The notes beneath the pieces are model-generated. The model ran no database searches. It was not told the origin of the DNA and saw nothing but the letters and a program-made list of their open reading frames with translations. A program made the position numbers and the translations under genes. This document shows positions 1 through 64,000 of a stretch of DNA of 64,000 bases, piece after piece (position 1 is the stretch's first letter; the number at the start of each line of letters is the position of its first letter). The stretch is taken from contig CALGLR010000059.1 in the NCBI GenBank assembly GCA_937959395.1, positions 1-64,000 on the forward strand. Reading direction: 5' to 3'. Origin of the DNA: an uncultured Flavobacteriaceae bacterium (lineage in GTDB: Bacteria; Bacteroidota; Bacteroidia; Flavobacteriales; Flavobacteriaceae).

Positions 1-1
1 T

Positions 2-271
2 CAAATTCAAGTATCTAAAGAAGCAGAAAAAGATTTGGCTATTGCCAAATGTCATTACAAAGCTTCTGGATTAGAGCAAGAATTTACAGAAGATTTTTCA
101 ATACAAATTAAATACCTTAAGGCTAATCCATACCTTTTTCAAATTAGATATAAAAGAGTTAGAAAAACTCATTTTAAAACCTATAAGTATTCTATACACT
201 ATGTTATTGATAACGATATTGTTTACATACTTAGGATTCTTAGTCACTCACAGGAATATGATAACACATAA
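2..271 (+). CDS. RelE/ParE-type toxin, 5' end outside the window
   Basis: This frame is open from the left edge, so the true start lies outside the window. About 89 C-terminal residues are visible; a TTG at 35 is only an internal codon. The pattern (EAEKDLAIAKCHY near the start, a helical middle, then HYVIDNDIVYILRILSHSQ) matches the RelE/ParE toxin fold, with basic residues in the middle (IRYKRVRKTHFK) and a C-terminal strand. Family members are mRNA interferases or gyrase poisons; which applies cannot be read here. Its antitoxin would lie to the left. It ends just before the first copy of the recurring 15-base boundary motif and belongs with the two ParDE pairs that follow. Confidence 0.75.
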   Translation, partial: QIQVSKEAEKDLAIAKCHYKASGLEQEFTEDFSIQIKYLKANPYLFQIRYKRVRKTHFKTYKYSIHYVIDNDIVYILRILSHSQEYDNT

Positions 272-290
272 AACTAAAGTCTAAATAAAC

Positions 291-502
291 GATCCAATTT
301 TTAATAAATAGAAAATGCCATTTGCTGTAGACGAAAAAAGAACGAATGAAATTGTAGAATTAGAAAAATTAAAATAGCTCGGCTTAATTGATTTTAACCG
401 AGTATTAGAAAAATATTATGAATGAAAAAAGCTGGATTAAAACGTTTTATACGAGACGTTGTAAAACACTTGTAAAAAAATTATGTTCAATTTAAAAGTA
501 AT
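291..502 (+). other. Decayed stretch between boundary motif and lipoprotein remnant
   Basis: No convincing gene. An ORF of 20 codons (315-377, starting MPFAVDEKR) stops early and has no recognisable family. The rest is stop-rich in all frames and reads like eroded gene fragments inside the accessory island. Confidence 0.4.
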
Positions 503-1013
503 ATGCGGTTTATGATACTATTAAAAAGAGTAATTATCTATTGTTTTATTTTAACCTTTTTAATCTGCTGTAAAACTCATAATGGAATAAAAAAACTTTC
601 TTCTCAAACAGCCTGTAATAATACGATTCATTGTTTGGGATAATGAAGGTAATTTTGCAAAAACTGAAAAAAGAGGAATGTGGAAAGATGGTTATGCTTC
701 ATTTTTCAAAGGAAAAAAACTTGACTACAAACAAATTTTCATTGAATCAATCGAAGAATTAAATGGTAATTATTCTTACAAAGAAAATCATGGATTCCCA
801 TCAGAATCAATAATTCAAGTAACTGTTAAATTAGAAAAAATCATTTGGAACATGAACTTTTCTAAACTCATAAAAGACACCGAACTTACATATTCTATTA
901 ATGGTAAAAATATTAGATTATTAGCAAGTAGTAATACACGAGGTGAAAAAGGATTAAAAGAATGTTTTGAAAACGCCAATTTACAATTCATAAGAACTAT
1001 GTGTAATAATTAA
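503..1013 (+). pseudogene. Frameshifted small lipoprotein gene
   Basis: An ATG at 503 opens a lipoprotein signal peptide (MRFMILLKRVIIYCFILTF followed by LICC, lipobox cysteines at residues 22-23) that runs to a stop near 643. The frame one base on reads without a stop from about 612 to 1013, passing QPVIIRFIVWDNEGNF into the ORF with its first ATG at 678. The two halves join naturally if one base is extra near 605-615, giving a protein of about 170 residues. The downstream part has no family I recognise. The cause may be real decay, which fits the accessory setting, or a sequencing error. The unit lies between two copies of the boundary motif. Confidence 0.6.
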
Positions 1014-1158
1014 AATTGTTTACAACAATTTGTATAAAAATTAGAAAGCGGAAAAATCAAAGTCTAAATAAACTATAAAATTAGACATTCTAAAAAGCAA
1101 CCTAGCTTTGGTATTGGTGCAATTTTTCGCTATATTGCATCATATAATTACAAAAAAT

Positions 1159-1401
1159 ATGAGTACAGTAAGAAAATCAATAACTTTTACAGAAAAGCAA
1201 GATCATTGGATAAGAACTAGAATTAAGAATGGTGACTTCACTAACGATAGCGAATACGTAAGAGAACTTGTTAGAAGAGATCAAGAAAGCAACCATAAAC
1301 TTATGGATCTAAAAAATGCGATTGATGATGGCTTGCAAAGTGGAAAAAGTAAGCTTAAGGTAAGTGATATTATAAGAATGGTAGATAATGGAGAACTATA
1401 A
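1159..1401 (+). CDS. parD: ParD-family antitoxin (pair 1)
   Basis: This is an 80-residue CopG/ParD-type antitoxin. It opens MSTVRKSITFTEKQD, the ribbon strand of a ribbon-helix-helix DNA-binding domain, continues through TNDSEYVRELVRR, and ends in the flexible acidic tail that binds the toxin. The open frame reaches back to a TTG at 1108, but the ATG at 1159 is chosen because the conserved ParD N-terminus begins there. Its last 14 bases overlap the start of the ParE gene, as expected for a co-translated toxin-antitoxin pair. ParD dimers normally repress their own promoter. Close paralogue of the antitoxin at 2159. Confidence 0.88.
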   Translation: MSTVRKSITFTEKQDHWIRTRIKNGDFTNDSEYVRELVRRDQESNHKLMDLKNAIDDGLQSGKSKLKVSDIIRMVDNGEL

Positions 1402-1681
1402 TCTATCAGTCCGAGCTCAATTTGATATGGTAGGCATCTATAAGTTTGGAATAAAATATTTTGGCATAGAACAATCTGTCAAATATCAATATGAACTTGA
1501 AAAAATGTTTGAAGAATTGTCGAAAAGACCAGAGATTTCAAGAGATGCTTCCTCCATTTCCAAAGCCCTATTGTTTTACAGATATAAATCACATTATATA
1601 TTCTATCAATTTGAAAATGAAAACGAAATATTTGTAGTTCGAGTTCTTGGTAAGCGAATGAATTTTATAGAACATTTATAA
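1388..1681 (+). CDS. parE: ParE-family toxin (pair 1)
   Basis: This 97-residue protein is of the RelE/ParE superfamily. It starts MENYNLSVRAQFDMVGIYKF, has the long first helix, then RPEISRDASSISKALLFYRYKSHYIFYQF and the closing strand FVVRVLGKRMNFIEHL. ParE toxins classically poison DNA gyrase; that is family knowledge and the target here is not shown. It overlaps the antitoxin by 14 bases. A copy of the 15-base boundary motif begins 7 bases after its stop codon. It aligns by eye with the toxin at 2394 across its whole length. Confidence 0.87.
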   Translation: MENYNLSVRAQFDMVGIYKFGIKYFGIEQSVKYQYELEKMFEELSKRPEISRDASSISKALLFYRYKSHYIFYQFENENEIFVVRVLGKRMNFIEHL

Positions 1682-1703
1682 CAAATTAAAGTCTAAATAA
1701 ACA

Positions 1704-1832
1704 ATGATAACAGACATCAAACACTTAAAAAATGATTTTTATTATGACTCTAAAAATGAAGATATTATAATTCATAAAGATGGTCTAGAATCTTATAAGA
1801 CATATATCGCAAACAAATCAAAGTCTAAATAA
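1704..1832 (+). CDS. Small ORF of 42 residues between boundary motifs
   Basis: The ATG at 1704 lies 1 base after one boundary motif, and the ORF ends inside the next, so that the motif supplies the terminal KSK-stop. The peptide (MITDIKHLKNDFYYDSKNED and on) is charged, has no signal or membrane segment, and matches no family I know. The frame precisely fills the interval between two motif copies, which suggests a minimal one-gene cassette, but a chance ORF of this size cannot be excluded. Confidence 0.4.
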   Translation: MITDIKHLKNDFYYDSKNEDIIIHKDGLESYKTYIANKSKSK

Positions 1833-1835
1833 CCG

Positions 1836-1972
1836 ATGGATATTCAAGAGCAAATAAAATAATAGAACAATTACTTGAGGCTACAATGGAACTTAATTTT
1901 GAGTTTCAAGACGGCTGGGATGATGATATAGAAAACGGCAAGAAACTATTAAAACATTTAAAAGTCCAATAA
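1836..1972 (+). pseudogene. Small ORF broken by a one-base frameshift
   Basis: An ATG at 1836, 2 bases after a boundary motif, gives MDIQEQIK and then stops. Adding one A to the A-run near 1857 continues the frame as IIEQLLEATMELNFEFQ and on through GWDDDIENGKKLLKHLKVQ to the stop at 1972, where a variant boundary motif lies. The intact product would be about 45 residues, acidic, of unknown function. The homopolymer position makes a sequencing error as likely as real decay. Confidence 0.4.
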
Positions 1973-2158
1973 AACGATTCTTTAAAATGGGTTTCACCAC
2001 CTTTAAATAAAGTTCAATAATAAAAGCGAGCGAAGTGCTGCAAGCCCCTAATATCTCCCGAATAAATCCTATCAAATAAATGGTATAAATCTCACAAAAT
2101 AATTGGATATAACGTAATAAATTATTAATTTGCACCAATAATATTAAAATTGGTTCAG

Positions 2159-2410
2159 ATGGGAATAATAAGAAAATCAATAACTTTCACAGAACAACAA
2201 GACACTTACATTAAAAGTCTAATAGAAAAAGGCTTTTACACTAATGATAGTGAATATGTAAGAGACATTATACGTAAAGATCAAGAAAATAGAAAAAACG
2301 GTATCGATTTATATGATGCATTAGCAGATGGAATTGAAAGCGGATCATCTAACGAAACAGTAAACACTATTTGGGAGCAAGCTATTAAAGATAATGAAGG
2401 AAAAAACTAA
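2159..2410 (+). CDS. parD: ParD-family antitoxin (pair 2)
   Basis: This 83-residue antitoxin starts MGIIRKSITFTEQQDTYIKS, the same ribbon-helix-helix beginning as the antitoxin at 1159, followed by the shared TNDSEYVR block and DLYDALADGIESG. The frame extends back to a TTG at 2150, but the ATG at 2159 aligns with the paralogue's start. It overlaps the toxin gene by 17 bases. A sequence reading TATTGGTGCAA on one strand occurs upstream of both antitoxins (1112 and, inverted, 2127) and is a candidate shared operator, though the evidence is thin. Confidence 0.88.
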   Translation: MGIIRKSITFTEQQDTYIKSLIEKGFYTNDSEYVRDIIRKDQENRKNGIDLYDALADGIESGSSNETVNTIWEQAIKDNEGKN

Positions 2411-2705
2411 CTACACTCTTAGTGTTAGAGCTTCTAATGATTTAAAAGGAGTTGCTGATTTCACTATTAAAAAGTTTGGTGTAAAACAATCTGAAATATA
2501 TAGAGATAGTTTTACCTTAATTCTAAATAAATTGGCAAACCATCCAGAAATAGGTAGAGAATATATTGCAATTAAAAACATAATGGTTTCAAGATACAGA
2601 TTCAAAGTTCATACCATATTCTTTTATCCTTTGGGAGAAAAAATATTTGTAGTACGAATTCTAGGAAACAATATGAATTTTATAAAACATTTAAAGTCTA
2701 AATAA
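2394..2705 (+). CDS. parE: ParE-family toxin (pair 2)
   Basis: This 103-residue ParE/RelE-fold toxin starts MKEKTNYTLSVRASNDLKGV, with HPEIGREYIAIKNIMVSRYRF and a C-terminal strand FVVRILGNNMNFIKHLKSK. Its final codons (AAG TCT AAA TAA) are part of the recurring boundary motif, so cassette boundary and gene end coincide. The paralogous toxin at 1388 ends five residues earlier, before its own copy of the motif. This is the last unit of the island; a bidirectional terminator and tRNA-Leu follow. Confidence 0.87.
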   Translation: MKEKTNYTLSVRASNDLKGVADFTIKKFGVKQSEIYRDSFTLILNKLANHPEIGREYIAIKNIMVSRYRFKVHTIFFYPLGEKIFVVRILGNNMNFIKHLKSK

Positions 2706-2716
2706 ATCAATGATAT

Positions 2717-2753
2717 AAAAAATCCTCCATAAATAATGATATGAAGGATTTTT
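2717..2753. terminator. Bidirectional hairpin between parE and tRNA-Leu
   Basis: AAAAATCCT at 2718-2726 pairs with AGGATTTTT at 2745-2753 around an 18-base loop. Because A-runs and T-runs flank it, it can end transcription of the toxin operon on the plus strand and of tRNA-Leu on the minus strand. Confidence 0.65.
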
Positions 2754-2754
2754 G

Positions 2755-2836
2755 TACTCGAGATGGGAATCGAACCCATACTCCCGAAGAAACTAGATTT
2801 TGAATCTAGCGCGTCTACCAATTCCGCCACTCGAGC
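2755..2836 (-). tRNA. tRNA-Leu, anticodon CAA
   Basis: The minus strand reads GCTCGAG for the 5' acceptor strand and CTCGAGT for the 3' strand (a G-U pair closes the stem), with the discriminator A at 2755. The D arm contains GGCGGAATTGGTAGACG, the anticodon stem-loop is CTAGA-TTCAAAA-TCTAG with anticodon CAA, a class II variable arm follows, and the T arm contains GGTTCGATTCC. CCA is not encoded. The length is 82 bases. It borders the accessory island and is a plausible insertion landmark for it. Confidence 0.95.
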
Positions 2837-2888
2837 AAGTTAAGTAATTGTTTAACCTATATTTAACCTAGCATAATTTTTAGGATTA

Positions 2889-2896
2889 CAAATATA
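2889..2896 (-). promoter_or_regulatory. Candidate -7 element for tRNA-Leu
   Basis: The minus strand reads TATATTTG here, a match to the Bacteroidetes -7 consensus TAnnTTTG, about 50 bases upstream of the tRNA 5' end. No convincing TTG -33 element is seen. Confidence 0.4.
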
Positions 2897-2947
2897 TTTT
2901 AACCATTTGTTTTTCAGTAATTTACTTCTATTTTTTATTTTAATACG

Positions 2948-2993
2948 CGTTAGGTTTTGAATCCGACGCGTCTACCAATTCCGCCACTTGAGC
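2948..2993 (-). pseudogene. Half of a decayed tRNA-Leu
   Basis: The minus strand from 2993 reads GCTCAAGTGGCGGAATTGG and continues through a D arm identical to that of tRNA-Leu(CAA) into an anticodon loop TTCAAAA. The anticodon stem no longer pairs, and the variable arm, T arm and 3' acceptor strand are missing. It is a remnant of a second tRNA-Leu copy lying 5' of the intact one. The 5' half is retained, so it is not the usual 3'-half duplication left by an integrase. Confidence 0.75.
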
Positions 2994-3130
2994 ATTAATT
3001 CAACTAAAAATAAAGCCTCTTAAAATAGAGTGACCTCTTTTTAGTTGTTTTTGGTGTGCAAATTTAAATTTTATTTTGGTAAATCCCCTAAAATAAACGG
3101 GAATATATTATAATAGATCAAAAAAAAGCC

Positions 3131-3138
3131 TAAATTTG
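3131..3138 (+). promoter_or_regulatory. -7 element upstream of prs
   Basis: TAAATTTG matches the Bacteroidetes TAnnTTTG element, followed by GCACC. It lies 51 bases before the prs start. The TTG -33 element is not evident. Confidence 0.5.
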
Positions 3139-3189
3139 CACCTCATTAAAAATCAGGTAGCGTTTATCGCTATAAAACAATAGCTTACC

Positions 3190-4131
3190 ATGCCAAATAC
3201 CAAAACTGAAGCTAAAATTTTCACTTGCGGACAAAGTCGTGTACTATCCGAAAAAATAGCCGCTGCATACGGTTCAGACCTTGGAAATGTAATTACCTCT
3301 ACTTATAGTGATGGTGAATTTCAACCATCTTACGAAGAGTCCATTCGTGGTTCTCGAGTTTTTATAATTGGCTCTACAAATCCTGGTGCAGAAAATTTAA
3401 TGGAAATGTTGTTAATGCTAGATGCTGCTAAACGCGCTTCTGCAAGACACATTACTGCTGTTTTACCTTACTTTGGCTGGGCAAGACAAGATAGAAAAGA
3501 CAAACCTAGAGTACCTATTGCAGCAAAATTAGTCGCAAAAATGCTAGAAACTGCAGGAGCAACTCGTATAATAACCATGGATTTACATGCAGATCAAATC
3601 CAAGGTTTCTTTGAAAAACCAGTAGATCATTTATTTGCCTCTACCGTATTTTTACCTTACCTAAAAGAATTAAACTTAGATAACTTAACCATCGCCTCAC
3701 CAGATATGGGAGGTTCTAAACGTGCTTATGCATATTCTAAAGCTTTAGAAAGCGATGTTGTTATTTGTTACAAACAAAGAGCAAAAGCAAATGTGATTTC
3801 TCACATGGAACTTATTGGTGATGTAACTGGTAAAAATGTGGTTTTAGTAGATGACATGGTAGACACTGCAGGAACATTAACTAAAGCAGCCGATTTAATG
3901 ATGGAACGTGGTGCTTTAAGTGTAAGAGCAATTTGTACGCATCCTATTTTATCTGGAAATGCTTACGAGCGACTTGAAAATTCAAAATTAGAAGAATTAA
4001 TAGTTACAGACTCTATCCCTCTAAAACAAGAAAGTAAAAAAATAAGAGTATTGAGCTGTGCAGATCTTTTTGCTAGTGTGATGCAAAACGTACACCAGAA
4101 CGAATCGATTAGCTCAAAATTTATAATGTAA
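3190..4131 (+). CDS. prs: Ribose-phosphate pyrophosphokinase
   Basis: Cytosolic enzyme that makes PRPP from ribose 5-phosphate and ATP for purine, pyrimidine, histidine and NAD synthesis. The 313 residues match the usual family length. Visible landmarks are the ATP-binding flexible-loop region PYFGWARQDRKDKPRVPIAA, the histidine-containing MDLHADQIQGFF, and the PRPP-binding loop VVLVDDMVDTAGTL in the C-terminal half. The ATG at 3190 follows a TAnnTTTG promoter. rplY starts 21 bases after its stop, and pth follows, a gene order I know from flavobacteria. Its product PRPP is the substrate of PurF, also in this window. Confidence 0.97.
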   Translation: MPNTKTEAKIFTCGQSRVLSEKIAAAYGSDLGNVITSTYSDGEFQPSYEESIRGSRVFIIGSTNPGAENLMEMLLMLDAAKRASARHITAVLPYFGWARQDRKDKPRVPIAAKLVAKMLETAGATRIITMDLHADQIQGFFEKPVDHLFASTVFLPYLKELNLDNLTIASPDMGGSKRAYAYSKALESDVVICYKQRAKANVISHMELIGDVTGKNVVLVDDMVDTAGTLTKAADLMMERGALSVRAICTHPILSGNAYERLENSKLEELIVTDSIPLKQESKKIRVLSCADLFASVMQNVHQNESISSKFIM

Positions 4132-4152
4132 ATAATTAAATAATTAATAAAA

Positions 4153-4794
4153 ATGAAGTCAATTACAATCAACGGATCTCAAAGAGAAAGCGTGGGCAGC
4201 AAAGCAACAAAAGCCTTACGTAATGCTGGTCAGGTTCCTTGCGTATTATACGGAGGAGACAAAGCAGTACATTTCTCGGCACCAGAGTTAGCTTTTTCAA
4301 AACTTGTATACACACCAAATGCGCATACAGTTGTTATTGAATTAACAGATGGTACGAAGTTAAATGCTATCTTACAAGATATCCAATTTCATCCAGTTAC
4401 AGATAGAATCTTACACATCGATTTTTATCAAGTCTTTGAAGACAAAGAAATCACTATGGACATTCCTGTTAATTTTATTGGAAATCCTAAAGGTGTTAGA
4501 AATGGTGGTGTTTTACGTAAAAATAACCGTAGCCTAAGAATAAAAGCATTACCAGGAAATTTACCAGATTTTATCGATGTACAAATTGAAGACATGAAAA
4601 TTGGTGACAAGCTATACATAAACACATTAGAAAATGAAAAATACACTTTTATGCATCCAGACAATGGTGTTGTGTGTTTAGTAAGACGTTCTAGAGCAGC
4701 AGTTGTAGATGTTGAAGATGAAGATGAAGAAGGTGAAGAAGGAGCAGAAGGTGCAGCAGCAGAAGGTGCAGCTCCAGCAGCAGCAGCAGAATAA
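4153..4794 (+). CDS. rplY: 50S ribosomal protein L25/Ctc family
   Basis: Ribosomal protein binding 5S rRNA in the large subunit. The 213 residues are the long Ctc/TL5 form: an N-terminal L25 domain (about 1-95: [48 protein letters not shown]) followed by a TL5-type beta domain (about 100-185). The tail after residue 185 is very acidic and then alanine-rich ([15 protein letters not shown]), which is low complexity and probably disordered. It probably shares the prs transcript, starting 21 bases after prs, and a strong terminator follows it. Confidence 0.95.
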
Positions 4795-4817
4795 ACTATT
4801 TTTTTAGTCATAATATT

Positions 4818-4849
4818 AAAAAGCATCCTGTAATTCAGGATGCTTTTTT
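4818..4849 (+). terminator. Rho-independent terminator of prs-rplY
   Basis: AAAAAGCATCCTG (4818-4830) pairs with CAGGATGCTTTTTT (4836-4849) around a five-base loop and ends in a T-run. It lies 24 bases after the rplY stop. Confidence 0.85.
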
Positions 4850-4991
4850 ACTTTTGCAGTAAATTCGGTTTAACAAAAAACCTGTTGTAATAAGGAAGAA
4901 GTCAATATTATAAATAGTTGTCTCCTTGAGTAACTTCGGCTACGCTAAGCACAAGCTCCGTCGAAAGGTCTTGAAATCGATAATTTTATTA

Positions 4992-5044
4992 TAGGTTTCG
5001 ACTTTAGCCTGTCTTGAGCGACAGTCGAAAGACTCAACCAGACA
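4992..5044 (-). repeat. Dispersed ~52-bp intergenic repeat, copy 1
   Basis: On the minus strand it begins TGTCTGGTTGAG and ends CTAAAGTCGAAACCTA, the same two ends as the copy at 29266-29317, which lies in the opposite orientation. The middle is similar (TTCGACT/TTCGGCT followed by GCTCA). It occupies most of the gap between rplY and pth together with further palindromic sequence from about 4920 (a CTTCGGCTACGC stretch). Confidence 0.7.
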
Positions 5045-5139
5045 TTAAATTTAAATTATTTACTTTTAATTATTACAATTTCTGTAGCTTCGAAAATCAG
5101 GTTTTTATAGTAAATTCGAATACTAAATAGTTTAAATAC

Positions 5140-5766
5140 ATGTTTCAGTTTCTAATTAATTTATTTAAAAGAAAGCAAGCAGAAGAAGTACAGGATCCTA
5201 TGAAAAAATATCTCATTGTTGGCTTAGGTAATATTGGTGAAAAGTATGAAAACACAAGACATAATATTGGCTTTAAAATACTCGACTTTATGGCCAAACA
5301 TGAAGCGTTTAATTTTGAAACTCAAAAACTTGGAGACCTTGCTACTTATAAATTAAAAGGACGCACTTTTATTCTACTTAAGCCTAACACATATATGAAT
5401 TTAAGCGGAAAAGCTATTTTGTATTGGTTAACGAAGGAGAAAATACCATTAGAAAACTTATTAGTAATTACCGACGATTTAAACCTTCCTTTTGGCAGCT
5501 TACGTGTAAAAATGAAAGGCAGCGATGGTGGCCATAACGGTTTAAAAGATACCCAACATAAATTAAACACAACGAAGTATAACCGTTTTCGTTTTGGTAT
5601 TAGCGATGCCTTTAGTTCTGGCAGGCAGGTCGATTATGTATTAGGTGAATGGACCCCTGAAGAAGAAGAAAAACTTAATGAAAGACTTACAAAATCTGTA
5701 GAAATTATTAAATCTTTTGGATTGGCAGGAATTAATATAACAATGAACTCCTTTAACGGGAAATAA
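5140..5766 (+). CDS. pth: Peptidyl-tRNA hydrolase
   Basis: Recycles peptidyl-tRNA dropped from ribosomes. The core starts MKKYLIVGLGNIGEKYENTR at residue 21; the catalytic histidine is in NTRHNIGF, with NTYMNLSG, the aspartate in ITDDLNLP and GGHNGLKD as the other active-site motifs. The ATG at 5140 adds a 20-residue lead with a hydrophobic and basic stretch (FQFLINLFKRKQ). A similar lead occurs in some flavobacterial relatives as I recall, but the ATG at 5200 would give the standard 188-residue form. Separated from rplY by a terminator and repeats, so probably expressed on its own. Confidence 0.95.
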   Translation: MFQFLINLFKRKQAEEVQDPMKKYLIVGLGNIGEKYENTRHNIGFKILDFMAKHEAFNFETQKLGDLATYKLKGRTFILLKPNTYMNLSGKAILYWLTKEKIPLENLLVITDDLNLPFGSLRVKMKGSDGGHNGLKDTQHKLNTTKYNRFRFGISDAFSSGRQVDYVLGEWTPEEEEKLNERLTKSVEIIKSFGLAGINITMNSFNGK

Positions 5767-5815
5767 AGCACAAAACATTACTTTAAGCAATAGTTTAAAT
5801 TGCAAAACCAATAAA

Positions 5816-6667
5816 ATGAATCTTAAAACGAATTATTTTGGTTTACTAATCCTAATTTTGACGTCTTGTAATAAAGAACAAAAATACGTTCCAAACGGAT
5901 TAATAAAACTAACAGAAAACGAATTAATTCTAAGAGCAAAAAATCAAGAATCGATTGATTTTGAAAAAATATCTTATAAAAATGAAAAAGGCGAAGTTTT
6001 TACCCTAGATTCTGTTAGAAATTTTCCAAAAACAAACGAATGGATATTTGATAGATATGCTAACGAAAAAGGTATAATTAAAGAACTAATTATAAGAAAA
6101 GCAACACCTAAAGACAAAGAGTTACTGGCAAAAATACAACAAGCTTACAATTACGAACCGCCAATACAATTAATTGATATTGATTGCGATAAAAAAGCTG
6201 AAATTTTAGAAGCAATCTATTTACTGGATCAAAATATGAGATCAAGCGATAATCACGAAGATTATGACCCAAAAATTGATAGACAAAATTTAACCAAAGT
6301 TGTTAGTCTAATTGAAAAATGCGGAATGCCAACAACTAAAGAAGTAAATACAATTTGGTTAGTTTTACAGCATGCAGATAATGAGAATAGAAAAAAATAT
6401 TTTCCTTTATTAAAAAAAGCAGCCTACAATGGATACCTAACAAAAAGTAAGATTGCCATTATGGAAGATAGGATTTTAATGACGGATGGCAAACCTCAAA
6501 TTTATGGTTCTCAAATCACGGAAAATAGAGAAACCAAAAAATGGGAGATTTACGATCTTAAAGACCCTAAATTTGTTGATAAGAGACGAGCTAAAGTTGG
6601 TCTTAAACCTTTAAAAGAATATACAAAAGATTTTGATGTTCAATTCAATATTAAGCAGGAACAATAA
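5816..6667 (+). CDS. DUF6624-like lipoprotein
   Basis: A 283-residue protein with a lipoprotein signal (LLILILTSC, lipidated cysteine at 18), so anchored in a membrane and exposed in the periplasm or on the surface. The C-terminal third carries WLVLQHADNENRKKYFPLL, then AIMEDRILMTDGKPQIYGSQ, a pattern I associate with DUF6624, a family without known function. It starts 49 bases after pth and converges with the large metalloprotease gene. No operon partners. Confidence 0.7.
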   Translation: MNLKTNYFGLLILILTSCNKEQKYVPNGLIKLTENELILRAKNQESIDFEKISYKNEKGEVFTLDSVRNFPKTNEWIFDRYANEKGIIKELIIRKATPKDKELLAKIQQAYNYEPPIQLIDIDCDKKAEILEAIYLLDQNMRSSDNHEDYDPKIDRQNLTKVVSLIEKCGMPTTKEVNTIWLVLQHADNENRKKYFPLLKKAAYNGYLTKSKIAIMEDRILMTDGKPQIYGSQITENRETKKWEIYDLKDPKFVDKRRAKVGLKPLKEYTKDFDVQFNIKQEQ

Positions 6668-6725
6668 ATTAAACAGTCTTTCTTTTGTAACACTTTATAG
6701 CAATAAGACCTACTCAAAAATAATA

Positions 6726-9725
6726 TTATCTAACTATTATTTTTCTAGTAATCTTTTCTTTTCCATTTGAAACCCTTACAAGATAGAGTCCCCCTTGTAC
6801 GTCTTTTAAATTAACCGATTCATTAAAACCTAAAGTGTTTTGAAACCGTTTATCATAAACCCTTCTTCCTCTTACATCATAAACTAAAACGCTTATTTCA
6901 TCTCCAGGGGTTTCGATTAGCTTAATATTAAATAACCCTGAATTAGGGTTAGGATAAATACGTGTTTGAGAATCTAAATCGAGTTGAGCTGGCAATATAT
7001 TTACGGTATAATCTTCTATTTCGCCATCAAAATCATTTTCACAAGCAGAAGATGGTGATTGAAATTTTGTAGAAACTCGCATGGTCGTATTCCCTAAAAC
7101 AGCATCTATAGGAACCACTATAGGCAATGGAGAATTACTTGTAGGTCCATTTACCACATTAGTTGCGGTACCTAAATCATACTCCTCGTTGCCTTCAAAA
7201 ATGCAATTTTGATTCCAGTCTATCCAAACTTTACTTTCACATAAAAAATTTCCGAAAGTATTTATATTTACGGTTAAACCATATGGATTTGCTCGTTCAA
7301 TAGCTGTAGATAAATTCGTAAAATCACTATATCCTGAAGGCTTACCGTTATTTAAATTCTCTAATGTATTAAACGAAACACCTGTTATACTGGTTTGAAA
7401 ATCTGTATTTGCCACTGCATTACAAATGCCATCAATAACTTCTAAACCAATATTAGCAATACTATTTGTGACTGATGCTGATGTGCCAATAACTTCAAGA
7501 TTATAAATCCCTTGAGAAACATCTGTTAGACCGCTAACAGACATCGTAAATTCTTCAGAATTATTTAAACTACTTGAAGAAAAAATAACAGTTGAACCAG
7601 GAGGATTACCCATTACTGTAAAAACAGTGTCCTCAGCAAACCCATTAACTGTAGAAAACCTTAAGTTATATATTAACTCATCGACACCGCAAGCAACCTG
7701 TGAACCACTAGCATTACTTAAAGCAAAGGTAGGCATATTAGATATCGGGAAACTCTCACTCATTGCATAAAAAATATTATCTGTTGCTTCTACTATAATT
7801 CTAGCATTATTAGCTGGAGGAATGCCTGGTATAGTTATCGTTTCCAACCCATCATTATCAATATTAGTAGCTAAGGTAAACGGAAAAGTCACTCCATTAT
7901 CTACAGATAATTTAATAGTCACTTTTTGGCAATTTATTGTTGAATTATTAGTCTCTCCTACATTCCAACTTATATCTGCTTCTCCTGTTGAAGGCAAAGC
8001 TCCTGGGCTATTAGCTGTAAAGGGTAAAACGTTTTCTACAGTAATCCTCATTAAATCAAAACTAGTTTGTGCTCCCAATCCTAAACCACTTGGTTCCCTA
8101 TCTCTAACCGTAAGTGCCCAGTTTAATGTTCTAGACACTGTAGATACAGTTTCCCAGTCTTCATTAACTGTAGGATTTTCTTGCGTTAATTCTCCAGCCA
8201 CTACTCTACTAAACTTAGGAATATAACGATATGGGCTTGAATTAGGTTCTAAAGATCTATTCGTAGAACCTGTTGTTAAGGTTGGCCCAAAAGTAGTATT
8301 AGTAACAACACCATTATCTATTTGCTCCCAACAATAAGTTAAAGCGTCCCCTCCATTAGCATCTGTAGCGGTTCCCTTTAAAATATAAGCAGTTCCTGGA
8401 GGAATATTATAATCATTTCCAGCATTTGCAATCGGGGGCTCATTTGATATCACTGTCGTTTGTGCACAATTGTTTGGTGAAGTCTCTAAATTATCGAGTA
8501 TTTGTTTAATACTATAATAATGAAAATAAGAATCACTATGCAATTGCACATTGTTGTCTCCTGTAATACCGGCATAACCCATTATTGTTGTTCCGCTTCC
8601 TGGCTCTGCATTTACTCCTGTATTCTCTGTATTAAAAGCCCAAGTATGATTGGCTCCCATTTGATGGCCAATTTCATGAGCAACAAAATCGATATCAAAA
8701 TTATCACCTTCAGGAATTCCATCAGAAGGGGAAGTAATCCCGCTACCTTTTCTTCCATCTTCACAAACGCAACCTATGCAACCTGCGCTCCCTCCTCCTC
8801 CTGAGGCGCCAAACATATGGCCAATATCATAACTAGCCTCCCCTATAGTAGTTGTTAATGTCGATTGTAATTCATTATTCCAATTTGATATTGCAGAATA
8901 AGGATCCGTAGCTGCATTCGTATAAATTAATTGTGTGGCATCAACTAATTCAAATGTTACTGCCATATCTGTTTCAAAAACAGCATTAACTCTTGTCATT
9001 GTTGTATTAATAGCCGCAAGTGCTCCAGCAATTGTTCCACCATGATAAGCGGTATATTCTCCATTAACAGAGATTGCTAACTTAAATTTCCGAAGTAATT
9101 GATCATTAGCATCTCTAAGAGATGAACTTTCTCCCTTAGCAACCTGTTCCTTTTTAGAAAAATCCTCAACCATCCCACATACAAATTCAGGTAATTTATT
9201 ATCTGCTCTAGATAACCTATTATAAACAATATAATTATTTACATCTCCTGTAATAGGTTGCATAAAAACGGTAGGCTTATCTCTATAATCTATCATCGTA
9301 TTTATTCCACTAGGTGAAATACTTAATCGTAAAATTGCTTTATTATTAAGTCCATATCCTATATAAGATTTTATATCTGGATACTTATTAGACAATTCGG
9401 GTGAAAAATTAGAAGCTTCATAAATTTGAAATTGTTCAGTTTCCCCTTTTTCGTTAGGAATAGATATAATATTTGAATTCGTTTTATGACCTGTACCTCT
9501 TTGAGGTATATTTACTAAATCCTGTTTTAAGGTTTCAATATTTAATTGAAGTATTTTAAAATGATTCGTATCTAATTTATTAATTGAAATTGAATTTAAA
9601 CTCCCATTAGAAGTCGCAGATTTCCATGATCTATTTTGACCAAAAAGAGAAACCCCGATTAAAAAATGGAGTAATGCGAAAAAATATCTTGATTTTATTT
9701 TCAACACACACGCTTTAATATTCAT
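6726..9725 (-). CDS. Secreted reprolysin-like metalloprotease with GEVED and T9SS domains
   Basis: A 999-residue exported protein. It has an N-terminal signal sequence (residues about 10-30, ending LFGQ), a propeptide, a catalytic domain with the zinc motif HEIGHQMGANH (HExxH at 350-354, third ligand after GAN) followed by the Met-turn GTTIMGYAG, then Ig-like domains (IANAGNDYNIPPGTAYILKG), a GEVED domain (WIDWNQNCIFEGNEEYDLG ... DGEIEDYTV), and a C-terminal type IX sorting domain (IYPNPNSGLFNIKL ... KITRKIIVR). It should cross the outer membrane by T9SS and be released or attached to the surface as an extracellular protease. It has a shorter paralogue at 12260-14584. Confidence 0.92.
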   Translation of the reverse strand: MNIKACVLKIKSRYFFALLHFLIGVSLFGQNRSWKSATSNGSLNSISINKLDTNHFKILQLNIETLKQDLVNIPQRGTGHKTNSNIISIPNEKGETEQFQIYEASNFSPELSNKYPDIKSYIGYGLNNKAILRLSISPSGINTMIDYRDKPTVFMQPITGDVNNYIVYNRLSRADNKLPEFVCGMVEDFSKKEQVAKGESSSLRDANDQLLRKFKLAISVNGEYTAYHGGTIAGALAAINTTMTRVNAVFETDMAVTFELVDATQLIYTNAATDPYSAISNWNNELQSTLTTTIGEASYDIGHMFGASGGGGSAGCIGCVCEDGRKGSGITSPSDGIPEGDNFDIDFVAHEIGHQMGANHTWAFNTENTGVNAEPGSGTTIMGYAGITGDNNVQLHSDSYFHYYSIKQILDNLETSPNNCAQTTVISNEPPIANAGNDYNIPPGTAYILKGTATDANGGDALTYCWEQIDNGVVTNTTFGPTLTTGSTNRSLEPNSSPYRYIPKFSRVVAGELTQENPTVNEDWETVSTVSRTLNWALTVRDREPSGLGLGAQTSFDLMRITVENVLPFTANSPGALPSTGEADISWNVGETNNSTINCQKVTIKLSVDNGVTFPFTLATNIDNDGLETITIPGIPPANNARIIVEATDNIFYAMSESFPISNMPTFALSNASGSQVACGVDELIYNLRFSTVNGFAEDTVFTVMGNPPGSTVIFSSSSLNNSEEFTMSVSGLTDVSQGIYNLEVIGTSASVTNSIANIGLEVIDGICNAVANTDFQTSITGVSFNTLENLNNGKPSGYSDFTNLSTAIERANPYGLTVNINTFGNFLCESKVWIDWNQNCIFEGNEEYDLGTATNVVNGPTSNSPLPIVVPIDAVLGNTTMRVSTKFQSPSSACENDFDGEIEDYTVNILPAQLDLDSQTRIYPNPNSGLFNIKLIETPGDEISVLVYDVRGRRVYDKRFQNTLGFNESVNLKDVQGGLYLVRVSNGKEKITRKIIVR

Positions 9726-9904
9726 TCAAATTTAAATTTTTAAGAAAAATAACCATGTTTTTTTAATATAATATACTTAAAAACGACAAAATAGCTTATT
9801 ATATTAACAAATTAACTACTATTTTAGTATTCCGAAGTGTAGAAAAAATCGTTTTAGCTTCTAAAACTAAAAATTGTATTTAAGTTATTTCTACTAGCTT
9901 TTTC

Positions 9905-9912
9905 TATTTTTG
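9905..9912 (+). promoter_or_regulatory. -7 element upstream of ribF
   Basis: TATTTTTG, followed by CAAC, lies 13 bases before the ribF ATG, so the transcript would have a very short leader. It matches the Bacteroidetes TAnnTTTG consensus. Confidence 0.55.
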
Positions 9913-9925
9913 CAACTTAACTGTT

Positions 9926-10849
9926 ATGGCATTGAAATTTAAGCTAGAAAAAAAAACAAAAACAGTATTGACTATTGGCACTTTTGATGGTGTTCATATT
10001 GGTCATCAAAAAATAATTAAACGTCTTCTAAAAGTTGCTGAAACTAAAAAATTAGAAGCCGCTTTGTTAACATTCTTTCCGCACCCAAGAATGGTTCTAC
10101 AAAAAGATTCTGATATTAAACTTATTAATACTATTGATGAGAAATCTATCATCTTAAAGAATCTAGGTTTAAATCATCTAATCATACGCGAATTTAATAA
10201 TGAATTTTCTAAATTATCTGCCAAAGAATTTGTTGAAACCATTTTAGTTAACGAATTAAATACTAAACATGTAATTATAGGTTATGACCATCATTTTGGT
10301 CGTAATCGATCTGCAAATATTACACATTTAAAAACCTTTGGAGTAACTTATAATTTCGAAGTTGATGAAATATCGGCTCAAGACATTAATGATGTAGCCG
10401 TAAGTTCTACTAAAATTAGAGCTGCTTTAATTGAAGGGGACATTAGTACTGCTAATGCATTTTTAGGATATAATTTTATGCTAACTGGAGAAGTTGTTAA
10501 AGGAAAAAGTATTGGTAGAACTATTAACTTCCCTACTGCCAATATTCAAATTAAGGAAAGCTATAAACTAATACCAAAAAAAGGCGTTTACATTGTAAAA
10601 ACGAAATATAAAGAAAATACTTTTTGGGGAATGATGAATATTGGAAGTAATCCAACTGTAAACGGTAAAAAGGACAGCATAGAAGTCCATTTATTTAATT
10701 TTAACACTACTATTTATGGTGAAGTTTTATGTGTTGAATTACTAACTAGGCTTAGAGAAGAACAAAAATTCGAATCGATTGATGCTTTAAAAGCACAATT
10801 AGAAAAAGACAAAACGGAAGCATTAAATTATATAAAAAACAATGCTTAA
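9926..10849 (+). CDS. ribF: Bifunctional riboflavin kinase/FAD synthetase
   Basis: Converts riboflavin to FMN and FMN to FAD. The N-terminal adenylyltransferase half shows TIGTFDGVHIGHQKI (residues 16-30) and GYDHHFGRNRSANI. The C-terminal riboflavin-kinase half shows GKSIGRTINFPTANI and GMMNIGSNPTVNG. The length of 307 residues is standard. The stop overlaps the next gene by 8 bases, so ribF and the HTTM gene are translationally coupled. Confidence 0.96.
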   Translation: MALKFKLEKKTKTVLTIGTFDGVHIGHQKIIKRLLKVAETKKLEAALLTFFPHPRMVLQKDSDIKLINTIDEKSIILKNLGLNHLIIREFNNEFSKLSAKEFVETILVNELNTKHVIIGYDHHFGRNRSANITHLKTFGVTYNFEVDEISAQDINDVAVSSTKIRAALIEGDISTANAFLGYNFMLTGEVVKGKSIGRTINFPTANIQIKESYKLIPKKGVYIVKTKYKENTFWGMMNIGSNPTVNGKKDSIEVHLFNFNTTIYGEVLCVELLTRLREEQKFESIDALKAQLEKDKTEALNYIKNNA

Positions 10850-12158
10850 TAAATTTTTATTTAAACATATAGACAACAGTTCTCTAATTGTATTTAGAAT
10901 CATTTTTGGTTTATTATGTTTTTTAGAATCTGTAGGCGCTATTTTCACTGGTTGGATACGAAGAACTTTGGTTGATCCCGAATTCACTTTCTCTTTCATT
11001 GGTTTTGAATGGCTACAACCATTACCTGGCAATGGCATGTATTTTTATTATGCTGTTATGGGTGTTTTTGGTCTTTTTATAATGCTAGGGTATCGCTACA
11101 GAATAAGTATGATTTCTTTTACACTTATGTGGGCTAGTGTTTATTTAATGCAAAAGGCATCTTATAACAATCATTATTATTTACTTACTTTATTAAGTGG
11201 TCTAATGATTTTTCTTCCTGCAAATAAATATGCCTCCTTAGATGTAAAAAGAAACCCTAGTTTAAAACAAATTTCGATGCCCCAATGGTGTAAATGGGTC
11301 TTTGTAATACAGTTACTTATTCTTTACTCCTATGCCTCCATTGCTAAAATGTATCCAGATTGGTTAGATTTAACGGTCCCAAAAACATTAATGAGCTCAA
11401 AACGAAACTATCCATTAATTGGCGGTTTATTACAAACCAATTTCATGCCTTATTTAGTAGGTTATGGTGGCATTTTATTTGATGGCTTAATTATTCCGTT
11501 ATTACTCATTAAAAAAACAAGGAAAATTGCGTTTTTTGCTTCAATTTTCTTTCATTTATTCAACTCTATAGTTTTTCAAGTTGGTGTTTTTCCTTATTTA
11601 TCATTAGCCTTTTGCTTATTCTTTTTTAGTTCTGAAACCATAAAAAATATTTTCCTTAAAAAGAAACCATTTTACACTTCTAATGCTATTAAGATCCCTA
11701 GTTATAAATCAGCTTTACTAATTATTGGTGGTGTTTATTTTATCATTCAGTTGGCATTACCACTTCGTCATCATTTCATAGAAGATAATGTACTTTGGAC
11801 TGAAGAAGGGCATCGTTTATCATGGCGAATGATGTTGCGTTCAAAGCATGGCATAATATCTTATAAAATTGTAAACAAAAAAGACCAGTCTACTAAAATC
11901 GTAAAACTAAGTGATTATTTATCAAAAAAGCAGCAACGAATAGCTAGCACAAAACCCGATGTAATTTGGCAATTTGCGAAATACCTTAAAAAAGTATACG
12001 CTGCTAAAGGTGAGGATATTTCAGTTTACGTGGATTGTAAAATAAGTGTGAATGGCAGTGCTTACAAACGTTTTATAATGCCTTACAAAGACATCTCAGC
12101 TTTAGACTGGAATACCTTTAAACATAGCGATTGGTTATTACCATCGCAATTAGAATAG
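10842..12158 (+). CDS. HTTM-domain (vitamin K carboxylase-like) membrane protein
   Basis: A 438-residue integral membrane protein with many hydrophobic segments (for example FRIIFGLLCFLESVGAIF, AVMGVFGLFIMLGYRYRIS and LLILYSYASIAKM) and the conserved NNHYYLLTLLSGLMIFLPAN stretch of the HTTM/vitamin K-dependent gamma-carboxylase homology domain. Bacterial members rarely have a proven activity. The soluble tail after residue 330 carries SWRMMLRSKHG. It overlaps ribF by 8 bases, and a bidirectional terminator follows. No flavin-binding motif links it functionally to ribF. Confidence 0.88.
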   Translation: MLNKFLFKHIDNSSLIVFRIIFGLLCFLESVGAIFTGWIRRTLVDPEFTFSFIGFEWLQPLPGNGMYFYYAVMGVFGLFIMLGYRYRISMISFTLMWASVYLMQKASYNNHYYLLTLLSGLMIFLPANKYASLDVKRNPSLKQISMPQWCKWVFVIQLLILYSYASIAKMYPDWLDLTVPKTLMSSKRNYPLIGGLLQTNFMPYLVGYGGILFDGLIIPLLLIKKTRKIAFFASIFFHLFNSIVFQVGVFPYLSLAFCLFFFSSETIKNIFLKKKPFYTSNAIKIPSYKSALLIIGGVYFIIQLALPLRHHFIEDNVLWTEEGHRLSWRMMLRSKHGIISYKIVNKKDQSTKIVKLSDYLSKKQQRIASTKPDVIWQFAKYLKKVYAAKGEDISVYVDCKISVNGSAYKRFIMPYKDISALDWNTFKHSDWLLPSQLE

Positions 12159-12206
12159 TATTTTTATTTGAAATAAAATACCTATTAATTTTAACAAAAA
12201 AGAATA

Positions 12207-12229
12207 AAGGGAGCTAGTTTAGCTCCCTT
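12207..12229. terminator. Bidirectional terminator between HTTM and metalloprotease genes
   Basis: AAGGGAGCTA and TAGCTCCCTT form a 10-bp stem with a three-base loop. On the minus strand the T-rich run TTATTCTTTTTTG follows, so it can end both convergent genes. Confidence 0.8.
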
Positions 12230-12259
12230 ATATTTATTATAATAAATCGTATAAAACAC

Positions 12260-14584
12260 TTATTCAACGACTATTTTTCGTGTTTGTTTATTTATACCAT
12301 CCGAAATTTGTAACATATAAATCCCTGATTGTACAGCTCCTATATTAATAACTTCATTAAAATCTCCTGAGCTATTATAACGTTTATCGAAAATGCTTCT
12401 CCCCCTAATGTCAAAAACATTTATTATGATCTCATTAGTTAATGAATTATTCAGTTTTAAATTAAAAGAACCGTTATTAGGGTTTGGATATATAGCTAAG
12501 CCACTAAAACTAAAATCATCTACAGAAAGTGGTACCGTAGTCGTAAAATTATCTGACAAAGTATAAAATATATTATCGGCAGCCTCCACTAGTATTCTAG
12601 CTTCAGTTGTATCTGAAATAGATGGCACCGTTATCATTTCTGATCCATCGTTGGGAGTATTCCCAGCTAATGTAATTGGAAAACTAATACCTCCATCTGT
12701 AGAAAATTTAATATTTACCATTTGGCAATTAATTGTTGCATTGTTCGTTGTTCCTACATTCCAAGTAACATTTTCAAGACTTCCTCCTTCCCAAGAAGAT
12801 GGAGTAATTACAGTAAAAGGAGCACCTGATTCAACAGTTATCGTCATTGTATCAAAATCTGACTGAGGTGTTTGCCCAACACCTCCAACCTCTGAACGGT
12901 CTCTTACCGTTAATGCAAAATTTAATGTTCTGGCAATTGTAGATACCGTTTCCCAAGACGTATTATCTACTGTTTCCACTGGGTTAGACTCTGTTAACTG
13001 CCCATCTAAAACTCTACCATACATAGGCATATATCTATTTGGCGAAGTACTTGGTGGTCGAGATCTAAACGTAGCGCCTGAAGTTCTTGTTGGCCCAAAA
13101 GCACTGGTTGGCGAGACACCATTATCTATTTGTTCCCAAGTATAAGTTAAAACATCTCCTGCATTTGCATCTGTTGCACTTCCTTTAAGAATAAAAGCTG
13201 TTCCATTTGGAATCGCAAAATCTGATCCTGCATTAGCAACTGGAGGGTTATTTGTTATGGCTGTTGTAATCGCACAATCATTTGGAGCGCTATCAACATT
13301 ATCTAGTATTTGAGAAATACTAAAATAATGAAAGTATGGATCACTATGATCTTGCACGTCATCAGGCCCTGTAATTCCTGCATATCCCATAATGGTGGTT
13401 CCGCTACCTGGTTCTGCATTTACTCCTGTACCTTCTGATGCAAATGACCAAGTATGATTTGCTCCCATTTGATGTCCAACTTCGTGTGGTACGAAATCTA
13501 TATCAAAAAAGTCAGACATATATGGCCCTCCATCATTATCAACAAAATTATGTTGAGAATAACCAGAACCTTTACCTCGAGTTCTAGGTGGATCAACAGT
13601 GGCATCACAAACGCAACCTATACAACCAGCATTTCCATTAGTACCTCCTGCATTATAAACAAGTAAATGACCTATGTCATAATCATCACTACCCACGACA
13701 GCTGTAAGATTGGTCATCAATTCACTATTTAGATTTCCTCCATAAGGATCTGGAAATGTTGGTGAGTATATTAAATCAATCGCAGGATCGTCTGCAGTAT
13801 CTACTAATACGAAAGTCATAGCCATATCAACTTCAAACACTTCATTCATTCTATTTAATGTAGATACAAGCTGAGCAAGAGCATCAGCTCTATTATCTCC
13901 ATTTCCTGCATTTCCATCATCCCAAAAATTAGTATATTCTTGATTAACAGATATTGCAATTCTGTAGGTTCTCAATAATTGATCATTAGCATCTCTAGCT
14001 GAAGTTGTGTTTACTACTTTTTCTGTTATACCAAAATCTTCAGTTAAACATTCAAATGTATCAGAAGAATTTAACTTGGCATTTTTATTATAAATTATAT
14101 ATTGTCCATTAGAGACTTTAGTTATTGGCTGAAAGTAAGTTGTTATTTTTCCTGGTTCTGAAATCATTCCCTTAACACCTAAAGGAGTTACACTAAACCG
14201 AATTCTAGCTCCTGAATTATCAGTTCTTGACCCCAAATAAGTTTTTATATTAGAATGTTGCTCCATATTATCATTTGAGGAAAAAATAGAAGTTTCTACC
14301 ACTCTATAACGTTGCATTTTACCATCATTATTTGGAAAATCAATAGCAACATTAGAGACTCCGTTAGATTGTCTTCTTAGTGGCGCATCCTGTATTTTTT
14401 CTTTGAGCAATTCAATATTTAGACTTAATAATGAGTAGTGTTTAGAATCTAAATTTTTAAGTGATACGCCTTTGGTACCATCAATAAATGAAGTTTTTGA
14501 CCACAAACTAACATCTTGAGCTAATGAAACGCTCGAAATAAGCATGATTGATAGTGAAAAAACATTAAGTAATTTTATTTTCAT
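12260..14584 (-). CDS. Secreted reprolysin-like metalloprotease with T9SS domain
   Basis: A 774-residue paralogue of the 999-residue protease two genes away. Signal sequence at the start (LLNVFSLSIMLISSVSLAQ), propeptide, zinc motif HEVGHQMGANH (HExxH at 367-371), Met-turn GTTIMGYAG, Ig-like region (VANAGSDFAIPNGTAFILKG) and a C-terminal T9SS sorting domain (IYPNPNNGSFNLKL ... QTRKIVVE). It lacks the GEVED domain. The catalytic and Ig regions align with the paralogue throughout. A truncated third copy of the tail lies just upstream at 14724-14837, so this locus has undergone tandem duplication. Confidence 0.92.
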   Translation of the reverse strand: MKIKLLNVFSLSIMLISSVSLAQDVSLWSKTSFIDGTKGVSLKNLDSKHYSLLSLNIELLKEKIQDAPLRRQSNGVSNVAIDFPNNDGKMQRYRVVETSIFSSNDNMEQHSNIKTYLGSRTDNSGARIRFSVTPLGVKGMISEPGKITTYFQPITKVSNGQYIIYNKNAKLNSSDTFECLTEDFGITEKVVNTTSARDANDQLLRTYRIAISVNQEYTNFWDDGNAGNGDNRADALAQLVSTLNRMNEVFEVDMAMTFVLVDTADDPAIDLIYSPTFPDPYGGNLNSELMTNLTAVVGSDDYDIGHLLVYNAGGTNGNAGCIGCVCDATVDPPRTRGKGSGYSQHNFVDNDGGPYMSDFFDIDFVPHEVGHQMGANHTWSFASEGTGVNAEPGSGTTIMGYAGITGPDDVQDHSDPYFHYFSISQILDNVDSAPNDCAITTAITNNPPVANAGSDFAIPNGTAFILKGSATDANAGDVLTYTWEQIDNGVSPTSAFGPTRTSGATFRSRPPSTSPNRYMPMYGRVLDGQLTESNPVETVDNTSWETVSTIARTLNFALTVRDRSEVGGVGQTPQSDFDTMTITVESGAPFTVITPSSWEGGSLENVTWNVGTTNNATINCQMVNIKFSTDGGISFPITLAGNTPNDGSEMITVPSISDTTEARILVEAADNIFYTLSDNFTTTVPLSVDDFSFSGLAIYPNPNNGSFNLKLNNSLTNEIIINVFDIRGRSIFDKRYNSSGDFNEVINIGAVQSGIYMLQISDGINKQTRKIVVE

Positions 14585-14723
14585 AGTAAATTATTTTTAA
14601 ACTATTTGAATAACAAAATAGTTTGGGGTTAATACTAATTTAATTAATACAAATTTAATCATTATTTTATACATTAAGTTATTTAAAATGAATTAGATAA
14701 CTTAATAATAAATCGAAAAACAC

Positions 14724-14837
14724 TTATTCAACGACTATTTTTCGTGTTTGCTTATTTATACCATCCGAAAGTTGCAACATATAAATACCTGACTGTACAG
14801 CACCTATATTAATAACTTCGTTAAAGTTTTCTATCAT
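14724..14837 (-). pseudogene. Amputated C-terminus of a third metalloprotease
   Basis: The minus strand encodes ENFNEVINIGAVQSGIYMLQ followed by LSDGINKQTRKIVVE and a stop, nearly identical to the last 35 residues of the 774-residue protease. Similarity continues about 20 bases past the stop codon. Everything upstream is replaced by the IS110-family element. The rest of the third gene is not found on the far side of the element, so a deletion went with or followed the insertion. Confidence 0.85.
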
Positions 14838-14845
14838 ATAACTAA

Positions 14846-16162
14846 CTAAGCCACATTATTATAATTAGCAAGTAATATTTCTGTTTTTTCTTTTAATTTT
14901 TCAAGTTGTATTAATCTATTCCTTAAATATTCTTCTTTGTTTTTGGTAATATATTCAGGGTTAAAATCGACTTTATCAGTAACCATCTTATAATAGATTG
15001 CAGCTAATTTTCTAGCAGTAGCAACTACTGCTTGTTTCCCTCCGCTTTTAGCTTTCTTCCTTCTTATGTAATCCCCAATTGGATTTTGTGCAGCCCATAA
15101 TGCACCAGCTGCATCTCTAAATGCTTGACCAGCCTTGTTTTTCTTTCTCTTTACCTTGCTTGATATTACTTTGCCTCCTGTAATCTTGTTGTTAGGCACC
15201 ACATTAAGCCATGATAAAAATTGTTTTTCAGTGGGAAATTTTTCTTTTAGATTTATTCCTGTTTCAGAGAATATAGTAAGTGCGGTAATTTCTTTAATGC
15301 CATATATTTTGGTCACTTCAACTCCCAAAGCTTCATATAAATATTGAGATACATTAAAGTTTGGATTGTTTTTAGACTTTTGAATTTTATCTGCTTTTTT
15401 ATTTGATGAAGAATTACTTGTCATTGTTTTAATTACTTTTTCGCTTTCAATATCACATTGATTAAGTTGTCCTTGTAAAAAAAGATAATGCTTATAAGCA
15501 ATCCGTAGATTAAATATTTGCTCTTCTCGCCAATTGCCTTCTAAGGATTTTATTAGCGTTTCTTCTGATGCTTTAATTCTCCAATCTCTATATTGAACCA
15601 ATGTTTTGGGATCTCGTTCTCCTTCTAATATCTTGGTTATAATTGCTGTTCCTGTCTTTCCATTAATATCTCTTATCACATTATTTAGTTTAATATTCAT
15701 TTGCTCTAAGGCTTTTTGCATTCTTTGCGTTTCTCTAGTCATTTGCCTAATGATATGCTTTCTTTGTCTTACATAATTACGTAAAGAACGCGTAAGGTTG
15801 TCTGGTTGAAAACTAGCTCGTAATAAACCAAAAGTGTGTAACTCTTGAAGCCAGCGTGCATCGCTTACATCACTCTTTCTTCCTGGAACATTTTTTACAT
15901 GGTAAGCATTTACTAAATAAACTTCAAATCCGTAATCCAGTAAAATAGTGTACAAATCAAACCAATAGACCCCTGTAGATTCCATTGCAATGGTTTCTAC
16001 TTTACAAGCTATTAACCATTTTGCTAATTGATGCAAATCTCTTGTAAAACCCTGAAAGGTTCTTACAGATCTTTTTGATCGATCTTCGGGAACTGCCACA
16101 ACATGTTCCTTTGAGGAGATATCAATTCCTGCTGCATTTAAATTTACTAATTTTGTTGCCAT
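14846..16162 (-). CDS. IS110-family transposase (DEDD recombinase)
   Basis: This 438-residue transposase has the N-terminal RuvC-like DEDD domain (GIDISSKEHVVAVPEDRSKR, IAMESTGVYWFDLYTILLDY, VNAYHVKNVPGRKSDVSDAR) and the C-terminal transposase_20 domain (EVTKIYGIKEITALTIFSE, WLNVVPNNKITGGKV) containing the serine region. IS110 enzymes work as recombinases guided by a structured bridge RNA encoded in the element. The gene looks intact. Its start is the ATG whose complement ends at 16162. Confidence 0.95.
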   Translation of the reverse strand: MATKLVNLNAAGIDISSKEHVVAVPEDRSKRSVRTFQGFTRDLHQLAKWLIACKVETIAMESTGVYWFDLYTILLDYGFEVYLVNAYHVKNVPGRKSDVSDARWLQELHTFGLLRASFQPDNLTRSLRNYVRQRKHIIRQMTRETQRMQKALEQMNIKLNNVIRDINGKTGTAIITKILEGERDPKTLVQYRDWRIKASEETLIKSLEGNWREEQIFNLRIAYKHYLFLQGQLNQCDIESEKVIKTMTSNSSSNKKADKIQKSKNNPNFNVSQYLYEALGVEVTKIYGIKEITALTIFSETGINLKEKFPTEKQFLSWLNVVPNNKITGGKVISSKVKRKKNKAGQAFRDAAGALWAAQNPIGDYIRRKKAKSGGKQAVVATARKLAAIYYKMVTDKVDFNPEYITKNKEEYLRNRLIQLEKLKEKTEILLANYNNVA

Positions 16163-16330
16163 AATATATCTTTTAATAGGAATGGTTAAATCAGCATACT
16201 TAAAATTGAATATTCTATCATAAGGGATCTATTCAGTCACCAATAGATAATCTAACAGTATGCATACCTAAACTGAGTTATGGGCTTTAAAGCACCAATG
16301 TTTTTTAAAGTTTGATTTAACTGTTCCTGT
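16163..16330 (-). ncRNA. Candidate bridge-RNA region of the IS110 element
   Basis: Non-coding leader directly upstream of the transposase. GGAATGGTTAAATCA (16179-16193) pairs with TGATTTAACTGTTCC (16313-16327), 13 of 15 positions. GCATACT (16194-16200) pairs with AGTATGC (16258-16264). Between these lies a hairpin TCTATT/AATAGA with an eight-base loop (16228-16247), and GCTTTAAAGC at about 16284. In the IS110 group the bridge RNA is encoded at this position; that this segment is the RNA is inference. Confidence 0.4.
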
Positions 16331-16436
16331 TTTTAATACAATAAAAATAAGTAATTAAGTCTGTTATCAATATAGATAATATGGGCTTGACCATTGATGG
16401 ACTTAGTTCGATATAAAGATGTTAGTCATCAAAAAT

Positions 16437-16556
16437 CGTCAATTCGAGTGATTTTTTGCAACAAAATGAAAAAAAATAGTATCGAGAATAGGTTTTTTGA
16501 TATGAAAATCACTATTCTCGATACACTTCTCCTTAAGTCAAATCACTCGAATTGAT
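16437..16556. repeat. Nested perfect inverted repeats downstream of hemE
   Basis: The outer arms TCAATTCGAGTGATTT (16439-16454) and AAATCACTCGAATTGA (16540-16555) match perfectly. The inner arms GTATCGAGAATAG (16479-16491) and CTATTCTCGATAC (16512-16524) also match perfectly. The structure reads as two inverted copies of one shorter unit, like a REPIN or REP doublet. It lies 32 bases past the hemE stop and could also act as its terminator. It probably lies outside the IS110 element. Confidence 0.75.
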
Positions 16557-16587
16557 GTAATTTCTTATATAGAATTCGCGTTAAAAA

Positions 16588-17622
16588 CTATACAGAAACG
16601 GTGCTATATTCCTTTACTGCATCTATAAATGCTTTAGCGTTATCTAATGGGATATTAGGGAGTATTCCATGACCTAGGTTTACAATGTATTTATCTTTAC
16701 CAAACTCATTAATCATTTGGTGCACCATTTTTTTAATTTCTGAAGGCGGTGAGAATAAACGAGTAGGATCAAAATTACCTTGTAAAGTAATATTTCCGCC
16801 AGTTAAATAGCGTGCATTCCTAGCCGAACATGTCCAGTCTATACCTAAAGCACTGGCTCCAGATTTTGCCATTTTATCTAAAGCAAACCAACACCCTTTT
16901 CCAAAAGCAATAACCGGAGTTTCGTCTTTAAGAGCATCTATAATTTGTTGAATGTATTGCCATGAAAATTCTTGATAATCTACAGGAGATAACATACCTC
17001 CCCAAGAATCAAAAACTTGAACAGCATTAACACCAGCTTTTACTTTTTCTTTAAGATAAGCAATAGTGGTATCGGTTATTTTTTGTAATAATTGATGAGC
17101 AGCAATAGGATTAGTGAAACAAAACTCTTTGGCTTTATCAAAGTTTTTACTGCCTTGGCCTTGCACACAGTAGCAAAGAATTGTCCATGGAGAACCAGCA
17201 AACCCTATTAAAGGAATTTCATTGTTTAATTTCTCTTTAGTGGCTTTTATGGCTTCATAAACATAACTTAATTCCTCTTTTACATTAGGAACAATTACGT
17301 TATCTACATCTTTTTGTGAACGAATTGGATTTGGTAAATAAGGTCCAAAATTAGGCTTCATTTGCACCTCAATATTCATTGCTTGAGGAATCACTAAAAT
17401 GTCGCAAAACAATATCGCAGCATCCATTCCGTATCGGCGAATAGGTTGCACAGTAATCTCACTTGCTAATTCTGGTGTTTGGCATCGCGTAAAGAAATCG
17501 TATTTTTCCTTTATTGCCATAAATTCCGGAAGGTAACGTCCTGCTTGACGCATCATCCAAACTGGAGGACGTTCTACGGTTTCTCCTTTTAATGCTCTTA
17601 AAAATAAATCGTTTTTTATCAT
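16588..17622 (-). CDS. hemE: Uroporphyrinogen decarboxylase
   Basis: Decarboxylates uroporphyrinogen III to coproporphyrinogen III in heme synthesis. The 344 residues include the N-terminal signature [17 protein letters not shown] (19-35), [11 protein letters not shown], the second signature region [20 protein letters not shown], and [16 protein letters not shown] at the C-terminus. It is last in the minus-strand hemA-hemCD-hemE series but is separated from hemCD by a four-helix-bundle gene and a short repeat. Confidence 0.97.
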
Positions 17623-17627
17623 GATCT

Positions 17628-17656
17628 AGCTTTTGGCTTTTGGCTTTTGGCTTTTG
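17628..17656 (+). repeat. Seven-base tandem microrepeat (GGCTTTT) next to hemE start
   Basis: Four copies of a GGCTTTT unit (the first with A for G) lie just upstream of hemE. With related degenerate sequence (GCCAAAGGCCAACAGC near 18092) it brackets the four-helix-bundle gene on both sides. Confidence 0.7.
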
Positions 17657-17672
17657 GCCAATTGCTAAAAGT

Positions 17673-18029
17673 TTAACGTATTTTTATTTTATTTATTAAA
17701 CTGTTAATCATTCTTCCTTCCTTCTGAATTAAGAGGATTAGATTTTCTGTTTCTTTTGATGAAACGAATTCAAGTTCAACACTAATAATTAATTGTGTTT
17801 CTACTTCAAAAAGAGAACCTATAGCAATTTCTAAAAAGCGTTTAAATTCAATTTCACTATTTCTACTGCAACCTTCAGCTATATTTGAAGGAATAGAAAC
17901 TGCAGCTCTTGTTATTTGGCTTTTTAAACCAAATTTTTCTTCCGAAGGCAACTTACGAGATAATTGATAGACTTGTTTAACTAACTCAATTCCATTTTTC
18001 CAAATTTCAAGTTTTTTAAAATCTCTCAT
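17673..18029 (-). CDS. Four-helix-bundle protein (23S rRNA intervening-sequence family)
   Basis: A 118-residue protein of the S23/IVP four-helix-bundle family: FKKLEIWKNGIELVKQVYQL, then FGLKSQITRAAVSIPSNIAEG (the family hallmark), NSEIEFKRFLEIAIGSLFEVETQL and a last helix. The family includes proteins from 23S rRNA intervening sequences and the Avd accessory protein of diversity-generating retroelements, but no reverse transcriptase or rRNA is near. It sits alone between hemCD and hemE, flanked by microrepeats, which looks like insertion into the operon. A paralogue lies at 62636. Confidence 0.9.
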   Translation of the reverse strand: MRDFKKLEIWKNGIELVKQVYQLSRKLPSEEKFGLKSQITRAAVSIPSNIAEGCSRNSEIEFKRFLEIAIGSLFEVETQLIISVELEFVSSKETENLILLIQKEGRMINSLINKIKIR

Positions 18030-18129
18030 AACTTACTGTTGTGGTTAGGCCTTTTGCTATTTGCTTTTAGCTAAAACTCTTTATTTATATGAGTAATGCC
18101 AAAGGCCAACAGCTAGAGGCTAACTGCCA

Positions 18130-19722
18130 TCATACATAATGCTCATTCACCAATCCAATCACACTCTCTACCGTTGGGACTTTAGCAATACGTACGTCTT
18201 TAAAATGTTTTCTAGCTTCTTTTGCTGTTGTTTCTCCTATGCAATAAGCGATGCCATTTGCAATATTACTTTGCGTATAACTTTTTACGGTCGATGGACT
18301 GTAAAATAATATGCCTTCTACTTTATCGTCTATCTTTTTACCATCAAATTTGGTTTGATACGCTTCAATTTCATTTACGGTAATATTGTTTTCATTTAAG
18401 ATTTTAGGTAAATCATCTAATCTTAAATCACTACAGAAGTAGGTCACTTCTGCACCTTCAATATATTCAACCAAATAGTTGGCCAATTTTTCAGCACTTT
18501 TTTCTGTATGTTTTACTTTGCCTATTCGTTGTTCTACGAGTCGTTTTGTTCGTCTTCCAACACAGTAAATATTTTTAAATTGTAATTCTATTGCAGAAAA
18601 ATTAGTAAGCAAAGCCTCTACCGCATTTTTGCTAGTAATCACTACATTTTCTATTTCGTTTTTAAGTAATCTAGGAGGGATTCTATTTAAATTAATTTTT
18701 ATAAAATCATGACTTTTAGCGACTACTTTCTCATGAAACAATAATCGTTGATCTTCTGTAAATGATTTTGTTGAAAAAATATTAGTTTTTTTGTGAGAGC
18801 TTTTAATGGTGTCCATTAAACGTTTTCCTCCTTTTTCAATAACGTAATTTGCACACCATTCCGCCAAATCATGATGTTCACCAAGTTTTTTAGTACGTGT
18901 AACAGTTATTTTTTTAGTCCCATCTGCACTTAGTAAAATACCTTCAAAATGAATTTCTTCCTCTTTAATAAATGCAAGTGCACCTATAGGAGCTGTACAA
19001 CCCCCTTCTAAGCGGTTAAGAAATTCGCGCTCTATTGTTGTACAAGTTTCTGTTTCACTATCATTAAGTTCGGTACAAATGGTTCTAGTTTCTTCATCGT
19101 CTTCAAGTGCGGCAATCATTATGGTACCTTGAGCAGGAGCAGGAATCATCCAATTTAAATTAACGGCTTCTTCTGGTCTCAATTCTAATCTACCAATCCC
19201 AGCAGCTGCGAAAATGGCACCGTTCCATTCTTCACTTTGTTCTAGTTTTTTAAGACGCGTATTTACATTGCCTCTAATGCCTTCTATTTTGTGTGTTGGA
19301 TAACGATTTAACCATTGGGCACGACGACGCAAACTTCCTGTTGCTATAATGGCGTCTTTAGCACTTAGAAATTCTTCATTGTGCTTATAAATTAAAGTGT
19401 CTCTTACATTTCCACGTTTTAATACGGCAGCTTGTACAATACCTTTTGGTAAAACAGTAGGAACATCTTTAAGAGAGTGCACTGCAATATCTATGTCGTT
19501 ATTAAGCATGGCAATATCTAAAGTACGTGTAAATATTCCTGTTATTCCTAATTGGTATAATGGTTTATCTAAAACAATATCGCCAGTAGATTTTACTGGA
19601 ACTAATATTGATTTATGACCTAGGTGTTCTAGTTGTCGTCTTACTATTTGTGCTTGGTAGATTGCTAATTCGCTATCTCGTGTACCAATTCTAATTGTTT
19701 TAGGCATGTTTTGTTGTTTCAA
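18130..19722 (-). CDS. hemC: Fused porphobilinogen deaminase/uroporphyrinogen-III synthase
   Basis: A 530-residue fusion. Residues 1 to about 305 are HemC: IRIGTRDSELAIYQAQIV, VHSLKDVPT with the catalytic Asp (86), RRRAQW, and GGCTAPIGAL with the dipyrromethane-cofactor cysteine at 242. Residues about 315-530 are a HemD-type domain: VVITSKNAVEALL, IYCVGRRTKRLVEQ, VTYFCSDLRLDDLPK and ILFYSPSTVKSY. One polypeptide thus makes hydroxymethylbilane and cyclises it to uroporphyrinogen III. The frame overlaps hemA by 23 bases; a second ATG (residue 6, MPKTIRIGT) would leave an 8-base overlap. Confidence 0.93.
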   Translation of the reverse strand: MKQQNMPKTIRIGTRDSELAIYQAQIVRRQLEHLGHKSILVPVKSTGDIVLDKPLYQLGITGIFTRTLDIAMLNNDIDIAVHSLKDVPTVLPKGIVQAAVLKRGNVRDTLIYKHNEEFLSAKDAIIATGSLRRRAQWLNRYPTHKIEGIRGNVNTRLKKLEQSEEWNGAIFAAAGIGRLELRPEEAVNLNWMIPAPAQGTIMIAALEDDEETRTICTELNDSETETCTTIEREFLNRLEGGCTAPIGALAFIKEEEIHFEGILLSADGTKKITVTRTKKLGEHHDLAEWCANYVIEKGGKRLMDTIKSSHKKTNIFSTKSFTEDQRLLFHEKVVAKSHDFIKINLNRIPPRLLKNEIENVVITSKNAVEALLTNFSAIELQFKNIYCVGRRTKRLVEQRIGKVKHTEKSAEKLANYLVEYIEGAEVTYFCSDLRLDDLPKILNENNITVNEIEAYQTKFDGKKIDDKVEGILFYSPSTVKSYTQSNIANGIAYCIGETTAKEARKHFKDVRIAKVPTVESVIGLVNEHYV

Positions 19723-20959
19723 GCTGAAAAACTTTCTTGATCAATTCTAGGCTCTCGTCAGTAGAAATTTCTTCATCTTTTAAATGATGAGCGAAGTGAT
19801 TAGTTATTTTTTGAATAATATTTGTGCTAATTAATTGTGCTTGTTCTTCATTAAAATCAACTGTTTTCTTACGTTGCGTTTCTAATTCTGAGGCAGCAAA
19901 ACTATTTAGTTTTTCTTTTAAAGCTTTAATAGTAGGAGCGAATTTTCTGGTTTCTAGCCAGCTATTAAAATCAACCTTTACTTCTTCAATAATACTTTCA
20001 GCCAACGGAATGTGTTGTTTACGTTTTTCTAAAGTTTCATCGGTAATTTGCGATAAATCATCTAAGTGTATAAGTTTTACATTTTCTAATTCGGTAACAT
20101 TAGGATCTACATTTTTTGGGATAGATAAATCCAAAATAACGAGTTCTTTTTTAGATTGAATAAGATGTTTATCTATTGTAGGATTTTGGGCTCCTGTGGC
20201 AACGATTAAAACATCGGTATTATTTATTTCTTCTTGAAGCTGTGCGTATTCTTTAACTATTAAATTAAACTTTCCAGCAATAGCTTCAGCTTTACCTTTG
20301 GTTCTATTTATTACAGTAATGTGTTCGTTTTTGGTGTGTTTCACTAGATTTTCACAAGTATTACGACCTATTTTTCCTGTTCCAAATAATAAAATATTTT
20401 TATTTGAAATGGCTTCAACTTCATTCATTATGTATTTTACTGAAGCAAAAGAAACTGAAGTCGCGCCAGACGATATTTCGGTTTCGTTTTTTATGCGCTT
20501 GCTAGCTTGGATAACAGCATTTATTAATCGCTCTATAAAAGGGTTTAATAAACCGTGCTTTTTTGAAATTCGAGTACTTATTTTTAATTGACTAATAATT
20601 TCAAAATCTCCTAGAATTTGGCTATCTAACCCTGAGCCTACACGAAATAAATGAGATACAGCTTCTCTGTTTTTGTATACATAAGCTACTTTCTCAAATT
20701 CTTCTACAGTGCCCTTAGTATTATCACAGAGCAATTGAATTAACTGGAACGGGTGTTGTGCAAAACCAAATATTTCAGTTCTGTTACACGTTGAGGTTAC
20801 AATTAAACTTTCAATACCATTAGTCTTAGCTTGGTTAAGTAAGTTTAGTTTAGCAGTTTCATCTAAACTAAAATGACCTCTAATTTTGGCATCCGCTTTT
20901 TTATAGCTTAGTCCAATAGCATAGAAATAGGTTCCTCTAGAAATGTTGTATTGTTTCAT
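19700..20959 (-). CDS. hemA: Glutamyl-tRNA reductase
   Basis: First enzyme of heme synthesis by the C5 pathway; reduces glutamyl-tRNA to glutamate-1-semialdehyde. It shows the catalytic cysteine in IVTSTCNRTEIFGF, GSGLDSQILGDFEIISQLK, and an NADPH-binding fold with LLFGTGKIGRNTCENL and VINRTKGKAEAIAGKF. The open frame extends to an ATG at 20989, but that codon lies within the TAnnTTTG promoter element (20987-20994), so the ATG at 20959 (MKQYNISRGTYFYAIG, 419 residues) is the likely start. It is coupled to hemCD by overlap and divergent from the AraC gene. Confidence 0.94.
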   Translation of the reverse strand: MKQYNISRGTYFYAIGLSYKKADAKIRGHFSLDETAKLNLLNQAKTNGIESLIVTSTCNRTEIFGFAQHPFQLIQLLCDNTKGTVEEFEKVAYVYKNREAVSHLFRVGSGLDSQILGDFEIISQLKISTRISKKHGLLNPFIERLINAVIQASKRIKNETEISSGATSVSFASVKYIMNEVEAISNKNILLFGTGKIGRNTCENLVKHTKNEHITVINRTKGKAEAIAGKFNLIVKEYAQLQEEINNTDVLIVATGAQNPTIDKHLIQSKKELVILDLSIPKNVDPNVTELENVKLIHLDDLSQITDETLEKRKQHIPLAESIIEEVKVDFNSWLETRKFAPTIKALKEKLNSFAASELETQRKKTVDFNEEQAQLISTNIIQKITNHFAHHLKDEEISTDESLELIKKVFQLETTKHA

Positions 20960-20986
20960 TAAAATAAATCGAAACGATTCGAGCGA

Positions 20987-20994
20987 CAAAAATA
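20987..20994 (-). promoter_or_regulatory. -7 element of the hemA operon
   Basis: The minus strand reads TATTTTTG, a match to TAnnTTTG. It overlaps the upstream in-frame ATG of hemA and so argues for the start at 20959. Confidence 0.6.
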
Positions 20995-21087
20995 ACGGGA
21001 TAGTTCTTTAAAAAGTAACGCTTAAAGAACTTTTAATATCGTTTGTGGTTTTTTATGCTATTTTTTTATTAGATAGTATAAATAGCT

Positions 21088-21095
21088 TATTTTTG
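21088..21095 (+). promoter_or_regulatory. -7 element of the AraC-type regulator
   Basis: TATTTTTG followed by CAAC, 36 bases before the ATG at 21132 and about 95 bases from the divergent hemA -7 element, so both promoters share one short control region. Confidence 0.6.
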
Positions 21096-21131
21096 CAACA
21101 ATAATCAACGATTCACGTTTTTTAATTTAGA

Positions 21132-22052
21132 ATGAATCTAAATAATAAAACCAATATCTCAATGAATACTAACGAAAAAAGTATCGCTAAAGGGGCTTTC
21201 TCTGAAACAACAATAGGTGATGGTTTTTTTGTTTTAACCTATCAAAATGAAGATAATACTATTAAAGTAATTGAAAGAGAAACAGATAGTAGTTATATTC
21301 AGTTTCATTTTTGCTTAAAAGGAGAAAGTAAATTTCATTTTAATAATGGTAATTATACACTCAATGTTATTGAGGAAATGTCTCTATTATTATACAATCC
21401 ACAACGCGATTTACCTATTCATCTTGAAGTGCAACCAAATTCGTGGTTAGTTTCTGTTTTGGTTCCTATTAAAAAGTTTCATGGTTTGTTTTCTCAAGAG
21501 GCCGATTATATTACCTTTTTAAGTGAAGATAATAAAGATAAGAAATATTATAAAGATGGAAAAATATCACCATCTATGGCTATTGCTCTAAATCAAATTA
21601 TTAACTTTAATTTAAATCAATCTATAAAATCATTGTATTTTAAAGGAAAAGCTTATGAGATTTTAAGCCTCTACTTTAACAGAGGAGAAGATGCTAATAT
21701 AGAGCAATGTCCTTTTTTAGTAGATGAAGCCAATGTCATTAAAATAAGGCAGGCCAAAGACATTATAATCAATAGAATGGTAGAGCCACCAACGTTACAA
21801 GAATTGTCCGATGAGATTGGTTTGGGCTTAAAAAAATTGAAAGAAGGATTTAAACAAATTTATGGCGATTCGGTTTATAGCTTTTTATTTGATTATAAAA
21901 TGGAAGTTGCGCGTAAATTGTTAGAAACAGGAAGCCATAATGTAAATGAAGTGGGGTTAAAAGTAGGTTACAGTACTTCAAGTCATTTTATTGCAGCTTT
22001 TAAAAAGAAATATGGTATTACACCTAAAAAGTATATTCAATCCATATTATAA
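21132..22052 (+). CDS. AraC-family transcriptional regulator
   Basis: A 306-residue protein. The N-terminal 200 residues form a sensor-type domain (IQFHFCLKGESKFHFNNGNY is cupin-like), and the C-terminal 100 residues carry the double helix-turn-helix of the AraC/XylS family (MVEPPTLQELSDEIGLGLKK and VNEVGLKVGYSTSSHFIAAF ending KKYGITPKKYIQ). A second ATG at residue 11 is possible. It is divergent from hemA and lies upstream of hemH, which makes it a candidate heme- or iron-responsive regulator of this cluster; that role is inference from position. Confidence 0.9.
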   Translation: MNLNNKTNISMNTNEKSIAKGAFSETTIGDGFFVLTYQNEDNTIKVIERETDSSYIQFHFCLKGESKFHFNNGNYTLNVIEEMSLLLYNPQRDLPIHLEVQPNSWLVSVLVPIKKFHGLFSQEADYITFLSEDNKDKKYYKDGKISPSMAIALNQIINFNLNQSIKSLYFKGKAYEILSLYFNRGEDANIEQCPFLVDEANVIKIRQAKDIIINRMVEPPTLQELSDEIGLGLKKLKEGFKQIYGDSVYSFLFDYKMEVARKLLETGSHNVNEVGLKVGYSTSSHFIAAFKKKYGITPKKYIQSIL

Positions 22053-22100
22053 ATGTAACTATTAAAGGAGCGTTGCATTTGAGAATTTAAAAATGAACAC

Positions 22101-22694
22101 ATGAAAAATTTATTATTAATACTTGTATTATTTTTTAATCTAGCCTTACAGGGCCAGGTTGACAAAAAGACGCTTAAAGCCGAAACACTTAAATACTTCG
22201 ATTTTGTTGAAGCGAATAATTCAGAAGGTGTTATAAACTATATGCATCCTAAAGTATTCGAAACACTTCCTAAAGAACAAATGAAAGCGGGAATGGATCA
22301 AATGCTAGATAATAAGGATATGAAAATTGAATTTTTATCATCAGATATTAATAGCATTACTGATATTATTGAGCATGAAAATAGTTCCTATGTTAATATT
22401 GGTTATACTAATAAAATGAAGATGGTTTTTCTTTCTGAAAAAGAGAAGCCAGTAGAAGATCAAAACGTATTTATGGGGTTTATGAAAAAGACTATGGATT
22501 CTCAATTTGGCGAAAAAAACGTGTCTTTAGATGCTGAAAACTTAGCACTAATAGTTACTGTTAATAGTAATTTATATGCCGTTTATAATGATGATTTCGG
22601 AGGATGGAAGTTTGTAGGAAATGATGATGCTATGACCGCTGTTATTAATACCATTATACCAGAAAAGGTTCGTTTAGCGTTTAGTAAAAAGTAG
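22101..22694 (+). CDS. Secreted protein of unknown function
   Basis: A 197-residue protein with a signal peptide (LLLILVLFFNLALQGQ, cut about residue 19). The rest (TLKYFDFVEANNSEGVINYM ... ESNSYAVYNDDFGGWKFVGN-like end) suggests a single alpha/beta domain, perhaps of the NTF2-like superfamily, but I do not recognise it firmly. It lies 48 bases after the AraC gene in the same direction and before hemH, so it may be cotranscribed with the regulator. Confidence 0.75.
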   Translation: MKNLLLILVLFFNLALQGQVDKKTLKAETLKYFDFVEANNSEGVINYMHPKVFETLPKEQMKAGMDQMLDNKDMKIEFLSSDINSITDIIEHENSSYVNIGYTNKMKMVFLSEKEKPVEDQNVFMGFMKKTMDSQFGEKNVSLDAENLALIVTVNSNLYAVYNDDFGGWKFVGNDDAMTAVINTIIPEKVRLAFSKK

Positions 22695-22848
22695 GTAATT
22701 AAAGAATCTTAATATAGTTTTGGTTACTGAGCGTAGTCGAAGTGATAATTTATAGAAATGAAAAGTAATATAATTTTGGTTCCAAAAGAAGTCACTTTGG
22801 CTTCGCTTTGTGACCATCATAATAGAAGAAAAATAATTTAAAATATTA

Positions 22849-22863
22849 CCGCTTTCGCGGAAA
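22849..22863 (+). promoter_or_regulatory. Hairpin with TTTC loop, 6 bases before hemH start
   Basis: CCGC-TTTC-GCGG followed by AAA. Six bases (ATAAAT) separate the AAA from the ATG. The same arrangement precedes three other genes in the window. Confidence 0.6.
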
Positions 22864-22869
22864 ATAAAT

Positions 22870-23901
22870 ATGAAAAAAGGAATTTTACTAGTTAACCTTG
22901 GTTCTCCTGAAAGTCCAGAACCAAAAGATGTAAAAAAATATTTAGGCGAGTTTTTAATGGACGAGCGTGTTATCGATGTACCACTTTGGGCTAGAACATT
23001 GCTTGTAAAAGGAATTATCTTAAATACACGTCCTAAACAATCTGCCAAGGCTTATAAAAAGATATGGTGGGAAAATGGTTCACCTTTAATAGTTCTGTCT
23101 GAAGAATTAAAAGAAAAAGTAGAAAAACAAGTTGATTACCCTGTTGCTTTAGCGATGCGTTATGGCAGTATGACTATTAAAAAAGGGATACAAGAATTAG
23201 TAGATAAAGGTGCAAAAGAGGTGTTTTTAATTCCTTTGTATCCGCAATTTGCAATGGCAACAACAGAAACTATTTTAGTTTTAGCTGAAGACGTAAGAAA
23301 AGCACATTTTCCTGAAATAGAAATAGAATCATTACCTGCTTTTTATAACAATCCAGATTATATAGAAGTACTTTCAAACTCTATAGCCAATGACTTAAAA
23401 GGTAAAGATTACGAACATTTGTTGTTTTCTTATCATGGCGTACCAGAAAGGCACATTCGTAAGAGTGATATTACAAAATCACATTGCAAAATAGATGGTA
23501 GTTGCTGTGCAACAGCATCTCCAGCACATGAGTTTTGTTATAGGCATCAATGCAAGGAAGTAACCAGACTTGTGGGAGAAAAACTTAATCTAAAAGAGGA
23601 TACATTCTCAACATCTTTTCAATCTCGATTAGGTTTTGATCCATGGTTACAACCTTATACAGACCGAACAATAGAGCGTTTAGGAAAAAGCGGAATTAAA
23701 TCTATGGCTATCGTCACGCCAGCTTTTGTAAGCGATTGTTTAGAAACATTGGAAGAGATAGCAATGGAAGGCGAAGAGATTTTCCACGAAATGGGAGGGA
23801 AAACGTTCCGCACTATTCCATGTATTAATACAAATGCCGATTGGGTCGCATTATTAGCAAAATGGATAAACGAATGGGCGTTATCTCCTGTTGAAGCTTA
23901 A
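22870..23901 (+). CDS. hemH: Ferrochelatase
   Basis: Inserts ferrous iron into protoporphyrin IX, the last step of protoheme synthesis. It has 343 residues, with GILLVNLGSPESPEPKDVKK at the N-terminus, VALAMRYGSM, the metal-site histidine in LFSYHGVPERHIRK, and the ferrochelatase signature region SFQSRLGFDPWLQPYTD with FVSDCLETLEEI downstream. A cysteine-rich stretch (CKIDGSCCATAS plus CYRHQC) is seen in the middle, as in several bacterial forms; whether it holds a cluster is unknown. It lies on the opposite strand from hemA-hemCD-hemE. Confidence 0.97.
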   Translation: MKKGILLVNLGSPESPEPKDVKKYLGEFLMDERVIDVPLWARTLLVKGIILNTRPKQSAKAYKKIWWENGSPLIVLSEELKEKVEKQVDYPVALAMRYGSMTIKKGIQELVDKGAKEVFLIPLYPQFAMATTETILVLAEDVRKAHFPEIEIESLPAFYNNPDYIEVLSNSIANDLKGKDYEHLLFSYHGVPERHIRKSDITKSHCKIDGSCCATASPAHEFCYRHQCKEVTRLVGEKLNLKEDTFSTSFQSRLGFDPWLQPYTDRTIERLGKSGIKSMAIVTPAFVSDCLETLEEIAMEGEEIFHEMGGKTFRTIPCINTNADWVALLAKWINEWALSPVEA

Positions 23902-23934
23902 TTAATAGTAACATCAATATTTAATTTATAAGAT

Positions 23935-23950
23935 CCCCTCTTTCGAGGGG
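23935..23950 (+). promoter_or_regulatory. Hairpin with TTTC loop, 7 bases before MATE gene start
   Basis: CCCCTC-TTTC-GAGGGG, a perfect six-bp stem, ends 7 bases before the ATG at 23958. It could also act as a weak terminator after hemH. Shares the CTTTC centre with the hairpins at 22849, 29541 and 45437. Confidence 0.6.
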
Positions 23951-23957
23951 ACTAAAG

Positions 23958-25307
23958 ATGAAGAAAAACGCCTCAGAAAATTTAGGAACAGAGCCTATAA
24001 GTCAATTATTGATAAAACAAGCTGTTCCAGCTTCTATTGGTATTTTAGTGATGTCACTAAATATATTAGTAGATACTATTTTTGTTGGTAATTGGATTGG
24101 TTCTACAGCAATAGCAGCGATTAACGTTGTATTACCAGTGTCGTTTTTTATAGCTGCTTTAGGAATGGCTATTGGTGTTGGTGGTTCCTCTATTATTTCT
24201 CGAGCTTTAGGTGCTGGGAATAAATCTAAAGCATTAAAAACGTTTGGAAATCAATTAACTTTAACATTCCTTCTTACAATAACCTTTGCCGTTTTTGGTT
24301 TGTATTTTGTCGATACACTTATTCCTGCTTTTGGAGGAAAGGGTAATATCTTCGATCCTGCAAAAATTTATTATGAAATTATTCTTTATGGTGTTCCTAT
24401 TTTAGGATTCGTTATGATGGGTAATAATGTTATTCGTGCTGAAGGAAAACCAAAATTCGCCATGTATGCCATGCTTATTCCGTCTATTGGCAATCTAGTT
24501 TTAGATTATATTTTTATAAATGTTTTAGATTTAGGAATGGCAGGAGCGGCTTGGGCGACGACAGGATCTTATATTGCTTCGTTCCTTTTTATTTTGTGGT
24601 ATTTTTTATCTAAAAATTCAGAATTAAAAATTAATGGATCCCATTTCAAATTTGAGAAAACCATAGTTTCAGAAATTGGCTCCCTAGGTTTTGTAACCTT
24701 AGCAAGACAAGCTGCTGTAAGTGTTACATTTTTGCTCGTTAATAATGCACTGTTTAATTATGGAGGTGAAACGTCTGTGACTGCTTATGCCATTGTTGGT
24801 AGGATGAGTATGTTTGCATTGTTTCCTGTTTTTGGGATTACTCAAGGGTTTATTCCTATAGCAGGTTACAATCACGGAGCACAACAATACGATCGTGTGA
24901 AAGCTGTTATTTTTACGGCTATAAAATATGCAACATTGTTAGGAACATTGGTTTTTATTGGCTTGATGATTTTTCCAGAAATAATTACAAGATCTTTTAC
25001 TCAAGATGCAGCTGTAATTAGAGAAACACCTACTGCTATGCGCTGGGCGTTTTCTGCAGTTCCAGTTTTAGCACTACAACTTATTGGAGCTGCTTATTTC
25101 CAAGCTATAGGAAAAGCATTACCAGCATTATTATTAACCTTAACAAGACAGATTATTTTCTTTATACCACTAATGTATATTTTACCAAAATTTTATGGTG
25201 AATTAGGAATTTGGATGTCCTTTCCTATTGCAGATGTTTTGGCAACTATCGTTACCGCTTATTTCTTATATCGAGAAGTGAAGTTAAAATTAGGTAATAC
25301 CAATTGA
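23958..25307 (+). CDS. MATE-family efflux transporter
   Basis: A 449-residue inner-membrane antiporter with about 12 hydrophobic segments arranged in two homologous halves. The start ENLGTEPISQLLIKQAVPAS is typical, with GGSSIISRALGAGNKSKA after helix 2 and the second-half equivalent GITQGFIPIAGYNHGAQQYD. MATE proteins export cationic drugs, flavins or other compounds with Na+ or H+; the substrate cannot be told here. It follows hemH by 56 bases. Confidence 0.94.
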   Translation: MKKNASENLGTEPISQLLIKQAVPASIGILVMSLNILVDTIFVGNWIGSTAIAAINVVLPVSFFIAALGMAIGVGGSSIISRALGAGNKSKALKTFGNQLTLTFLLTITFAVFGLYFVDTLIPAFGGKGNIFDPAKIYYEIILYGVPILGFVMMGNNVIRAEGKPKFAMYAMLIPSIGNLVLDYIFINVLDLGMAGAAWATTGSYIASFLFILWYFLSKNSELKINGSHFKFEKTIVSEIGSLGFVTLARQAAVSVTFLLVNNALFNYGGETSVTAYAIVGRMSMFALFPVFGITQGFIPIAGYNHGAQQYDRVKAVIFTAIKYATLLGTLVFIGLMIFPEIITRSFTQDAAVIRETPTAMRWAFSAVPVLALQLIGAAYFQAIGKALPALLLTLTRQIIFFIPLMYILPKFYGELGIWMSFPIADVLATIVTAYFLYREVKLKLGNTN

Positions 25308-25329
25308 ATTTCAAAAGGCACTTTTTTAA

Positions 25330-25430
25330 TTTGAATTATTTTTTGTTCAAATGAAGAATAAAATCGAAGCATAGCATTAGCTCCGTTTCTATTTTATTCT
25401 GAAATATGAGCGAAAAAGAAACGAATTGAA
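25330..25430. repeat. Large imperfect palindrome between MATE and BNR genes
   Basis: AGAATAAAAT (25355-25364) pairs with ATTTTATTCT (25391-25400), and outer sequences TTTTTTGTTCA and TGAGCGAAAAA also pair imperfectly. The loop carries CGAAGCATAGC. It looks like one member of a dispersed palindromic repeat family. Confidence 0.5.
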
Positions 25431-25516
25431 TAGGGGTATTTTGATGTTTAATTAATATAAAGCATAGCTATAAAGTATTTTTATCGTTATTTTTAGTGTC
25501 TTAATTAATCCGAAAA

Positions 25517-28500
25517 TTGCTAATGAAAATTTTGAAATCCCTCTTATTCCTTGTTTTTACAATGGGAATAATTCAGCTTAGTCCCTCTCAAACTTATAAC
25601 GAATCAGAATATTCTGCTTTAGAATACCGACTTTTAGGGCCTTTTAGGGGAGGAAGAAGTGCAGCGGTAACAGGAGTTCCTAATCAACCTAACTTGTATT
25701 ATTTTGGTTCTACTGGCGGAGGTATTTGGAAAACTACAGATGGTGGCAGAGCATGGGAAAATATTTCTGATGGTTTTTTTGGAGGAAGTATTGGGTCCAT
25801 ATCTGTTGCTAAAAGCGATCCTAATGTGATGTATGTTGGTGGCGGCGAGAAAACAGTAAGAGGAAATGTCTCTTCTGGTTATGGCGTTTGGAAAACTGTT
25901 GATGCTGGAAAAACTTGGAAAGCTTCTGGGTTAAAGAGCTCAAGACATATTCCTAGAATTGCTATAGATCCTACGAATCATAATATCGTGTTTGCAGGAG
26001 TTTTAGGTAATATTTACAAACCTACTCAAGAAAGAGGCGTTTATAAAAGTACTGATGGCGGTAAAACATGGCGAAAAACATTATTTGCTAATGATCATGC
26101 TGGTGTTGTCGATTTATTAATAGATCCTACAAATTCAAGGATTCTTTATGCATCTACTTGGCGTGTACAGCGTACATCTTATAGTTTAAGTTCTGGTGGT
26201 GAAGGTTCTGCTTTATGGAAAAGTACAGATAGTGGAGAAACTTGGACAGAAATTTCTAAAAAAGAAGGTTTCCCGAAAGATACATTAGGAATTATAGGTG
26301 TGACTGTTTCTCCAATTAATAACCAACGCGTTTGGGCAATAGTAGAGAATAAAGAAAAAGGAGGTCTATATAGAAGTGACGACGGCGGAGATACATGGAA
26401 ACAAGTAAATAGTGAACGAAAATTACGTCAGAGAGCTTGGTATTATACACGAATTTATGCAGATACTAAAGATGTAGATAAAGTTTACGTTTTAAACGTT
26501 CGTTATCATAAAAGTACTGATGGTGGAAAAACGTTTAGTACTCATAATGCGCCGCATGGCGATCATCATGATTTATGGATTGCTCCAGAAAATCCAGATA
26601 GAATGATTATTGGAGACGATGGTGGAGCTCAAGTCACATACGATGGTGGAGAAACTTGGAGTACGTATCACAATCAGCCAACTTCACAGTTTTATCGTGT
26701 GACTACAGATAATCATTTTCCGTATCGAATTTATGCCGCGCAACAAGATAATTCTACATTAAGAATACCACATAGAACAGGAGGTCGATCTATTTCTGAA
26801 GGTGATTGGGAAGCAACTGCAGGAGGAGAATCGGCACATATTGCAGTAGATCCTAAAGATAATGACATTGTTTATGGTGGAAGTTATGATGGATTTCTAA
26901 CTCGAGTGAATCACAAAACGGGAAGCACTAGAGCCATAAATGTATGGCCAGATAATCCAATGGGCCATGGTGCCGAGGATATGAAATATCGTTTCCAATG
27001 GAATTTTCCTATTATATTCTCAAAGCATAATCCTAATCGATTATACACGTTTTCGCAAAATGTTCATGTTACCGAAAATGAAGGGCAATCTTGGGACGTT
27101 ATTAGTCCGGATTTAACGAGAAACGATCCTGAAAAATTAAAATCTTCTGGAGGGCCAATTACTCAAGATAATACGTCTGTAGAATATTATTGTACCATTT
27201 TTGCAGCGCAAGAATCGCCACTTAAGGAAGGTTTACTTTGGGTAGGAAGTGATGACGGGTTAATTCATGTTACAAAAGATGGTGGTAAAAACTGGGAAAA
27301 CGTGACGCCTAAAGGGATGCCGGAATGGATGATGATTAATAGTATTGAACCGAGCGCTTTCGATGAAGGAACTTGTTATGTCGCAGGAACCAAATATAAA
27401 ACAGGTGATTTTACACCTTATTTATACAAAACGACCAATTACGGTAAATCGTGGAAAAAAATCACGAATGGAATTTCTCCAGAACATTTTACAAGAGTAC
27501 TTCGAGAGGATCCAAAACAAAAAGGATTACTTTACGCAGGAACAGAAACAGGAATGTATGTGTCGTTTAATGATGGGCAAAACTGGCAAAAATTTCAGTT
27601 AAACTTACCCATTGTTCCAATAACAGATTTAACGATAAAAGAGAATAACTTAATTGTTGCAACTCAAGGTCGAAGTTTATGGATGATAGATGATTTAACA
27701 GTACTTCATCAATTATACAAGTCTAGCGCTTCTAGAAACCGATTGTTTAAACCAAAGGACACCTATAGAATTGATGGAGGTAGTATGAAGGATAGTAAAA
27801 CTGAAGGGAAAAACCATCCAAGTGGTGTCATTACTTATTTCAATTTAAAAAATTACAAGAAAGAAGATAAAGTTGCATTAACGTATTTTGATGCTAAAGG
27901 TGATACGATTTCTAGTTTTAAAGGCATTCAAAAAGGAACAGAGAAAAAGAAAGATAAGACAGAAGACAAAAAGAAAATCTTTGAAATTGAAAAAGGGATG
28001 AATCAATTTGTATGGGATATGGCTTACAAAGGTTCGGAGAAAATAAAAGGGATGATTTTATGGTGGGCGAGTTTAGAGGGGCCAAAGGCCATTCCTGGGA
28101 CTTATAAGGTGGTATTAAATGTAAACGGACAAGACCTTTCTCAACCCTTTACCATTTTGGCCGATCCAAGAGCTGAAAGCTCGCAAACAGATATGCAAAA
28201 GCAATTCGATTTTATTAAAGATATTAATGCTTCAATGGATAATGCACATAAGGCCATTAAAAAAATAAGAAAAATAAAAAGCCAGCTTTCTGCTTTTGAA
28301 AAGCAATATAAAACAGATGAGACTATAAAAGATCTTGTTGAAAAAGCTAAAAAACTTAAGGAAGATTTTACTAAAGTAGAAGAAGCATTGTATCAAACTA
28401 AAAACAGAAGTGGTCAAGACCCATTAAATTTCCCAATTCGATTAACAAATAAATTGGGACATTTAAATTCGTTAGTGAGAATGGGTGATTTTGCACCTAC

Positions 28501-28648
28501 AGACCAGGATATTGCAGTAAAGAATGAGTTAACTAAAGAAATAGACAAACAATTAGAGCAATTTAATAATTTAGTGACTAATGAAATAAGTACATTTAAT
28601 ACTGCTTTTAATAGCAAGCAATTAAACTATTTATTTATTGAAGACTAG
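25517..28648 (+). CDS. Secreted BNR/VPS10-like beta-propeller protein
   Basis: A 1043-residue exported protein. It has a signal peptide (SLLFLVFTMGIIQLSPSQ), then many BNR/Asp-box-type repeats with the pattern S-x-D-G-G-x-T-W (KTTDGGRAWENIS, KSTDGGKTWRKTLF, RSDDGGDTWKQVN, KSTDGGKTF, VTKDGGKNWENV), folding as sortilin-like propellers over residues about 30-760. A charged helical C-terminal part follows (about 860-1040). Many flavobacteria carry this family, annotated as glycosyl hydrolase without proof. No T9SS tail is visible, so it is probably periplasmic or anchored otherwise. hemJ follows after 11 bases. Confidence 0.9.
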   Translation: MLMKILKSLLFLVFTMGIIQLSPSQTYNESEYSALEYRLLGPFRGGRSAAVTGVPNQPNLYYFGSTGGGIWKTTDGGRAWENISDGFFGGSIGSISVAKSDPNVMYVGGGEKTVRGNVSSGYGVWKTVDAGKTWKASGLKSSRHIPRIAIDPTNHNIVFAGVLGNIYKPTQERGVYKSTDGGKTWRKTLFANDHAGVVDLLIDPTNSRILYASTWRVQRTSYSLSSGGEGSALWKSTDSGETWTEISKKEGFPKDTLGIIGVTVSPINNQRVWAIVENKEKGGLYRSDDGGDTWKQVNSERKLRQRAWYYTRIYADTKDVDKVYVLNVRYHKSTDGGKTFSTHNAPHGDHHDLWIAPENPDRMIIGDDGGAQVTYDGGETWSTYHNQPTSQFYRVTTDNHFPYRIYAAQQDNSTLRIPHRTGGRSISEGDWEATAGGESAHIAVDPKDNDIVYGGSYDGFLTRVNHKTGSTRAINVWPDNPMGHGAEDMKYRFQWNFPIIFSKHNPNRLYTFSQNVHVTENEGQSWDVISPDLTRNDPEKLKSSGGPITQDNTSVEYYCTIFAAQESPLKEGLLWVGSDDGLIHVTKDGGKNWENVTPKGMPEWMMINSIEPSAFDEGTCYVAGTKYKTGDFTPYLYKTTNYGKSWKKITNGISPEHFTRVLREDPKQKGLLYAGTETGMYVSFNDGQNWQKFQLNLPIVPITDLTIKENNLIVATQGRSLWMIDDLTVLHQLYKSSASRNRLFKPKDTYRIDGGSMKDSKTEGKNHPSGVITYFNLKNYKKEDKVALTYFDAKGDTISSFKGIQKGTEKKKDKTEDKKKIFEIEKGMNQFVWDMAYKGSEKIKGMILWWASLEGPKAIPGTYKVVLNVNGQDLSQPFTILADPRAESSQTDMQKQFDFIKDINASMDNAHKAIKKIRKIKSQLSAFEKQYKTDETIKDLVEKAKKLKEDFTKVEEALYQTKNRSGQDPLNFPIRLTNKLGHLNSLVRMGDFAPTDQDIAVKNELTKEIDKQLEQFNNLVTNEISTFNTAFNSKQLNYLFIED

Positions 28649-28659
28649 ACAGAGTTCCA

Positions 28660-29208
28660 ATGGAATACTATAATTACATAAAATCATTACATCTTATTTT
28701 TGTTATTACCTGGTTTGCAGGTTTATTTTATATTCCTAGGTTGTTTGTATACCAAATAGAAGCCTTTCATAAACCGTCTCCTGATAAGGAGATACTAGGA
28801 AAACAACTCAAGTTAATGGCAAAACGATTGTGGTATATTATAGCTTGGCCTTCAGCAATATTAGCTATTTTCTTTGCGATTTGGTTACTTGTTTTGGTGC
28901 CAAGTTGGATGGAACAGTCGTGGATGCATGTTAAATTGGGATTTGTGGTTTTATTGATTATGTATCATATTAAAACACATCTTTATTTTAAAGAACTGCA
29001 AAATGATAGTGTAAAGAAATCCTCCAATTTCATGCGAATATGGAATGAAGGTGCTACTTTTATTTTATTCGCAGTTGTGTTTTTGGTGGTTCTAAAAAGT
29101 GCTTTTAATTGGATTTTTGGAGTCATAGGAATTTTAGTTTTAGGGATTCTTTTAATGTTAGGATTTAAAGTCTATAAACGTATTCGAGATAAAAACCCTG
29201 AAGCCTAA
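28660..29208 (+). CDS. hemJ: HemJ-type protoporphyrinogen IX oxidase (CopD/UPF0093 family)
   Basis: A 182-residue membrane protein with about five hydrophobic segments. It starts MEYYNYIKSLHLIFVITWFA, containing the family histidine at 11, then GLFYIPRLFVYQIEA, VKLGFVVLLIMYHIKTHLYF and RIWNEGATFILFAVVF. HemJ oxidises protoporphyrinogen IX to protoporphyrin IX, the step before HemH. It fills that gap in the local heme gene set, although coproporphyrinogen oxidase and the remaining enzymes must be elsewhere. It begins 11 bases after the BNR gene. Confidence 0.88.
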   Translation: MEYYNYIKSLHLIFVITWFAGLFYIPRLFVYQIEAFHKPSPDKEILGKQLKLMAKRLWYIIAWPSAILAIFFAIWLLVLVPSWMEQSWMHVKLGFVVLLIMYHIKTHLYFKELQNDSVKKSSNFMRIWNEGATFILFAVVFLVVLKSAFNWIFGVIGILVLGILLMLGFKVYKRIRDKNPEA

Positions 29209-29265
29209 TCGGTAAAAAGAAATCATTTCTTAATTACTTATATTTTATTTGAAACATCTTGAAAA

Positions 29266-29317
29266 TGTCTGGTTGAGCCCTTCGGCTGCGCTCAGGAAAA
29301 GCTAAAGTCGAAACCTA
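29266..29317 (+). repeat. Dispersed ~52-bp intergenic repeat, copy 2
   Basis: Begins TGTCTGGTTGAG and ends CTAAAGTCGAAACCTA, identical at both ends to the inverted copy at 4992-5044, with a diverged centre of about 24 bases. Confidence 0.7.
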
Positions 29318-29517
29318 CTTCTACCAAACGAATAGTTCTCGACTGCGCGCTCTAACAGACAGAGAAACAAATAATTTTATTTATTCTTTATAACTAGTCG
29401 ATATTTAAGAAGTTGTTTTTGGTGTAATTATTGCTATATTTAAATGAGTAATTTATTTCAAAAAATAGATTTCAAAGTTTTTGTTTTTTGAGCTTAAAAT
29501 ATAACATCTAAAAGACA

Positions 29518-29558
29518 CCCGTTTTCACGGGCATAAAAGATTTCCGCTTTCTCGGAAA
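29518..29558 (+). promoter_or_regulatory. Two hairpins directly before the sensor kinase start
   Basis: CCCG-TTTTCA-CGGG at 29518-29531 is followed by TTTCCG-CTTTCT-CGGAAA at 29541-29558. The second ends 6 bases (ATAGAT) before the ATG at 29565, the same spacing as at hemH and rnhA. Confidence 0.6.
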
Positions 29559-29564
29559 ATAGAT

Positions 29565-31016
29565 ATGAAAATAAAAAAACTATCCTTAAGAGTTCGCATA
29601 TTTATTGCTATGGTTTTTTTGGTGTTACTGGCTTCAATTCTTATTGCAGTTGTTGCAGCTTACCAATATAGTGAGGAAACCCAGGAATATCATGCGAAAC
29701 GTCTAGAACGTAAGGAAAGTAGTATTAAACGGCATTTAGATTTTGTAATACGAGAGACCTCTTGGGAGGTTAAAACCGAGAAAATTCCATTAATATTTAA
29801 AGAAGAGATTCATAAAATTGCCGATGTGCATAATCTTCAAGTCAATCTATACGATTTACAAGGTGGTCTTTTAAAATCCTCTAAAGCAGTATTATTTCAA
29901 GATACGACCCAGACCTGTCTTAGAGCAGAAATTTTAAATAAATTATCAAATACAGCGAATCATCGATTTGTTGAGAAGCGTATAGAAAATAAAAAAAATT
30001 TTCAATCGTCTTACAGTTATATTACCGACAAAAAATTTAAACCATTAGCCATTTTAAATCTTCCTTATTTAGAGCGGGATGATTTTTTAGCTAAAGAGTA
30101 TAATGAGTTTTCAGAACGATTAGCATATACTTATATATTTATGCTGCTTATAGCAGTTGTTTTAGCTTATTTTTTATCCAAATATATTACACGTACTTTA
30201 AAAACCATAAGTGATAAAATAAATGCGACGCGATTAGAAAAACGCAATAAGAGAATCGAAATAGAATCAACTACAGAAGAAATCTCAACATTAGTAGATT
30301 CTTATAACAGCATGATTGATGAGTTAGAAGAAAGTGCTGTGAAATTAGCAACTAGTGAACGCGAACAAGCATGGAGAGAAATGGCAAAGCAAGTTGCACA
30401 TGAGATTAAAAACCCGTTAACGCCTATGCGATTAACAGTACAAAGTTTTCAACGTAAATTTGACCCAGAAGATCCTAATATTCATCATAAATTAGACGAA
30501 TATAGTAATACCTTAATTCAGCAAATTGATACCATGAGTTCTATAGCCTCTGCATTTTCAAATTTTGCTAAAATGCCAGCTCAAAAAAACGAAAATCTTA
30601 ATGTGGTAAAAATTGTAGATTTAGCTCTAGATATTTTTAATGAAGATTATATTACGTTTCAATCAGATTCTGAAGAAATGATAGCGACTTTTGATCGTAC
30701 TCAACTTATTCGTGTGGTAACTAATTTAGTTAAGAATAGTATTCAGGCGATACCAAAGGAGAGAATTCCTGAAATTATAGTTTCAGTCTCTGAAGAAGAA
30801 AATAATGTGAAAATTAAGGTTACAGACAATGGTAATGGGATTTCCGAGGAAAATAAACCTAAAATTTTCGAACCAAAATTTACCACTAAAACTAGTGGAA
30901 TGGGATTAGGTTTGGCTATGGTAAAAAATATAGTTGAAACTTATAATGGAAGTATTAACTTTGTATCCAAAAAAGAGAAAGGAACAACATTTACAGTGTC
31001 TTTCCCTAAAGTTTAA
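29565..31016 (+). CDS. NtrY-like sensor histidine kinase with HAMP domain
   Basis: A 483-residue inner-membrane kinase. TM1 at about 13-33, a periplasmic sensor region of about 150 residues, TM2 at about 188-206, then a HAMP linker (RTLKTISDKINATRLEKR). The phospho-acceptor histidine is H279 in QVAHEIKNPLTPMRLTVQSF, the NtrY-type H-box, and the ATPase domain shows NLVKNSIQAI, VTDNGNGISE and SGMGLGLAMVKNI. No response regulator is next to it, so its partner is elsewhere. The next gene starts 41 bases after its stop. Confidence 0.93.
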   Translation: MKIKKLSLRVRIFIAMVFLVLLASILIAVVAAYQYSEETQEYHAKRLERKESSIKRHLDFVIRETSWEVKTEKIPLIFKEEIHKIADVHNLQVNLYDLQGGLLKSSKAVLFQDTTQTCLRAEILNKLSNTANHRFVEKRIENKKNFQSSYSYITDKKFKPLAILNLPYLERDDFLAKEYNEFSERLAYTYIFMLLIAVVLAYFLSKYITRTLKTISDKINATRLEKRNKRIEIESTTEEISTLVDSYNSMIDELEESAVKLATSEREQAWREMAKQVAHEIKNPLTPMRLTVQSFQRKFDPEDPNIHHKLDEYSNTLIQQIDTMSSIASAFSNFAKMPAQKNENLNVVKIVDLALDIFNEDYITFQSDSEEMIATFDRTQLIRVVTNLVKNSIQAIPKERIPEIIVSVSEEENNVKIKVTDNGNGISEENKPKIFEPKFTTKTSGMGLGLAMVKNIVETYNGSINFVSKKEKGTTFTVSFPKV

Positions 31017-31056
31017 TATTCCTGACTGTTTAGGAATTTCACTTCAAAATAAAATT

Positions 31057-31839
31057 ATGTCATATAAAAACATTCTTTCAGCCACTCAAAATGGAGTGAC
31101 TACTATTACAATTAATCGCCCTTCTAAATTAAATGCGTTAAATAAAGAAACTATTGAAGAATTGCATGAAGCCTTTAAAAGTGCAGAAGGCGATAATAAT
31201 ACAAAAGTTATTATTATTACAGGAAGTGGTGAAAAAGCTTTTGTAGCTGGAGCTGATATTAGTGAGTTTGCAAATTTTAGTATTGAAAATGGAGGAAAAT
31301 TAGCGGCAAAAGGACAAGAGTTATTGTTTGATTTTGTAGAAAACCTATCTACGCCAGTAATTGCTGCAATTAATGGTTTTGCATTAGGAGGCGGATTGGA
31401 ATTAGCAATGGCGAGCCATTTTAGAATCGCTAGTACTAATGCAAAAATGGGTTTGCCAGAAGTTTCTCTTGGTGTAATTCCTGGGTATGGTGGTACGCAG
31501 CGTTTACCACAACTAGTTGGTAAAGGTAGAGCAATGGAGATGGTAATGACAGCTGGAATGATAGATGCTAATCAAGCTTTAAATTATGGTTTGGTAAATC
31601 ATGTGGTTGAACTTGAAGAATTGCTTCCGCTTTGCGAAAAAATGGCAAGTAAAATTCAACGTAATTCTTCTGTAGCAATTGGTAAAGCTATAAAGGCCAT
31701 TAATGCAAATTATAAAGATGGAGTTGATGGTTTTGAAATCGAAATTGAAGAATTTGGTGCGTGTTTTGGAACTAAAGATTTTAAAGAAGGAACTACTGCT
31801 TTTTTAGAAAAACGTAAAGCAGATTTTCCTGGAGCATAG
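31057..31839 (+). CDS. Enoyl-CoA hydratase/isomerase family protein
   Basis: A 260-residue crotonase-fold enzyme. It has the oxyanion-hole motif AFVAGADISEFANF and the catalytic region AINGFALGGGLELAMASHFR, with MGLPEVSLGVIPGYGGTQRL carrying the second glutamate of true hydratases. It likely hydrates enoyl-CoA in fatty-acid or amino-acid degradation. The frame is open from 30934, overlapping the kinase, but MSYKNILSATQNGVTTITIN at 31057 is the natural start and leaves no overlap. The terminator at 31873 follows. Confidence 0.93.
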   Translation: MSYKNILSATQNGVTTITINRPSKLNALNKETIEELHEAFKSAEGDNNTKVIIITGSGEKAFVAGADISEFANFSIENGGKLAAKGQELLFDFVENLSTPVIAAINGFALGGGLELAMASHFRIASTNAKMGLPEVSLGVIPGYGGTQRLPQLVGKGRAMEMVMTAGMIDANQALNYGLVNHVVELEELLPLCEKMASKIQRNSSVAIGKAIKAINANYKDGVDGFEIEIEEFGACFGTKDFKEGTTAFLEKRKADFPGA

Positions 31840-31872
31840 AACTATTTTCCATTAAAAGTTTATACTTAATAA

Positions 31873-31902
31873 AAAAAAGCGAGCTTTTACGCTCGCTTTT
31901 TT
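31873..31902. terminator. Bidirectional terminator
   Basis: An A-run and GCGAGC pair with GCTCGC and a T-run around the loop TTTTAC. It separates the convergent enoyl-CoA hydratase gene and the secreted-protein gene at 31932. Confidence 0.85.
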
Positions 31903-31931
31903 GACAACTAACTAACAGTATAAGCCCGTTT

Positions 31932-32534
31932 TTAAAGCTTTATTTTCTCAACAAATAACCTATCTGAGCTTTTAAAAACGAGTTTGTAATTTCCTTTTTC
32001 CTCAGCATCAAGAGTATAGATGCGGTTTAATATTTTTGTGTTTTCAACAGTCTCAGAATAGATAAGATTGAAATTACTATATTCATCTTCGTAATAAACT
32101 TCTATTTCTAAAGGTTCTTCTTGTAAAGATAATCGAGTAATAAAAAGTGAATTTTCTTTAACTCTAACTATAGGCTTATATATAATACTTTCATTTTCTT
32201 TATTAAATGAGACATTATTTAAGTTAACACTAAAAGGGATTTTTCTAATTTCGACACCTTTATTAATTTCAAAAAAATAGTAACCATCTGGAAGCGCAGT
32301 TAAATCAAAATATTTATTATAGACTCCAGATATTTTTATATGTTCCTTATAAATAATAAGGCCGTTAACATCAATAATAGATAATAACTGTCCTGGTTTA
32401 ACATGATCAATTTTTAATACTGTTTTTTTAATCTCACCATCTTTCTCTACAAAAGATAAACCTTCATTGGCATTACCTAATAAAGTAACTGCCATCGCAA
32501 CGATCAATACTGTTTTTCTAATTAAGTTTTTCAT
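31932..32534 (-). CDS. Secreted beta-rich protein of unknown function
   Basis: A 200-residue protein with a signal peptide (TVLIVAMAVTLLGNANEG). The middle resembles the fold of T9SS-type C-terminal domains (LSIIDVNGLIIYKEHIKISG then YFDLTALPDGYYFFEINKG), repeated less clearly at the end (NYKLVFKSSDRLFVEKIKL). It has no preceding catalytic domain. Such small proteins occur in many flavobacteria; the function is unknown. It has its own TAnnTTTG element and a shared terminator, so is probably monocistronic. Confidence 0.8.
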   Translation of the reverse strand: MKNLIRKTVLIVAMAVTLLGNANEGLSFVEKDGEIKKTVLKIDHVKPGQLLSIIDVNGLIIYKEHIKISGVYNKYFDLTALPDGYYFFEINKGVEIRKIPFSVNLNNVSFNKENESIIYKPIVRVKENSLFITRLSLQEEPLEIEVYYEDEYSNFNLIYSETVENTKILNRIYTLDAEEKGNYKLVFKSSDRLFVEKIKL

Positions 32535-32564
32535 AATGTGTGCATTTTAAGTTTAACTACACTG

Positions 32565-32572
32565 CAAAGTTA
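32565..32572 (-). promoter_or_regulatory. -7 element of the secreted-protein gene
   Basis: The minus strand reads TAACTTTG followed by CAG, 30 bases before the start codon at 32534. It matches TAnnTTTG. Confidence 0.55.
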
Positions 32573-32733
32573 GTAGGGTTTTCCTTTTCTGAAAACATCA
32601 ATTTTTGCCAATTTATATTCTATATTACCATTAATCAATGTTATGTAATTGTTAAGGGTTAATATTGTATATAATATTGTTAAAAGAGCATATATTATAA
32701 AGTAAATAAGCAGTAATTTTATACCTTAAATAG

Positions 32734-33612
32734 TTGATATTGAATATTAAACCTACATACGAAAAAATAAGTCCAAGCTTTGGAAGTTCAATTCTTGTTA
32801 AACAACATAGCAAGAGTGTAACTAACAGTGGGGCAGCTTTTTGGCATTTTCATCCAGAAATAGAGTTGGTTTATGTAAATAAGGGAAAAGGGAAAAGACA
32901 TATTGGTAACCATTTATCTTATTTTAATAATAGTCAGCTTATATTAATAGGATCTAATTTGCCTCATTATGGTTTTACAGATCGATTTACAAGTAGCGGT
33001 ACCGAAACGATTGTACAGTTTAAATCTGATTTTTTAGGAGAGCGGTTTTTTAGTGTTCCAGAGATGTATACCATTTCTTTATTGTTTGATAGAGCGAAAA
33101 AAGGAGTTTTATTTCCTCCAGAAACCAAAAAAATAGTAGGACCAAAAATTGAAAGCTTATTAGAAATGGAAGGCTTTAATCGCGTAGCGAAATTATTAGA
33201 AATCCTTAATGATTTATCTGTTGCCGAAGAGTATACGTTATTGAATGTTGATGGGTTTGCTTTTGAAACCGAACCGCAAGACAGCGCTAAAATTGATATT
33301 ATATTTAAACATATAAATAACAATTTTCAAAATCATATAACTTTAGATGAAATTGCCGAAAAAGTAAGTATGACCGTTCCTGCTTTTTGTAGGTATTTTA
33401 AAAAAGCAACAGGAAAAACGTTTACGAAATTGGTTAACGAATATAGAGTGGTTCATGCTACTAAATTATTACTAGAAAGCCATAGCAGTATTACCGATGT
33501 TTGCTACGAATCTGGTTTTAATAACTTTTCGCACTTTAATAAGCTTTTTAAAGAAATAACAGGAAAAAGCGCTTCAAAATATAGAAGTGAAATGAAATTA
33601 ATTATTCAATAG
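32734..33612 (+). CDS. AraC-family transcriptional regulator with cupin domain
   Basis: A 292-residue regulator. N-terminal cupin (AAFWHFHPEIELVYVNKGKG, LILIGSNLPHYGF; the HxHxE-like residues are visible) and a C-terminal AraC helix-turn-helix pair (ITLDEIAEKVSMTVPAFCRY and ITDVCYESGFNNFSHFNKLF). No ATG exists near the N-terminus; TTG codons at 32734 or 32740 are the only plausible starts. Such cupin-AraC proteins commonly sense sugars. No neighbouring sugar genes reveal its target. Confidence 0.9.
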   Translation: MILNIKPTYEKISPSFGSSILVKQHSKSVTNSGAAFWHFHPEIELVYVNKGKGKRHIGNHLSYFNNSQLILIGSNLPHYGFTDRFTSSGTETIVQFKSDFLGERFFSVPEMYTISLLFDRAKKGVLFPPETKKIVGPKIESLLEMEGFNRVAKLLEILNDLSVAEEYTLLNVDGFAFETEPQDSAKIDIIFKHINNNFQNHITLDEIAEKVSMTVPAFCRYFKKATGKTFTKLVNEYRVVHATKLLLESHSSITDVCYESGFNNFSHFNKLFKEITGKSASKYRSEMKLIIQ

Positions 33613-33793
33613 ACTTTTTACTAAAATTTATTTTTAAATTACGACCTAATAATCAAGGCAACCATTTCAGATTTTTTTACGTCTTTATAAGTACATGAGT
33701 TGTTTTTATGCTCTAATAAATTAAAAGTGAATCTATTTTGTAACACTTTTAAATTCTATTCGTCTTATATACAATCAATCAAAAACACTATCT

Positions 33794-34678
33794 ATGAGTA
33801 CTTTAAAAATCAAAAATTTATCTAAAACTTATGCTAATGGCGTTAAAGCTTTAGATAATGTAAATTTAGAACTAGAAAATGGAATGTTTGGCCTTTTGGG
33901 GCCAAATGGAGCTGGTAAGTCGTCTTTAATGCGAACACTTGCAACGCTGCAAGAAGCAGATGCTGGCACAGCTACTTTAGATGATATTGATATATTAAAT
34001 CAACCTGCCGAATTACGAAAAGTATTAGGGTATTTACCTCAAGAGTTCGGAGTTTATCCTCGTATTACTGCAGAACAATTATTAACACACTTAGCCATTT
34101 TAAAGGGAATTACCAATGCTTCTCAGCGAAAGGAATTGGTGAAGTATTTACTAGACAAAGTAAATCTTTATGAAAAACGTAATAAATCTGTTAAAGGTTT
34201 TTCTGGCGGTATGAAACAACGTGTAGGTATTGCTCAAGCTCTTATAGGTACACCTAAGCTTATTATTGTAGATGAACCTACAGCTGGTCTTGATCCAGGT
34301 GAGCGTAATCGTTTTTATAACTTATTAGCTGATGTTGGTAAAGATGTTATTGTCATCTTATCGACTCATATAGTTGATGATGTTCGCGAATTGTGTACCA
34401 AAATGGCGATTATGAATTTAGGTGAAATCGTTTATCATGGTTCACCGCAAACAGCAATAGATGAATTAAGAAGTAAAGTATATCAAAGAATCGTTAGCAG
34501 GGATGAACTTCAAAATTTTGCAAAAGAATATAAAATTATTTCAAATAAAATGGTAGGCGGTCAACCGCTTATTCATGTGTTTAGTGAAAGTCATCCACAA
34601 AATGGCTTTGAGCAAGTTACTCCAAATTTGGAGGATGTTTTCTTCTCAAAAATCAATACTTCAAACGTACTTGTTTAA
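33794..34678 (+). CDS. ABC transporter ATP-binding protein
   Basis: A 294-residue nucleotide-binding subunit: Walker [16 protein letters not shown] (about 33-47), Q-loop YLPQEFGVYP, signature FSGGMKQRVGIAQAL, Walker B LIIVDEPTAGLDP and the switch STHIVDDV. The tail beyond residue 225 is the accessory domain of ABC-2 type exporters. Partner of the permease-peptidase fusion starting 21 bases after its stop. The pair resembles bacterial ABC-2 systems in which the permease carries an M1 peptidase; the substrate is unknown. Confidence 0.93.
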   Translation: MSTLKIKNLSKTYANGVKALDNVNLELENGMFGLLGPNGAGKSSLMRTLATLQEADAGTATLDDIDILNQPAELRKVLGYLPQEFGVYPRITAEQLLTHLAILKGITNASQRKELVKYLLDKVNLYEKRNKSVKGFSGGMKQRVGIAQALIGTPKLIIVDEPTAGLDPGERNRFYNLLADVGKDVIVILSTHIVDDVRELCTKMAIMNLGEIVYHGSPQTAIDELRSKVYQRIVSRDELQNFAKEYKIISNKMVGGQPLIHVFSESHPQNGFEQVTPNLEDVFFSKINTSNVLV

Positions 34679-34699
34679 CATTCACTAAACCATTTTATC

Positions 34700-37600
34700 A
34701 TGTTTAAAACATTTTTTATTTCAGAATTGAAATATACACTTAGGCAACCTATGGTGTATATTTTTATGTTCATCTTGGCATTATTGGAATTCTTCGCTAC
34801 AGTTAGTGATAATGTTCAAGTTGGAGGCGCTATTGGTAATGTATATCGCAATTCGCCATATACAATTACTCTACATATTACAATATTTTGCATTTTTAGT
34901 CTTTTAATGGCTGCAGCTTTTTTTAATAATGCAGCATTACGAGATCATAATAACGAGTTTAATGAAATCCTATTTACGACACCGTTAAGTAAACCTGGTT
35001 ATTTCTTCGGTCGCTTTTTCGGAGCTTTATTAGTCTCAACATTACCATTATTAGGTGTTTTTATAGGGATGCTTTTAGGAACTTATATGAATTCCATTTT
35101 TGGATGGATGGATACTGAGCGGTTTGGAGCGTTCTATTTTGAGACTTTTTTGAATAATTATCTATTATTTATTCTTCCAAATATGTTCTTAGCAGGAACT
35201 GTAATTTATGCAATGGCTAACAAATGGAAGAGTACAGTTATTTCTTTTGTAGGAGGATTACTAATTATAGTCGCTTACATTGTTTCTGGATCTTTAATGT
35301 CTGATGTCGATAATGAAACTATAGCTGCATTGTCTGATGTTTTTGGAATTAACACCTATTCTATTGAAACCAAATATTTCACACCAATTGAAAAGAATAC
35401 GATAAGCCCTAGTTTTTCTGGATTACTATTACAAAATCGATTGATTTGGACTAGTCTTGGAATTATTATCTTATTGACATCATATTTTAGCTTTTCATTT
35501 AAACAGAAAAATAAAAAAGTAAAGAAACAGAAGGTCGTAAATTTAAAAAAAGAAACAGTGTTTGCATTACCTAAGTTAAATCCAATATATAATGGTAATA
35601 CAACATGGATACAGTTTAAAAGCTTTTTTTACACTAATTTTTTAAGTATAATTAAGAGCATAACATTTAAAATTCTCTTCTTATTTTGCGTCATTATCCT
35701 TGTTGCAGATCTAAGTGGTGGTTTTGAATACTTTGGGTTAAAATCGTACCCGTTAACCTACAAACTAATAGATTCTATTCAAGATAATACAGATATTTTC
35801 CTCATTATAATTCTTGTGTTTTTTAGTGGAGAATTAATTTGGAGAGATAGAGATAACAAAATTAACGAGGTCGTAGATGCGACTGCACACACATCGTTTA
35901 TTTCTATGGCAGCTAAATCTCTATCTTTAGTTTGTATAGCAGTTATCTTACATTTCTTTTTCATAATTATAGGTATTATCTATCAATTATTGAATGGGTT
36001 TGCAAGAATAGAATTAGACGTTTATTTTTTAGATTTTATTTATGGAAATTTATCTTTTTATATCGTTTTTGCAGGTATTACTATACTAATACAGATATTG
36101 GTTAATAATAAATATATAGGATACTTTGTATCGGTATTAGTCCTCTTTGTATGGCAAATAATTTTGAATGTCTTAGATATTTCTAGTAATATGTTAGACA
36201 TAGCAGGAGGCCCTTCTATTTTCTATTCAGATATTAATGGTTTTGGACCTGGCTTGAAAGGTGCCCTTTGGTTTAATGCGTATTGGATTTTATTTACATT
36301 ATTAGGCCTTCTTTTTGCTGGAGCTTTATGGAGTCGAGGCTCTAAAAGTTCATTAATTAATAGAATTAAAGGCGCTAAAAAAGCAATCCCTAAAAGTTAT
36401 AGAGGTTTCATAGCTATTACTGCAATTGCATGGTTAGGTGTCGCAGGTTATGTGTATTACAATACACAAATTTTAAATCCTTATCGCTCAAGTGATACTA
36501 ATGAACAACTTGCTGTAGATTATGAGAAAAAATATAAGAAATATAAAGATATAGTCTCTCCAAATGTTACAGATGCTAAATATTATATAGATATTTTTCC
36601 TTCTAAAAGAGATATGCATGTAAAAGCAGATATCGAACTAACTAATAAATCTAATCAAGCTATAGATTCGCTTCATTTTTATAACAATGAAGGTTGGGAT
36701 ACCAAATTAAATATTCCAAATGCAAGTGTAGCATATAAAGACACTACTTATTTATTTACTATTTATAAGCTAGATCCACCTCTAATGCCAGGAGAAAAAA
36801 TAGTAATGAAGATAGATAACAAATACATTACAAAAGGATTTAGTAATGGTAGAGGAAATACTAGCATCGTTGAGAATGGCACGTTTTTTAATAATGGGCA
36901 AATTCTACCTACAATGGGTTATAATGAAGGCTTAGAATTAGGAGATAAGAATAAACGTAAGAAATATGATTTACCTGAAAAAGAACGCATGCCTGAATTA
37001 ACAGAAGAGGTTGGTGAATTACACATGAATAATTATTTAGACAATGGCCAATCTGGTTTTATAAATGTAGAAACTATAATGTCTACATCAGAAAATCAAA
37101 TCGCCATTGCTCCAGGATCTTTACTTAAACAATGGAAAGAAAACGGTAGAGATTATTACCATTATAAAACAGATACCCCTTCGCTTAATTTCTATTCATT
37201 TATGTCTGCAAATTATGAAATAAAAAAACGTAAATGGAATGGTATTGATATTGAAGTATATTATAATGAAAAACATCCTGAAAATGTAGATAGAATGCTA
37301 GATGCCGTAGAGCGATCATTAGCATATTATACTAAGAATTTTGGTCCCTATTATCATAAACAATGTCGTATTATTGAGTTTCCTCGTTATAGATCTTTTG
37401 CCCAAGCTTTTCCAGGTACTATGCCATATTCAGAATCTATTGGTTTTGTAATTAATCTTGAAGATGAAACAGAAAATAATGTAGTAGATGCTGTAATTGC
37501 TCACGAGATGGGTCACCAATGGTGGGCACATCAAGTCATTGGAGCAAATATGCAAGGCGGGACTATGATGAGTGAAAGTTTTTCTGAATATTCATCCTTA

Positions 37601-38281
37601 ATGACTTTAAAAAGTATATCAGATTCGCCAATGAAAATGAGAGAATTTTTAAAGTATAACCACGATCGTTATCTAAGAGGAAGAAGTGGTGAGCGTCTTA
37701 AGGAGTTGCCATTATATAAAGTTGAAAATCAGGGTTATATTCACTACGGTAAAGGAAGTGTTATACTTTATGCACTTCAAGATTATATAGGAGAAGATAA
37801 AGTAAATACAGCTATGAGATGTTTCTTAGAAGAATATCGTTATAAGAAACCGCCTTATCCTAGTTCTCATGATTTCTTAAAGTATTTAGAACCACAAGTA
37901 CCAGATTCATTACAATATTTAGTGACAGATTGGTTCAAGGAAATTACATTGTATGATAATCGTTTAAAAGAGGCAACATATAAGAAGCTAGATAATGGCA
38001 AATACCGAGTTAAAATGGATATTGAAAGTTTTAAAATTAAATCGGATAGTTTAGGTAATGAAACTAAAGTGGCAATGAATGATTGGATTGATGTTGGTTT
38101 CTTTATGGATGATGATGAAGAAAATTTATACGAACAAAAACGTTTAAAATTTAATAAAGAGTCTACTTCTGTAATAGTAGAGTTAGATTCACTTCCAGTT
38201 AAAGCAGCTATAGATCCTAGACGTTTATTAATAGACCGCGTTTATAAAGACAACATAAAACGAATTGGTATTGAAGAGTAG
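34700..38281 (+). CDS. ABC-2 permease fused to M1-family aminopeptidase
   Basis: A 1193-residue fusion. The N-terminal half (about 1-590) is a double ABC-2-type permease with some 12 membrane segments (FFISELKYTLRQPMVYIFMF at the start and a second unit after 320: SFFYTNFLSIIKSITFKILF). The C-terminal half (about 620-1190) is an M1 metallopeptidase with HEMGHQWWAH (HExxH at 935-939) and a glutamate at 959 in SESFSEYSS. The spacing from HExxH to that glutamate is one residue longer than the classic 18. The peptidase probably faces the periplasm. A terminator follows. Confidence 0.93.
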   Translation: MFKTFFISELKYTLRQPMVYIFMFILALLEFFATVSDNVQVGGAIGNVYRNSPYTITLHITIFCIFSLLMAAAFFNNAALRDHNNEFNEILFTTPLSKPGYFFGRFFGALLVSTLPLLGVFIGMLLGTYMNSIFGWMDTERFGAFYFETFLNNYLLFILPNMFLAGTVIYAMANKWKSTVISFVGGLLIIVAYIVSGSLMSDVDNETIAALSDVFGINTYSIETKYFTPIEKNTISPSFSGLLLQNRLIWTSLGIIILLTSYFSFSFKQKNKKVKKQKVVNLKKETVFALPKLNPIYNGNTTWIQFKSFFYTNFLSIIKSITFKILFLFCVIILVADLSGGFEYFGLKSYPLTYKLIDSIQDNTDIFLIIILVFFSGELIWRDRDNKINEVVDATAHTSFISMAAKSLSLVCIAVILHFFFIIIGIIYQLLNGFARIELDVYFLDFIYGNLSFYIVFAGITILIQILVNNKYIGYFVSVLVLFVWQIILNVLDISSNMLDIAGGPSIFYSDINGFGPGLKGALWFNAYWILFTLLGLLFAGALWSRGSKSSLINRIKGAKKAIPKSYRGFIAITAIAWLGVAGYVYYNTQILNPYRSSDTNEQLAVDYEKKYKKYKDIVSPNVTDAKYYIDIFPSKRDMHVKADIELTNKSNQAIDSLHFYNNEGWDTKLNIPNASVAYKDTTYLFTIYKLDPPLMPGEKIVMKIDNKYITKGFSNGRGNTSIVENGTFFNNGQILPTMGYNEGLELGDKNKRKKYDLPEKERMPELTEEVGELHMNNYLDNGQSGFINVETIMSTSENQIAIAPGSLLKQWKENGRDYYHYKTDTPSLNFYSFMSANYEIKKRKWNGIDIEVYYNEKHPENVDRMLDAVERSLAYYTKNFGPYYHKQCRIIEFPRYRSFAQAFPGTMPYSESIGFVINLEDETENNVVDAVIAHEMGHQWWAHQVIGANMQGGTMMSESFSEYSSLMTLKSISDSPMKMREFLKYNHDRYLRGRSGERLKELPLYKVENQGYIHYGKGSVILYALQDYIGEDKVNTAMRCFLEEYRYKKPPYPSSHDFLKYLEPQVPDSLQYLVTDWFKEITLYDNRLKEATYKKLDNGKYRVKMDIESFKIKSDSLGNETKVAMNDWIDVGFFMDDDEENLYEQKRLKFNKESTSVIVELDSLPVKAAIDPRRLLIDRVYKDNIKRIGIEE

Positions 38282-38307
38282 TTAATATTATAGGACTCGA
38301 TTTAAAT

Positions 38308-38344
38308 AAACCTCACAATCTTAAAAATTAAGAGTGTGAGGTTT
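38308..38344 (+). terminator. Terminator of the ABC/M1 operon
   Basis: AAACCTCACA pairs with TGTGAGGTTT, with a further inner stem TCTTA/TAAGA, followed by a T-run. It lies 27 bases after the stop. Confidence 0.85.
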
Positions 38345-38459
38345 TTTTCTAGCTAAATTAAACTTGTTAATAACCCAAATAATCTTTAACAGTTTTAGAT
38401 AGAATTAAGCTTTAATTTTAGAGTGAATAAATTTTCCTTCACATTTAAAATTAAAAAAA

Positions 38460-39533
38460 ATGGACTCCAAAAGGACCATAAAAGGTCGTGGTGCGCAATT
38501 GAACACCCATAATCGGTTTTTCGAATTATCTCATAAAACGCGTGATGATTTTTTAGAATTTTGTAGAAAAGAAGGAGAGGAAGCCGATAAAAACAAGACC
38601 TTATATTTAGAAGTTTTTCCAAAAACAATAGTTAATAAAGTACAAAGCCCAGATGTTGGGATGAGTTACTCTATGAATCCTTATCAAGGTTGCGAACACG
38701 GTTGTATTTATTGCTATGCAAGAAACAGTCATGAGTTTTGGGGTTATAGCGCAGGTTTAGACTTTGAACGACGCATTTTAGTTAAAAAGAAAGCGCCAGA
38801 GTTATTAGAAAAACTTCTAAAAAAGAAAACTTGGAAAGCACATCCAATTGTAATGTCTGGAAATACAGATTGTTATCAGCCGGCCGAAAAACAGTTTGAA
38901 ATTACAAGGCAGTGTTTAGAATTATTTTTAAAGTATAAGCATCCGGTTTCTATAATTACAAAAAATGCGTTAATACTTCGAGATTTAGAAATTTTAAAAG
39001 CTTTAGCAAAAGACAATTTAATTAGTGTAAACATATCTATTACTTCTTTATCTGAAGAAACTAGAAGAATACTAGAACCAAGAACTGCCACAACAAAAAA
39101 ACGATTAGAAACTGTAAAACGATTAAGTGAAAATGGCATTCCAGTTAACGTTATGCTAGCTCCAATAATTCCTTCCATTAATAGTCATGAAATACTAGCT
39201 TTAGCAAAAGCAGTTTCTGAACACGGTGCCTCATCAATGGCGCATACTATAGTAAGATTAAATGGTGCTATTGGAGAAATTTTTACAGATTGGATTAAAA
39301 AAACAATGCCAGATTGAGCGAATAAAGTTTTGCATCAAATAGAAAATTGTCATGGCGGTACTTTAAATGATAGTGTTTATGGAAAGCGAATGAGTGGAGA
39401 AGGTAAAATAGCTAAGCAAATAAATGATTTGGTAAAAATTGCAAGACTAAAATATTTTAAAAATAAGAGTAGGCAGAAGTTAAATACTAGTTTACATGAA
39501 CAGTATAAAGATGGACAATTAAAATTGTTTTAA
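38460..39533 (+). pseudogene. PA0069-family radical SAM protein with in-frame TGA
   Basis: The frame runs 285 codons from ATG 38460, hits TGA at 39315-39317, and continues in the same frame for 72 more codons to 39533. The first part has the radical SAM cluster motif CEHGCIYC and matches the PA0069 family (MNPYQGCEHGCIYCYARNSH, VMSGNTDCYQPAEKQF). The part after the stop continues as ANKVLHQIENCHGGTLNDS and RMSGEGKIAKQI, the expected family C-terminus. The TGA stands where relatives have an arginine (PDRA-like), so a CGA-to-TGA change is the simple explanation. Alternatives are a sequencing error or readthrough. The truncated 285-residue product would retain the cluster and barrel. Confidence 0.85.
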
Positions 39534-39796
39534 ATTCAAAAAATGAGAAATATATGTTTTTGTTTGCGTAGCTTTTTTAATTATACCGATAATAGTATTT
39601 ACCAAAACAATCAAAATCCACTTATAAAAAATAACGCCTTAGATTTTTATATTAAATGGTGTTTTTTACCCATTAAAATATTCAAAACCAATAAAGAAGT
39701 TAACATATGGTAATTAAACTATCGCATGTGATACTTTACATTTACGCAAGATAAAGTAATTACCTTTTTTGTCCTCACTATTAAAGCCTATTTGCG

Positions 39797-39981
39797 CAAA
39801 AGCGTAATAATTACTTCTATAGTAGATCAAGAATGTGCAATTAGGATGAACAACGCTTCGTTTTATTTAGGTTTATAGAGAAAATAATGAGATAGCTCTA
39901 AATAATATTTATGCAGGTATGTATCTAATAACATTTCAAAATAATTCTAATACTTTTTCAAAAAAGTTAATGATAAATTAA
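39797..39981 (+). pseudogene. Decayed T9SS cargo gene tail, copy 1
   Basis: Reads KSVIITSIVDQECAIR, then a frameshift, then ENNEIALNNIYAGMYLITFQ and NNSNTFSKKLMIN before a stop: the end of a type IX sorting domain. About 200 bases upstream of the tail there is only eroded sequence. About 250 bases, extending past the stop into the terminator, are closely similar to 50790-51050. Confidence 0.75.
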
Positions 39982-40004
39982 GTACCAAATTGATTGTTAA
40001 ATAC

Positions 40005-40044
40005 AAGTCCTGATAAATTATGGCTAATTTTTCAGGATTTTTTT
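40005..40044 (+). terminator. Terminator-like hairpin after T9SS remnant, copy 1
   Basis: AAGTCCTGA pairs with TCAGGATTT, followed by a T-run. The homologous hairpin at 51013 has CTTGA/TCAAG in place of CCTGA/TCAGG: a compensating change that keeps the stem. Confidence 0.65.
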
Positions 40045-40194
40045 ATTCTAGGAGGGTTTAATACCTCGAGGCTTGCCTTGCTAGTGAATGTTTAAAGTTT
40101 GTAAACGTGTTCCTTAAAAGCTCCGTAGTCTTGCCTCGGAGAAATTTACTGCACTTGGCCTATTTCTTGTTTTAAAGTTTAACATGTTATTTCA

Positions 40195-40247
40195 ACATAA
40201 AAGGTCTACAAATTAATCTTTAAGATTAATTTGTAGACCTTTTATGT
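40195..40247 (-). terminator. 26-bp perfect palindrome downstream of pyk
   Basis: Arms 40195-40220 and 40222-40247 are perfectly complementary; they contain AAGGTCTACAAATTAATC and its complement. It lies 14 bases past the pyk stop and is likely its terminator, although the stem is much longer and more AT-rich than usual. Confidence 0.6.
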
Positions 40248-40260
40248 GAGAAAATCTTTA

Positions 40261-41688
40261 TTAAATCTCGGTAACCCTAAGTGTATTGACCATCCCCTTT
40301 TCTTGAATAGGCATTGCAGCTAAACTAACTAACATATCACCTTCTTCTAAATACCCCATTTTTTGAGCTATTTTATTCACATCTTCTATTGTTTCATCTG
40401 TACTTACAAACTTATCGTAAAAAAATGCTTTAACTCCCCATAGTAAATTGAGTTGTGTTAAAATACGTTTATTAGAAGTAAATACTAATATATGAGCACT
40501 TGGTCTCCAAGCAGAGATTTGAAAAGCAGTATAACCACTATTGGTTAATGTAGAAATGCCTTTAGCATTAATTTCGTTTGCCATATGAGCAGCATGATAA
40601 CAAATGGATTTTGTAATATATCGTTTTGTTCTAATATGAGGTGGCTCTTGAGGAACATGTATTAAACTAGAATCTTCTACACTTCGAATAATACTAGCCA
40701 TTTGGCTAATAACCTCTACAGGGTACTTTCCTACACTGGTCTCACCAGAAAGCATAACAGCATCTGCTCCGTCCATAACCGAATTGGCAACATCATTTAC
40801 CTCAGCACGAGTTGGTGTTAAGCTAGAAATCATAGTCTCCATCATTTGGGTTGCTATGATTACAGGAATTCTAGCGCGCTTTGCTCTAAGCACTAATTGT
40901 TTTTGAATAAGTGGTACTTCTTCAGCAGGAACTTCTACCCCCAAATCGCCACGAGCTACCATTAAACCATCACAATAAGCAACAATTTTATCAATATTTG
41001 CAACGCCTTCAGGTTTCTCTATTTTTGCAATAATAGGAATTTTATGATCGCTATGTTTTTTAATCAATTCTTGAAGTACCATTAAATCTTCAGCATGACG
41101 AACGAAAGATAATGCCATCCAATCTACATTTAAACTGCAGGCGAAAATAGCATCTTCAATATCTTTTTCGGTTAGTGCCGGTTGCGATATATTGGTATTG
41201 GGTAGGTTTACCCCTTTTTTAGATTTTAAAGGCCCGCCTTGAATCACTTTTGCAACGACTTCTTTCTTTTTATCGGTAGATTCTACTTCGAAAATTAATT
41301 TTCCATCATCTAATAGTATACGCTCACCTGGTTTAGCATCTTGAGGAAACTTATCGTAGGTCATGTATACGCGTTCTTTTGTTCCTTCAAAACGTTCTCC
41401 TGTAGCAAATATAATTCTATCTCCTTTATTTACAACAACCTCTTCTTTCATTACACCAACGCGCAATTTAGGCCCTTGTAAATCTGCTAGGATAGATGCA
41501 TTATAACCATATTTATCATTTAACTCCCTTATCATTTTAACACGCTCAATTACATCTTCATAATCGGCATGAGAGAAATTAATTCTAAATACGTTAGCAC
41601 CTTCATCTAGCATTCTTTTCAAAACTTTCTTGGTGCTTGTTGCTGGTCCTAGGGTAGCAACAATTTTGGTCTTTTTTCTCTTTAGCAT
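40261..41688 (-). CDS. pyk: Pyruvate kinase
   Basis: Last step of glycolysis, phosphoenolpyruvate plus ADP to pyruvate plus ATP. It has 475 residues: TKIVATLGPATSTKKVLKRM, FRINFSHADYEDVIER, the catalytic lysine region KIPIIAKIEKPEGVANIDKI, the metal and substrate loop MVARGDLGVEVPAEEVPLIQ, and ATQMMETMISSLTPTRAEVN. Its start codon abuts the stop of the IPExxxVDY gene, so the acpP-fabF-rnc-...-pyk genes probably form one transcript. Confidence 0.97.
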   Translation of the reverse strand: MLKRKKTKIVATLGPATSTKKVLKRMLDEGANVFRINFSHADYEDVIERVKMIRELNDKYGYNASILADLQGPKLRVGVMKEEVVVNKGDRIIFATGERFEGTKERVYMTYDKFPQDAKPGERILLDDGKLIFEVESTDKKKEVVAKVIQGGPLKSKKGVNLPNTNISQPALTEKDIEDAIFACSLNVDWMALSFVRHAEDLMVLQELIKKHSDHKIPIIAKIEKPEGVANIDKIVAYCDGLMVARGDLGVEVPAEEVPLIQKQLVLRAKRARIPVIIATQMMETMISSLTPTRAEVNDVANSVMDGADAVMLSGETSVGKYPVEVISQMASIIRSVEDSSLIHVPQEPPHIRTKRYITKSICYHAAHMANEINAKGISTLTNSGYTAFQISAWRPSAHILVFTSNKRILTQLNLLWGVKAFFYDKFVSTDETIEDVNKIAQKMGYLEEGDMLVSLAAMPIQEKGMVNTLRVTEI

Positions 41689-42176
41689 TAGTTAAATATT
41701 AAATTATCTTTCGATTTTAATTGGTCTATTTCAATAATATAAGCAGTAATAATTTGAGGGATTTCAAGGATTTTTCTTAGTATATCTTTAGCGTTTTTAT
41801 TTTGCAAATCATCTTCTATTTTAAGTAAATAATTTGCTTTTTTAAACTCTGGCAATAATTGATAAGATTTAGTAACTATTTGAGATTGGTTAAATAATGA
41901 ATTCAATTCATTTGAAGGTTCATTCCTTTCTACTTTACAATTGTTAGCGACTAAATTCCATATATCATATTGTAAGTTATCTTCCCATTCATATATTGAA
42001 TAAGCTGTCGCTTTATTACTATTGGTTATATCTTTAAAACGACGTTGTAATCCTATATTTAATGTTTTATTTAAAAGATAAGCTAATCTATAATCTTCAA
42101 CTATACAATGAATCCCTATGAGAGTAAATTTATCTTCTTCAAAAAAATCGTCTAAAACAAGTTTACGAACTGCCAT
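41688..42176 (-). CDS. IPExxxVDY-family protein
   Basis: A 162-residue protein of a small Bacteroidetes family typically found between rnc and pyk, as here. The start MAVRKLVLDDFFEEDKFTLI and the family-end motif (EIPQIITAYIIEIDQLKSK here) support the call. The function is unknown. A start three codons upstream (42185, MCKMAVRK) is possible. The frame overlaps pyk by one base. Confidence 0.85.
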   Translation of the reverse strand: MAVRKLVLDDFFEEDKFTLIGIHCIVEDYRLAYLLNKTLNIGLQRRFKDITNSNKATAYSIYEWEDNLQYDIWNLVANNCKVERNEPSNELNSLFNQSQIVTKSYQLLPEFKKANYLLKIEDDLQNKNAKDILRKILEIPQIITAYIIEIDQLKSKDNLIFN

Positions 42177-42318
42177 TTTACACACTTATATAATGTAAAT
42201 ATAGCATTTAAAACCATTAATTTGCTTAGCTTTTTTCTATTCTTAGCAATTAAATAATACGAAAACGTTATAGTTGGTTTTTATTTTTAAATAGAATTAG
42301 AATTCGTCTAAAAAAACG

Positions 42319-43059
42319 TTAAAGATTCTTAGAAATTTGATTTTGGAAAACAAAAAACGCTCGTTTTGAGGCTTTTTCTTCGGCTTTCTTTTTGGAAGTT
42401 GCTCTGGCTTTTGCTACTATTTTGTTATTAATCGATAGTTTAACAGAGAAATGTCTTGTATTATCATTACCCGAATCTTCATAAACATTATAGTCAAAAG
42501 TTCTTTTTTCTTTTTGGCACCATTCTATTAATAAACTCTTATAACTAATAACCTTTCCTTCTAATTTTTCAATATCTACATAAGGAAGAATAACACATTT
42601 GTAAATAAAATCTTCACATTGCTTATAGCCTTTATCTAAAAAAATAGCTCCAACTAATGCTTCAAATAAATTACCATGAATATTATCTCCAAATTGTCCT
42701 TTTGGAATTTTACTTTCTACTAAATCGATAAGATTTAAATCTTTACCTAATTCATTTAAATGCTCACGACTAACTACTTTAGACCGCATTTTAGTAAGAT
42801 ATCCTTCATCTCCGCTAGGAACTTCTACATATAAATGGTGAGCAATTACTGCACTTAACATCGCATCGCCTAAAAATTCCAACCGTTCATAATTAATAGT
42901 ATGCCCTTGGTCATTTCTAATGTTCATTGAACGGTGCGTAAACGCCGTTTTGAAAAATTTTAAAGTCTTAGGTTTATAACCAGTTATTTTAAAAATAGAC
43001 ATAAAAAAATCCCCGTTACTATTAGAACGAGAATTAAATATGTTACGAATGAAGCTCAT
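42319..43059 (-). CDS. rnc: Ribonuclease III
   Basis: Cuts double-stranded RNA, including rRNA precursors. It has 246 residues: the catalytic signature NYERLEFLGDAMLSAVIA, FEALVGAIFLDKGYKQCEDF, and a C-terminal double-stranded RNA-binding domain (YKSLLIEWCQKEKRTFDYNV ... AKARATSKKKAEEKASKRAF). It starts 7 bases after the fabF stop, in the conserved acpP-fabF-rnc order. Confidence 0.96.
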   Translation of the reverse strand: MSFIRNIFNSRSNSNGDFFMSIFKITGYKPKTLKFFKTAFTHRSMNIRNDQGHTINYERLEFLGDAMLSAVIAHHLYVEVPSGDEGYLTKMRSKVVSREHLNELGKDLNLIDLVESKIPKGQFGDNIHGNLFEALVGAIFLDKGYKQCEDFIYKCVILPYVDIEKLEGKVISYKSLLIEWCQKEKRTFDYNVYEDSGNDNTRHFSVKLSINNKIVAKARATSKKKAEEKASKRAFFVFQNQISKNL

Positions 43060-43066
43060 TCTTATA

Positions 43067-44317
43067 TTAATCTAATTTTTTAAAAACGACACAGGCATTA
43101 TGCCCTCCAAAGCCAAAAGTATTGCTCATCGCTATTTTCACGTCTCTTTTTTGTGGTTTATTTAGTGTAAGATTTAACTCAGGGTTAATATTTTCATCTA
43201 CATTTCCATGATTAATTGTAGGCGGAACAATACCATGTTCCATAGCCAGTATCACAGAAATAGATTCTATAGCTCCAGCTGCACCTAGCAAATGACCAGT
43301 CATAGATTTGGTAGAATTAATATTTATTGTTTTAGCATGTTCTCCAAATACTTCTGAAATTGCTTTTAATTCTGCAACATCTCCTAAAGGAGTAGAAGTA
43401 CCATGCGTATTAATATGATCTATATCTTCAGGTTTTAAACCTGCATTTTCTAAGCAATTACGCATAACTGCTATCACACCTATACCTTCAGGATGCGGTG
43501 CAGTCATATGATAGGCATCAGAAGATAAACCACCTCCTAATACTTCAGCATAGATTTTTGCTCCTCTAGCTACAGCATGATCATAGTCTTCTAAAATAAT
43601 AGCTCCAGCACCTTCACCTAAAACAAAACCATCTCTGGTAGAATCAAAAGGTCTAGAAGCTGTTTCTGGACTTTCATTTCTTGTAGATAATGCATGCATT
43701 GCATTAAAACCTCCCATTCCTGCAATAGTTACTGCGGCTTCACTTCCACCGGTAACAATAACATCGCAATGTCCAAGACGAATTAAATTAAGAGCATCTA
43801 TCATCGCATTTGCAGAAGACGCACATGCAGAAACTGTTGTATAATTAGGCCCCATAAAACCATTCTTTATAGAAATGTTTCCTGGCGCAATATCTGCAAT
43901 CATTTTAGGGATAAAGAAAGGATTAAAACGTGGCGTACCATCACCTTCAGCAAAGTTTAAAACTTCATTCTGAAAGGTTTCTAATCCACCTATTCCTGCT
44001 CCCCATACTACACCAACTCTTAGTTTGTTAATGCTTTCTAAATCTAGGTTTGAGTCCGCAATAGCCTCATCAGATGCGACCATTGCGTACTGTGTAAACC
44101 TGTCCATTTTACGCGCCTCTTTTCTATTAATAAAATCGGTCGCAATAAAGTTTTTTAACTCACATGCGAATTTAGTTTTGAACTTCTCAGAATCAAAATA
44201 AGTAATAGGACCAGCACCGCTTTTACCATTAATTAGTCCTTCCCAGAACTCATCTTTAGTATTACCAATTGGTGTTAGTGCTCCTAACCCTGTTACTACA
44301 ACTCGCTTAAGTTTCAT
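43067..44317 (-). CDS. fabF: 3-oxoacyl-ACP synthase II
   Basis: Condensing enzyme of fatty-acid elongation. It has 416 residues: RVVVTGLGALTPIGNTKDEF, the active-site cysteine in TVSACASSANAMIDA, the histidines in HINTHGTSTPLGD and SMTGHLLGAAGAIE, and the terminal NTFGFGGHNACVVFKK. It starts 11 bases after acpP; its partner ACP is that gene's product. Confidence 0.97.
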   Translation of the reverse strand: MKLKRVVVTGLGALTPIGNTKDEFWEGLINGKSGAGPITYFDSEKFKTKFACELKNFIATDFINRKEARKMDRFTQYAMVASDEAIADSNLDLESINKLRVGVVWGAGIGGLETFQNEVLNFAEGDGTPRFNPFFIPKMIADIAPGNISIKNGFMGPNYTTVSACASSANAMIDALNLIRLGHCDVIVTGGSEAAVTIAGMGGFNAMHALSTRNESPETASRPFDSTRDGFVLGEGAGAIILEDYDHAVARGAKIYAEVLGGGLSSDAYHMTAPHPEGIGVIAVMRNCLENAGLKPEDIDHINTHGTSTPLGDVAELKAISEVFGEHAKTININSTKSMTGHLLGAAGAIESISVILAMEHGIVPPTINHGNVDENINPELNLTLNKPQKRDVKIAMSNTFGFGGHNACVVFKKLD

Positions 44318-44328
44318 AATTTTAGTGC

Positions 44329-44562
44329 TTATTTAGCAGCTTCAATGTATGATATAGCTTGACCTACTGTCGCAATGTTCTCAGCTTGATCATCTGGAAT
44401 TTGAATATCAAATTCTTTTTCAAATTCCATGATTAATTCTACAGTGTCTAATGAGTCTGCTCCTAAATCGTTAGTGAAGCTAGCATCTGTTACAACTTCG
44501 TTTTCGTCAACGCCCAATTTGTCTACGATTATCGCTTTTACTCTTGATGCAATGTCTGACAT
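44329..44562 (-). CDS. acpP: Acyl carrier protein
   Basis: A 77-residue acidic carrier of fatty-acid intermediates. The phosphopantetheine serine is in [19 protein letters not shown]. The frame is open to 44619, but that would add 19 atypical residues; [18 protein letters not shown] at 44562 is the standard start, and the promoter element at 44594-44601 lies inside the longer version, which rules it out. Confidence 0.97.
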
Positions 44563-44593
44563 AATTTTTTTAAATTTTAGTTTTAATAAGTGG

Positions 44594-44601
44594 CAAAAAT
44601 A
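44594..44601 (-). promoter_or_regulatory. -7 element of the acpP-fabF-rnc operon
   Basis: The minus strand reads TATTTTTG followed by CCAC, 31 bases before the acpP ATG. A TTTTG lies about 15 bases further upstream, slightly closer than the usual -33 spacing. Confidence 0.6.
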
Positions 44602-44735
44602 AAAAACTTTAATTGACAAAACACACGTTTAGTTTAAAAATGTGTTTAGAAGTTTTAAAGAAAATGGAATTTCGCCTGTAATTGTTAATATTTATCCTTT
44701 TTTTTGTTCGAAGAATTTAACAGTGAATCTAGAAA

Positions 44736-45308
44736 ATGAAACGTATTGTAATTTTTGCGTCCGGAAGCGGATCTAATGCTGAAAATTTGATTAATTTTTT
44801 TCAAAAAAGAGACAATGTGTCTGTTGTTCAAGTATTAACTAACAATCCCCATGCCAAAGTTTTAGATAGATGTAAAAGACTAAAAATTAGTGCATTATCC
44901 TTCAATAAAATAGCTTTCACGGCTACCGAAGATGTCTTAAATATACTAAAATCGTCTAAACCAGACCTTATTATATTAGCAGGCTTTTTATGGAAATTCC
45001 CTGAATTAATTCTTAAAAACTTCCCGAATAAGGTCATTAATGTTCACCCAGCCCTTTTGCCAAAATATGGAGGAAAAGGAATGTATGGAATGCATGTTCA
45101 TGAAGCAATTATTAAAAATAAAGAAACAGAAACTGGAATAACAATTCATTACGTAAATGAACATTATGACGAAGGAGGAATCATTTTTCAAGAAAAATGT
45201 AAGGTTTTAGCTACAGATTCTGCTAAAGATCTAGCTGAAAAAATCCATTTATTAGAAATGAAGCACTTTCCTTTGGTTGTTGAAAAATTATTAACTTCAA
45301 AGGAATAG
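44736..45308 (+). CDS. purN: Phosphoribosylglycinamide formyltransferase
   Basis: Third step of purine synthesis, using 10-formyltetrahydrofolate. It has 190 residues: IVIFASGSGSNAENLINFF, the catalytic block INVHPALLPKYGGKGMYGMH with the histidine, and the aspartate in VNEHYDEGGIIFQ. It is divergent from acpP, a common flavobacterial arrangement. purF, the first purine gene, lies 2.6 kb downstream on the same strand. Confidence 0.96.
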   Translation: MKRIVIFASGSGSNAENLINFFQKRDNVSVVQVLTNNPHAKVLDRCKRLKISALSFNKIAFTATEDVLNILKSSKPDLIILAGFLWKFPELILKNFPNKVINVHPALLPKYGGKGMYGMHVHEAIIKNKETETGITIHYVNEHYDEGGIIFQEKCKVLATDSAKDLAEKIHLLEMKHFPLVVEKLLTSKE

Positions 45309-45436
45309 TAGAGTTTTAAATAATGAGATGCCTGCCTTCTCGGAAATTGCAGAGTTAGAAAGAATGGAGTACTTTCCTTTTTGTTATTGAAAGGTAATTC
45401 GCTTCGAAAAAATAAATAGAACATAAACGGATGAGG

Positions 45437-45454
45437 TTTCCGCTTTCGCGGAAA
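45437..45454 (+). promoter_or_regulatory. Hairpin with TTTC loop, 6 bases before rnhA start
   Basis: TTTCCGC-TTTC-GCGGAAA, a perfect seven-bp stem, ends exactly 6 bases before the ATG at 45461. Same motif and spacing as at hemH (22849) and the kinase (29541). Confidence 0.65.
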
Positions 45455-45460
45455 TAAAAA

Positions 45461-46102
45461 ATGAGTAAAAAGAAAAAAAAATATTATACCGTCTGGAAGG
45501 GGCATAAAACAGGTGTTTTTGAAACATGGAACGCTTGTAAAACGCAAATTAAAGATTTTCAAGGTGCGCAATACAAATCTTTCCCAACTCTTGATGCTGC
45601 AAAAAAAGCTTTAGAAGGCAATTATTTTGATTATATAGGAAAAGACAAATCGTTTAAAAGTGAACTTTCATCAATTCAATTAAAAAAAATAGGGCAACCT
45701 AATTATGATTCTATCTCTGTAGATGCTGCTTCTAGTGGAAACCCTGGAATTATGGAATATCGTGGTGTAGATACCAAAACAAAAAAACAATTATTTATTC
45801 AAGGCCCTTTTCAAAACGGCACCAATAACATAGGTGAATTTTTAGCTCTTGTTCACGGATTGGCTTTTTTAAAAAAACATAAAAGCAATCGTATTTTATA
45901 TACAGACTCTAAAACAGCGATGAGTTGGGTTCGTAAAAAAACGTGTAACTCTAAATTGCAGCGTAATAAAAAGAACGAATCCCTTTTCGAATTAGTAGAT
46001 CGTGCCGTGCTCTGGTTAAAACAGAACAATTATAGTACTACTATTGTAAAATGGGAAACTAAAGCGTGGGGAGAAATCCCTGCCGATTTTGGAAGAAAAT
46101 AA
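45461..46102 (+). CDS. rnhA: Ribonuclease HI with N-terminal viroplasmin domain
   Basis: Degrades RNA in RNA-DNA hybrids. In 213 residues, the first 50 form a viroplasmin/caulimovirus-type hybrid-binding domain (YYTVWKGHKTGVFETWNACK, AQYKSFPTLDAAKKAL), as in eukaryotic RNase H1, followed by an RNase H domain from about 80: ISVDAASSGNPG, NNIGEFLALVHGL, YTDSKTAMSWV and a final aspartate in IPADFGRK supply the acidic active-site residues. A repeat-like sequence and the hairpin at 45437 lie before it. Confidence 0.93.
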   Translation: MSKKKKKYYTVWKGHKTGVFETWNACKTQIKDFQGAQYKSFPTLDAAKKALEGNYFDYIGKDKSFKSELSSIQLKKIGQPNYDSISVDAASSGNPGIMEYRGVDTKTKKQLFIQGPFQNGTNNIGEFLALVHGLAFLKKHKSNRILYTDSKTAMSWVRKKTCNSKLQRNKKNESLFELVDRAVLWLKQNNYSTTIVKWETKAWGEIPADFGRK

Positions 46103-46181
46103 TTCCTAACTATTTAATTTTTACTTTTTTTGTAATTATTAATAAGCTTTAACAACTAAAATAGTCTTAATTAAACAAGAC

Positions 46182-46805
46182 ATGATTATGTTAAAGGGTT
46201 TTTTGATAAGTATTATTTTTAGTTTTTCAATAATTAGTAATGCTCAAGAAAATTGGGTACTAAAAAAAGACGCAAACGGTATCCAGATATATACGCGAGC
46301 AATTCCAAACATTAATTTTAACGAATACAAAGCAGTAACATCCTTAAATAGTTCTATAGATATTGTTTTAAAAGCACTTCTTGAAGCTCCAAAATATCAT
46401 GAAAACTGTGTTTCTGGGGTTAGCTACTATGTAAAACCATTAAAAAACAATAAGCATGTTTTTTATGTACAAAAAGCATTGCCTTGGCCAATTAAGGATA
46501 GGGACATTGTTACCTTATTAACAGTAGAAAGAATATCCAGCAAAAAAATAAAACTCGTTTTGGAAAGTTTTCCTGAGGAAATTCCAGAAAAAAACGAAAC
46601 CATTAGAATAAAAAAATTAATGGGACATTGGCTCTTAGAAGAAAAAGAAAATAAAACAATAGTTACACAACAACTTTTTTTAGATCCTGAAGGAAACTTA
46701 CCTCCTTTTATTGTAAACAACCTTATAATAAAAGGGCCGTATAAAACTTTTAAAGAATTACAAAACGTTACAAAAAATACCAAAACAAATGAAGCTCAGG
46801 GATAA
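46182..46805 (+). CDS. Secreted START-domain lipid-binding protein
   Basis: A 207-residue protein with an N-terminal signal sequence (GFLISIIFSFSIISNAQ) and a START/Bet v1-like lipid-binding domain: NWVLKKDANGIQIYTR, FYVQKALPWPIKDRDIVTLL, MGHWLLEEKENKTIVTQQLF and GNLPPFIVNNLIIKGPYKTF. It probably binds a hydrophobic ligand in the periplasm. The ATG at 46182 could be preceded or replaced by the one at 46188 (MLKGF). No operon partner is clear. Confidence 0.85.
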   Translation: MIMLKGFLISIIFSFSIISNAQENWVLKKDANGIQIYTRAIPNINFNEYKAVTSLNSSIDIVLKALLEAPKYHENCVSGVSYYVKPLKNNKHVFYVQKALPWPIKDRDIVTLLTVERISSKKIKLVLESFPEEIPEKNETIRIKKLMGHWLLEEKENKTIVTQQLFLDPEGNLPPFIVNNLIIKGPYKTFKELQNVTKNTKTNEAQG

Positions 46806-46833
46806 AAAAGTATGAGTTTGTAATTAATCGCTG

Positions 46834-46841
46834 TATATTTG
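46834..46841 (+). promoter_or_regulatory. -7 element of the PfkB gene
   Basis: TATATTTG followed by CACA, 24 bases before the chosen ATG at 46866 and overlapping an upstream in-frame ATG at 46839, which it therefore rules out. Confidence 0.6.
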
Positions 46842-46865
46842 CACATTATTTTAGAAATCATTTTT

Positions 46866-47792
46866 ATGAGTAAATTAGTAATAGTAGGAACCGTTGCATT
46901 TGATGCTATTGAAACACCTTTTGGTAAAACCGATAAGATATTAGGTGGCGCAGCAACATATATTGGCTTGTCTGCTTCAAATTTTAATGTTGATGCTGCG
47001 GCTGTATCTGTTGTTGGTGGCGATTTTCCACAAGAATACTTAAATCTTTTAAAAGATAGAGGTATTAATATCTCTGGAATAGAAATTGTAAAAGAAGGAA
47101 AAACATTTTTCTGGAGTGGGAAATACCATAATGACATGAATTCTCGTGATACTTTAGCTACAGAACTAAATGTTTTAGAACATTTTAATCCCGTTGTTCC
47201 TGAAGATTACAAAGATGCTGAAATAGTGATGCTAGGTAATTTACATCCTTTAGTACAACAAGGTGTATTAGACCAAATGAATAACAAACCAAAATTAGCT
47301 ATTTTGGATACTATGAATTTCTGGATGGATATTGCACTTAGTGATTTACTAAATGTAATTAAAAATGTAGACGTTATTACAATAAATGATGAAGAAGCAA
47401 GACAATTAACTGGAGAATATTCATTAGTTGTTGCCGCACAAAAAATTCACGAAATGGGACCTAAATATGTGGTCATTAAAAAAGGAGAACACGGCGCATT
47501 ATTATTTCATGATGATAATGTGTTTTATGCACCAGCTTTACCATTAAAAGAAGTTTTTGATCCAACAGGAGCTGGAGATACATTTGCCGGCGGTTTTGCA
47601 GGTTACCTTGCCAAGACTGGTGACATTTCCTTTGAGAATATGAAAAATGCTGTGATTTATGGATCAACACTAGCCTCCTTTTGCGTTGAAAAGTTTGGCA
47701 CAGAGCGAATGGTTAATCTAAAAGATAATGAAGTACATAAGCGCTTGCAACAATTTAAGGATTTAACGCAATTCGAAATCGTTCTTGAATAA
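46866..47792 (+). CDS. PfkB-family carbohydrate kinase
   Basis: A 308-residue ribokinase-like sugar or nucleoside kinase: SKLVIVGTVAFDAIETPFGK, GGAATYIGLSASNF near the start, ITINDEEARQLTG, and the catalytic signature DPTGAGDTFAGGFAGYLA. The substrate cannot be told. The open frame begins at 46839, but the promoter lies there, and MSKLVIVG is the family start. Its position directly before purF is a familiar Bacteroidetes pairing, though a strong terminator separates them. Confidence 0.93.
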   Translation: MSKLVIVGTVAFDAIETPFGKTDKILGGAATYIGLSASNFNVDAAAVSVVGGDFPQEYLNLLKDRGINISGIEIVKEGKTFFWSGKYHNDMNSRDTLATELNVLEHFNPVVPEDYKDAEIVMLGNLHPLVQQGVLDQMNNKPKLAILDTMNFWMDIALSDLLNVIKNVDVITINDEEARQLTGEYSLVVAAQKIHEMGPKYVVIKKGEHGALLFHDDNVFYAPALPLKEVFDPTGAGDTFAGGFAGYLAKTGDISFENMKNAVIYGSTLASFCVEKFGTERMVNLKDNEVHKRLQQFKDLTQFEIVLE

Positions 47793-47886
47793 TTAATATA
47801 TTAAAAATCAATACAAAAATAGACGATTTCATATGACCTATTTAAAAAAAATATTCAAAATATATAAAATAGAATTAACATAAACC

Positions 47887-47916
47887 AACGCGCTCTAAAT
47901 TTAGAGCGCGTTTTTT
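47887..47916 (+). terminator. Terminator between PfkB kinase and purF
   Basis: AACGCGCTCTAAA (47887-47899) and its perfect complement (47900-47912), followed by a T-run. Reads as a very stable hairpin. Confidence 0.85.
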
Positions 47917-47953
47917 ATTTATAAAAGCAACTAACAAACAATACCTATTACTA

Positions 47954-49852
47954 ATGAGTGATGCTCTAAAACACGAGTGCGGAATAGCACACATTCGACT
48001 TTTGAAACCGTTAGAATTCTATAAAAAAAAATATGGAAGTGCTTTTTACGGTGTAAACAAAATGTACCTACTTATGGAAAAGCAACATAACCGTGGCCAA
48101 GATGGTGCTGGTTTTGCAAGTATTAAGTTAGATACCGAACCTGGTGAACGTTATATAAGTCGTGTACGATCTATAGAACAACAGCCAATTCAAGATATTT
48201 TTGCTCAAATAAATGAGCGTATTAATAAGGAATTGACTGAAAACCCCAAATATAATGATGATGTGGCGCTTCAAAAAAAGAACATTCCTTATATAGGAGA
48301 GGTACTTTTAGGTCATGTTCGTTATGGTACTTTTGGAAAAAATAGCGTAGAAAGTGTTCATCCCTTTTTAAGACAGAATAATTGGATGCATCGAAACCTT
48401 ATTTTAGCAGGAAACTTTAACATGACTAATGTTAAAGAACTTTTTAAAAATTTAATTGAATTAGGACAGCACCCGAAAGAGTATACCGATACCATTACTA
48501 TAATGGAAAAGATTGGTCATTTTTTAGATGATTCTGTTAGCAAAATTTATAAAAAACTAAAAAAAGAAGGCTATAATAAAAGTGAATCTTCACCTTTAAT
48601 TGCAGAACGATTAAACGTTGCTAAAATTTTGAAACGCGCTTCTAAAAATTGGGATGGAGGTTATGCACTAGCTGGGCTCCTTGGACATGGAGATTCTTTT
48701 GTTCTAAGAGATCCAGCCGGAATTCGTCCTGTGTATTATTATAAAGATGATGAAGTGGTTGTAGTAGCATCAGAACGACCAGTTATTCAAACTGTTTTTA
48801 ATGTTGAATTCGATAATGTTAAAGAACTAGATCCTGGTAAAGCAATCATCATTAAAAAATCTGGTGATGTTTCATTTAAAAAAATATTAGAACCTTTAGA
48901 ACGCAAATCTTGTTCGTTTGAACGTATTTATTTTTCTAGAGGTAGTGATGCTGAAATTTATCAAGAACGAAAAGAACTTGGTAAACTACTAATGCCTGAA
49001 GTTTTAAAAGCTATAGATAAAGATACAGCAAATACTGTTTTTTCTTATATACCAAATACAGCAGAAACGTCTTTTTTTGGAATGATTGAAACTGTTGAAG
49101 AACATCTTAATGAGCGTAAAACTCAAGCCATATTAGATGGAGATGGTAAACTTACTGCTGAGCAGGTTATAGATATATTGAAAGAGCGACCACGTATTGA
49201 AAAAATTGCAATAAAGGATGCTAAGTTAAGAACGTTTATTACTGAAGATAGTAGCCGTGATGATTTGGTTGCCCATGTTTACGATGTTACTTATGGTGTT
49301 ATAAAACCAACCGATAACTTAGTAATTATAGATGATAGTATCGTTAGAGGAACGACATTAAAGAAAAGTATCATTAAAATGATGGACAGATTACATCCTA
49401 AAAAGATTGTAGTAGTATCATCGGCTCCTCAAATACGTTATCCAGATTGTTATGGTATAGACATGGCAAACCTAGAAAGCTTAGTTGCTTTTAGAGCCGC
49501 TTTGGAGTTGCTTAAAGAAACTAACAATTATAATCTTGTAGAAGAAGTCTATAAAAAGTGTAAGGCGCAAGTAAACTTAGAAGATGCAGAAGTGAAAAAC
49601 TTTGTAAAAGAAATTTATAATGGTTTTACAGCAGAACAAATTTCGGATAAAATTTCAGTATTGTTAAGTGATGAAAGTGTAAATGCGGAAGTGAAAATTA
49701 TTTTTCAACCCATAGAGAACCTTCATAAGGCATGTCCAGATCATTTAGGAGATTGGTATTTTACAGGAAACTATCCTACAGTTGGAGGAAATAGAGTTGT
49801 AAATAGAGCATTTATTAATTTTTATGAAGGAAATAAAGAACGTGCTTATTAA
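47954..49852 (+). CDS. purF: Amidophosphoribosyltransferase (long form)
   Basis: First committed step of purine synthesis, PRPP plus glutamine to phosphoribosylamine. The 632 residues are longer than the classical enzyme of about 470-500. The class II glutaminase domain has its nucleophile in HECGIAHIRL (C9, short propeptide) and RGQDGAGFAS; the phosphoribosyltransferase part has NLVIIDDSIVRGTTLKKSI. A further 120 residues follow with a TGNYPTVGGNRVVNRAF end typical of the Bacteroidetes form. It uses PRPP made by prs in this window. Repeats follow it. Confidence 0.94.
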   Translation: MSDALKHECGIAHIRLLKPLEFYKKKYGSAFYGVNKMYLLMEKQHNRGQDGAGFASIKLDTEPGERYISRVRSIEQQPIQDIFAQINERINKELTENPKYNDDVALQKKNIPYIGEVLLGHVRYGTFGKNSVESVHPFLRQNNWMHRNLILAGNFNMTNVKELFKNLIELGQHPKEYTDTITIMEKIGHFLDDSVSKIYKKLKKEGYNKSESSPLIAERLNVAKILKRASKNWDGGYALAGLLGHGDSFVLRDPAGIRPVYYYKDDEVVVVASERPVIQTVFNVEFDNVKELDPGKAIIIKKSGDVSFKKILEPLERKSCSFERIYFSRGSDAEIYQERKELGKLLMPEVLKAIDKDTANTVFSYIPNTAETSFFGMIETVEEHLNERKTQAILDGDGKLTAEQVIDILKERPRIEKIAIKDAKLRTFITEDSSRDDLVAHVYDVTYGVIKPTDNLVIIDDSIVRGTTLKKSIIKMMDRLHPKKIVVVSSAPQIRYPDCYGIDMANLESLVAFRAALELLKETNNYNLVEEVYKKCKAQVNLEDAEVKNFVKEIYNGFTAEQISDKISVLLSDESVNAEVKIIFQPIENLHKACPDHLGDWYFTGNYPTVGGNRVVNRAFINFYEGNKERAY

Positions 49853-49873
49853 CTAATTCTAGAAATAAAACTC

Positions 49874-50300
49874 ACTTAAACTAAAATAACAGCGCTTAGT
49901 CTAATTCTTTATTATACTATCTTTTTTAAACATATATTTATGTCACCATTAACATAAGTAGGTTAAGTTCATGGTAGATTTGGGGCAAAAAAAGACGAAT
50001 TTCTATTCGTCTTTTTTTATGCACTATTATTACTCACTCGCTTTTATACCTAATTTGTAACTTAACTAAAATAACAGCGCTTGATCTAATTCTTTGTTAT
50101 ACAATCCTTTTTTAAACATATCTTTATATCACCATTAACATAAGTAGGTTAAGTTCATGGTAGATTTGGGGCAAAAAAAGACGAATTTCTATTCGTCTTT
50201 TTTTATACTCTATTATTACTCACTCGCTTTTATGCCCAATTGTAACTTAGCTAAAATAAGAGCGCTTAATCTAATTCTTTTTATACTATCCTTTTTGTTA
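49874..50300 (+). repeat. Tandem ~185-bp direct repeats after purF, each with a terminator
   Basis: Two nearly identical units plus the start of a third: CTAAAATAAC/G starts at 49881, 50066 and 50251. Each full unit contains a hairpin of seven A, GACGAA, a six-base loop, TTCGTC and seven T (49987-50018 and 50173-50204), preceded by TAGATTTGGGGC. The hairpins would serve as tandem terminators for purF. No ORF is present. Confidence 0.85.
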
Positions 50301-50302
50301 TA

Positions 50303-50462
50303 GAACTCGTTTAAACTTTTTCAATTTGCTAAAAAATTGCCCTTCTGTACTTGACTTTAGTCTTTTTTTCATTCCGTAGCGATGCTATGCAATTCAAAAA
50401 AGCCATCAACCAAATCCAAAATGACTAATTTTCGCTTAAATCCAAAAAGTTTAAACGAGTTC
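50303..50462. mobile_element. MITE-like element with 19-bp perfect inverted ends
   Basis: GAACTCGTTTAAACTTTTT (50303-50321) and its exact complement (50444-50462) bound 160 bases of non-coding sequence with internal short palindromes (GTAGCGATGCTATGC near 50377). ATA borders it on both sides and may be a short target duplication. No transposase within. Confidence 0.6.
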
Positions 50463-50742
50463 ATATTTTGATTACTAATTCATTTTAAAATATAGAGTTC
50501 TGTATCTTAACAATAGAAAAGGCAAAATTATTTTTATAGAGGCAGGTAGTTAGTTGTTTATAAATTTGTATTGAGTCATTTTATCAGCTTCTACCATTTT
50601 AACGATTAAGTTATTAAATATTGTTGCTTTACTTTGAGATCTATTTATTTTAAAACAGAACTCATTAAAACACCTGTTTTAGTTTACCCAAGAGTATCTT
50701 GTCCTAACATTTGCACGCTATATAAACTTAAGTTGGAAACAC

Positions 50743-50989
50743 ATGAAAAAACAACTGCTTTTAATCAATTTTTTTGCCTTTATTTTAATAAACCTATTTG
50801 CGAAAAAGCGTAATAATTACTTCTATAGTAGATCAAGAATGTGCAATAAGAGAAACATCGCTTCGTTTTATTGAGGTTTATATAGAAAATAATGAGATAG
50901 CTTTAAATAATAATATTTCTGCAGGAATGTATCTAATAACATTTGAAAATAATTCTAATACTTTTTCAAAAAAGTTAATGATAAACTAA
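50743..50989 (+). pseudogene. Collapsed T9SS cargo gene, copy 2
   Basis: An ATG at 50743 begins a signal peptide (MKKQLLLINFFAFILINLFA), then a frame change, after which KSVIITSIVDQECAIRETSL continues to SAGMYLITFENNSNTFSKKL and MIN-stop, the end of a type IX sorting domain. Signal and sorting tail are thus joined with the body deleted. Homologous to the remnant at 39797-39981. If the frame were restored, it would encode only an approximately 80-residue signal-plus-sorting-tail protein. Confidence 0.7.
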
Positions 50990-51012
50990 GTGCCAAATTG
51001 ATTGTTAAATAT

Positions 51013-51052
51013 AAGTCTTGATAAATAATGGCTAATTTGTCAAGACTTTTTA
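51013..51052. terminator. Hairpin after T9SS remnant, copy 2, at the HD gene end
   Basis: AAGTCTTGA pairs perfectly with TCAAGACTT, with a T-run after. It overlaps the last codon of the convergent HD-domain gene. Covaries with the hairpin at 40005. Confidence 0.65.
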
Positions 51053-51709
51053 TTTATTACCTTCCCATTCACTATAAAATTGTTCTAAATACGTTTGCAT
51101 AAATTGATGGCGTTGTTCTGCAATACGTTTACCTGTTTTTGTATTCATTCGATCTTTTAAGAGTAACAATTTTTCATAAAAATGATTAATTGTTGGCGCA
51201 GTAGAGGCTTTATATTCTTCTTTTGATAGCTTAAGATTTGGTTTTATTTCGGGGTCATAAATGGCTCTGTTTTTAAAACCTCCATAATTAAAAGTACGTG
51301 CAATACCTATTGCTCCTAAAGCATCTAAACGATCTGCATCTTGAATGACACCTAACTCTGGTGAGTGAAATTTTTGAGGGTCATTTCCGCCTTTAAAACT
51401 GATATGTTCAATAATATTAATAACATGGGCAATGATAGAAGAATCAACGTTTTGCTTCACTAAAAATGAACCCGCTAATCGTGGTCCAATGGTTTCATCT
51501 CCATTGTGAAACTTACTATCAGCGATATCGTGTAATAAAGAACCAAGAGCAACTATAAAAGTATCAACTTTTTCATTTTTAGAAAGTAATAATGCGTTTT
51601 TGTAAACACGTTCAATATGAAACCAATCATGCCCACCTTCGGCATTAGCCAATTGCTTTTTTACAAAAACTATTGTATTCTCAATTTGCTGTGTTTGTAC
51701 AGAATTCAA
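51050..51709 (-). CDS. HD-domain phosphohydrolase
   Basis: A 219-residue YedJ-like HD protein. Metal-site residues: the histidine of GGHDWFHIERV, LLHDIADSKFHNGDE with the HD pair, and the downstream aspartate in VIQDADRLDALGAIGIARTF. The substrate is likely a phosphorylated nucleotide or similar, but is not known. It starts 7 bases after the desaturase stop and probably shares a transcript with the desaturase and plsC. Confidence 0.9.
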   Translation of the reverse strand: MNSVQTQQIENTIVFVKKQLANAEGGHDWFHIERVYKNALLLSKNEKVDTFIVALGSLLHDIADSKFHNGDETIGPRLAGSFLVKQNVDSSIIAHVINIIEHISFKGGNDPQKFHSPELGVIQDADRLDALGAIGIARTFNYGGFKNRAIYDPEIKPNLKLSKEEYKASTAPTINHFYEKLLLLKDRMNTKTGKRIAEQRHQFMQTYLEQFYSEWEGNK

Positions 51710-51716
51710 AATAAAA

Positions 51717-52706
51717 TTACTTTATAACTGCTGGTTCTACCCATTTAAATTTAAAAGAGTTTTCAGGAACAACTAAACGATCTGCCAATCGTAGCATTCT
51801 TGAAGGTAGTTTCATTAAATAATCTCTGGCTTTTTCTGCTTCATCTGTAAGATCTGCAACTTTATCTATTTCCCAGCGTTTAATTAGTTTTTCTAAAATG
51901 TCGACATAATCTAAAGAGGTATAAACTCCAATACGTTGTGCTGTATTTGAAAACTCTTCAAAAGCGCTACTAATTTTACCACCAGATTCTCTTAAAAAGT
52001 GAGCTGGCATCGCTATTTTTTGTTTCATCATATAATGAAATGCCATCATCATTTGGCTAGGATCTACTTTAAAAATACGCTCTACAAATTCGCAATACGC
52101 ATGGTGATGGCGCATTTCGTCTCCAGAAATGATTTTACACATTTTAGCGAGTTGTTTATTCCCTTTTTCTTTTGCCATTCTAGCTACTCTATTGTGAGAA
52201 ACATAAGTTGCTAATTCTTGAAAACTAGTATAAACAAAGTTTTTATAAGGATCGCGATCTGTACCAATATCAAAACCATCGGCAATAAGATGCTGTGTTG
52301 TTTTTTCAATTTCTCTCATATTTACACGACCAGATAAATATAAATATTTATTTAAAACATCTCCATGTCTATTCTCTTCAGCAGTCCAATGTCTTACCCA
52401 TTTAGACCAGCCGTTTCGTTCTATTTGTCCAACACCTTCTACATCCATTAACCAAGATTCATAAGTTGGTAGTGCTTCTTCGGTAATCATATCTCCAACT
52501 AAAACAACCCAGAAATCATAAGGTAACTCTTTAGAAAGCTCTCTTATTTCTTTTACTTCGTCAAAGAAGGTGTCACTTTCAGAATTAGGTAAAAAATCGG
52601 TAGGTTGCCAGATTTTTTCAGCAGGAATTAAATACTTTTGAATTAGAGATTCAACATCTTTCTCAAGAAACTGCATAACTTCTAATCTTATATTTTTTAA
52701 CGACAT
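51717..52706 (-). CDS. Acyl-ACP desaturase
   Basis: Soluble di-iron desaturase that introduces a double bond in acyl-ACP chains. It has 329 residues; iron ligands are in the two helical motifs TAEENRHGDVLNKYLYLSGR and SGDEMRHHHAYCEFVERIF (EExxH and DExxH types). It lies between an acyltransferase and the HD gene, spaced 4 and 7 bases, so it is plausibly cotranscribed with plsC, which suggests a membrane-lipid unit. Confidence 0.93.
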   Translation of the reverse strand: MSLKNIRLEVMQFLEKDVESLIQKYLIPAEKIWQPTDFLPNSESDTFFDEVKEIRELSKELPYDFWVVLVGDMITEEALPTYESWLMDVEGVGQIERNGWSKWVRHWTAEENRHGDVLNKYLYLSGRVNMREIEKTTQHLIADGFDIGTDRDPYKNFVYTSFQELATYVSHNRVARMAKEKGNKQLAKMCKIISGDEMRHHHAYCEFVERIFKVDPSQMMMAFHYMMKQKIAMPAHFLRESGGKISSAFEEFSNTAQRIGVYTSLDYVDILEKLIKRWEIDKVADLTDEAEKARDYLMKLPSRMLRLADRLVVPENSFKFKWVEPAVIK

Positions 52707-52710
52707 AGTA

Positions 52711-53445
52711 TTATATAATGATATTATCTTTAATTGTTTTCTCTATGGACTCCAAAAGTACGTCTTTTTCATATTCATTTACTTTTAAAGGCTCATGAAC
52801 TTCGAATTTTAAGCAAATACCAATTCCCATTGGAAATTTGCCATAACGTAATGTTTTCCATGAATTATTAATAGTAATAGGAACTATAGTAGCGTCTGGA
52901 ACATATTTCATTAATGTTTCTAAACCTTTAGTTTGAAATTTTTTTGGAACACCATCACGACTTCGTGTGCCTTCAGGGAAAATAACAGCAGCTCTTTTAG
53001 TGTCTTGAATATATTTTCCAAAATTACGAATGGCTAAAATAGCTTGTCTAGGATTTTTTCTATCGATTAGAGCAGAACCGCCATTACGTAAATTATAAGA
53101 TACACTTGGAATTCCTTTTCCTAATTCTTTTTTACTTACAAATTTTACATGATGCTTTCGCATGTGCCATATTATTGTTGGTATATCACTCATACTTTGG
53201 TGATTTGCGACAATAATAATTGGTGCGTCGGTAGGAATTGTATACTTGTTTTTAAAAGAAACAGGATTGCCTAACAACAATAAGCATCTCATTAATGAAA
53301 AGTTTAAGAAATCGACACTTTTTTTATGAGCCTTATAACCAAAAACATTAAAACAAAGCCATTGTATAGGGTGAAACACTAATAGTGTTAAACCAAAAAA
53401 GAAAAAATAAATAACTGTTAAGGGGTAAGCTAAAAGCTTTCTCAT
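52711..53445 (-). CDS. plsC: 1-acyl-sn-glycerol-3-phosphate acyltransferase
   Basis: Makes phosphatidic acid from lysophosphatidic acid at the inner membrane. It has 244 residues: an N-terminal hydrophobic segment (LTVIYFFFFGLTLLVFHPIQ), the acyltransferase motif IIVANHQSMSDIPTI (NHxxxxD), SKKELGKGIPSV, FPEGTRSRDG and VVPITINNS. It starts the desaturase-containing run. Confidence 0.93.
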   Translation of the reverse strand: MRKLLAYPLTVIYFFFFGLTLLVFHPIQWLCFNVFGYKAHKKSVDFLNFSLMRCLLLLGNPVSFKNKYTIPTDAPIIIVANHQSMSDIPTIIWHMRKHHVKFVSKKELGKGIPSVSYNLRNGGSALIDRKNPRQAILAIRNFGKYIQDTKRAAVIFPEGTRSRDGVPKKFQTKGLETLMKYVPDATIVPITINNSWKTLRYGKFPMGIGICLKFEVHEPLKVNEYEKDVLLESIEKTIKDNIII

Positions 53446-53469
53446 TTTTTAATAAATAAATAATGCCTA

Positions 53470-53503
53470 AAAATAAAAAAACCACGTAACAAATACGTGG
53501 TTT
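53470..53503 (-). terminator. Terminator of the bacilliredoxin gene
   Basis: AAACCACGTA (53479-53488) pairs with TACGTGGTTT (53494-53503). On the minus strand a T-rich run follows. It lies between the bacilliredoxin gene and plsC. Confidence 0.8.
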
Positions 53504-53528
53504 CTACTTTTTATATCACTCTTTTATT

Positions 53529-53939
53529 TTAACAATGCTGATTGTAAGCATCGGTAAGATTTTCAGAAATTAATTCGGCAGGTCTTCCTTCAATATGATG
53601 ACGCTCTAACATATGAACCAATTCACCATCTTTAAATAAAGCAATACTAGGTGAACTTGGAGGAAACGGTACCATATGGGCACGAGCTTTATCAACTGCT
53701 TCGCGATCTACACCTGCAAAAACAGTCACTAAATTAGACGGTTTTTTTGCATTTTGTAAACTCATTGTAGCACCTGGTCTTGCATTTGCTGCTGCACACC
53801 CGCATACGGAGTTCACAACAACTAAAGTTGTTCCTTCTTTTGATATTGCAGTTTCTACTGCTTCTGCTGTTAGTAATTGTTCAAAACCAACCTTGGTTAA
53901 ATCTTCGCGCATTGGTTTTACTAATTCTGCTGGATACAT
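53529..53939 (-). CDS. BrxA/BrxB-family bacilliredoxin
   Basis: A 136-residue thiol-disulfide protein with the CGC active site in VVVNSVCGCAAANARPGA, and VTVFAGVDREAVDKARAHM then PFPPSSPSIALFKDGE. In Firmicutes these proteins remove bacillithiol from oxidised proteins; several Bacteroidetes also make that thiol, but no biosynthesis gene is in the window. A TAnnTTTG element lies at 53973-53980 and a terminator follows, so it is a single-gene unit. Confidence 0.93.
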   Translation of the reverse strand: MYPAELVKPMREDLTKVGFEQLLTAEAVETAISKEGTTLVVVNSVCGCAAANARPGATMSLQNAKKPSNLVTVFAGVDREAVDKARAHMVPFPPSSPSIALFKDGELVHMLERHHIEGRPAELISENLTDAYNQHC

Positions 53940-53972
53940 ATCTAGACTATTTTATTTTAAATTATTATTATA

Positions 53973-53980
53973 CAAAGTTA
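53973..53980 (-). promoter_or_regulatory. -7 element of the bacilliredoxin gene
   Basis: The minus strand reads TAACTTTG, 33 bases before the ATG, a match to TAnnTTTG. Confidence 0.55.
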
Positions 53981-54146
53981 ATCAAAAACCATGCAATTTT
54001 TATTGAGACTACGACTTATAACTTCTATAATGCCATAAGGTCAGGTTATAGAATAAAAAAGTACATGCGGTATGGTGATCAATTAAATCATTTATTCTGA
54101 TAATTAAGTCGTAATAAAAGGGGTAAACCAACAACTAACAAAGTGC

Positions 54147-54154
54147 TATATTTG
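54147..54154 (+). promoter_or_regulatory. -7 element of the TerB-DnaJ gene
   Basis: TATATTTG, 25 bases before the ATG at 54180, matches TAnnTTTG. Confidence 0.6.
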
Positions 54155-54179
54155 TTATTTAAAATAATACAGTAATACA

Positions 54180-54995
54180 ATGAGCGGATTTAAATGGATA
54201 GGTGCCACATTAGGATGGTCTTTAGGAGGACCAATTGGAGCAATAATAGGATTGGCACTAGGGAGTTTAGGTGATGCGTTTTCTAAAGGTGATTTAAAAT
54301 TAGGGCAAGGAGGATCTTATGAAAATGATAGAGCCAGAGAAGAAGGTAGAAGACCGAAATATGAGCAACGTTCACCAAAACACAGAACGCAAACAAGACA
54401 GCGCCCGCAAACGCATTCGGGCGATTTTGAAGTTAGTTTACTAATATTAGCAGCTGTTGTTATTAAAGCAGATGGAAAACAAGATCAAAGAGAGCTCGAT
54501 TTTGTTCGTAATCAGTTTAATAAGATGTATGGTAAGGAACGTGCTAATAAAGCATATAAATTATTTAAAAAGGTAAGTCATCAAGACACTATTTCTACCA
54601 GACAGGTTTGCATGCAAATTCAACGTATGATGGATCATGCATCTCGCCTACAACTGTTGCACTTTTTATTTGGTATTGCTAAAGCAGATGAGTTAGTAAC
54701 CGAAGATGAATTGCGCCAAATTTATACTATTTCAGGATATTTAGGAATAAGCGCTAGAGATTATGAGAGTATTAAGGCGATGTTTTATAATGCTAGAGAT
54801 AATGCTTATAAGATACTAGAAATTGATAAAAAAGCGAGTAACGATGACATTAAGAAGGCTTATCGTAGAATGGCTAAGAAGTATCACCCAGATAAAGTAG
54901 AACATTTAGGAGAAGAACACAGAAAAGGAGCTGAAGATAAGTTTAAGCAGGTACAAAAGGCATACGAGCAGTTACAAAAGGAACGTGGATTTTAA
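54180..54995 (+). CDS. DjlA-like protein with TerB and J domains
   Basis: A 271-residue co-chaperone. The N-terminus is glycine-rich and hydrophobic ([19 protein letters not shown]) and probably membrane-associated, a TerB-like helical domain spans about 85-200 ([20 protein letters not shown]), and a C-terminal J domain (about 207-271) has the HPDK motif in [17 protein letters not shown]. It likely recruits DnaK at the membrane. A single gene with its own promoter. Confidence 0.92.
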
Positions 54996-55363
54996 AATTA
55001 AAAAAATGGTTCTTTCAACTAACTTTTGAAGATCAATCTTTGACAAACCATTTGCTAGGTTGAAATGGATTGTATCTTCTTTTACTGGAAATTAACAAAC
55101 TAAAAAAGTTAGAATGAATTCGATATAAATAACTTGTAGAAGACTATTATTATAAATAAACTCATAAAAAACTCACTATTTGTAATTAAATTTATATTAC
55201 TTCTCTAATTTTGAATGCTTATATTACAAGTTTATACTCATGTTTGACTTTTTTAGTTTCAAAACCATATTAAGGTAGCGGTGAAAAGACAAAAAATAAT
55301 CTTTTAGGAAATTATAAAAAAATATAGGATGAGTCCTAATTAATATTAAAATATCATAAGTAT
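54996..55363. other. Intergenic region, no gene seen
   Basis: AT-rich and stop-rich in all frames. A small hairpin TAGGA-TGAG-TCCTA is near 55327. No repeat shared with the rest of the window was noticed. Confidence 0.5.
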
Positions 55364-56827
55364 ATGTTTAAGAATTATATTTTTTTAGTAGTAGCGTGTT
55401 TGTTTTTTCAATCAAGTCTTAATGCACAAATGGAGCCTTGTGTTGGTGGAATGGCTGGGATATACCCGTGTAATGATTATGATTTTATGTCTCGCATTCC
55501 AATTGATGTTTTGTCTGGTCTTCCATCAAGTGACCCTGATGCGCAAACCAGTGATATTTGGGGATGGACAGACTCTACAACAAATAAAGAATATGCTCTT
55601 TTGGGAATGAGAACATGTACAGCTTTTGTGGATATATCAGATCCAGTAAATCCTATATTTTTAGGGAGATTGAATTCTACAGTTACTGCTACTAATGTTT
55701 GGAGAGATTTAAAAGTATATAATGATTATGTTTTTATAGTGGCTGACGGGGTTGGTGCACATGGTATTCAGGTTTTTGATCTTACTCGTTTAAGAGGGAT
55801 AACTACACCACAAACATTTACAGTAGATGCGCTTTATACAGGAGTAGGGAGTTGTCATAATATTGTAATTAATGAAAGTGAAGCAGTTGCTTATTTGGTG
55901 GCTTGTAATACATTTGGAGGTGGGCCAACATTTGTAGATATATCAGACCCTTTAAACCCAACAAGTCTTGGCGGGTATTCGGGGGTAGGACAATCTCACG
56001 ATGCTCAAGTAGTTACTTATAATGGCCCCGATTTAGATTATGCAGGAAGAGAGATTTATATTGGTAGTAATGAAAGTAGAAATGTGGTTATTTTAGATGT
56101 TACTGATAAAAATAATGTGGTTTTTATTAGTGAATTGGATTATTCTCAAATTAGATATGCGCATCAAGGTTGGTTTACTGAAGATCAACGCTATTTTATT
56201 CTTGGAGATGAATTAGATGAACGAGATTTTGGGCTTAATACAAGAACCTTAATTTTTGATTTTTCTGATTTGGACAATCCAAGACTTTCTTCAACTTATT
56301 TTGGAGCTAGTGCAGCAATAGATCATAATGGCTATGTTAAAGGCAATGAGTATTTTTTAGCTAATTACAGAGCTGGATTAAGAGTACTAAATTTAGACAA
56401 TATTTCTAGCGCCACTAATTCATTAACCGAAGTAGGTTATTTTGATACTTATCCAGACGATGATAATACTGGTTTTAATAGTGCGTGGAGTATTTATCCT
56501 TATTTTTCGAGTGGAAACATTATAATAAGTGATATTGAAAGTGGTTTAATCGTGGTAAGAAAAAGTAATACTTTAAGCACCCAAGATATAAATATAGACG
56601 AAGTATTTGTATTATCTCCTAACCCTGCAACTTCTAACACTACTATTAAAGCATCAGAAGGGAATAAGGTTGAATCCATACAATTATTCAACACCTTAGG
56701 GCAAATTATTTTTAATAAAGAAAATATAAATGCAGATGCATTTGTATTACCAATGAATAATTACTCTAAAGGACTATACCTAATTAAAATTAATGATAAA
56801 GTGGTTAAGAAACTAGTATTAAGATAG
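55364..56827 (+). CDS. Choice-of-anchor B (LVIVD-repeat) T9SS protein
   Basis: A 487-residue exported protein. Signal peptide (FLVVACLFFQSSLNAQ), then repeats of the LVIVD type with the pattern ...FVDISDPVNPIFLGRL, FVDISDPLNPTSLGGYSG, VVILDVTDKNNVVFISELDY, LIFDFSDLDNPRLSSTYFG that form a propeller over about 60-400, and a C-terminal T9SS sorting domain (VLSPNPATSNTTIKA ... GLYLIKINDKVVKKLVLR). It is likely cell-surface or released. Function unknown. Confidence 0.92.
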   Translation: MFKNYIFLVVACLFFQSSLNAQMEPCVGGMAGIYPCNDYDFMSRIPIDVLSGLPSSDPDAQTSDIWGWTDSTTNKEYALLGMRTCTAFVDISDPVNPIFLGRLNSTVTATNVWRDLKVYNDYVFIVADGVGAHGIQVFDLTRLRGITTPQTFTVDALYTGVGSCHNIVINESEAVAYLVACNTFGGGPTFVDISDPLNPTSLGGYSGVGQSHDAQVVTYNGPDLDYAGREIYIGSNESRNVVILDVTDKNNVVFISELDYSQIRYAHQGWFTEDQRYFILGDELDERDFGLNTRTLIFDFSDLDNPRLSSTYFGASAAIDHNGYVKGNEYFLANYRAGLRVLNLDNISSATNSLTEVGYFDTYPDDDNTGFNSAWSIYPYFSSGNIIISDIESGLIVVRKSNTLSTQDINIDEVFVLSPNPATSNTTIKASEGNKVESIQLFNTLGQIIFNKENINADAFVLPMNNYSKGLYLIKINDKVVKKLVLR

Positions 56828-56887
56828 TAATATTGAATCTATTTTTTTAAGATGAAAAGTTGTTAAACAAGAACAAATTAAGGCGTT

Positions 56888-57031
56888 TTAATTATCCTTA
56901 TTTTCTCTCTGTTTTTCAATGTGCTTAAAATAGCGCCAGGATTTATATCTTTTGTTTAAAAGCGCGAACAAAGCAATTAATGCTAGAAGTATAAATCCGC
57001 CTTCACCAGTTAGATAGTTAAGTATTTCCAT
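56888..57031 (-). CDS. Small single-span membrane protein, 47 residues
   Basis: The minus strand encodes MEILNYLTGEGGFILLALIA followed by LFALLNKRYKSWRYFKHIEK and QRENKDN, then a stop. One membrane helix at about 12-28 is followed by a positively charged cytoplasmic tail, consistent with the positive-inside rule. No family recognised. The clean layout of helix and basic tail suggests a real gene, but there is no homology evidence here. Confidence 0.55.
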   Translation of the reverse strand: MEILNYLTGEGGFILLALIALFALLNKRYKSWRYFKHIEKQRENKDN

Positions 57032-57357
57032 AATAGTTTGGTTAAGATAAATACACAGTCGTTAATTTTTAGAAAACCTTTCTTTTGTTTTTTAATTAAT
57101 AATTAAGTAATTGGTTCTGAAATAAGTTAGTTGTTTCTTTAATATCTTAGAGACTAATACTATTTCTTATTTGAAATGACCATAATAAAACGTTCTTTTT
57201 TACTTTCTATTTTATAAAAAAAGAAAACGGTAACTATGGCTATGTCTTATTTTTGTAATTCATATAAAGAAAAAAATAATTATTTTCTTTTACAGTAATT
57301 TCAAACAAGAATTGGTATAAGATGAATTTTCGAAAATTTACTAATGAAAGATTCTAA
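57032..57357 (+). other. Intergenic region with promoter
   Basis: Contains TATTTTTG at 57248-57255, a TAnnTTTG match about 100 bases before the ATG at 57358. No ORF longer than about 20 codons, no repeats seen. Confidence 0.45.
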
Positions 57358-57786
57358 ATGAAAAAAAGAGCTATTATTTTATTACTTGTTATCCTTGCTT
57401 CCAACTTATTGTGCGCACAAAGAGAGGCTGTTATTGGAAAGTATAAGTGGGAATTTGATGGTGTAAATGGAAACTCTTTTCGAACCATATCATTAAATGA
57501 AGATGGTACTTTTGTATTTCATTGTTATGAGAAACATGATAATGGGATTCCTCCAGAAAGAGATTTTTATGCAAAAGGCACATGGGCAATAAATAAAAAA
57601 TTAATTAGTTTTTCTTCGACTAAAAATAATTTATTGTCGGAATATGTGCTAAATTTTGATTATACAAAAGCACGATTTAGTAAGAAATCGCCTAGAGATA
57701 AGTCTAACAGGGGTGTAAAAACATTCTTAATTTTTTATGAATCTGAAACTTGGGTAAAAGGAACGAAACTATTTAAGATAGATTAA
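57358..57786 (+). CDS. Secreted lipocalin-like protein of unknown function
   Basis: A 142-residue protein with a signal peptide (AIILLLVILASNLLCAQ). The rest alternates strands, with VIGKYKWEFDGVNG, FRTISLNEDGTFVFH and GTWAINKKLISFSSTKNN, which is the pattern of small lipocalin-like or copper-resistance-type beta domains. No family call is firm. It stands alone. Confidence 0.75.
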   Translation: MKKRAIILLLVILASNLLCAQREAVIGKYKWEFDGVNGNSFRTISLNEDGTFVFHCYEKHDNGIPPERDFYAKGTWAINKKLISFSSTKNNLLSEYVLNFDYTKARFSKKSPRDKSNRGVKTFLIFYESETWVKGTKLFKID

Positions 57787-57974
57787 TCTTTAAACAAAAA
57801 GCCGTTTTAACGTACATCAATCCCGTTGTATTACCTTGTTAAGATAACAGGTAGTTGTTTTAAAACCTTTCTTTAATAGATTTATAAGAATCAATAACTA
57901 AGTTTATAATTATAGAAAATAAAATTATAAGGAGACCTTTCCATAAAATGACCATTAATAAGTAAAGTACTTTT

Positions 57975-58517
57975 ATGAGCGATCAAAAAATATTGAAACT
58001 TTTTAAAAATGGCCAGCGAGATAAGGCGTTTCAGGAGTTGTACAAACTCTATCCACGAATAGAAAAATTGATCCTTTCTAAAGGAGGCACAAAAGCCGAT
58101 GCTAATGATGTGTTTCAAGAGATGTTAATTATATTGAATAGAAATCTTGAGAAAACAGATTTTAATTTAACGGCTTCATTTTATACCTATTTATATTCTG
58201 TTTCTAGATTTGTTTGGAAAGACCAACAGAAACAATTTTCAAAACAAGAACTACACGATTTAAAATCTGAAGAAGTTTCTATATTTCATAGTGTTTTAGA
58301 AGAACAAAAATACCAGTTTGCCGAAAAAGCATTTCGCGAATTAGGAGAACGATGTCAACAATTATTACAACGGTTTTATCTTAAAAAAATGTCATTTAAA
58401 GACATTGCTGAGGTCATGCAATTTAAATCAGAAAAGATTGCAAAAAACCAGAAGTATAAGTGCTTGCAAAAAGCGAAAGACATTTACAAAACAAATTATA
58501 ACACCGTTCAATCTTAA
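57975..58517 (+). CDS. RNA polymerase sigma-70 family (ECF-type) factor
   Basis: A 180-residue sigma factor. Region 2 is at about 20-90 (GGTKADANDVFQEMLIILNR, SFYTYLYSVSRFVWKDQQK) and region 4 at about 115-170 (AFRELGERCQQLLQRFYLKK, MSFKDIAEVMQFKSEKIAKN). The next gene starts 11 bases after its stop and has an anti-sigma-like N-terminus, so the pair probably forms a sigma/anti-sigma switch. Confidence 0.92.
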   Translation: MSDQKILKLFKNGQRDKAFQELYKLYPRIEKLILSKGGTKADANDVFQEMLIILNRNLEKTDFNLTASFYTYLYSVSRFVWKDQQKQFSKQELHDLKSEEVSIFHSVLEEQKYQFAEKAFRELGERCQQLLQRFYLKKMSFKDIAEVMQFKSEKIAKNQKYKCLQKAKDIYKTNYNTVQS

Positions 58518-58528
58518 TTCGACACCTT

Positions 58529-60349
58529 ATGAAAAAATATATAGAAACCATAGACTTAATAAATGGGTATATAAATAATACACTTTCTAAAACTGAAAGA
58601 TTAACATTTGAAAATAGATTAGAAACTGATGAGGCCTTTAACACGGCATATGAAGAACAGTTAACTTTTATAGAAGGCATAAAACGAACACAATTAGTAG
58701 CTGAAATCCAAAAGGTGAAGCAAAATTACATTCGAAAGAAATGGATGAAGTATATGGGTGTTTCGTTTAGTATTATTTTGATTTCGGCTTTGATTTATAA
58801 TTTTATTTTTAAAGATGAAACACCTCAAATTTCAGAATCAATAGAGTTTAGTGAGATTGAAGTTGTTTCAGATTCTATAGCAATTGAAAACCCTTCAGAA
58901 GAAAAAACAGAAATAAAAGCCGTTGTTGAGAAATCTGAACTGAAAACAGTTACAGAAGAAAAGGAAATTGGTAAAAAACAGAAATCAACCATTGTTAATG
59001 AGCCTGTTTTAGAGGAAGAGAAAATAAATAATAGTGCTGAAATATTAGAGATTAAAACACCTTTAGAACTAAGTTCTGAATTAGTGAAATTCTACAATTC
59101 AGTTGAAAAAACACCTCAAATTATAAAAATAAACACAGAAAAGGAGTTTACGGTTACTTGCAAGGAGGGCACAAAACTAACGATTCCAGCGCAGTCCTTT
59201 GTTGATGTTAAATCTGGGAAATTAGCGAGAGGAATAATAGATTTAAGAGTGACCGAGTATTATAAGTTATCAGATATGCTTCTCGCCAATTTAACTACAA
59301 AATCGGACGAGAAAGTTCTTGAAACAGGTGGAATGTTACATTTGGATGCTAATAAAAAAGGCTCAAAATTAAAATTGAAAGATGGCAAAAGAATAAAAAT
59401 GGCATTCAATAATAAAGGAAAGAAAGGGATGCAATTATTTTCGGGAGAAAAAAAAGGAGATTTGGTTAATTGGAAGCTTCAAAATGATAAAGAAGAATTA
59501 ACTCCAGAGGATGTTGAAGTGGCTATAGATGTTGTTGAAAATGTCCCAGTATTTCCTGGATGTGAAATAGGAGATAATGTTGAGAAGAAAAAATGCATGA
59601 ACGAAAAGATTAATAAGTTTATTCAAAGAAAATTTAACACTGCTATTGCAGAAGAGTTGAAACTAACAGGGACTCATAAAATATCAGTATTCTTTAAAGT
59701 TAATAAAAATGGAAATATTGTTGATGCAGTGGCAAGAGCTTCACACATAAAATTGGCTCGGGAGGCCATTAGACTTGTAGATTTACTGCCTAAAATGATC
59801 CCAGCAAAACAAAGAGGCATGACCGTGAGAGTGCCCTATTACTTTCCTATTAAATTTAAAGTAGAAGGGGCCTCTTTATATAGACGCGCTAACGTTGAGG
59901 CGAGGAGTATTAAAACGTCTAGTTATCGACTAACAGGACAAATAGATAGTGTTGGAATTAAAAATGTGAATAGAAAAGACATTGTGCGTTATGCATTTTC
60001 TAGTACGAGTTTGGGATGGATAAATTGTGATCGTTTTGTAAGAATGAAGAACAGAAAAAAATATAGATTAAAAATTAAGAATTTTGATGATGCCGATGTG
60101 AAGCTTGTGTTTAAATCTATGAATGCAATTTTATCGAGTAAAAATTATGGAGAGATTATGGATTTTGGATGGATTTCTGGAAAAGAAGAAGAAGTTCTTT
60201 TAATCGCCATTAAAAAGAACGAGAATGAACTTTACTTAGGAATAGAAGAGAGAAAAACAGGAAATACTTCTGATTTGAATTTTGATTACAAAAAAGTGTC
60301 TATTGATGAATTAAGGGACAGATTAGATGAGTTGAGTGTGCTTTTTTAA
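58529..60349 (+). CDS. Membrane protein: probable anti-sigma region plus TonB-C domain
   Basis: A 606-residue protein of unusual build. Residues 1-70 are a charged helical segment of the type found in anti-sigma factors (INNTLSKTERLTFENRLETD), with one membrane helix at about 76-94. A Glu/Lys-rich linker runs to 185, and a beta-rich region (about 195-320) contains TCKEGTKLTIPAQSFVD. A TonB C-terminal-like domain spans about 339-446 (VPVFPGCEIGDNVEKKKCMN, FFKVNKNGNIVDAVARASH), followed by 160 further residues. Its position after a sigma factor suggests an outside-in signal: envelope part senses, cytoplasmic part holds the sigma factor. Inference only. Its stop abuts that of the convergent permease gene. 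Confidence 0.75.
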   Translation: MKKYIETIDLINGYINNTLSKTERLTFENRLETDEAFNTAYEEQLTFIEGIKRTQLVAEIQKVKQNYIRKKWMKYMGVSFSIILISALIYNFIFKDETPQISESIEFSEIEVVSDSIAIENPSEEKTEIKAVVEKSELKTVTEEKEIGKKQKSTIVNEPVLEEEKINNSAEILEIKTPLELSSELVKFYNSVEKTPQIIKINTEKEFTVTCKEGTKLTIPAQSFVDVKSGKLARGIIDLRVTEYYKLSDMLLANLTTKSDEKVLETGGMLHLDANKKGSKLKLKDGKRIKMAFNNKGKKGMQLFSGEKKGDLVNWKLQNDKEELTPEDVEVAIDVVENVPVFPGCEIGDNVEKKKCMNEKINKFIQRKFNTAIAEELKLTGTHKISVFFKVNKNGNIVDAVARASHIKLAREAIRLVDLLPKMIPAKQRGMTVRVPYYFPIKFKVEGASLYRRANVEARSIKTSSYRLTGQIDSVGIKNVNRKDIVRYAFSSTSLGWINCDRFVRMKNRKKYRLKIKNFDDADVKLVFKSMNAILSSKNYGEIMDFGWISGKEEEVLLIAIKKNENELYLGIEERKTGNTSDLNFDYKKVSIDELRDRLDELSVLF

Positions 60350-61510
60350 CTAACCCCTAAACAAAAAGAAATCATCTTTCATGTCTTCGATCTGGCTGTC
60401 TTCATTAGTAATAATATAATCGATCGCTTTTGAAGTGAAGTCATCCCCTTTATTAGTTAGAGAAACGATATTACTATTTATTACAATCATATTATTTTTA
60501 AGAGCCAATTCTAAAACAGTTTTGGCTCTTACTTTTTGCCAATTTATATGTTCTCTTAAATGATTTACATGGCGCTCTTCTTCTTCATTATGGTTTTTAA
60601 GATGCAGAAGGAAAGTGAGTAAAGAGACCTCAATACGTTGTTGTTTTTCACGATATAAAACAGCAATAATCCCTTTTGTAGGCGCAAATAAATACACAAT
60701 TAAAAAGAGTAGTCCTAACATGGTGGTTATAGAACCTGCAATAGAAGCATCTAACCAATGCGCAAACCAATACCCAGAAATAGCGCTAAAAATGCCAAAA
60801 CTTACAGATAAGGCTAGCATTTTCTTTAAATCGGTAGTTAATAAATAAGCAGCAGCAGCTGGAGCAATCATAAGCGCGACTACAAGAATAGCGCCTACAG
60901 CATCAAAAGCACCAACAGTAGTTACAGATGAAACCGTCATTAAACCATAGTGAATTACCGCAGGAGAAAACCCTAAAGCTGATGCCAAACCTGCATCAAA
61001 TGTGCTTATTTTTAATTCTTTGAAAAAAGCAATAAGTAAGGTGATTGTAATTAATACAATAACGCCAATAATCCATAATGCTTTTGGGCCAACGTCTATT
61101 CCGGAAATAAGTAATCTATCAAAAGGCGCAAAAGCTAATTCGCCTAATAAAACAGCATCAACATCGAGATGTACATCATTTGCATTTTTTGCAATCATGA
61201 TAACACCAATACTAAATAAAGCAGGGAATACTAAACCAATAGCAGTATCTTCTTTTACTAATCCTGTTTTTTGAATGTATTCAACTAAAACTACAGTAAT
61301 AACTCCAGTTAAAGCTGCTAAAAGAATGAGTAATGGTGAGTTTAGATCTTGAGTAATAAAAAAACCAATAACAATACCGGGAAGTATAGAATGGCTTATA
61401 GCATCGCTTATCATCGCCATTTTGCGAAGTACAAGGAAGGTGCCTGGAATGGCACAAGCAATCGCGACCAAACTTGCAATAAGTTGTATTTCAATTTGCG
61501 CGTTATTCAT
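60350..61510 (-). CDS. Metal ABC transporter permease with C-terminal winged helix (TroD/MntB type)
   Basis: A 386-residue permease of the manganese/zinc/iron ABC family: about eight or nine membrane helices with the conserved MAMISDAISHSILPGIVIGF-type loop (as KMAMISDAISHSILPGIVI), FDAVGAILVVALMIAPAAAA and TGPV-region equivalents. After about residue 290 a soluble tail (RHVNHLREHINWQKVRAKTV ... IVSLTNKGDDFTSKAI) resembles a DtxR-like winged helix. It overlaps the second permease by 8 bases. It acts with the ATPase at 63062 and binding protein at 63799. Confidence 0.92.
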   Translation of the reverse strand: MNNAQIEIQLIASLVAIACAIPGTFLVLRKMAMISDAISHSILPGIVIGFFITQDLNSPLLILLAALTGVITVVLVEYIQKTGLVKEDTAIGLVFPALFSIGVIMIAKNANDVHLDVDAVLLGELAFAPFDRLLISGIDVGPKALWIIGVIVLITITLLIAFFKELKISTFDAGLASALGFSPAVIHYGLMTVSSVTTVGAFDAVGAILVVALMIAPAAAAYLLTTDLKKMLALSVSFGIFSAISGYWFAHWLDASIAGSITTMLGLLFLIVYLFAPTKGIIAVLYREKQQRIEVSLLTFLLHLKNHNEEEERHVNHLREHINWQKVRAKTVLELALKNNMIVINSNIVSLTNKGDDFTSKAIDYIITNEDSQIEDMKDDFFLFRG

Positions 61511-62603
61511 CTTCAGTGGTTTGTTTGGTATATAAGTTTGCAGCAGTTTCGAATCCTGTTTCGGTTAGACTCCACATATTTCCAGTAAGTGTTACATAGT
61601 CTTTCTCTACCAATTTCTGAAGTGTTTTACGTGTAAAACCTTGAAAATTGTTTAGTAGTTTAACAGCATGCGGATGCGAAATATTTTCATGTGTTTCTGC
61701 GATATTATGCATAAATGCTAATGTTTTGTGTAACTCTAAATCACGTCTATTTCTTATAAAACGAATCTGTTTAAATAGTAATCCACGACTAGGTGAAAAG
61801 ACAAAAGAAAATATTACAAAAACTGAAGCTACTAAAACAATTACTGGTCCAGTAGATAGGTTGTTTTGACTCGCGCTAATTGCAGTTCCAAAAACACCTG
61901 AAAAAGCTCCAAAGATTGCTGCTAGAAATACCATTGTCGCTAAACTGTTTGTCCATTGTCTTGCAGCAGCTGCAGGAGCCAATAACATGGCGCTCATTAA
62001 AACAACACCAACGGTTTGTAAACCTAAAACAATCGCTAAAACTATAAAGGAAGTGATTAAAATGTCTATAAACTTGGTGTTGAAACCTAGTGTTTTAGTA
62101 TAATCGGCATCAAAAAGCAGTAATTTAAACTCTTTCCAAAAGAGTAAGAGAACTAGCAAGCATAATCCAGTAACAATAGCCATTAACCAAACATCACTTT
62201 CGAGAAGTGTTGCGGCTTGCCCAAATAGGTATTTATCTAAACCTGCTTGATTGGCATTGGGTTGTTTTTGTATAAAGGTTAGTAATAACATTCCAAAACC
62301 AAAAAATAATGATAATATTAACCCTAAAGCAGTGTCCGATTTTAGATGTGTTTTTTTAACAATACCTCTAATCCAAAAGGTGCCAATTAATCCACTAATT
62401 AAAGCTCCTAATAATAGGGTGTTACTATCTTTTGCGCCAGTTATTAAAAAAGCAATAGCAATTCCAGGTAAAGCCGCATGAGAAATCGCATCGCCTAACA
62501 AACTTTGTTTTCTAAGTACAGCAAAACTGCCAAGCATACCAGTAACAGCTCCTAAAATAGCGGTTCCTAGTGTGATTGTACGTAACGTATAATCATTAAA
62601 CAC
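61503..62603 (-). CDS. Metal ABC transporter permease with C-terminal winged helix (TroC type)
   Basis: A 366-residue partner permease: RKQSLLGDAISHAALPGIAI, LQTVGVVLMSAMLLAPAAAA and about eight helices, then a soluble tail with a winged-helix look (VKLLNNFQGFTRKTLQKLVE, VTLTGNMWSLTETGFETAAN). The only in-frame start is GTG at 62603. The 13 codons before it (reading TIDLTEYIQL at the end) look like native N-terminal sequence but contain no ATG, GTG or TTG before an in-frame stop at 62643-62645. The four-helix-bundle gene ends right there, so its insertion may have removed the original start. Confidence 0.9.
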   Translation of the reverse strand: MFNDYTLRTITLGTAILGAVTGMLGSFAVLRKQSLLGDAISHAALPGIAIAFLITGAKDSNTLLLGALISGLIGTFWIRGIVKKTHLKSDTALGLILSLFFGFGMLLLTFIQKQPNANQAGLDKYLFGQAATLLESDVWLMAIVTGLCLLVLLLFWKEFKLLLFDADYTKTLGFNTKFIDILITSFIVLAIVLGLQTVGVVLMSAMLLAPAAAARQWTNSLATMVFLAAIFGAFSGVFGTAISASQNNLSTGPVIVLVASVFVIFSFVFSPSRGLLFKQIRFIRNRRDLELHKTLAFMHNIAETHENISHPHAVKLLNNFQGFTRKTLQKLVEKDYVTLTGNMWSLTETGFETAANLYTKQTTEDE

Positions 62604-62635
62604 TAATTGTATGTATTCTGTTAAGTCTATAGTTC

Positions 62636-63016
62636 CTAGTTTTTAGAGGTTAGTTTTGTTTTTAGATATTTTTGAAGACCAGAGATCATTTTTGATAATT
62701 CAACGAGTTTCTCTCTGAGCTCAATTTCTTTTTCATTAGAAATATAGTTTTGTCTTTTAGAGATAGATGAACAAACAACACATTCGTTAACAGAATCTAT
62801 GGCAATTTGTAAATATCTATTAAACTGTTTGTCACTGTCTGAAGAACCTTCCGCTATATTCAGAGCTATAGAGACGGCGGCTCTCGTAAATTGAGACGAT
62901 AAAGCATATTTTTCATTACTAGGAAAAGAATCACAAGTGGCGTAGACAAAATCAACGAATTCAAGTGATTTTTGATACACCTTTAAGTCTTCAAATTTAA
63001 ATTTTATCTCACTCAT
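62636..63016 (-). CDS. Four-helix-bundle protein (23S rRNA intervening-sequence family)
   Basis: A 126-residue paralogue of the protein at 17673: FEDLKVYQKSLEFVDFVYAT, YALSSQFTRAAVSIALNIAE (hallmark), NRYLQIAIDSVNECVVCSSI and a final helix. The frame is open to 63043, but MSEIKFKFEDL at 63016 fits the family. It lies between the ATPase and permease genes of a metal ABC transporter, where it has no known role. The sequence before it (ATAGTCTTTAGTCGATAGTG on the minus strand) is repetitive. Looks like an insertion into the operon. Confidence 0.9.
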   Translation of the reverse strand: MSEIKFKFEDLKVYQKSLEFVDFVYATCDSFPSNEKYALSSQFTRAAVSIALNIAEGSSDSDKQFNRYLQIAIDSVNECVVCSSISKRQNYISNEKEIELREKLVELSKMISGLQKYLKTKLTSKN

Positions 63017-63061
63017 AATATTACAATTACAGCCACTAATCACTATCGACTAAAGACTATT

Positions 63062-63799
63062 CTACTCCTGAATACTAACCTTATAATTTATACCATAAGT
63101 CTTAGTTAAATTATCATCATTAAATATATCTTTAACAGGTCCAGTAGCGATTTTTTTGACGTTTAAAAAAGTTACCCAATCGAAATATTCAGGAACAGTT
63201 TGTAAATCGTGATGTACTACAATTACTGTTTTATTGGCTTTTCTTAATTCTTTTAAAATATTAATAATAGCAATCTCTGTTGTAGCATCTACACCTTGAA
63301 AAGGTTCGTCCATAAAATAGATTGACGCATTTTGAACTAATGCGCGAGCTAAGAAAATACGTTGTTGTTGCCCGCCAGATAATTGACTTATTTGTCGGCT
63401 TTTAAAAGCCAACATCCCTACTTTTTCTAGCGCCTCTAAGGCCGCTTTCTTTTCTTTCTGTCTTGGACGTTTAATCCATCCTAAACTGCCATAAGTTCCC
63501 ATCATAACCACGTCTAAAGCTGTGGTAGGAAAATCCCAATCTACACTTCCTTTTTGAGGAACGTAGGCCACTAATGAACGTTGTTTTTCATAAGATTTAC
63601 CATAAATACTCACGCTACCAGCAATAGGTTTTAAAATGCCTAAAATAGATTTAATAAGTGTAGATTTTCCGGCACCATTCGGACCAACAATAGCCATAAG
63701 TACACCTTCTGGAATTTCTAAATCGATATCCCAAAGTACAGGTTTGTAGTTATATGCTACAGTTAAATCGTCTATTTTTACTGCGATTTTTTTACTCAT
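63062..63799 (-). CDS. Metal ABC transporter ATP-binding protein
   Basis: A 245-residue nucleotide-binding subunit of a TroABCD/ZnuABC-type importer: Walker [17 protein letters not shown] (about 37-52), Q-loop [15 protein letters not shown] (typical of the Mn/Zn/Fe family), signature [15 protein letters not shown], Walker [13 protein letters not shown] and VVHHDLQT. Its ATG overlaps the stop of the binding-protein gene (TAATG), so the two are coupled. Confidence 0.95.
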
Positions 63800-64000
63800 T
63801 ATTTCAATGCATTAACGATTGTGTTTACATTATACCTAAACATTCCAACATAAGTCCCTTCAGTAGTTCCTGCATTTCCAAGAGCATCAGAAAATAGTGT
63901 GCCTCCAATTACAACGTCATGACCTTTAGATTTTACAGCTGCTTCTAAGGCTTCAATAGTTCGTTTTGGAACAGAACTTTCTACAAAAATGGCTTTTACT
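63799..64000 (-). CDS. Metal-binding protein of the ABC transporter, C-terminal end only
   Basis: The minus strand, cut by the window edge, encodes about 66 C-terminal residues: [20 protein letters not shown], then [17 protein letters not shown] and [19 protein letters not shown]-stop. This is the end of a TroA/MntC-type periplasmic solute-binding protein for Mn, Zn or Fe. It is the first gene of the transporter operon within view. Confidence 0.9.

What the first reader, a model, noticed from the sequence alone, without database searches (positions are those of the whole stretch)
276..2706. Cassette-like toxin-antitoxin island punctuated by a 15-base boundary motif
AAAGTCTAAATAAAC recurs six times in one orientation, each copy at the 3' edge of a small independent gene unit: a RelE/ParE toxin, a broken lipoprotein, ParDE pair 1, a 42-residue ORF, a broken small ORF, and ParDE pair 2. 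Seen directly: exact copies at 276, 1059 and 1688, near copies at 1820, 1961 and 2692. Twice the motif itself encodes the end of the gene. TA-rich strings of one-gene units are known from integron cassette arrays, but the motif lacks the GTTRRRY core of attC. This could be a site-specific cassette system not yet described, or footprints of repeated insertion at one short target.
Basis: partly seen in the sequence, partly recalled or inferred. Interest (0 to 1): 0.72.

Follow-up and report, generated by a model that had tools for sequence, protein, structure and literature searches.

The report
Serine-recombinase gene-cassette array
The window holds the tail of an array of small swappable genes, each ending in the same 18-base tag, and related marine bacteria carry the same arrays right behind a DNA-cutting enzyme (a serine recombinase) that probably shuffles them, which would be an integron-like gene-capture system built from a different class of enzyme.

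Summary
The motif is real. It is part of a sharply bounded 18-bp site, AAAGTTYAAWWAAA[C/G]GAT, that ends small gene units in one orientation. In this draft genome all perfect copies lie at the left end of this contig and the right end of another, probably one broken array. Other Flavobacteriaceae (Flagellimonas/Allomuricauda, Maribacter, Arenibacter, Euzebyella) carry long arrays of the same site. Units are exchanged exactly at it: 27 families share the upstream side only, 31 the downstream side only. One genome pair differs by eight units at a single site. In 70 recombinase-anchored loci the arrays lie downstream of, and on the same strand as, a small serine recombinase (302 sites, against 3 on the other strand). 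That gene carries the site, inverted, about 107 bp upstream, often complete: two inverted half-sites around exactly 2 bp, the layout of a serine-recombinase crossover site. No integron integrase lies at the arrays and no attC fold was seen. The window's own copy is a relic: its recombinase is a truncated remnant. No description was found in the open-access library. Catalysis is inferred, not shown: array sites carry one half-site only, centre AT, whereas the recombinase-proximal site has GT.

The parts
1..275 (+). Unit 0 (cut by the contig end): RelE/ParE-type toxin, ORF 2-271; its antitoxin is probably at the right end of contig C65
   Evidence: PF05016 1.5e-9; C65 right end read; join inferred
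276..293 (+). Array site AAAGTCTAAATAAACGAT
294..1058 (+). Unit 1: broken lipoprotein-like gene (ORF pieces 503-643 and 678-1013)
1059..1076 (+). Array site AAAGTCTAAATAAACTAT
1077..1687 (+). Unit 2: ParD (1159-1401) / ParE (1388-1681). Homologous pairs (63-73% aa) are single units between the same sites in L116, L124 and L155
   Evidence: Pfam
1688..1705 (+). Array site AAAGTCTAAATAAACAAT
1706..1819 (+). Unit 3: 42-aa ORF 1704-1832, starting inside the preceding site and ended by the next one (KSK*)
1820..1837 (+). Array site AAAGTCTAAATAACCGAT
1838..1960 (+). Unit 4: small ORF 1853-1972, apparently decayed
1961..1978 (+). Array site AAAGTCCAATAAAACGAT
2009..2026 (+). Possible decayed site AAAGTTCAATAATAAAAG
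   Evidence: read directly
2027..2692 (+). Unit 5: ParD (2162-2410) / ParE (2394-2705). Homologous pairs are single units between sites in L063, L092/L153 and L157; another homologue in L204
   Evidence: Pfam
2693..2710 (+). Last site of the array, AAAGTCTAAATAAATCAA; the GAT end is lost, and it encodes the end of ParE
2754..2836 (-). tRNA-Leu(caa) whose terminator region abuts the right end of the array (chromosomal flank, not part of the system)

Best explanation
This is the recombinase-less tail of a modular gene-cassette array. A unit is one gene or operon followed by the 18-bp site AAAGTTYAAWWAAA[C/G]GAT; the site travels with the unit upstream of it and the switch to the next unit falls within GAT. 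Shown: units are exchanged exactly there between genomes, and arrays lie behind a small serine recombinase (gamma-delta/Gin type). Inferred: that recombinase binds the 16-bp half-site AAAGTTYAAWWAAACG, cuts at the 2-bp centre AT, and inserts or excises circularised units by recombination between AT sites, often at the first site behind its own gene. In the window genome the recombinase has lost its N-terminus, so the array should be frozen unless an enzyme acts in trans.
For: Site: 18 bp, bounded on both sides, about 194 copies in the first contigs against roughly 10 in reversed controls, one orientation per array. Exchange: 27 families with shared upstream side and 31 with shared downstream side switch identity at the site; with a locus-matched null the variable positions of the motif up to position 14 follow the upstream unit. 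L104 and L105 differ by 8 units (7.6 kb) exactly at the first site behind the recombinase. The recombinase block is 92-99% identical from gene to first site, while the DNA just outside both sites is about 30% identical. Association: over 70 recombinase loci, 302 sites downstream on the same strand, 3 on the other, 11 upstream, controls 2 and 1; an inverted site at about -107 in most. Full sites: two inverted half-sites with exactly 2 bp between them in 18 of 23 candidates, controls 0. Array centre AT in 245/254. R7, S9, R67, R70 invariant; fold matches gamma-delta/Tn3 resolvase. Resolvases of another subfamily have no such sites near.
Against: No recombination assay. Array sites have no detectable right half-site (429 sites), unusual for a dimer-binding recombinase. 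The recombinase-proximal site has GT, not AT, in 35 of 37, and small serine recombinases hardly recombine mismatched centres (PMC11607074), so that site probably does not itself accept units. Some large arrays (G424, G416) have no such recombinase within about 20 kb, although others without an intact one keep C-terminal remnants. Only one clean unit insertion/deletion was found.
Confidence: 0.8

Rival explanations
1. A divergent integron: an IntI-type tyrosine recombinase elsewhere in the genome moves the units and the 18-bp site is a degenerate attC.
For: Anatomy is integron-like: single-gene units, toxin-antitoxin pairs, one orientation, arrays without a recombinase. IntI-like proteins below the curated cut-off exist in some genomes, including the window's own at C66.
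Against: No match reaches the TIGR02249 cut-off in any of 12 genomes, and the strongest matches are not at the arrays. Tyrosine recombinases are not consistently near arrays. The site lacks a GTTRRRY core, and no folding excess is seen in the 100 nt ending at it. The site is conserved in sequence, whereas attC sites are variable in sequence and conserved in structure (PMC9024848).
Confidence: 0.05
2. Units are exchanged by homologous or illegitimate recombination at a short shared 3' sequence, with no dedicated enzyme; the site is, for example, a transcription or processing signal.
For: The site often contains the stop codon and lies at gene ends; some arrays have no recombinase nearby.
Against: 18 bp is short for RecA-dependent exchange (established knowledge). 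Boundaries are exact across genera with unrelated flanks, and the same site is built into the recombinase's own upstream region with 2-bp-spaced inverted halves.
Confidence: 0.08
3. Units are one-ended transposition or insertion products of an unknown transposase that targets the 3' side of an existing site; the serine recombinase is only a co-resident resolvase.
For: Only one end of a unit carries a conserved sequence; the recombinase-proximal site has a different centre, GT.
Against: No transposase was recognised at the arrays, although this was not searched systematically. The half-site in the array equals the half-site of the recombinase's own upstream region, and arrays lie almost only on its downstream side and strand.
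Confidence: 0.07

Closest known systems
Integron / CALIN (cluster of attC sites lacking an integron integrase)
   Same: Arrays of promiscuous single-gene or operon units in one orientation, a site at the 3' end of each unit that mostly stays with the upstream gene, variable content behind a recombinase platform, and recombinase-less relic arrays.
   Different: Serine instead of tyrosine recombinase; an 18-bp sequence-conserved site instead of a folded attC; array downstream of and on the same strand as the recombinase.
Tn3-family / gamma-delta resolvase with res site (also Gin/Hin invertases)
   Same: Recombinase of this family by sequence and fold; upstream region with repeated half-sites; crossover-type site with 2-bp centre.
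   Different: Here the half-site also recurs in up to dozens of downstream copies, each ending a gene unit. Resolvases of another subfamily checked here have no such arrays.
SCC (staphylococcal cassette chromosome) composite islands
   Same: Serine recombinase; modules accumulate in tandem between copies of a short site (from general knowledge).
   Different: SCC uses large serine recombinases CcrA/B/C and large elements at the end of rlmH; here the recombinase is about 200-224 aa and units are mostly 0.2-2 kb.

Membership tests
Integron | IntI tyrosine recombinase next to the array | tested here: not met
   No TIGR02249 match above cut-off in 12 genomes; the strongest sub-threshold matches lie away from arrays; PF00589 hits not consistently near
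Integron | attC with GTTRRRY core and conserved hairpin fold | tested here: not met
   Sequence consensus AAAGTTYAAWWAAA[C/G]GAT; mean folding energy of the 100 nt ending at the site -11.7 against -12.9 at offset positions
Integron | Single-gene cassettes exchanged precisely at the site | tested here: met
Small serine recombinase (resolvase/invertase) | PF00239 catalytic domain with catalytic Ser and Arg residues | tested here: met
   PF00239 1e-43; invariant R7, S9, R67, R70; PDB and fold matches. The window genome's own copy has lost this part
Small serine recombinase (resolvase/invertase) | Crossover site of two inverted half-sites around 2 bp | tested here: met
   Recombinase-proximal sites: 18 of 23 candidates with 2-bp spacer, controls 0; not met for array sites, which have one half only
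Small serine recombinase (resolvase/invertase) | Catalyses recombination at the array site | not testable with these tools
   needs an assay
SCC element | Large Ccr serine recombinase and insertion at rlmH | tested here: not met
   Recombinases 202-224 aa; window array is at tRNA-Leu, G431 arrays at tRNA-Val genes, no tRNA at most others; rlmH itself was not searched for
ParDE type II toxin-antitoxin | ParD and ParE families in an operon | tested here: met
   Two pairs, PF03693/PF05016 above gathering cut-offs

The most novel reading that the evidence does not exclude
A previously undescribed gene-capture system in marine Flavobacteriaceae in which a small serine recombinase assembles, inserts and excises single-gene cassettes at an asymmetric site made of one half-site plus an AT overlap: a serine-recombinase counterpart of the integron that arose independently of IntI/attC.
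Probability: 0.7. Interest if true: 0.92.

Novelty: categorically new. Interest (0 to 1): 0.86.

Why it matters
Integrons are the textbook gene-cassette platform, and complete ones are nearly absent from Bacteroidetes (PMC9024848). A second, unrelated enzyme class reaching the same array architecture would show convergent evolution of gene capture. It would explain strings of orphan small genes and toxin-antitoxin pairs in marine Flavobacteriaceae, give a simple 18-bp signature for mining cassette genes, and offer a small recombinase with a minimal one-sided site for testing how serine recombinases choose DNA.

Tried and rejected
A classical integron: IntI and fold tests negative. A tyrosine recombinase as driver: PF00589 hits not consistently near arrays. 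Crossover at the centre of the semi-palindrome GTTYAA|ATAAAC: suggested by the first pair analysis, rejected by the locus-matched null, which puts the switch at GAT. General insertion at tRNA genes: true for the window and M. lutisoli, but no tRNA in most other array regions. Arrays for another resolvase subfamily (half-site TGTCCCGTAAAACG): none found in fetched loci. Plasmid relatives of the recombinase: at least 4572 records, all under 60% identity; two Bacteroidota plasmids were opened, and no array was looked for in them beyond reading the annotated genes. Empty chromosomal site in the same genus: contigs of G001 and G002 break at the locus, so no clean empty site. Seven literature searches gave no description of serine-recombinase cassette arrays; subscription papers and preprints were not searchable.

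Full report
OBSERVATION. The 15-mer is present as described: exact at 276, 1059 and 1688, one mismatch at 1820 and 2693, three at 1961, all on the + strand. Five copies share the exact 12-mer AAGTCTAAATAA. In the whole 4.3-Mb genome only eight places have 0-1 mismatches; five are in these 2.4 kb and a sixth is in a second cluster at the right end of contig C65. Reading that cluster widened the motif: AAGTYYAAWWAAMCGAT has seven perfect hits in the genome, all on the + strand, all in C59:277-1978 or C65:9379-10982. C65 ends in what looks like an antitoxin and the window begins inside a ParE toxin, so the two contig ends probably join; this is inferred, not shown.

CONTENT. Pfam gives ParE for 2-271, ParD/ParE for 1159-1681 and ParD/ParE for 2162-2705. 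The C65 part carries a DUF2158 protein and a glyoxalase-family protein among others. The array ends close to the terminator of a tRNA-Leu.

RELATIVES. In 397 genomes of the family the pattern forms clusters of same-orientation copies in about a dozen genomes, with near-zero controls. Fetching these and fitting a weight matrix gave a site bounded on both sides at 18 bp, AAAGTTYAAWWAAA[C/G]GAT, about 194 copies against roughly 10 in reversed sequence. Spacing is mostly 0.2-2 kb and orientation is constant within an array. In 39 named loci 254 sites lie a median 15 bp after a stop codon, 25% overlap the stop, and 3% are inside ORFs against 72% of random positions. The exact 18-mer AAAGTTCAAATAAACGAT is absent from 395 genomes sampled across the phylum; that is weak evidence on distribution, because the sample held few genomes from the array-bearing genera and the 18-mer is also absent from the window genome.

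UNIT EXCHANGE. Many pairs of sites share the flank on one side only. Grouped into families and compared with pairs drawn from the same loci, 27 upstream-shared and 31 downstream-shared families switch abruptly at the site. Variable positions 5, 6, 9, 10 and 14 follow the upstream unit and not the downstream one, so the switch lies within GAT. L104 and L105 share the first site behind the recombinase and the gene that follows, but in L104 eight units (7.6 kb) lie between, exactly at sites; whether this was gain or loss is not known. The window's own toxin-antitoxin pairs have homologues that are single units between sites in other genera: pair 1 (63-73% aa identity) in L116, L124 and L155, pair 2 (47-68%) in L063, L092/L153 and L157.

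THE ENZYME. Tyrosine recombinases are not consistently near arrays, but small serine recombinases are. There are two types: A, about 219-224 aa with a Cys-rich tail, and B, about 202 aa. A scan of named genomes returned 79 loci. In 70 of them, with about equal DNA searched on each side, 302 sites lie downstream on the recombinase strand, 3 downstream on the other strand and 11 upstream. Because these loci were chosen by the recombinase, this shows where arrays sit relative to it, not how often arrays have one. Starting from arrays instead, several (G169, G416, G424, G039, G225) have no intact PF00239 gene nearby; G039, G265 and G169 keep C-terminal fragments of type B close by, and G424 and G416 have nothing within about 20 kb. 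The window genome has only such a fragment, C65:7474-7662 by profile (ORF 7480-7875), and no other PF00239 match.

THE SITE AT THE RECOMBINASE. About 107 bp upstream of most recombinases is one inverted site, ending GGT, followed by further half-site-like stretches up to the start codon, as in resolvase res regions. Searching for two inverted 16-bp half-sites with any spacer of 0-7 bp gave 23 candidates, 18 of them with exactly 2 bp, against none in reversed sequence. Most are the recombinase-proximal site; two with AT centres stand alone (L166, and L201 from the window's genus, just after what reads like a toxin gene). Two inverted half-sites around 2 bp is the known layout of a serine-recombinase crossover site. 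Between species the stretch from gene to first site is 92-99% identical and the upstream stretch 87-100% in most pairs, while DNA just outside is about 30% identical.

MECHANISM. Most likely the recombinase recognises the half-site and exchanges strands at AT, moving circular units in and out of the array. Shown: site, exchange, association, recombinase family. Inferred: binding, cutting point, circular intermediates. Difficulties: array sites have no right half-site (429 sites), and the recombinase-proximal centre is GT in 35 of 37 loci while array centres are AT in 245 of 254. Mismatched centres give only traces of recombinants in resolvases studied so far (PMC11607074). The proximal site may therefore regulate the gene or mark the left end of the recombinase unit rather than accept cassettes; the first site behind the gene is the better candidate for the entry point.

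KNOWN SYSTEMS. By function it is closest to an integron or CALIN (PMC9024848), but the defining IntI and attC features were tested and not met. The enzyme belongs to the resolvase/invertase family by sequence, invariant residues and fold; resolvases of another subfamily in the same genomes have no such arrays. I found no description in the open-access library; subscription literature could not be searched.

Noticed in passing
window 2951-2994: Half copy (5' half, 89% identical) of the neighbouring tRNA-Leu gene, apparently a tRNA fragment.
   Followed up: no
own genome G000:C66:25422-26210: IntI-like integrase (396 aa) in two pieces below the TIGR02249 cut-off, with no array site nearby; possibly an integrase without cassettes.
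   Followed up: partly
L029 (own contig C65) 945-3035 and 6142-7266: A 696-aa ORF that looks like fused cytosine and adenine DNA methyltransferases (read from sequence, not searched), and a serine-hydrolase-like ORF, upstream of the array.
   Followed up: no
window about 2029-2050; L062 about 13.99 kb; L100: A GCGAGCGAAGTGCTGCAAGCCCC-like stretch after a decayed site in the window also lies just outside the recombinase-proximal site in [Muricauda] lutisoli.
   Followed up: no
L126, L133, L155, L160, L167, L177 about 130 bp upstream of the recombinase: Shared left flank TTAATTnACSTTTTAYGGGACA outside the recombinase-proximal site, resembling the half-site of another resolvase subfamily.
   Followed up: partly
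type-A recombinases, e.g. L120:10001-10642: Cys-rich C-terminal tail (CxEC...C...H pattern) not found in type B; possible zinc-binding domain.
   Followed up: no

What the first reader, a model, noticed from the sequence alone, without database searches (positions are those of the whole stretch)
16163..16435. Probable bridge RNA of the IS110 element
The leader upstream of the transposase contains a 15-base paired region (16179-16193 with 16313-16327), an adjacent 7-bp helix, internal hairpins with 8-base loops, and a repeated ATGGGCTT (16279 and 16380). IS110-group elements are known to encode their guide RNA in this position, with internal loops matching target and donor. The target here is the end of a protease gene, so the prediction is testable.
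Basis: partly seen in the sequence, partly recalled or inferred. Interest (0 to 1): 0.58.

Follow-up and report, generated by a model that had tools for sequence, protein, structure and literature searches.

The report
Guide RNA of an IS110 element
A jumping gene in this bacterium carries, just in front of its own transposase gene, a small RNA that names both the place it jumps to and its own end, and the parts of that RNA appear to lie in the reverse order of the best-studied example.

Summary
The leader upstream of the IS110 transposase does encode a bridge RNA (seekRNA), minus strand, about 16175-16329. About 15 near-identical copies in the genome fix the ends: left end 16401, right end 14831, AG core on both sides. 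The left target guide (AUAACUCAG, 16273-16281) matches the target, perfectly at an insertion in a coding gene; the left donor guide (UUAUGAUAG, 16215-16223) matches the right end. Pairing covaries in eight relatives, and a covariance model finds the RNA upstream of distant transposases. In a 23-element set the right target guide lies 5' of the loop hairpin, not 3' (permutation 0/5000): right guide, hairpin, left guide. That is the order published for IS1111 elements, here in an element with the upstream RNA and long transposase of IS110. No right donor guide was found; subterminal inverted repeats at fixed places occur across the clade, weakly in this element. The window copy's two flanks come from different targets (recombination or misassembly), so 'the target is the end of a protease gene' holds for one side only. 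New variant of a known kind, with the caveat that published figures were not seen.

The parts
14831..16401 (-). the IS110-group element as found in the window (1571 bases, including the right-end copy of the AG core at 14831-14832; the left-end core copy is 16402-16403)
   Evidence: ends from 12 left and 15 right junctions in the genome, all copies diverging at the same base
14846..16162 (-). transposase, 438 aa, DEDD_Tnp_IS110 + Transposase_20
   Evidence: Pfam PF01548 E 1.2e-27 and PF02371 E 1.2e-07; NCBIfam NF033542 'IS110 family RNA-guided transposase' 236 bits, cut-off 140
16175..16329 (-). bridge RNA / seekRNA, core of the structured region (true transcript ends unknown)
   Evidence: covariance model and pair counts
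16313..16327 (-). outer stem P1, 5' arm
   Evidence: 7 of 13 pairs with changes on both sides
16179..16193 (-). outer stem P1, 3' arm
16308..16311 (-). closing stem of the target-binding loop, 5' arm (ACUU)
   Evidence: same place in most of 30 elements, with varying sequence such as AACC/GGUU, AGCC/GGCU, UGCC/GGCA, GGUC/GACC
16300..16306 (-). right target guide, AAAAAAC (5' of the hairpin)
   Evidence: clade-wide complementarity to the right target in a fixed register; weak for this element alone
16282..16296 (-). hairpin of the target-binding loop, GG(U)GC..GCCC
16273..16281 (-). left target guide, AUAACUCAG, ending in the AG core
   Evidence: variable slot between constant blocks; matches left flanks of the copies
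16266..16269 (-). closing stem of the target-binding loop, 3' arm (AGGU)
16257..16263 (-). closing stem of the donor-binding loop, 5' arm (GCAUACU)
   Evidence: 5 of 7 pairs with changes on both sides
16224..16241 (-). hairpin of the donor-binding loop, GG(U)GA..UCCC
16215..16223 (-). left donor guide, UUAUGAUAG
   Evidence: matches the right end ..TTATATGATAG here and follows the right end in relatives
16194..16200 (-). closing stem of the donor-binding loop, 3' arm (AGUAUGC)
14831..14842 (-). right end GTTATATGATAG with core AG
16391..16401 (-). left end TCCATCAATGG
16402..16416 (-). left flank of the window copy, target TTATATCGAACTAAG (end of the dispersed repeat)

Best explanation
The region is the bridge RNA (seekRNA) of an IS110-group insertion sequence. 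It is transcribed with or ahead of the transposase and folds into an outer stem that carries two loops. The first loop reads the target, the second the element's joined ends. In each loop a short bulged hairpin sits between two guide slots. In the target loop the 3' slot repeats the left target strand (so it pairs with the bottom strand) and the 5' slot is complementary to the right target (top strand). Both include or touch the AG core, at which the transposase would exchange strands to insert the circular element without a target duplication. In the donor loop the 3' slot matches the element's right end; a 5' donor guide could not be shown. Shown here: ends, core, pairing, left target guide, left donor guide, and the place of the right target guide for the clade. 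Inferred: transcription, binding to the transposase, the circle, and the reaction.
For: Ends and AG core from 12 left and 15 right junctions. A coding gene interrupted at CATAACTCAG^AAAACTTT, which rejoins in frame, matches the left guide with its preceding C 10 of 10. 13 of 32 pairs with double changes in 9 sequences, 0 of 500 shuffles as many. The left donor guide slot follows the right end in relatives. Right target guide: 23 elements, fixed register 116 against 90.6 +- 4.7, 0 of 5000; core left out 89 against 63.7, 0 of 20000; 16 non-redundant elements 59.5 against 40.8, 0 of 20000; without the window's element 2 of 20000; no signal 3' of the left guide, 5430 of 20000. Model R1 finds the RNA at E <= 0.01 in 13 of 37 other loci and 7 of 20 further ones.
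Against: No RNA data. The minimum-energy fold is not unusual and no Rfam family matches at gathering score. No right donor guide on either side. For this element alone the right target guide is weak: mean 4.2 of 7 over 15 copies against 2.44 in random window 7-mers, and 12 of the 15 right flanks begin GTT, which is also how the dispersed repeat ends, so they are not independent; the guide base facing the first G of GTT is an A, a mismatch. L068 and L152 rank 13th of 16 for their own right target in the fixed register, although L152 fits one base over. Left junctions of distant relatives were located with the left guide itself, so those matches are partly circular.
Confidence: 0.9

Rival explanations
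1. It is a bridge RNA, but with the IS621 order: the right target guide lies 3' of the left guide as in published IS110 RNAs, and the 5' complementarity is a by-product.
For: Published order for IS621 and for ISEc21 (PMC11208160, PMC11187229).
Against: No complementarity to the right target 3' of the left guide (5430 of 20000 permutations as good), against 0 of 20000 on the 5' side; the signal is confined to one register.
Confidence: 0.07
2. The leader is a cis-acting regulatory structure of the transposase mRNA (for instance translation control), not a guide RNA.
For: It lies directly upstream of the start codon and is strongly structured by conservation.
Against: The slots that vary between relatives are those that match each element's own target and end.
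Confidence: 0.02
3. The matches to flanks arise because the element carries pieces of its insertion site (captured target sequence).
For: Much of the target set in this genome is one repeat family, so left matches are not 12 independent events.
Against: The non-repeat insertion of L051 matches 10 of 10; the same slots match unrelated targets in other phyla, and the right guide is complementary, not identical.
Confidence: 0.02

Closest known systems
IS621 bridge RNA (IS110 group; Durrant 2024, Hiraizumi 2024)
   Same: RNA encoded upstream of the transposase; target loop before donor loop; left guides repeat the top strand; core included in the guides (PMC11208160, passages and section 12 read)
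   Different: IS621 has left guide, hairpin, right guide; here right guide, hairpin, left guide. IS621 transposase is 328 aa against 438 aa. A right donor guide is known there, none found here.
IS1111-group seekRNA (ISEc11, ISPa11, ISKpn4; Siddiquee 2024)
   Same: Order: segment for the top strand 5' of the segment for the bottom strand; subterminal inverted repeats (PMC11187229, abstract, found passages and sections 6, 9, 12-14 read)
   Different: [quoted passage not shown] here it is upstream and 438 aa
ISEc21 seekRNA (IS110 group; Siddiquee 2024)
   Same: RNA upstream of the transposase; no target duplication
   Different: Its guides are in the opposite order
Box C/D and TIGR guide RNAs (PMC12045711, passages read)
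   Same: Tandem guides set between two structured ends, bound by a Nop-like domain, as that paper proposes for IS110
   Different: Not tested here; box motifs were not searched for

Membership tests
IS110/IS1111 superfamily | DEDD transposase with PF01548 and PF02371 | tested here: met
   NF033542 above cut-off
IS110/IS1111 superfamily | insertion at a specific target, no target duplication, short shared core | tested here: met
   12 left and 15 right junctions, AG on both sides; rejoined gene in frame
IS110/IS1111 superfamily | non-coding RNA with guides for target and own ends | tested here: met
   three of four guides; transcription itself not tested
IS110 group | long non-coding region upstream of the transposase gene | tested here: met
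   239 bases from 16163 to 16401 upstream, 15 downstream
IS110 group | transposase longer than the 330-350 aa of IS1111 (subgroup with IS110 itself 395-455 aa, PMC11187229) | tested here: met
   438 aa
IS110 group | bottom-strand (left) guide 5' of top-strand (right) guide, as in IS621 and ISEc21 | tested here: not met
   opposite order
IS110 group | no or only very short subterminal inverted repeats | tested here: inconclusive
   clade has them at a fixed place in 18 of 23 elements, 6-12 bases; in the window's element only 5 bases (ATAAC) at that place
IS1111 group | top-strand (right) guide 5' of bottom-strand (left) guide | tested here: met
IS1111 group | non-coding region downstream of the transposase gene | tested here: not met
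   15 bases downstream
IS1111 group | transposase clusters with IS1111 transposases | not tested
   no assured IS1111 sequence was in the tree; the outgroups sat on very long branches
IS621-type bridge RNA | right donor guide 3' in the donor loop | tested here: inconclusive
   no signal on either side in 20 elements

The most novel reading that the evidence does not exclude
A large clade of IS110-group elements (Bacteroidota, Thermodesulfobacteriota, Chloroflexota, Planctomycetota, Cyanobacteriota, Pseudomonadota, and by one example Bacillota) uses a circularly permuted bridge RNA: each loop runs right guide, hairpin, left guide, so that the open and the closed end of the loop are swapped against IS621. 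It recognises its own left end without an RNA guide, through a palindrome and subterminal inverted repeats set at fixed distances, so only three guides need programming. The clade would join the RNA position and transposase of IS110 with the guide order and repeats of IS1111, and show that guide order and RNA position evolve separately.
Probability: 0.4. Interest if true: 0.72.

Novelty: new variant of a known kind. Interest (0 to 1): 0.55.

Why it matters
Published work ties guide order to family: IS110 one way, IS1111 the other (PMC11187229). This clade breaks that link and gives a compact RNA with clear boundaries, many natural targets and a missing donor guide, which makes the question of how the left end is recognised directly testable. 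It also adds a candidate set of programmable recombinases with longer proteins. In the papers held here, searches for 'seekRNA', 'target-binding loop' with 'donor-binding loop', 'bridge RNA' with 'permuted' and three wider searches brought up no report, in the titles, abstracts and passages I saw, of an upstream-encoded RNA with this order. Figures, supplements, preprints and subscription papers were not seen, and Durrant's Extended Data Fig. 10c shows three IS110-group RNAs whose order I could not read.

Tried and rejected
Rfam: only a tRNA at gathering score in the window; low-score matches near the leader look like chance. Single-sequence folding: not significant. First candidate for the right target guide, CAAACYU next to 16308: rejected, because in relatives the same place forms the closing stem of the loop. 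First candidate for the right donor guide, CUAUUGGUGACU against the left end: rejected, because AUUGGUGA is constant while left ends vary and the test gave no signal. A first guess at subterminal repeats in the window's element (AAGCCCATATTAT) is off the place that the clade uses and part of its partner lies in the transposase gene; dropped. Viral contigs gave no relative. The tree does not settle IS110 against IS1111: long branches meet.

Dropped rows: of 49 elements in the work table, 23 entered the right-guide test. Left out: same guide or near-same element as another row (L065, L066, L070, L075, L080, L147); no usable right end, only part of the element, or tandem (L067, L071, L083, L084, L086, L090, L091, L092, L145, L153); hairpin of the target loop not found or unclear by the pattern (L072, L073, L077, L078, L089, L093, L134, L139, L143, L148). 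L084, L085 and L091 gave no clean left-target match with an AG core by eye.

Full report
Setting. The window's 14846-16162 (minus) encodes a 438-aa transposase with PF01548 and PF02371 that NCBIfam names 'IS110 family RNA-guided transposase'. The solved relatives are ISCro4 (E 5.7e-10) and IS621 (E 1.7e-8). Upstream lie 239 non-coding bases of the element, downstream 15.

Ends and target. The genome (4.3 Mb, 130 contigs) holds many near-identical copies whose contigs break inside the element. Reading the contig ends in register gives 12 left and 15 right junctions. All copies diverge at the same bases: left ..AG|TCCATCAATGG.., right ..TTATATGATAG|. AG is common to both sides and is taken as the core. 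Right flanks begin GTT in 12 of 15. Fourteen further places hold the left-flank repeat without the element; most read TTTAT(R)TCGAACT(S)AGGTT or close to it, then diverge. So the usual target is one end of a dispersed palindromic repeat of about 190 bases (window 16402-16590; inverted arms 16439-16454/16540-16555 and 16479-16501/16502-16524). Not all targets are repeats: contig C31 (L051) ends in a gene interrupted at CATAACTCAG, and joined to the window's right flank it reads in frame through a T9SS-type tail closely like that of the neighbouring 774-aa metallopeptidase (Pfam of the neighbour). Hence the window copy's left flank (repeat) and right flank (gene) belong to two different targets, by recombination between copies or by assembly. 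I cannot tell which.

The RNA. In the window and eight relatives (64-93% aa identity) the leader is conserved, with one variable slot and one slot that matches the right end. Aligned and counted against the structure read from the window, 93.8% of cells pair, 13 of 32 pairs have changes on both sides (shuffle mean 5.7; 0 of 500), and sliding the partners by one to three columns drops pairing below 50%. The alignment was made without the structure, but the structure was derived from one row, which favours it over the slid versions. A covariance model finds the window RNA at E 2.7e-43 and, without having seen them, loci of other phyla at E <= 0.01: 13 of 37 and 7 of 20. Most alphaproteobacterial loci were missed by it and were recognised by the hairpin pattern instead. 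Among 299 genomes of the family 2 carry a match, one of them the window's own genome; in the other (L155) I saw no transposase gene next to it in the part printed.

Guides. Each loop has the form [slot]-NNN-GG(U)GN..NCCC-(G)-[slot]. The pattern search required the hairpin pairs, so their spectrum (GC 27, AT 3 at pair 2; CG 16, GC 10, TA 2, AT 1, GT 1 at pair 4) shows variation but is not an independent test. In the target loop the 3' slot is AUAACUCAG. Against the 10 bases left of the 12 junctions CAUAACUCAG scores 6 to 10, with 10 of 10 at L051 and 9 of 10 at L054; most of the 12 lie in related repeats and are not independent. In the donor loop the 3' slot UUAUGAUAG matches the right end; in relatives slot and right end change together (TATAGTAG, TTTGTAAG, TTAGGAG, TTGGGAG, TGAGTAG, TTGAAAG). 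The right ends were located by best match to the slot, but they fall at a constant motif (GTTNC or GTTAT, then the match) at a plausible place after the gene.

Right target guide. Twenty-three elements had a found target-loop hairpin and a usable right end. The 18 bases 5' of the target-loop hairpin were compared with core plus right target. With the register free over five offsets the sum is 129 against 111.9 +- 4.1 when right targets are dealt out anew among elements with the same core (0 of 20000); the bases 3' of the left guide give 133 against 131.3 +- 2.4 (5430 of 20000). With the register fixed, offset 2 gives 116 against 90.6 +- 4.7 (0 of 5000); offset 3 gives 47 and offset 1 gives 305 of 5000; the others nothing. 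Leaving out the core: 89 against 63.7 (0 of 20000); 16 non-redundant elements 59.5 against 40.8 (0 of 20000); without L149, L152 and L088 50 against 33.8 (3 of 20000); AG-core elements alone (12) 1 of 20000; AA-core elements alone (11) 75 of 20000; the true right target ranks first for 8 of 16 and first or second for 11 of 16. Without the window's element 2 of 20000. For the window's element alone: 4.2 of 7 on average over 15 copies against 2.44 in random window 7-mers, with the dependence noted above; in the 23-element test its right target was entered as GTTTATAATA, the form that three of its 15 right flanks share. I read this as right guide 5', left guide 3'. In the AA-core elements of Proteobacteria the flanks on the two sides fit an IS3-family reading frame ..CTTAAAAAA|GGCC.. 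(the reading as IS3 orfA is mine).

Right donor guide. In 20 elements neither the bases 5' of the donor hairpin nor those 3' of the left donor guide are complementary to the left end beyond permutation.

Ends of the clade. Left and right ends share inverted repeats: summed longest exact repeat 189 against 138.8 +- 5.6 with right ends exchanged (0 of 5000), at a fixed place in 18 of 23 elements (30-35 bases inside the left core, 2-7 inside the right). The window's element has only ATAAC there. The first 32 bases of the left end are palindromic beyond shuffles (105 against 84.9 +- 4.3, highest of 500 shuffles 100).

Against what is known. Durrant 2024 (PMC11208160; [quoted passage not shown] Siddiquee 2024 (PMC11187229; abstract, passages and sections 6, 9, 12, 13, 14 read): in IS1111 seekRNAs the top-strand match is 5' of the bottom-strand match, in ISEc21 (IS110) the reverse; the RNA lies downstream in IS1111 and upstream in IS110, with exceptions. 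By place of the RNA and protein length this element is IS110-like; by guide order IS1111-like; by end repeats the clade leans to IS1111. A 30%-identity relative from Paenibacillus (L157) shows the same loop form with an 8-base match of its left slot to its left flank (read by eye), so the form may be older than this clade.

Mechanism. By analogy with IS621 (recalled and from PMC11208160), the element is cut out as a circle, the RNA holds the circle junction (GATAG-TCC) in one loop and the target in the other, and strands are exchanged at AG. None of this was tested here. Whether the permuted loop changes which part of the transposase holds which strand is open.

Noticed in passing
window 16402-16590; L025, L028-L040: A dispersed, palindromic repeat of about 190 bases with 14 element-free places found; the IS inserts at one of its ends, much as other IS110 elements use REP sequences.
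   Followed up: partly
window 14700-14830 and L051: Two halves of one gene with a T9SS tail, a close paralogue of the C-terminal end of the 774-aa metallopeptidase at 12260-14584, are separated by the element but now lie on different contigs (C59 and C31).
   Followed up: partly
L145, L067: Tandem copies: the right end is followed directly by another left end (L067) or by a second copy's target and left end (L145). In L067 the first three bases after the core differ between the two left ends.
   Followed up: no
L136, L141, L144, L146, L150, L152 and others: Proteobacterial members sit in what reads as the first frame of IS3-family elements, at the run of A that codes LKK.
   Followed up: partly
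L049: One right flank in the own genome begins TCCATCA, the same as the element's own left end, as if the donor guide had chosen the site.
   Followed up: no
L155: A diverged RNA of this kind in another genome of the family, with no transposase gene next to it in the part I printed; possibly a remnant.
   Followed up: no
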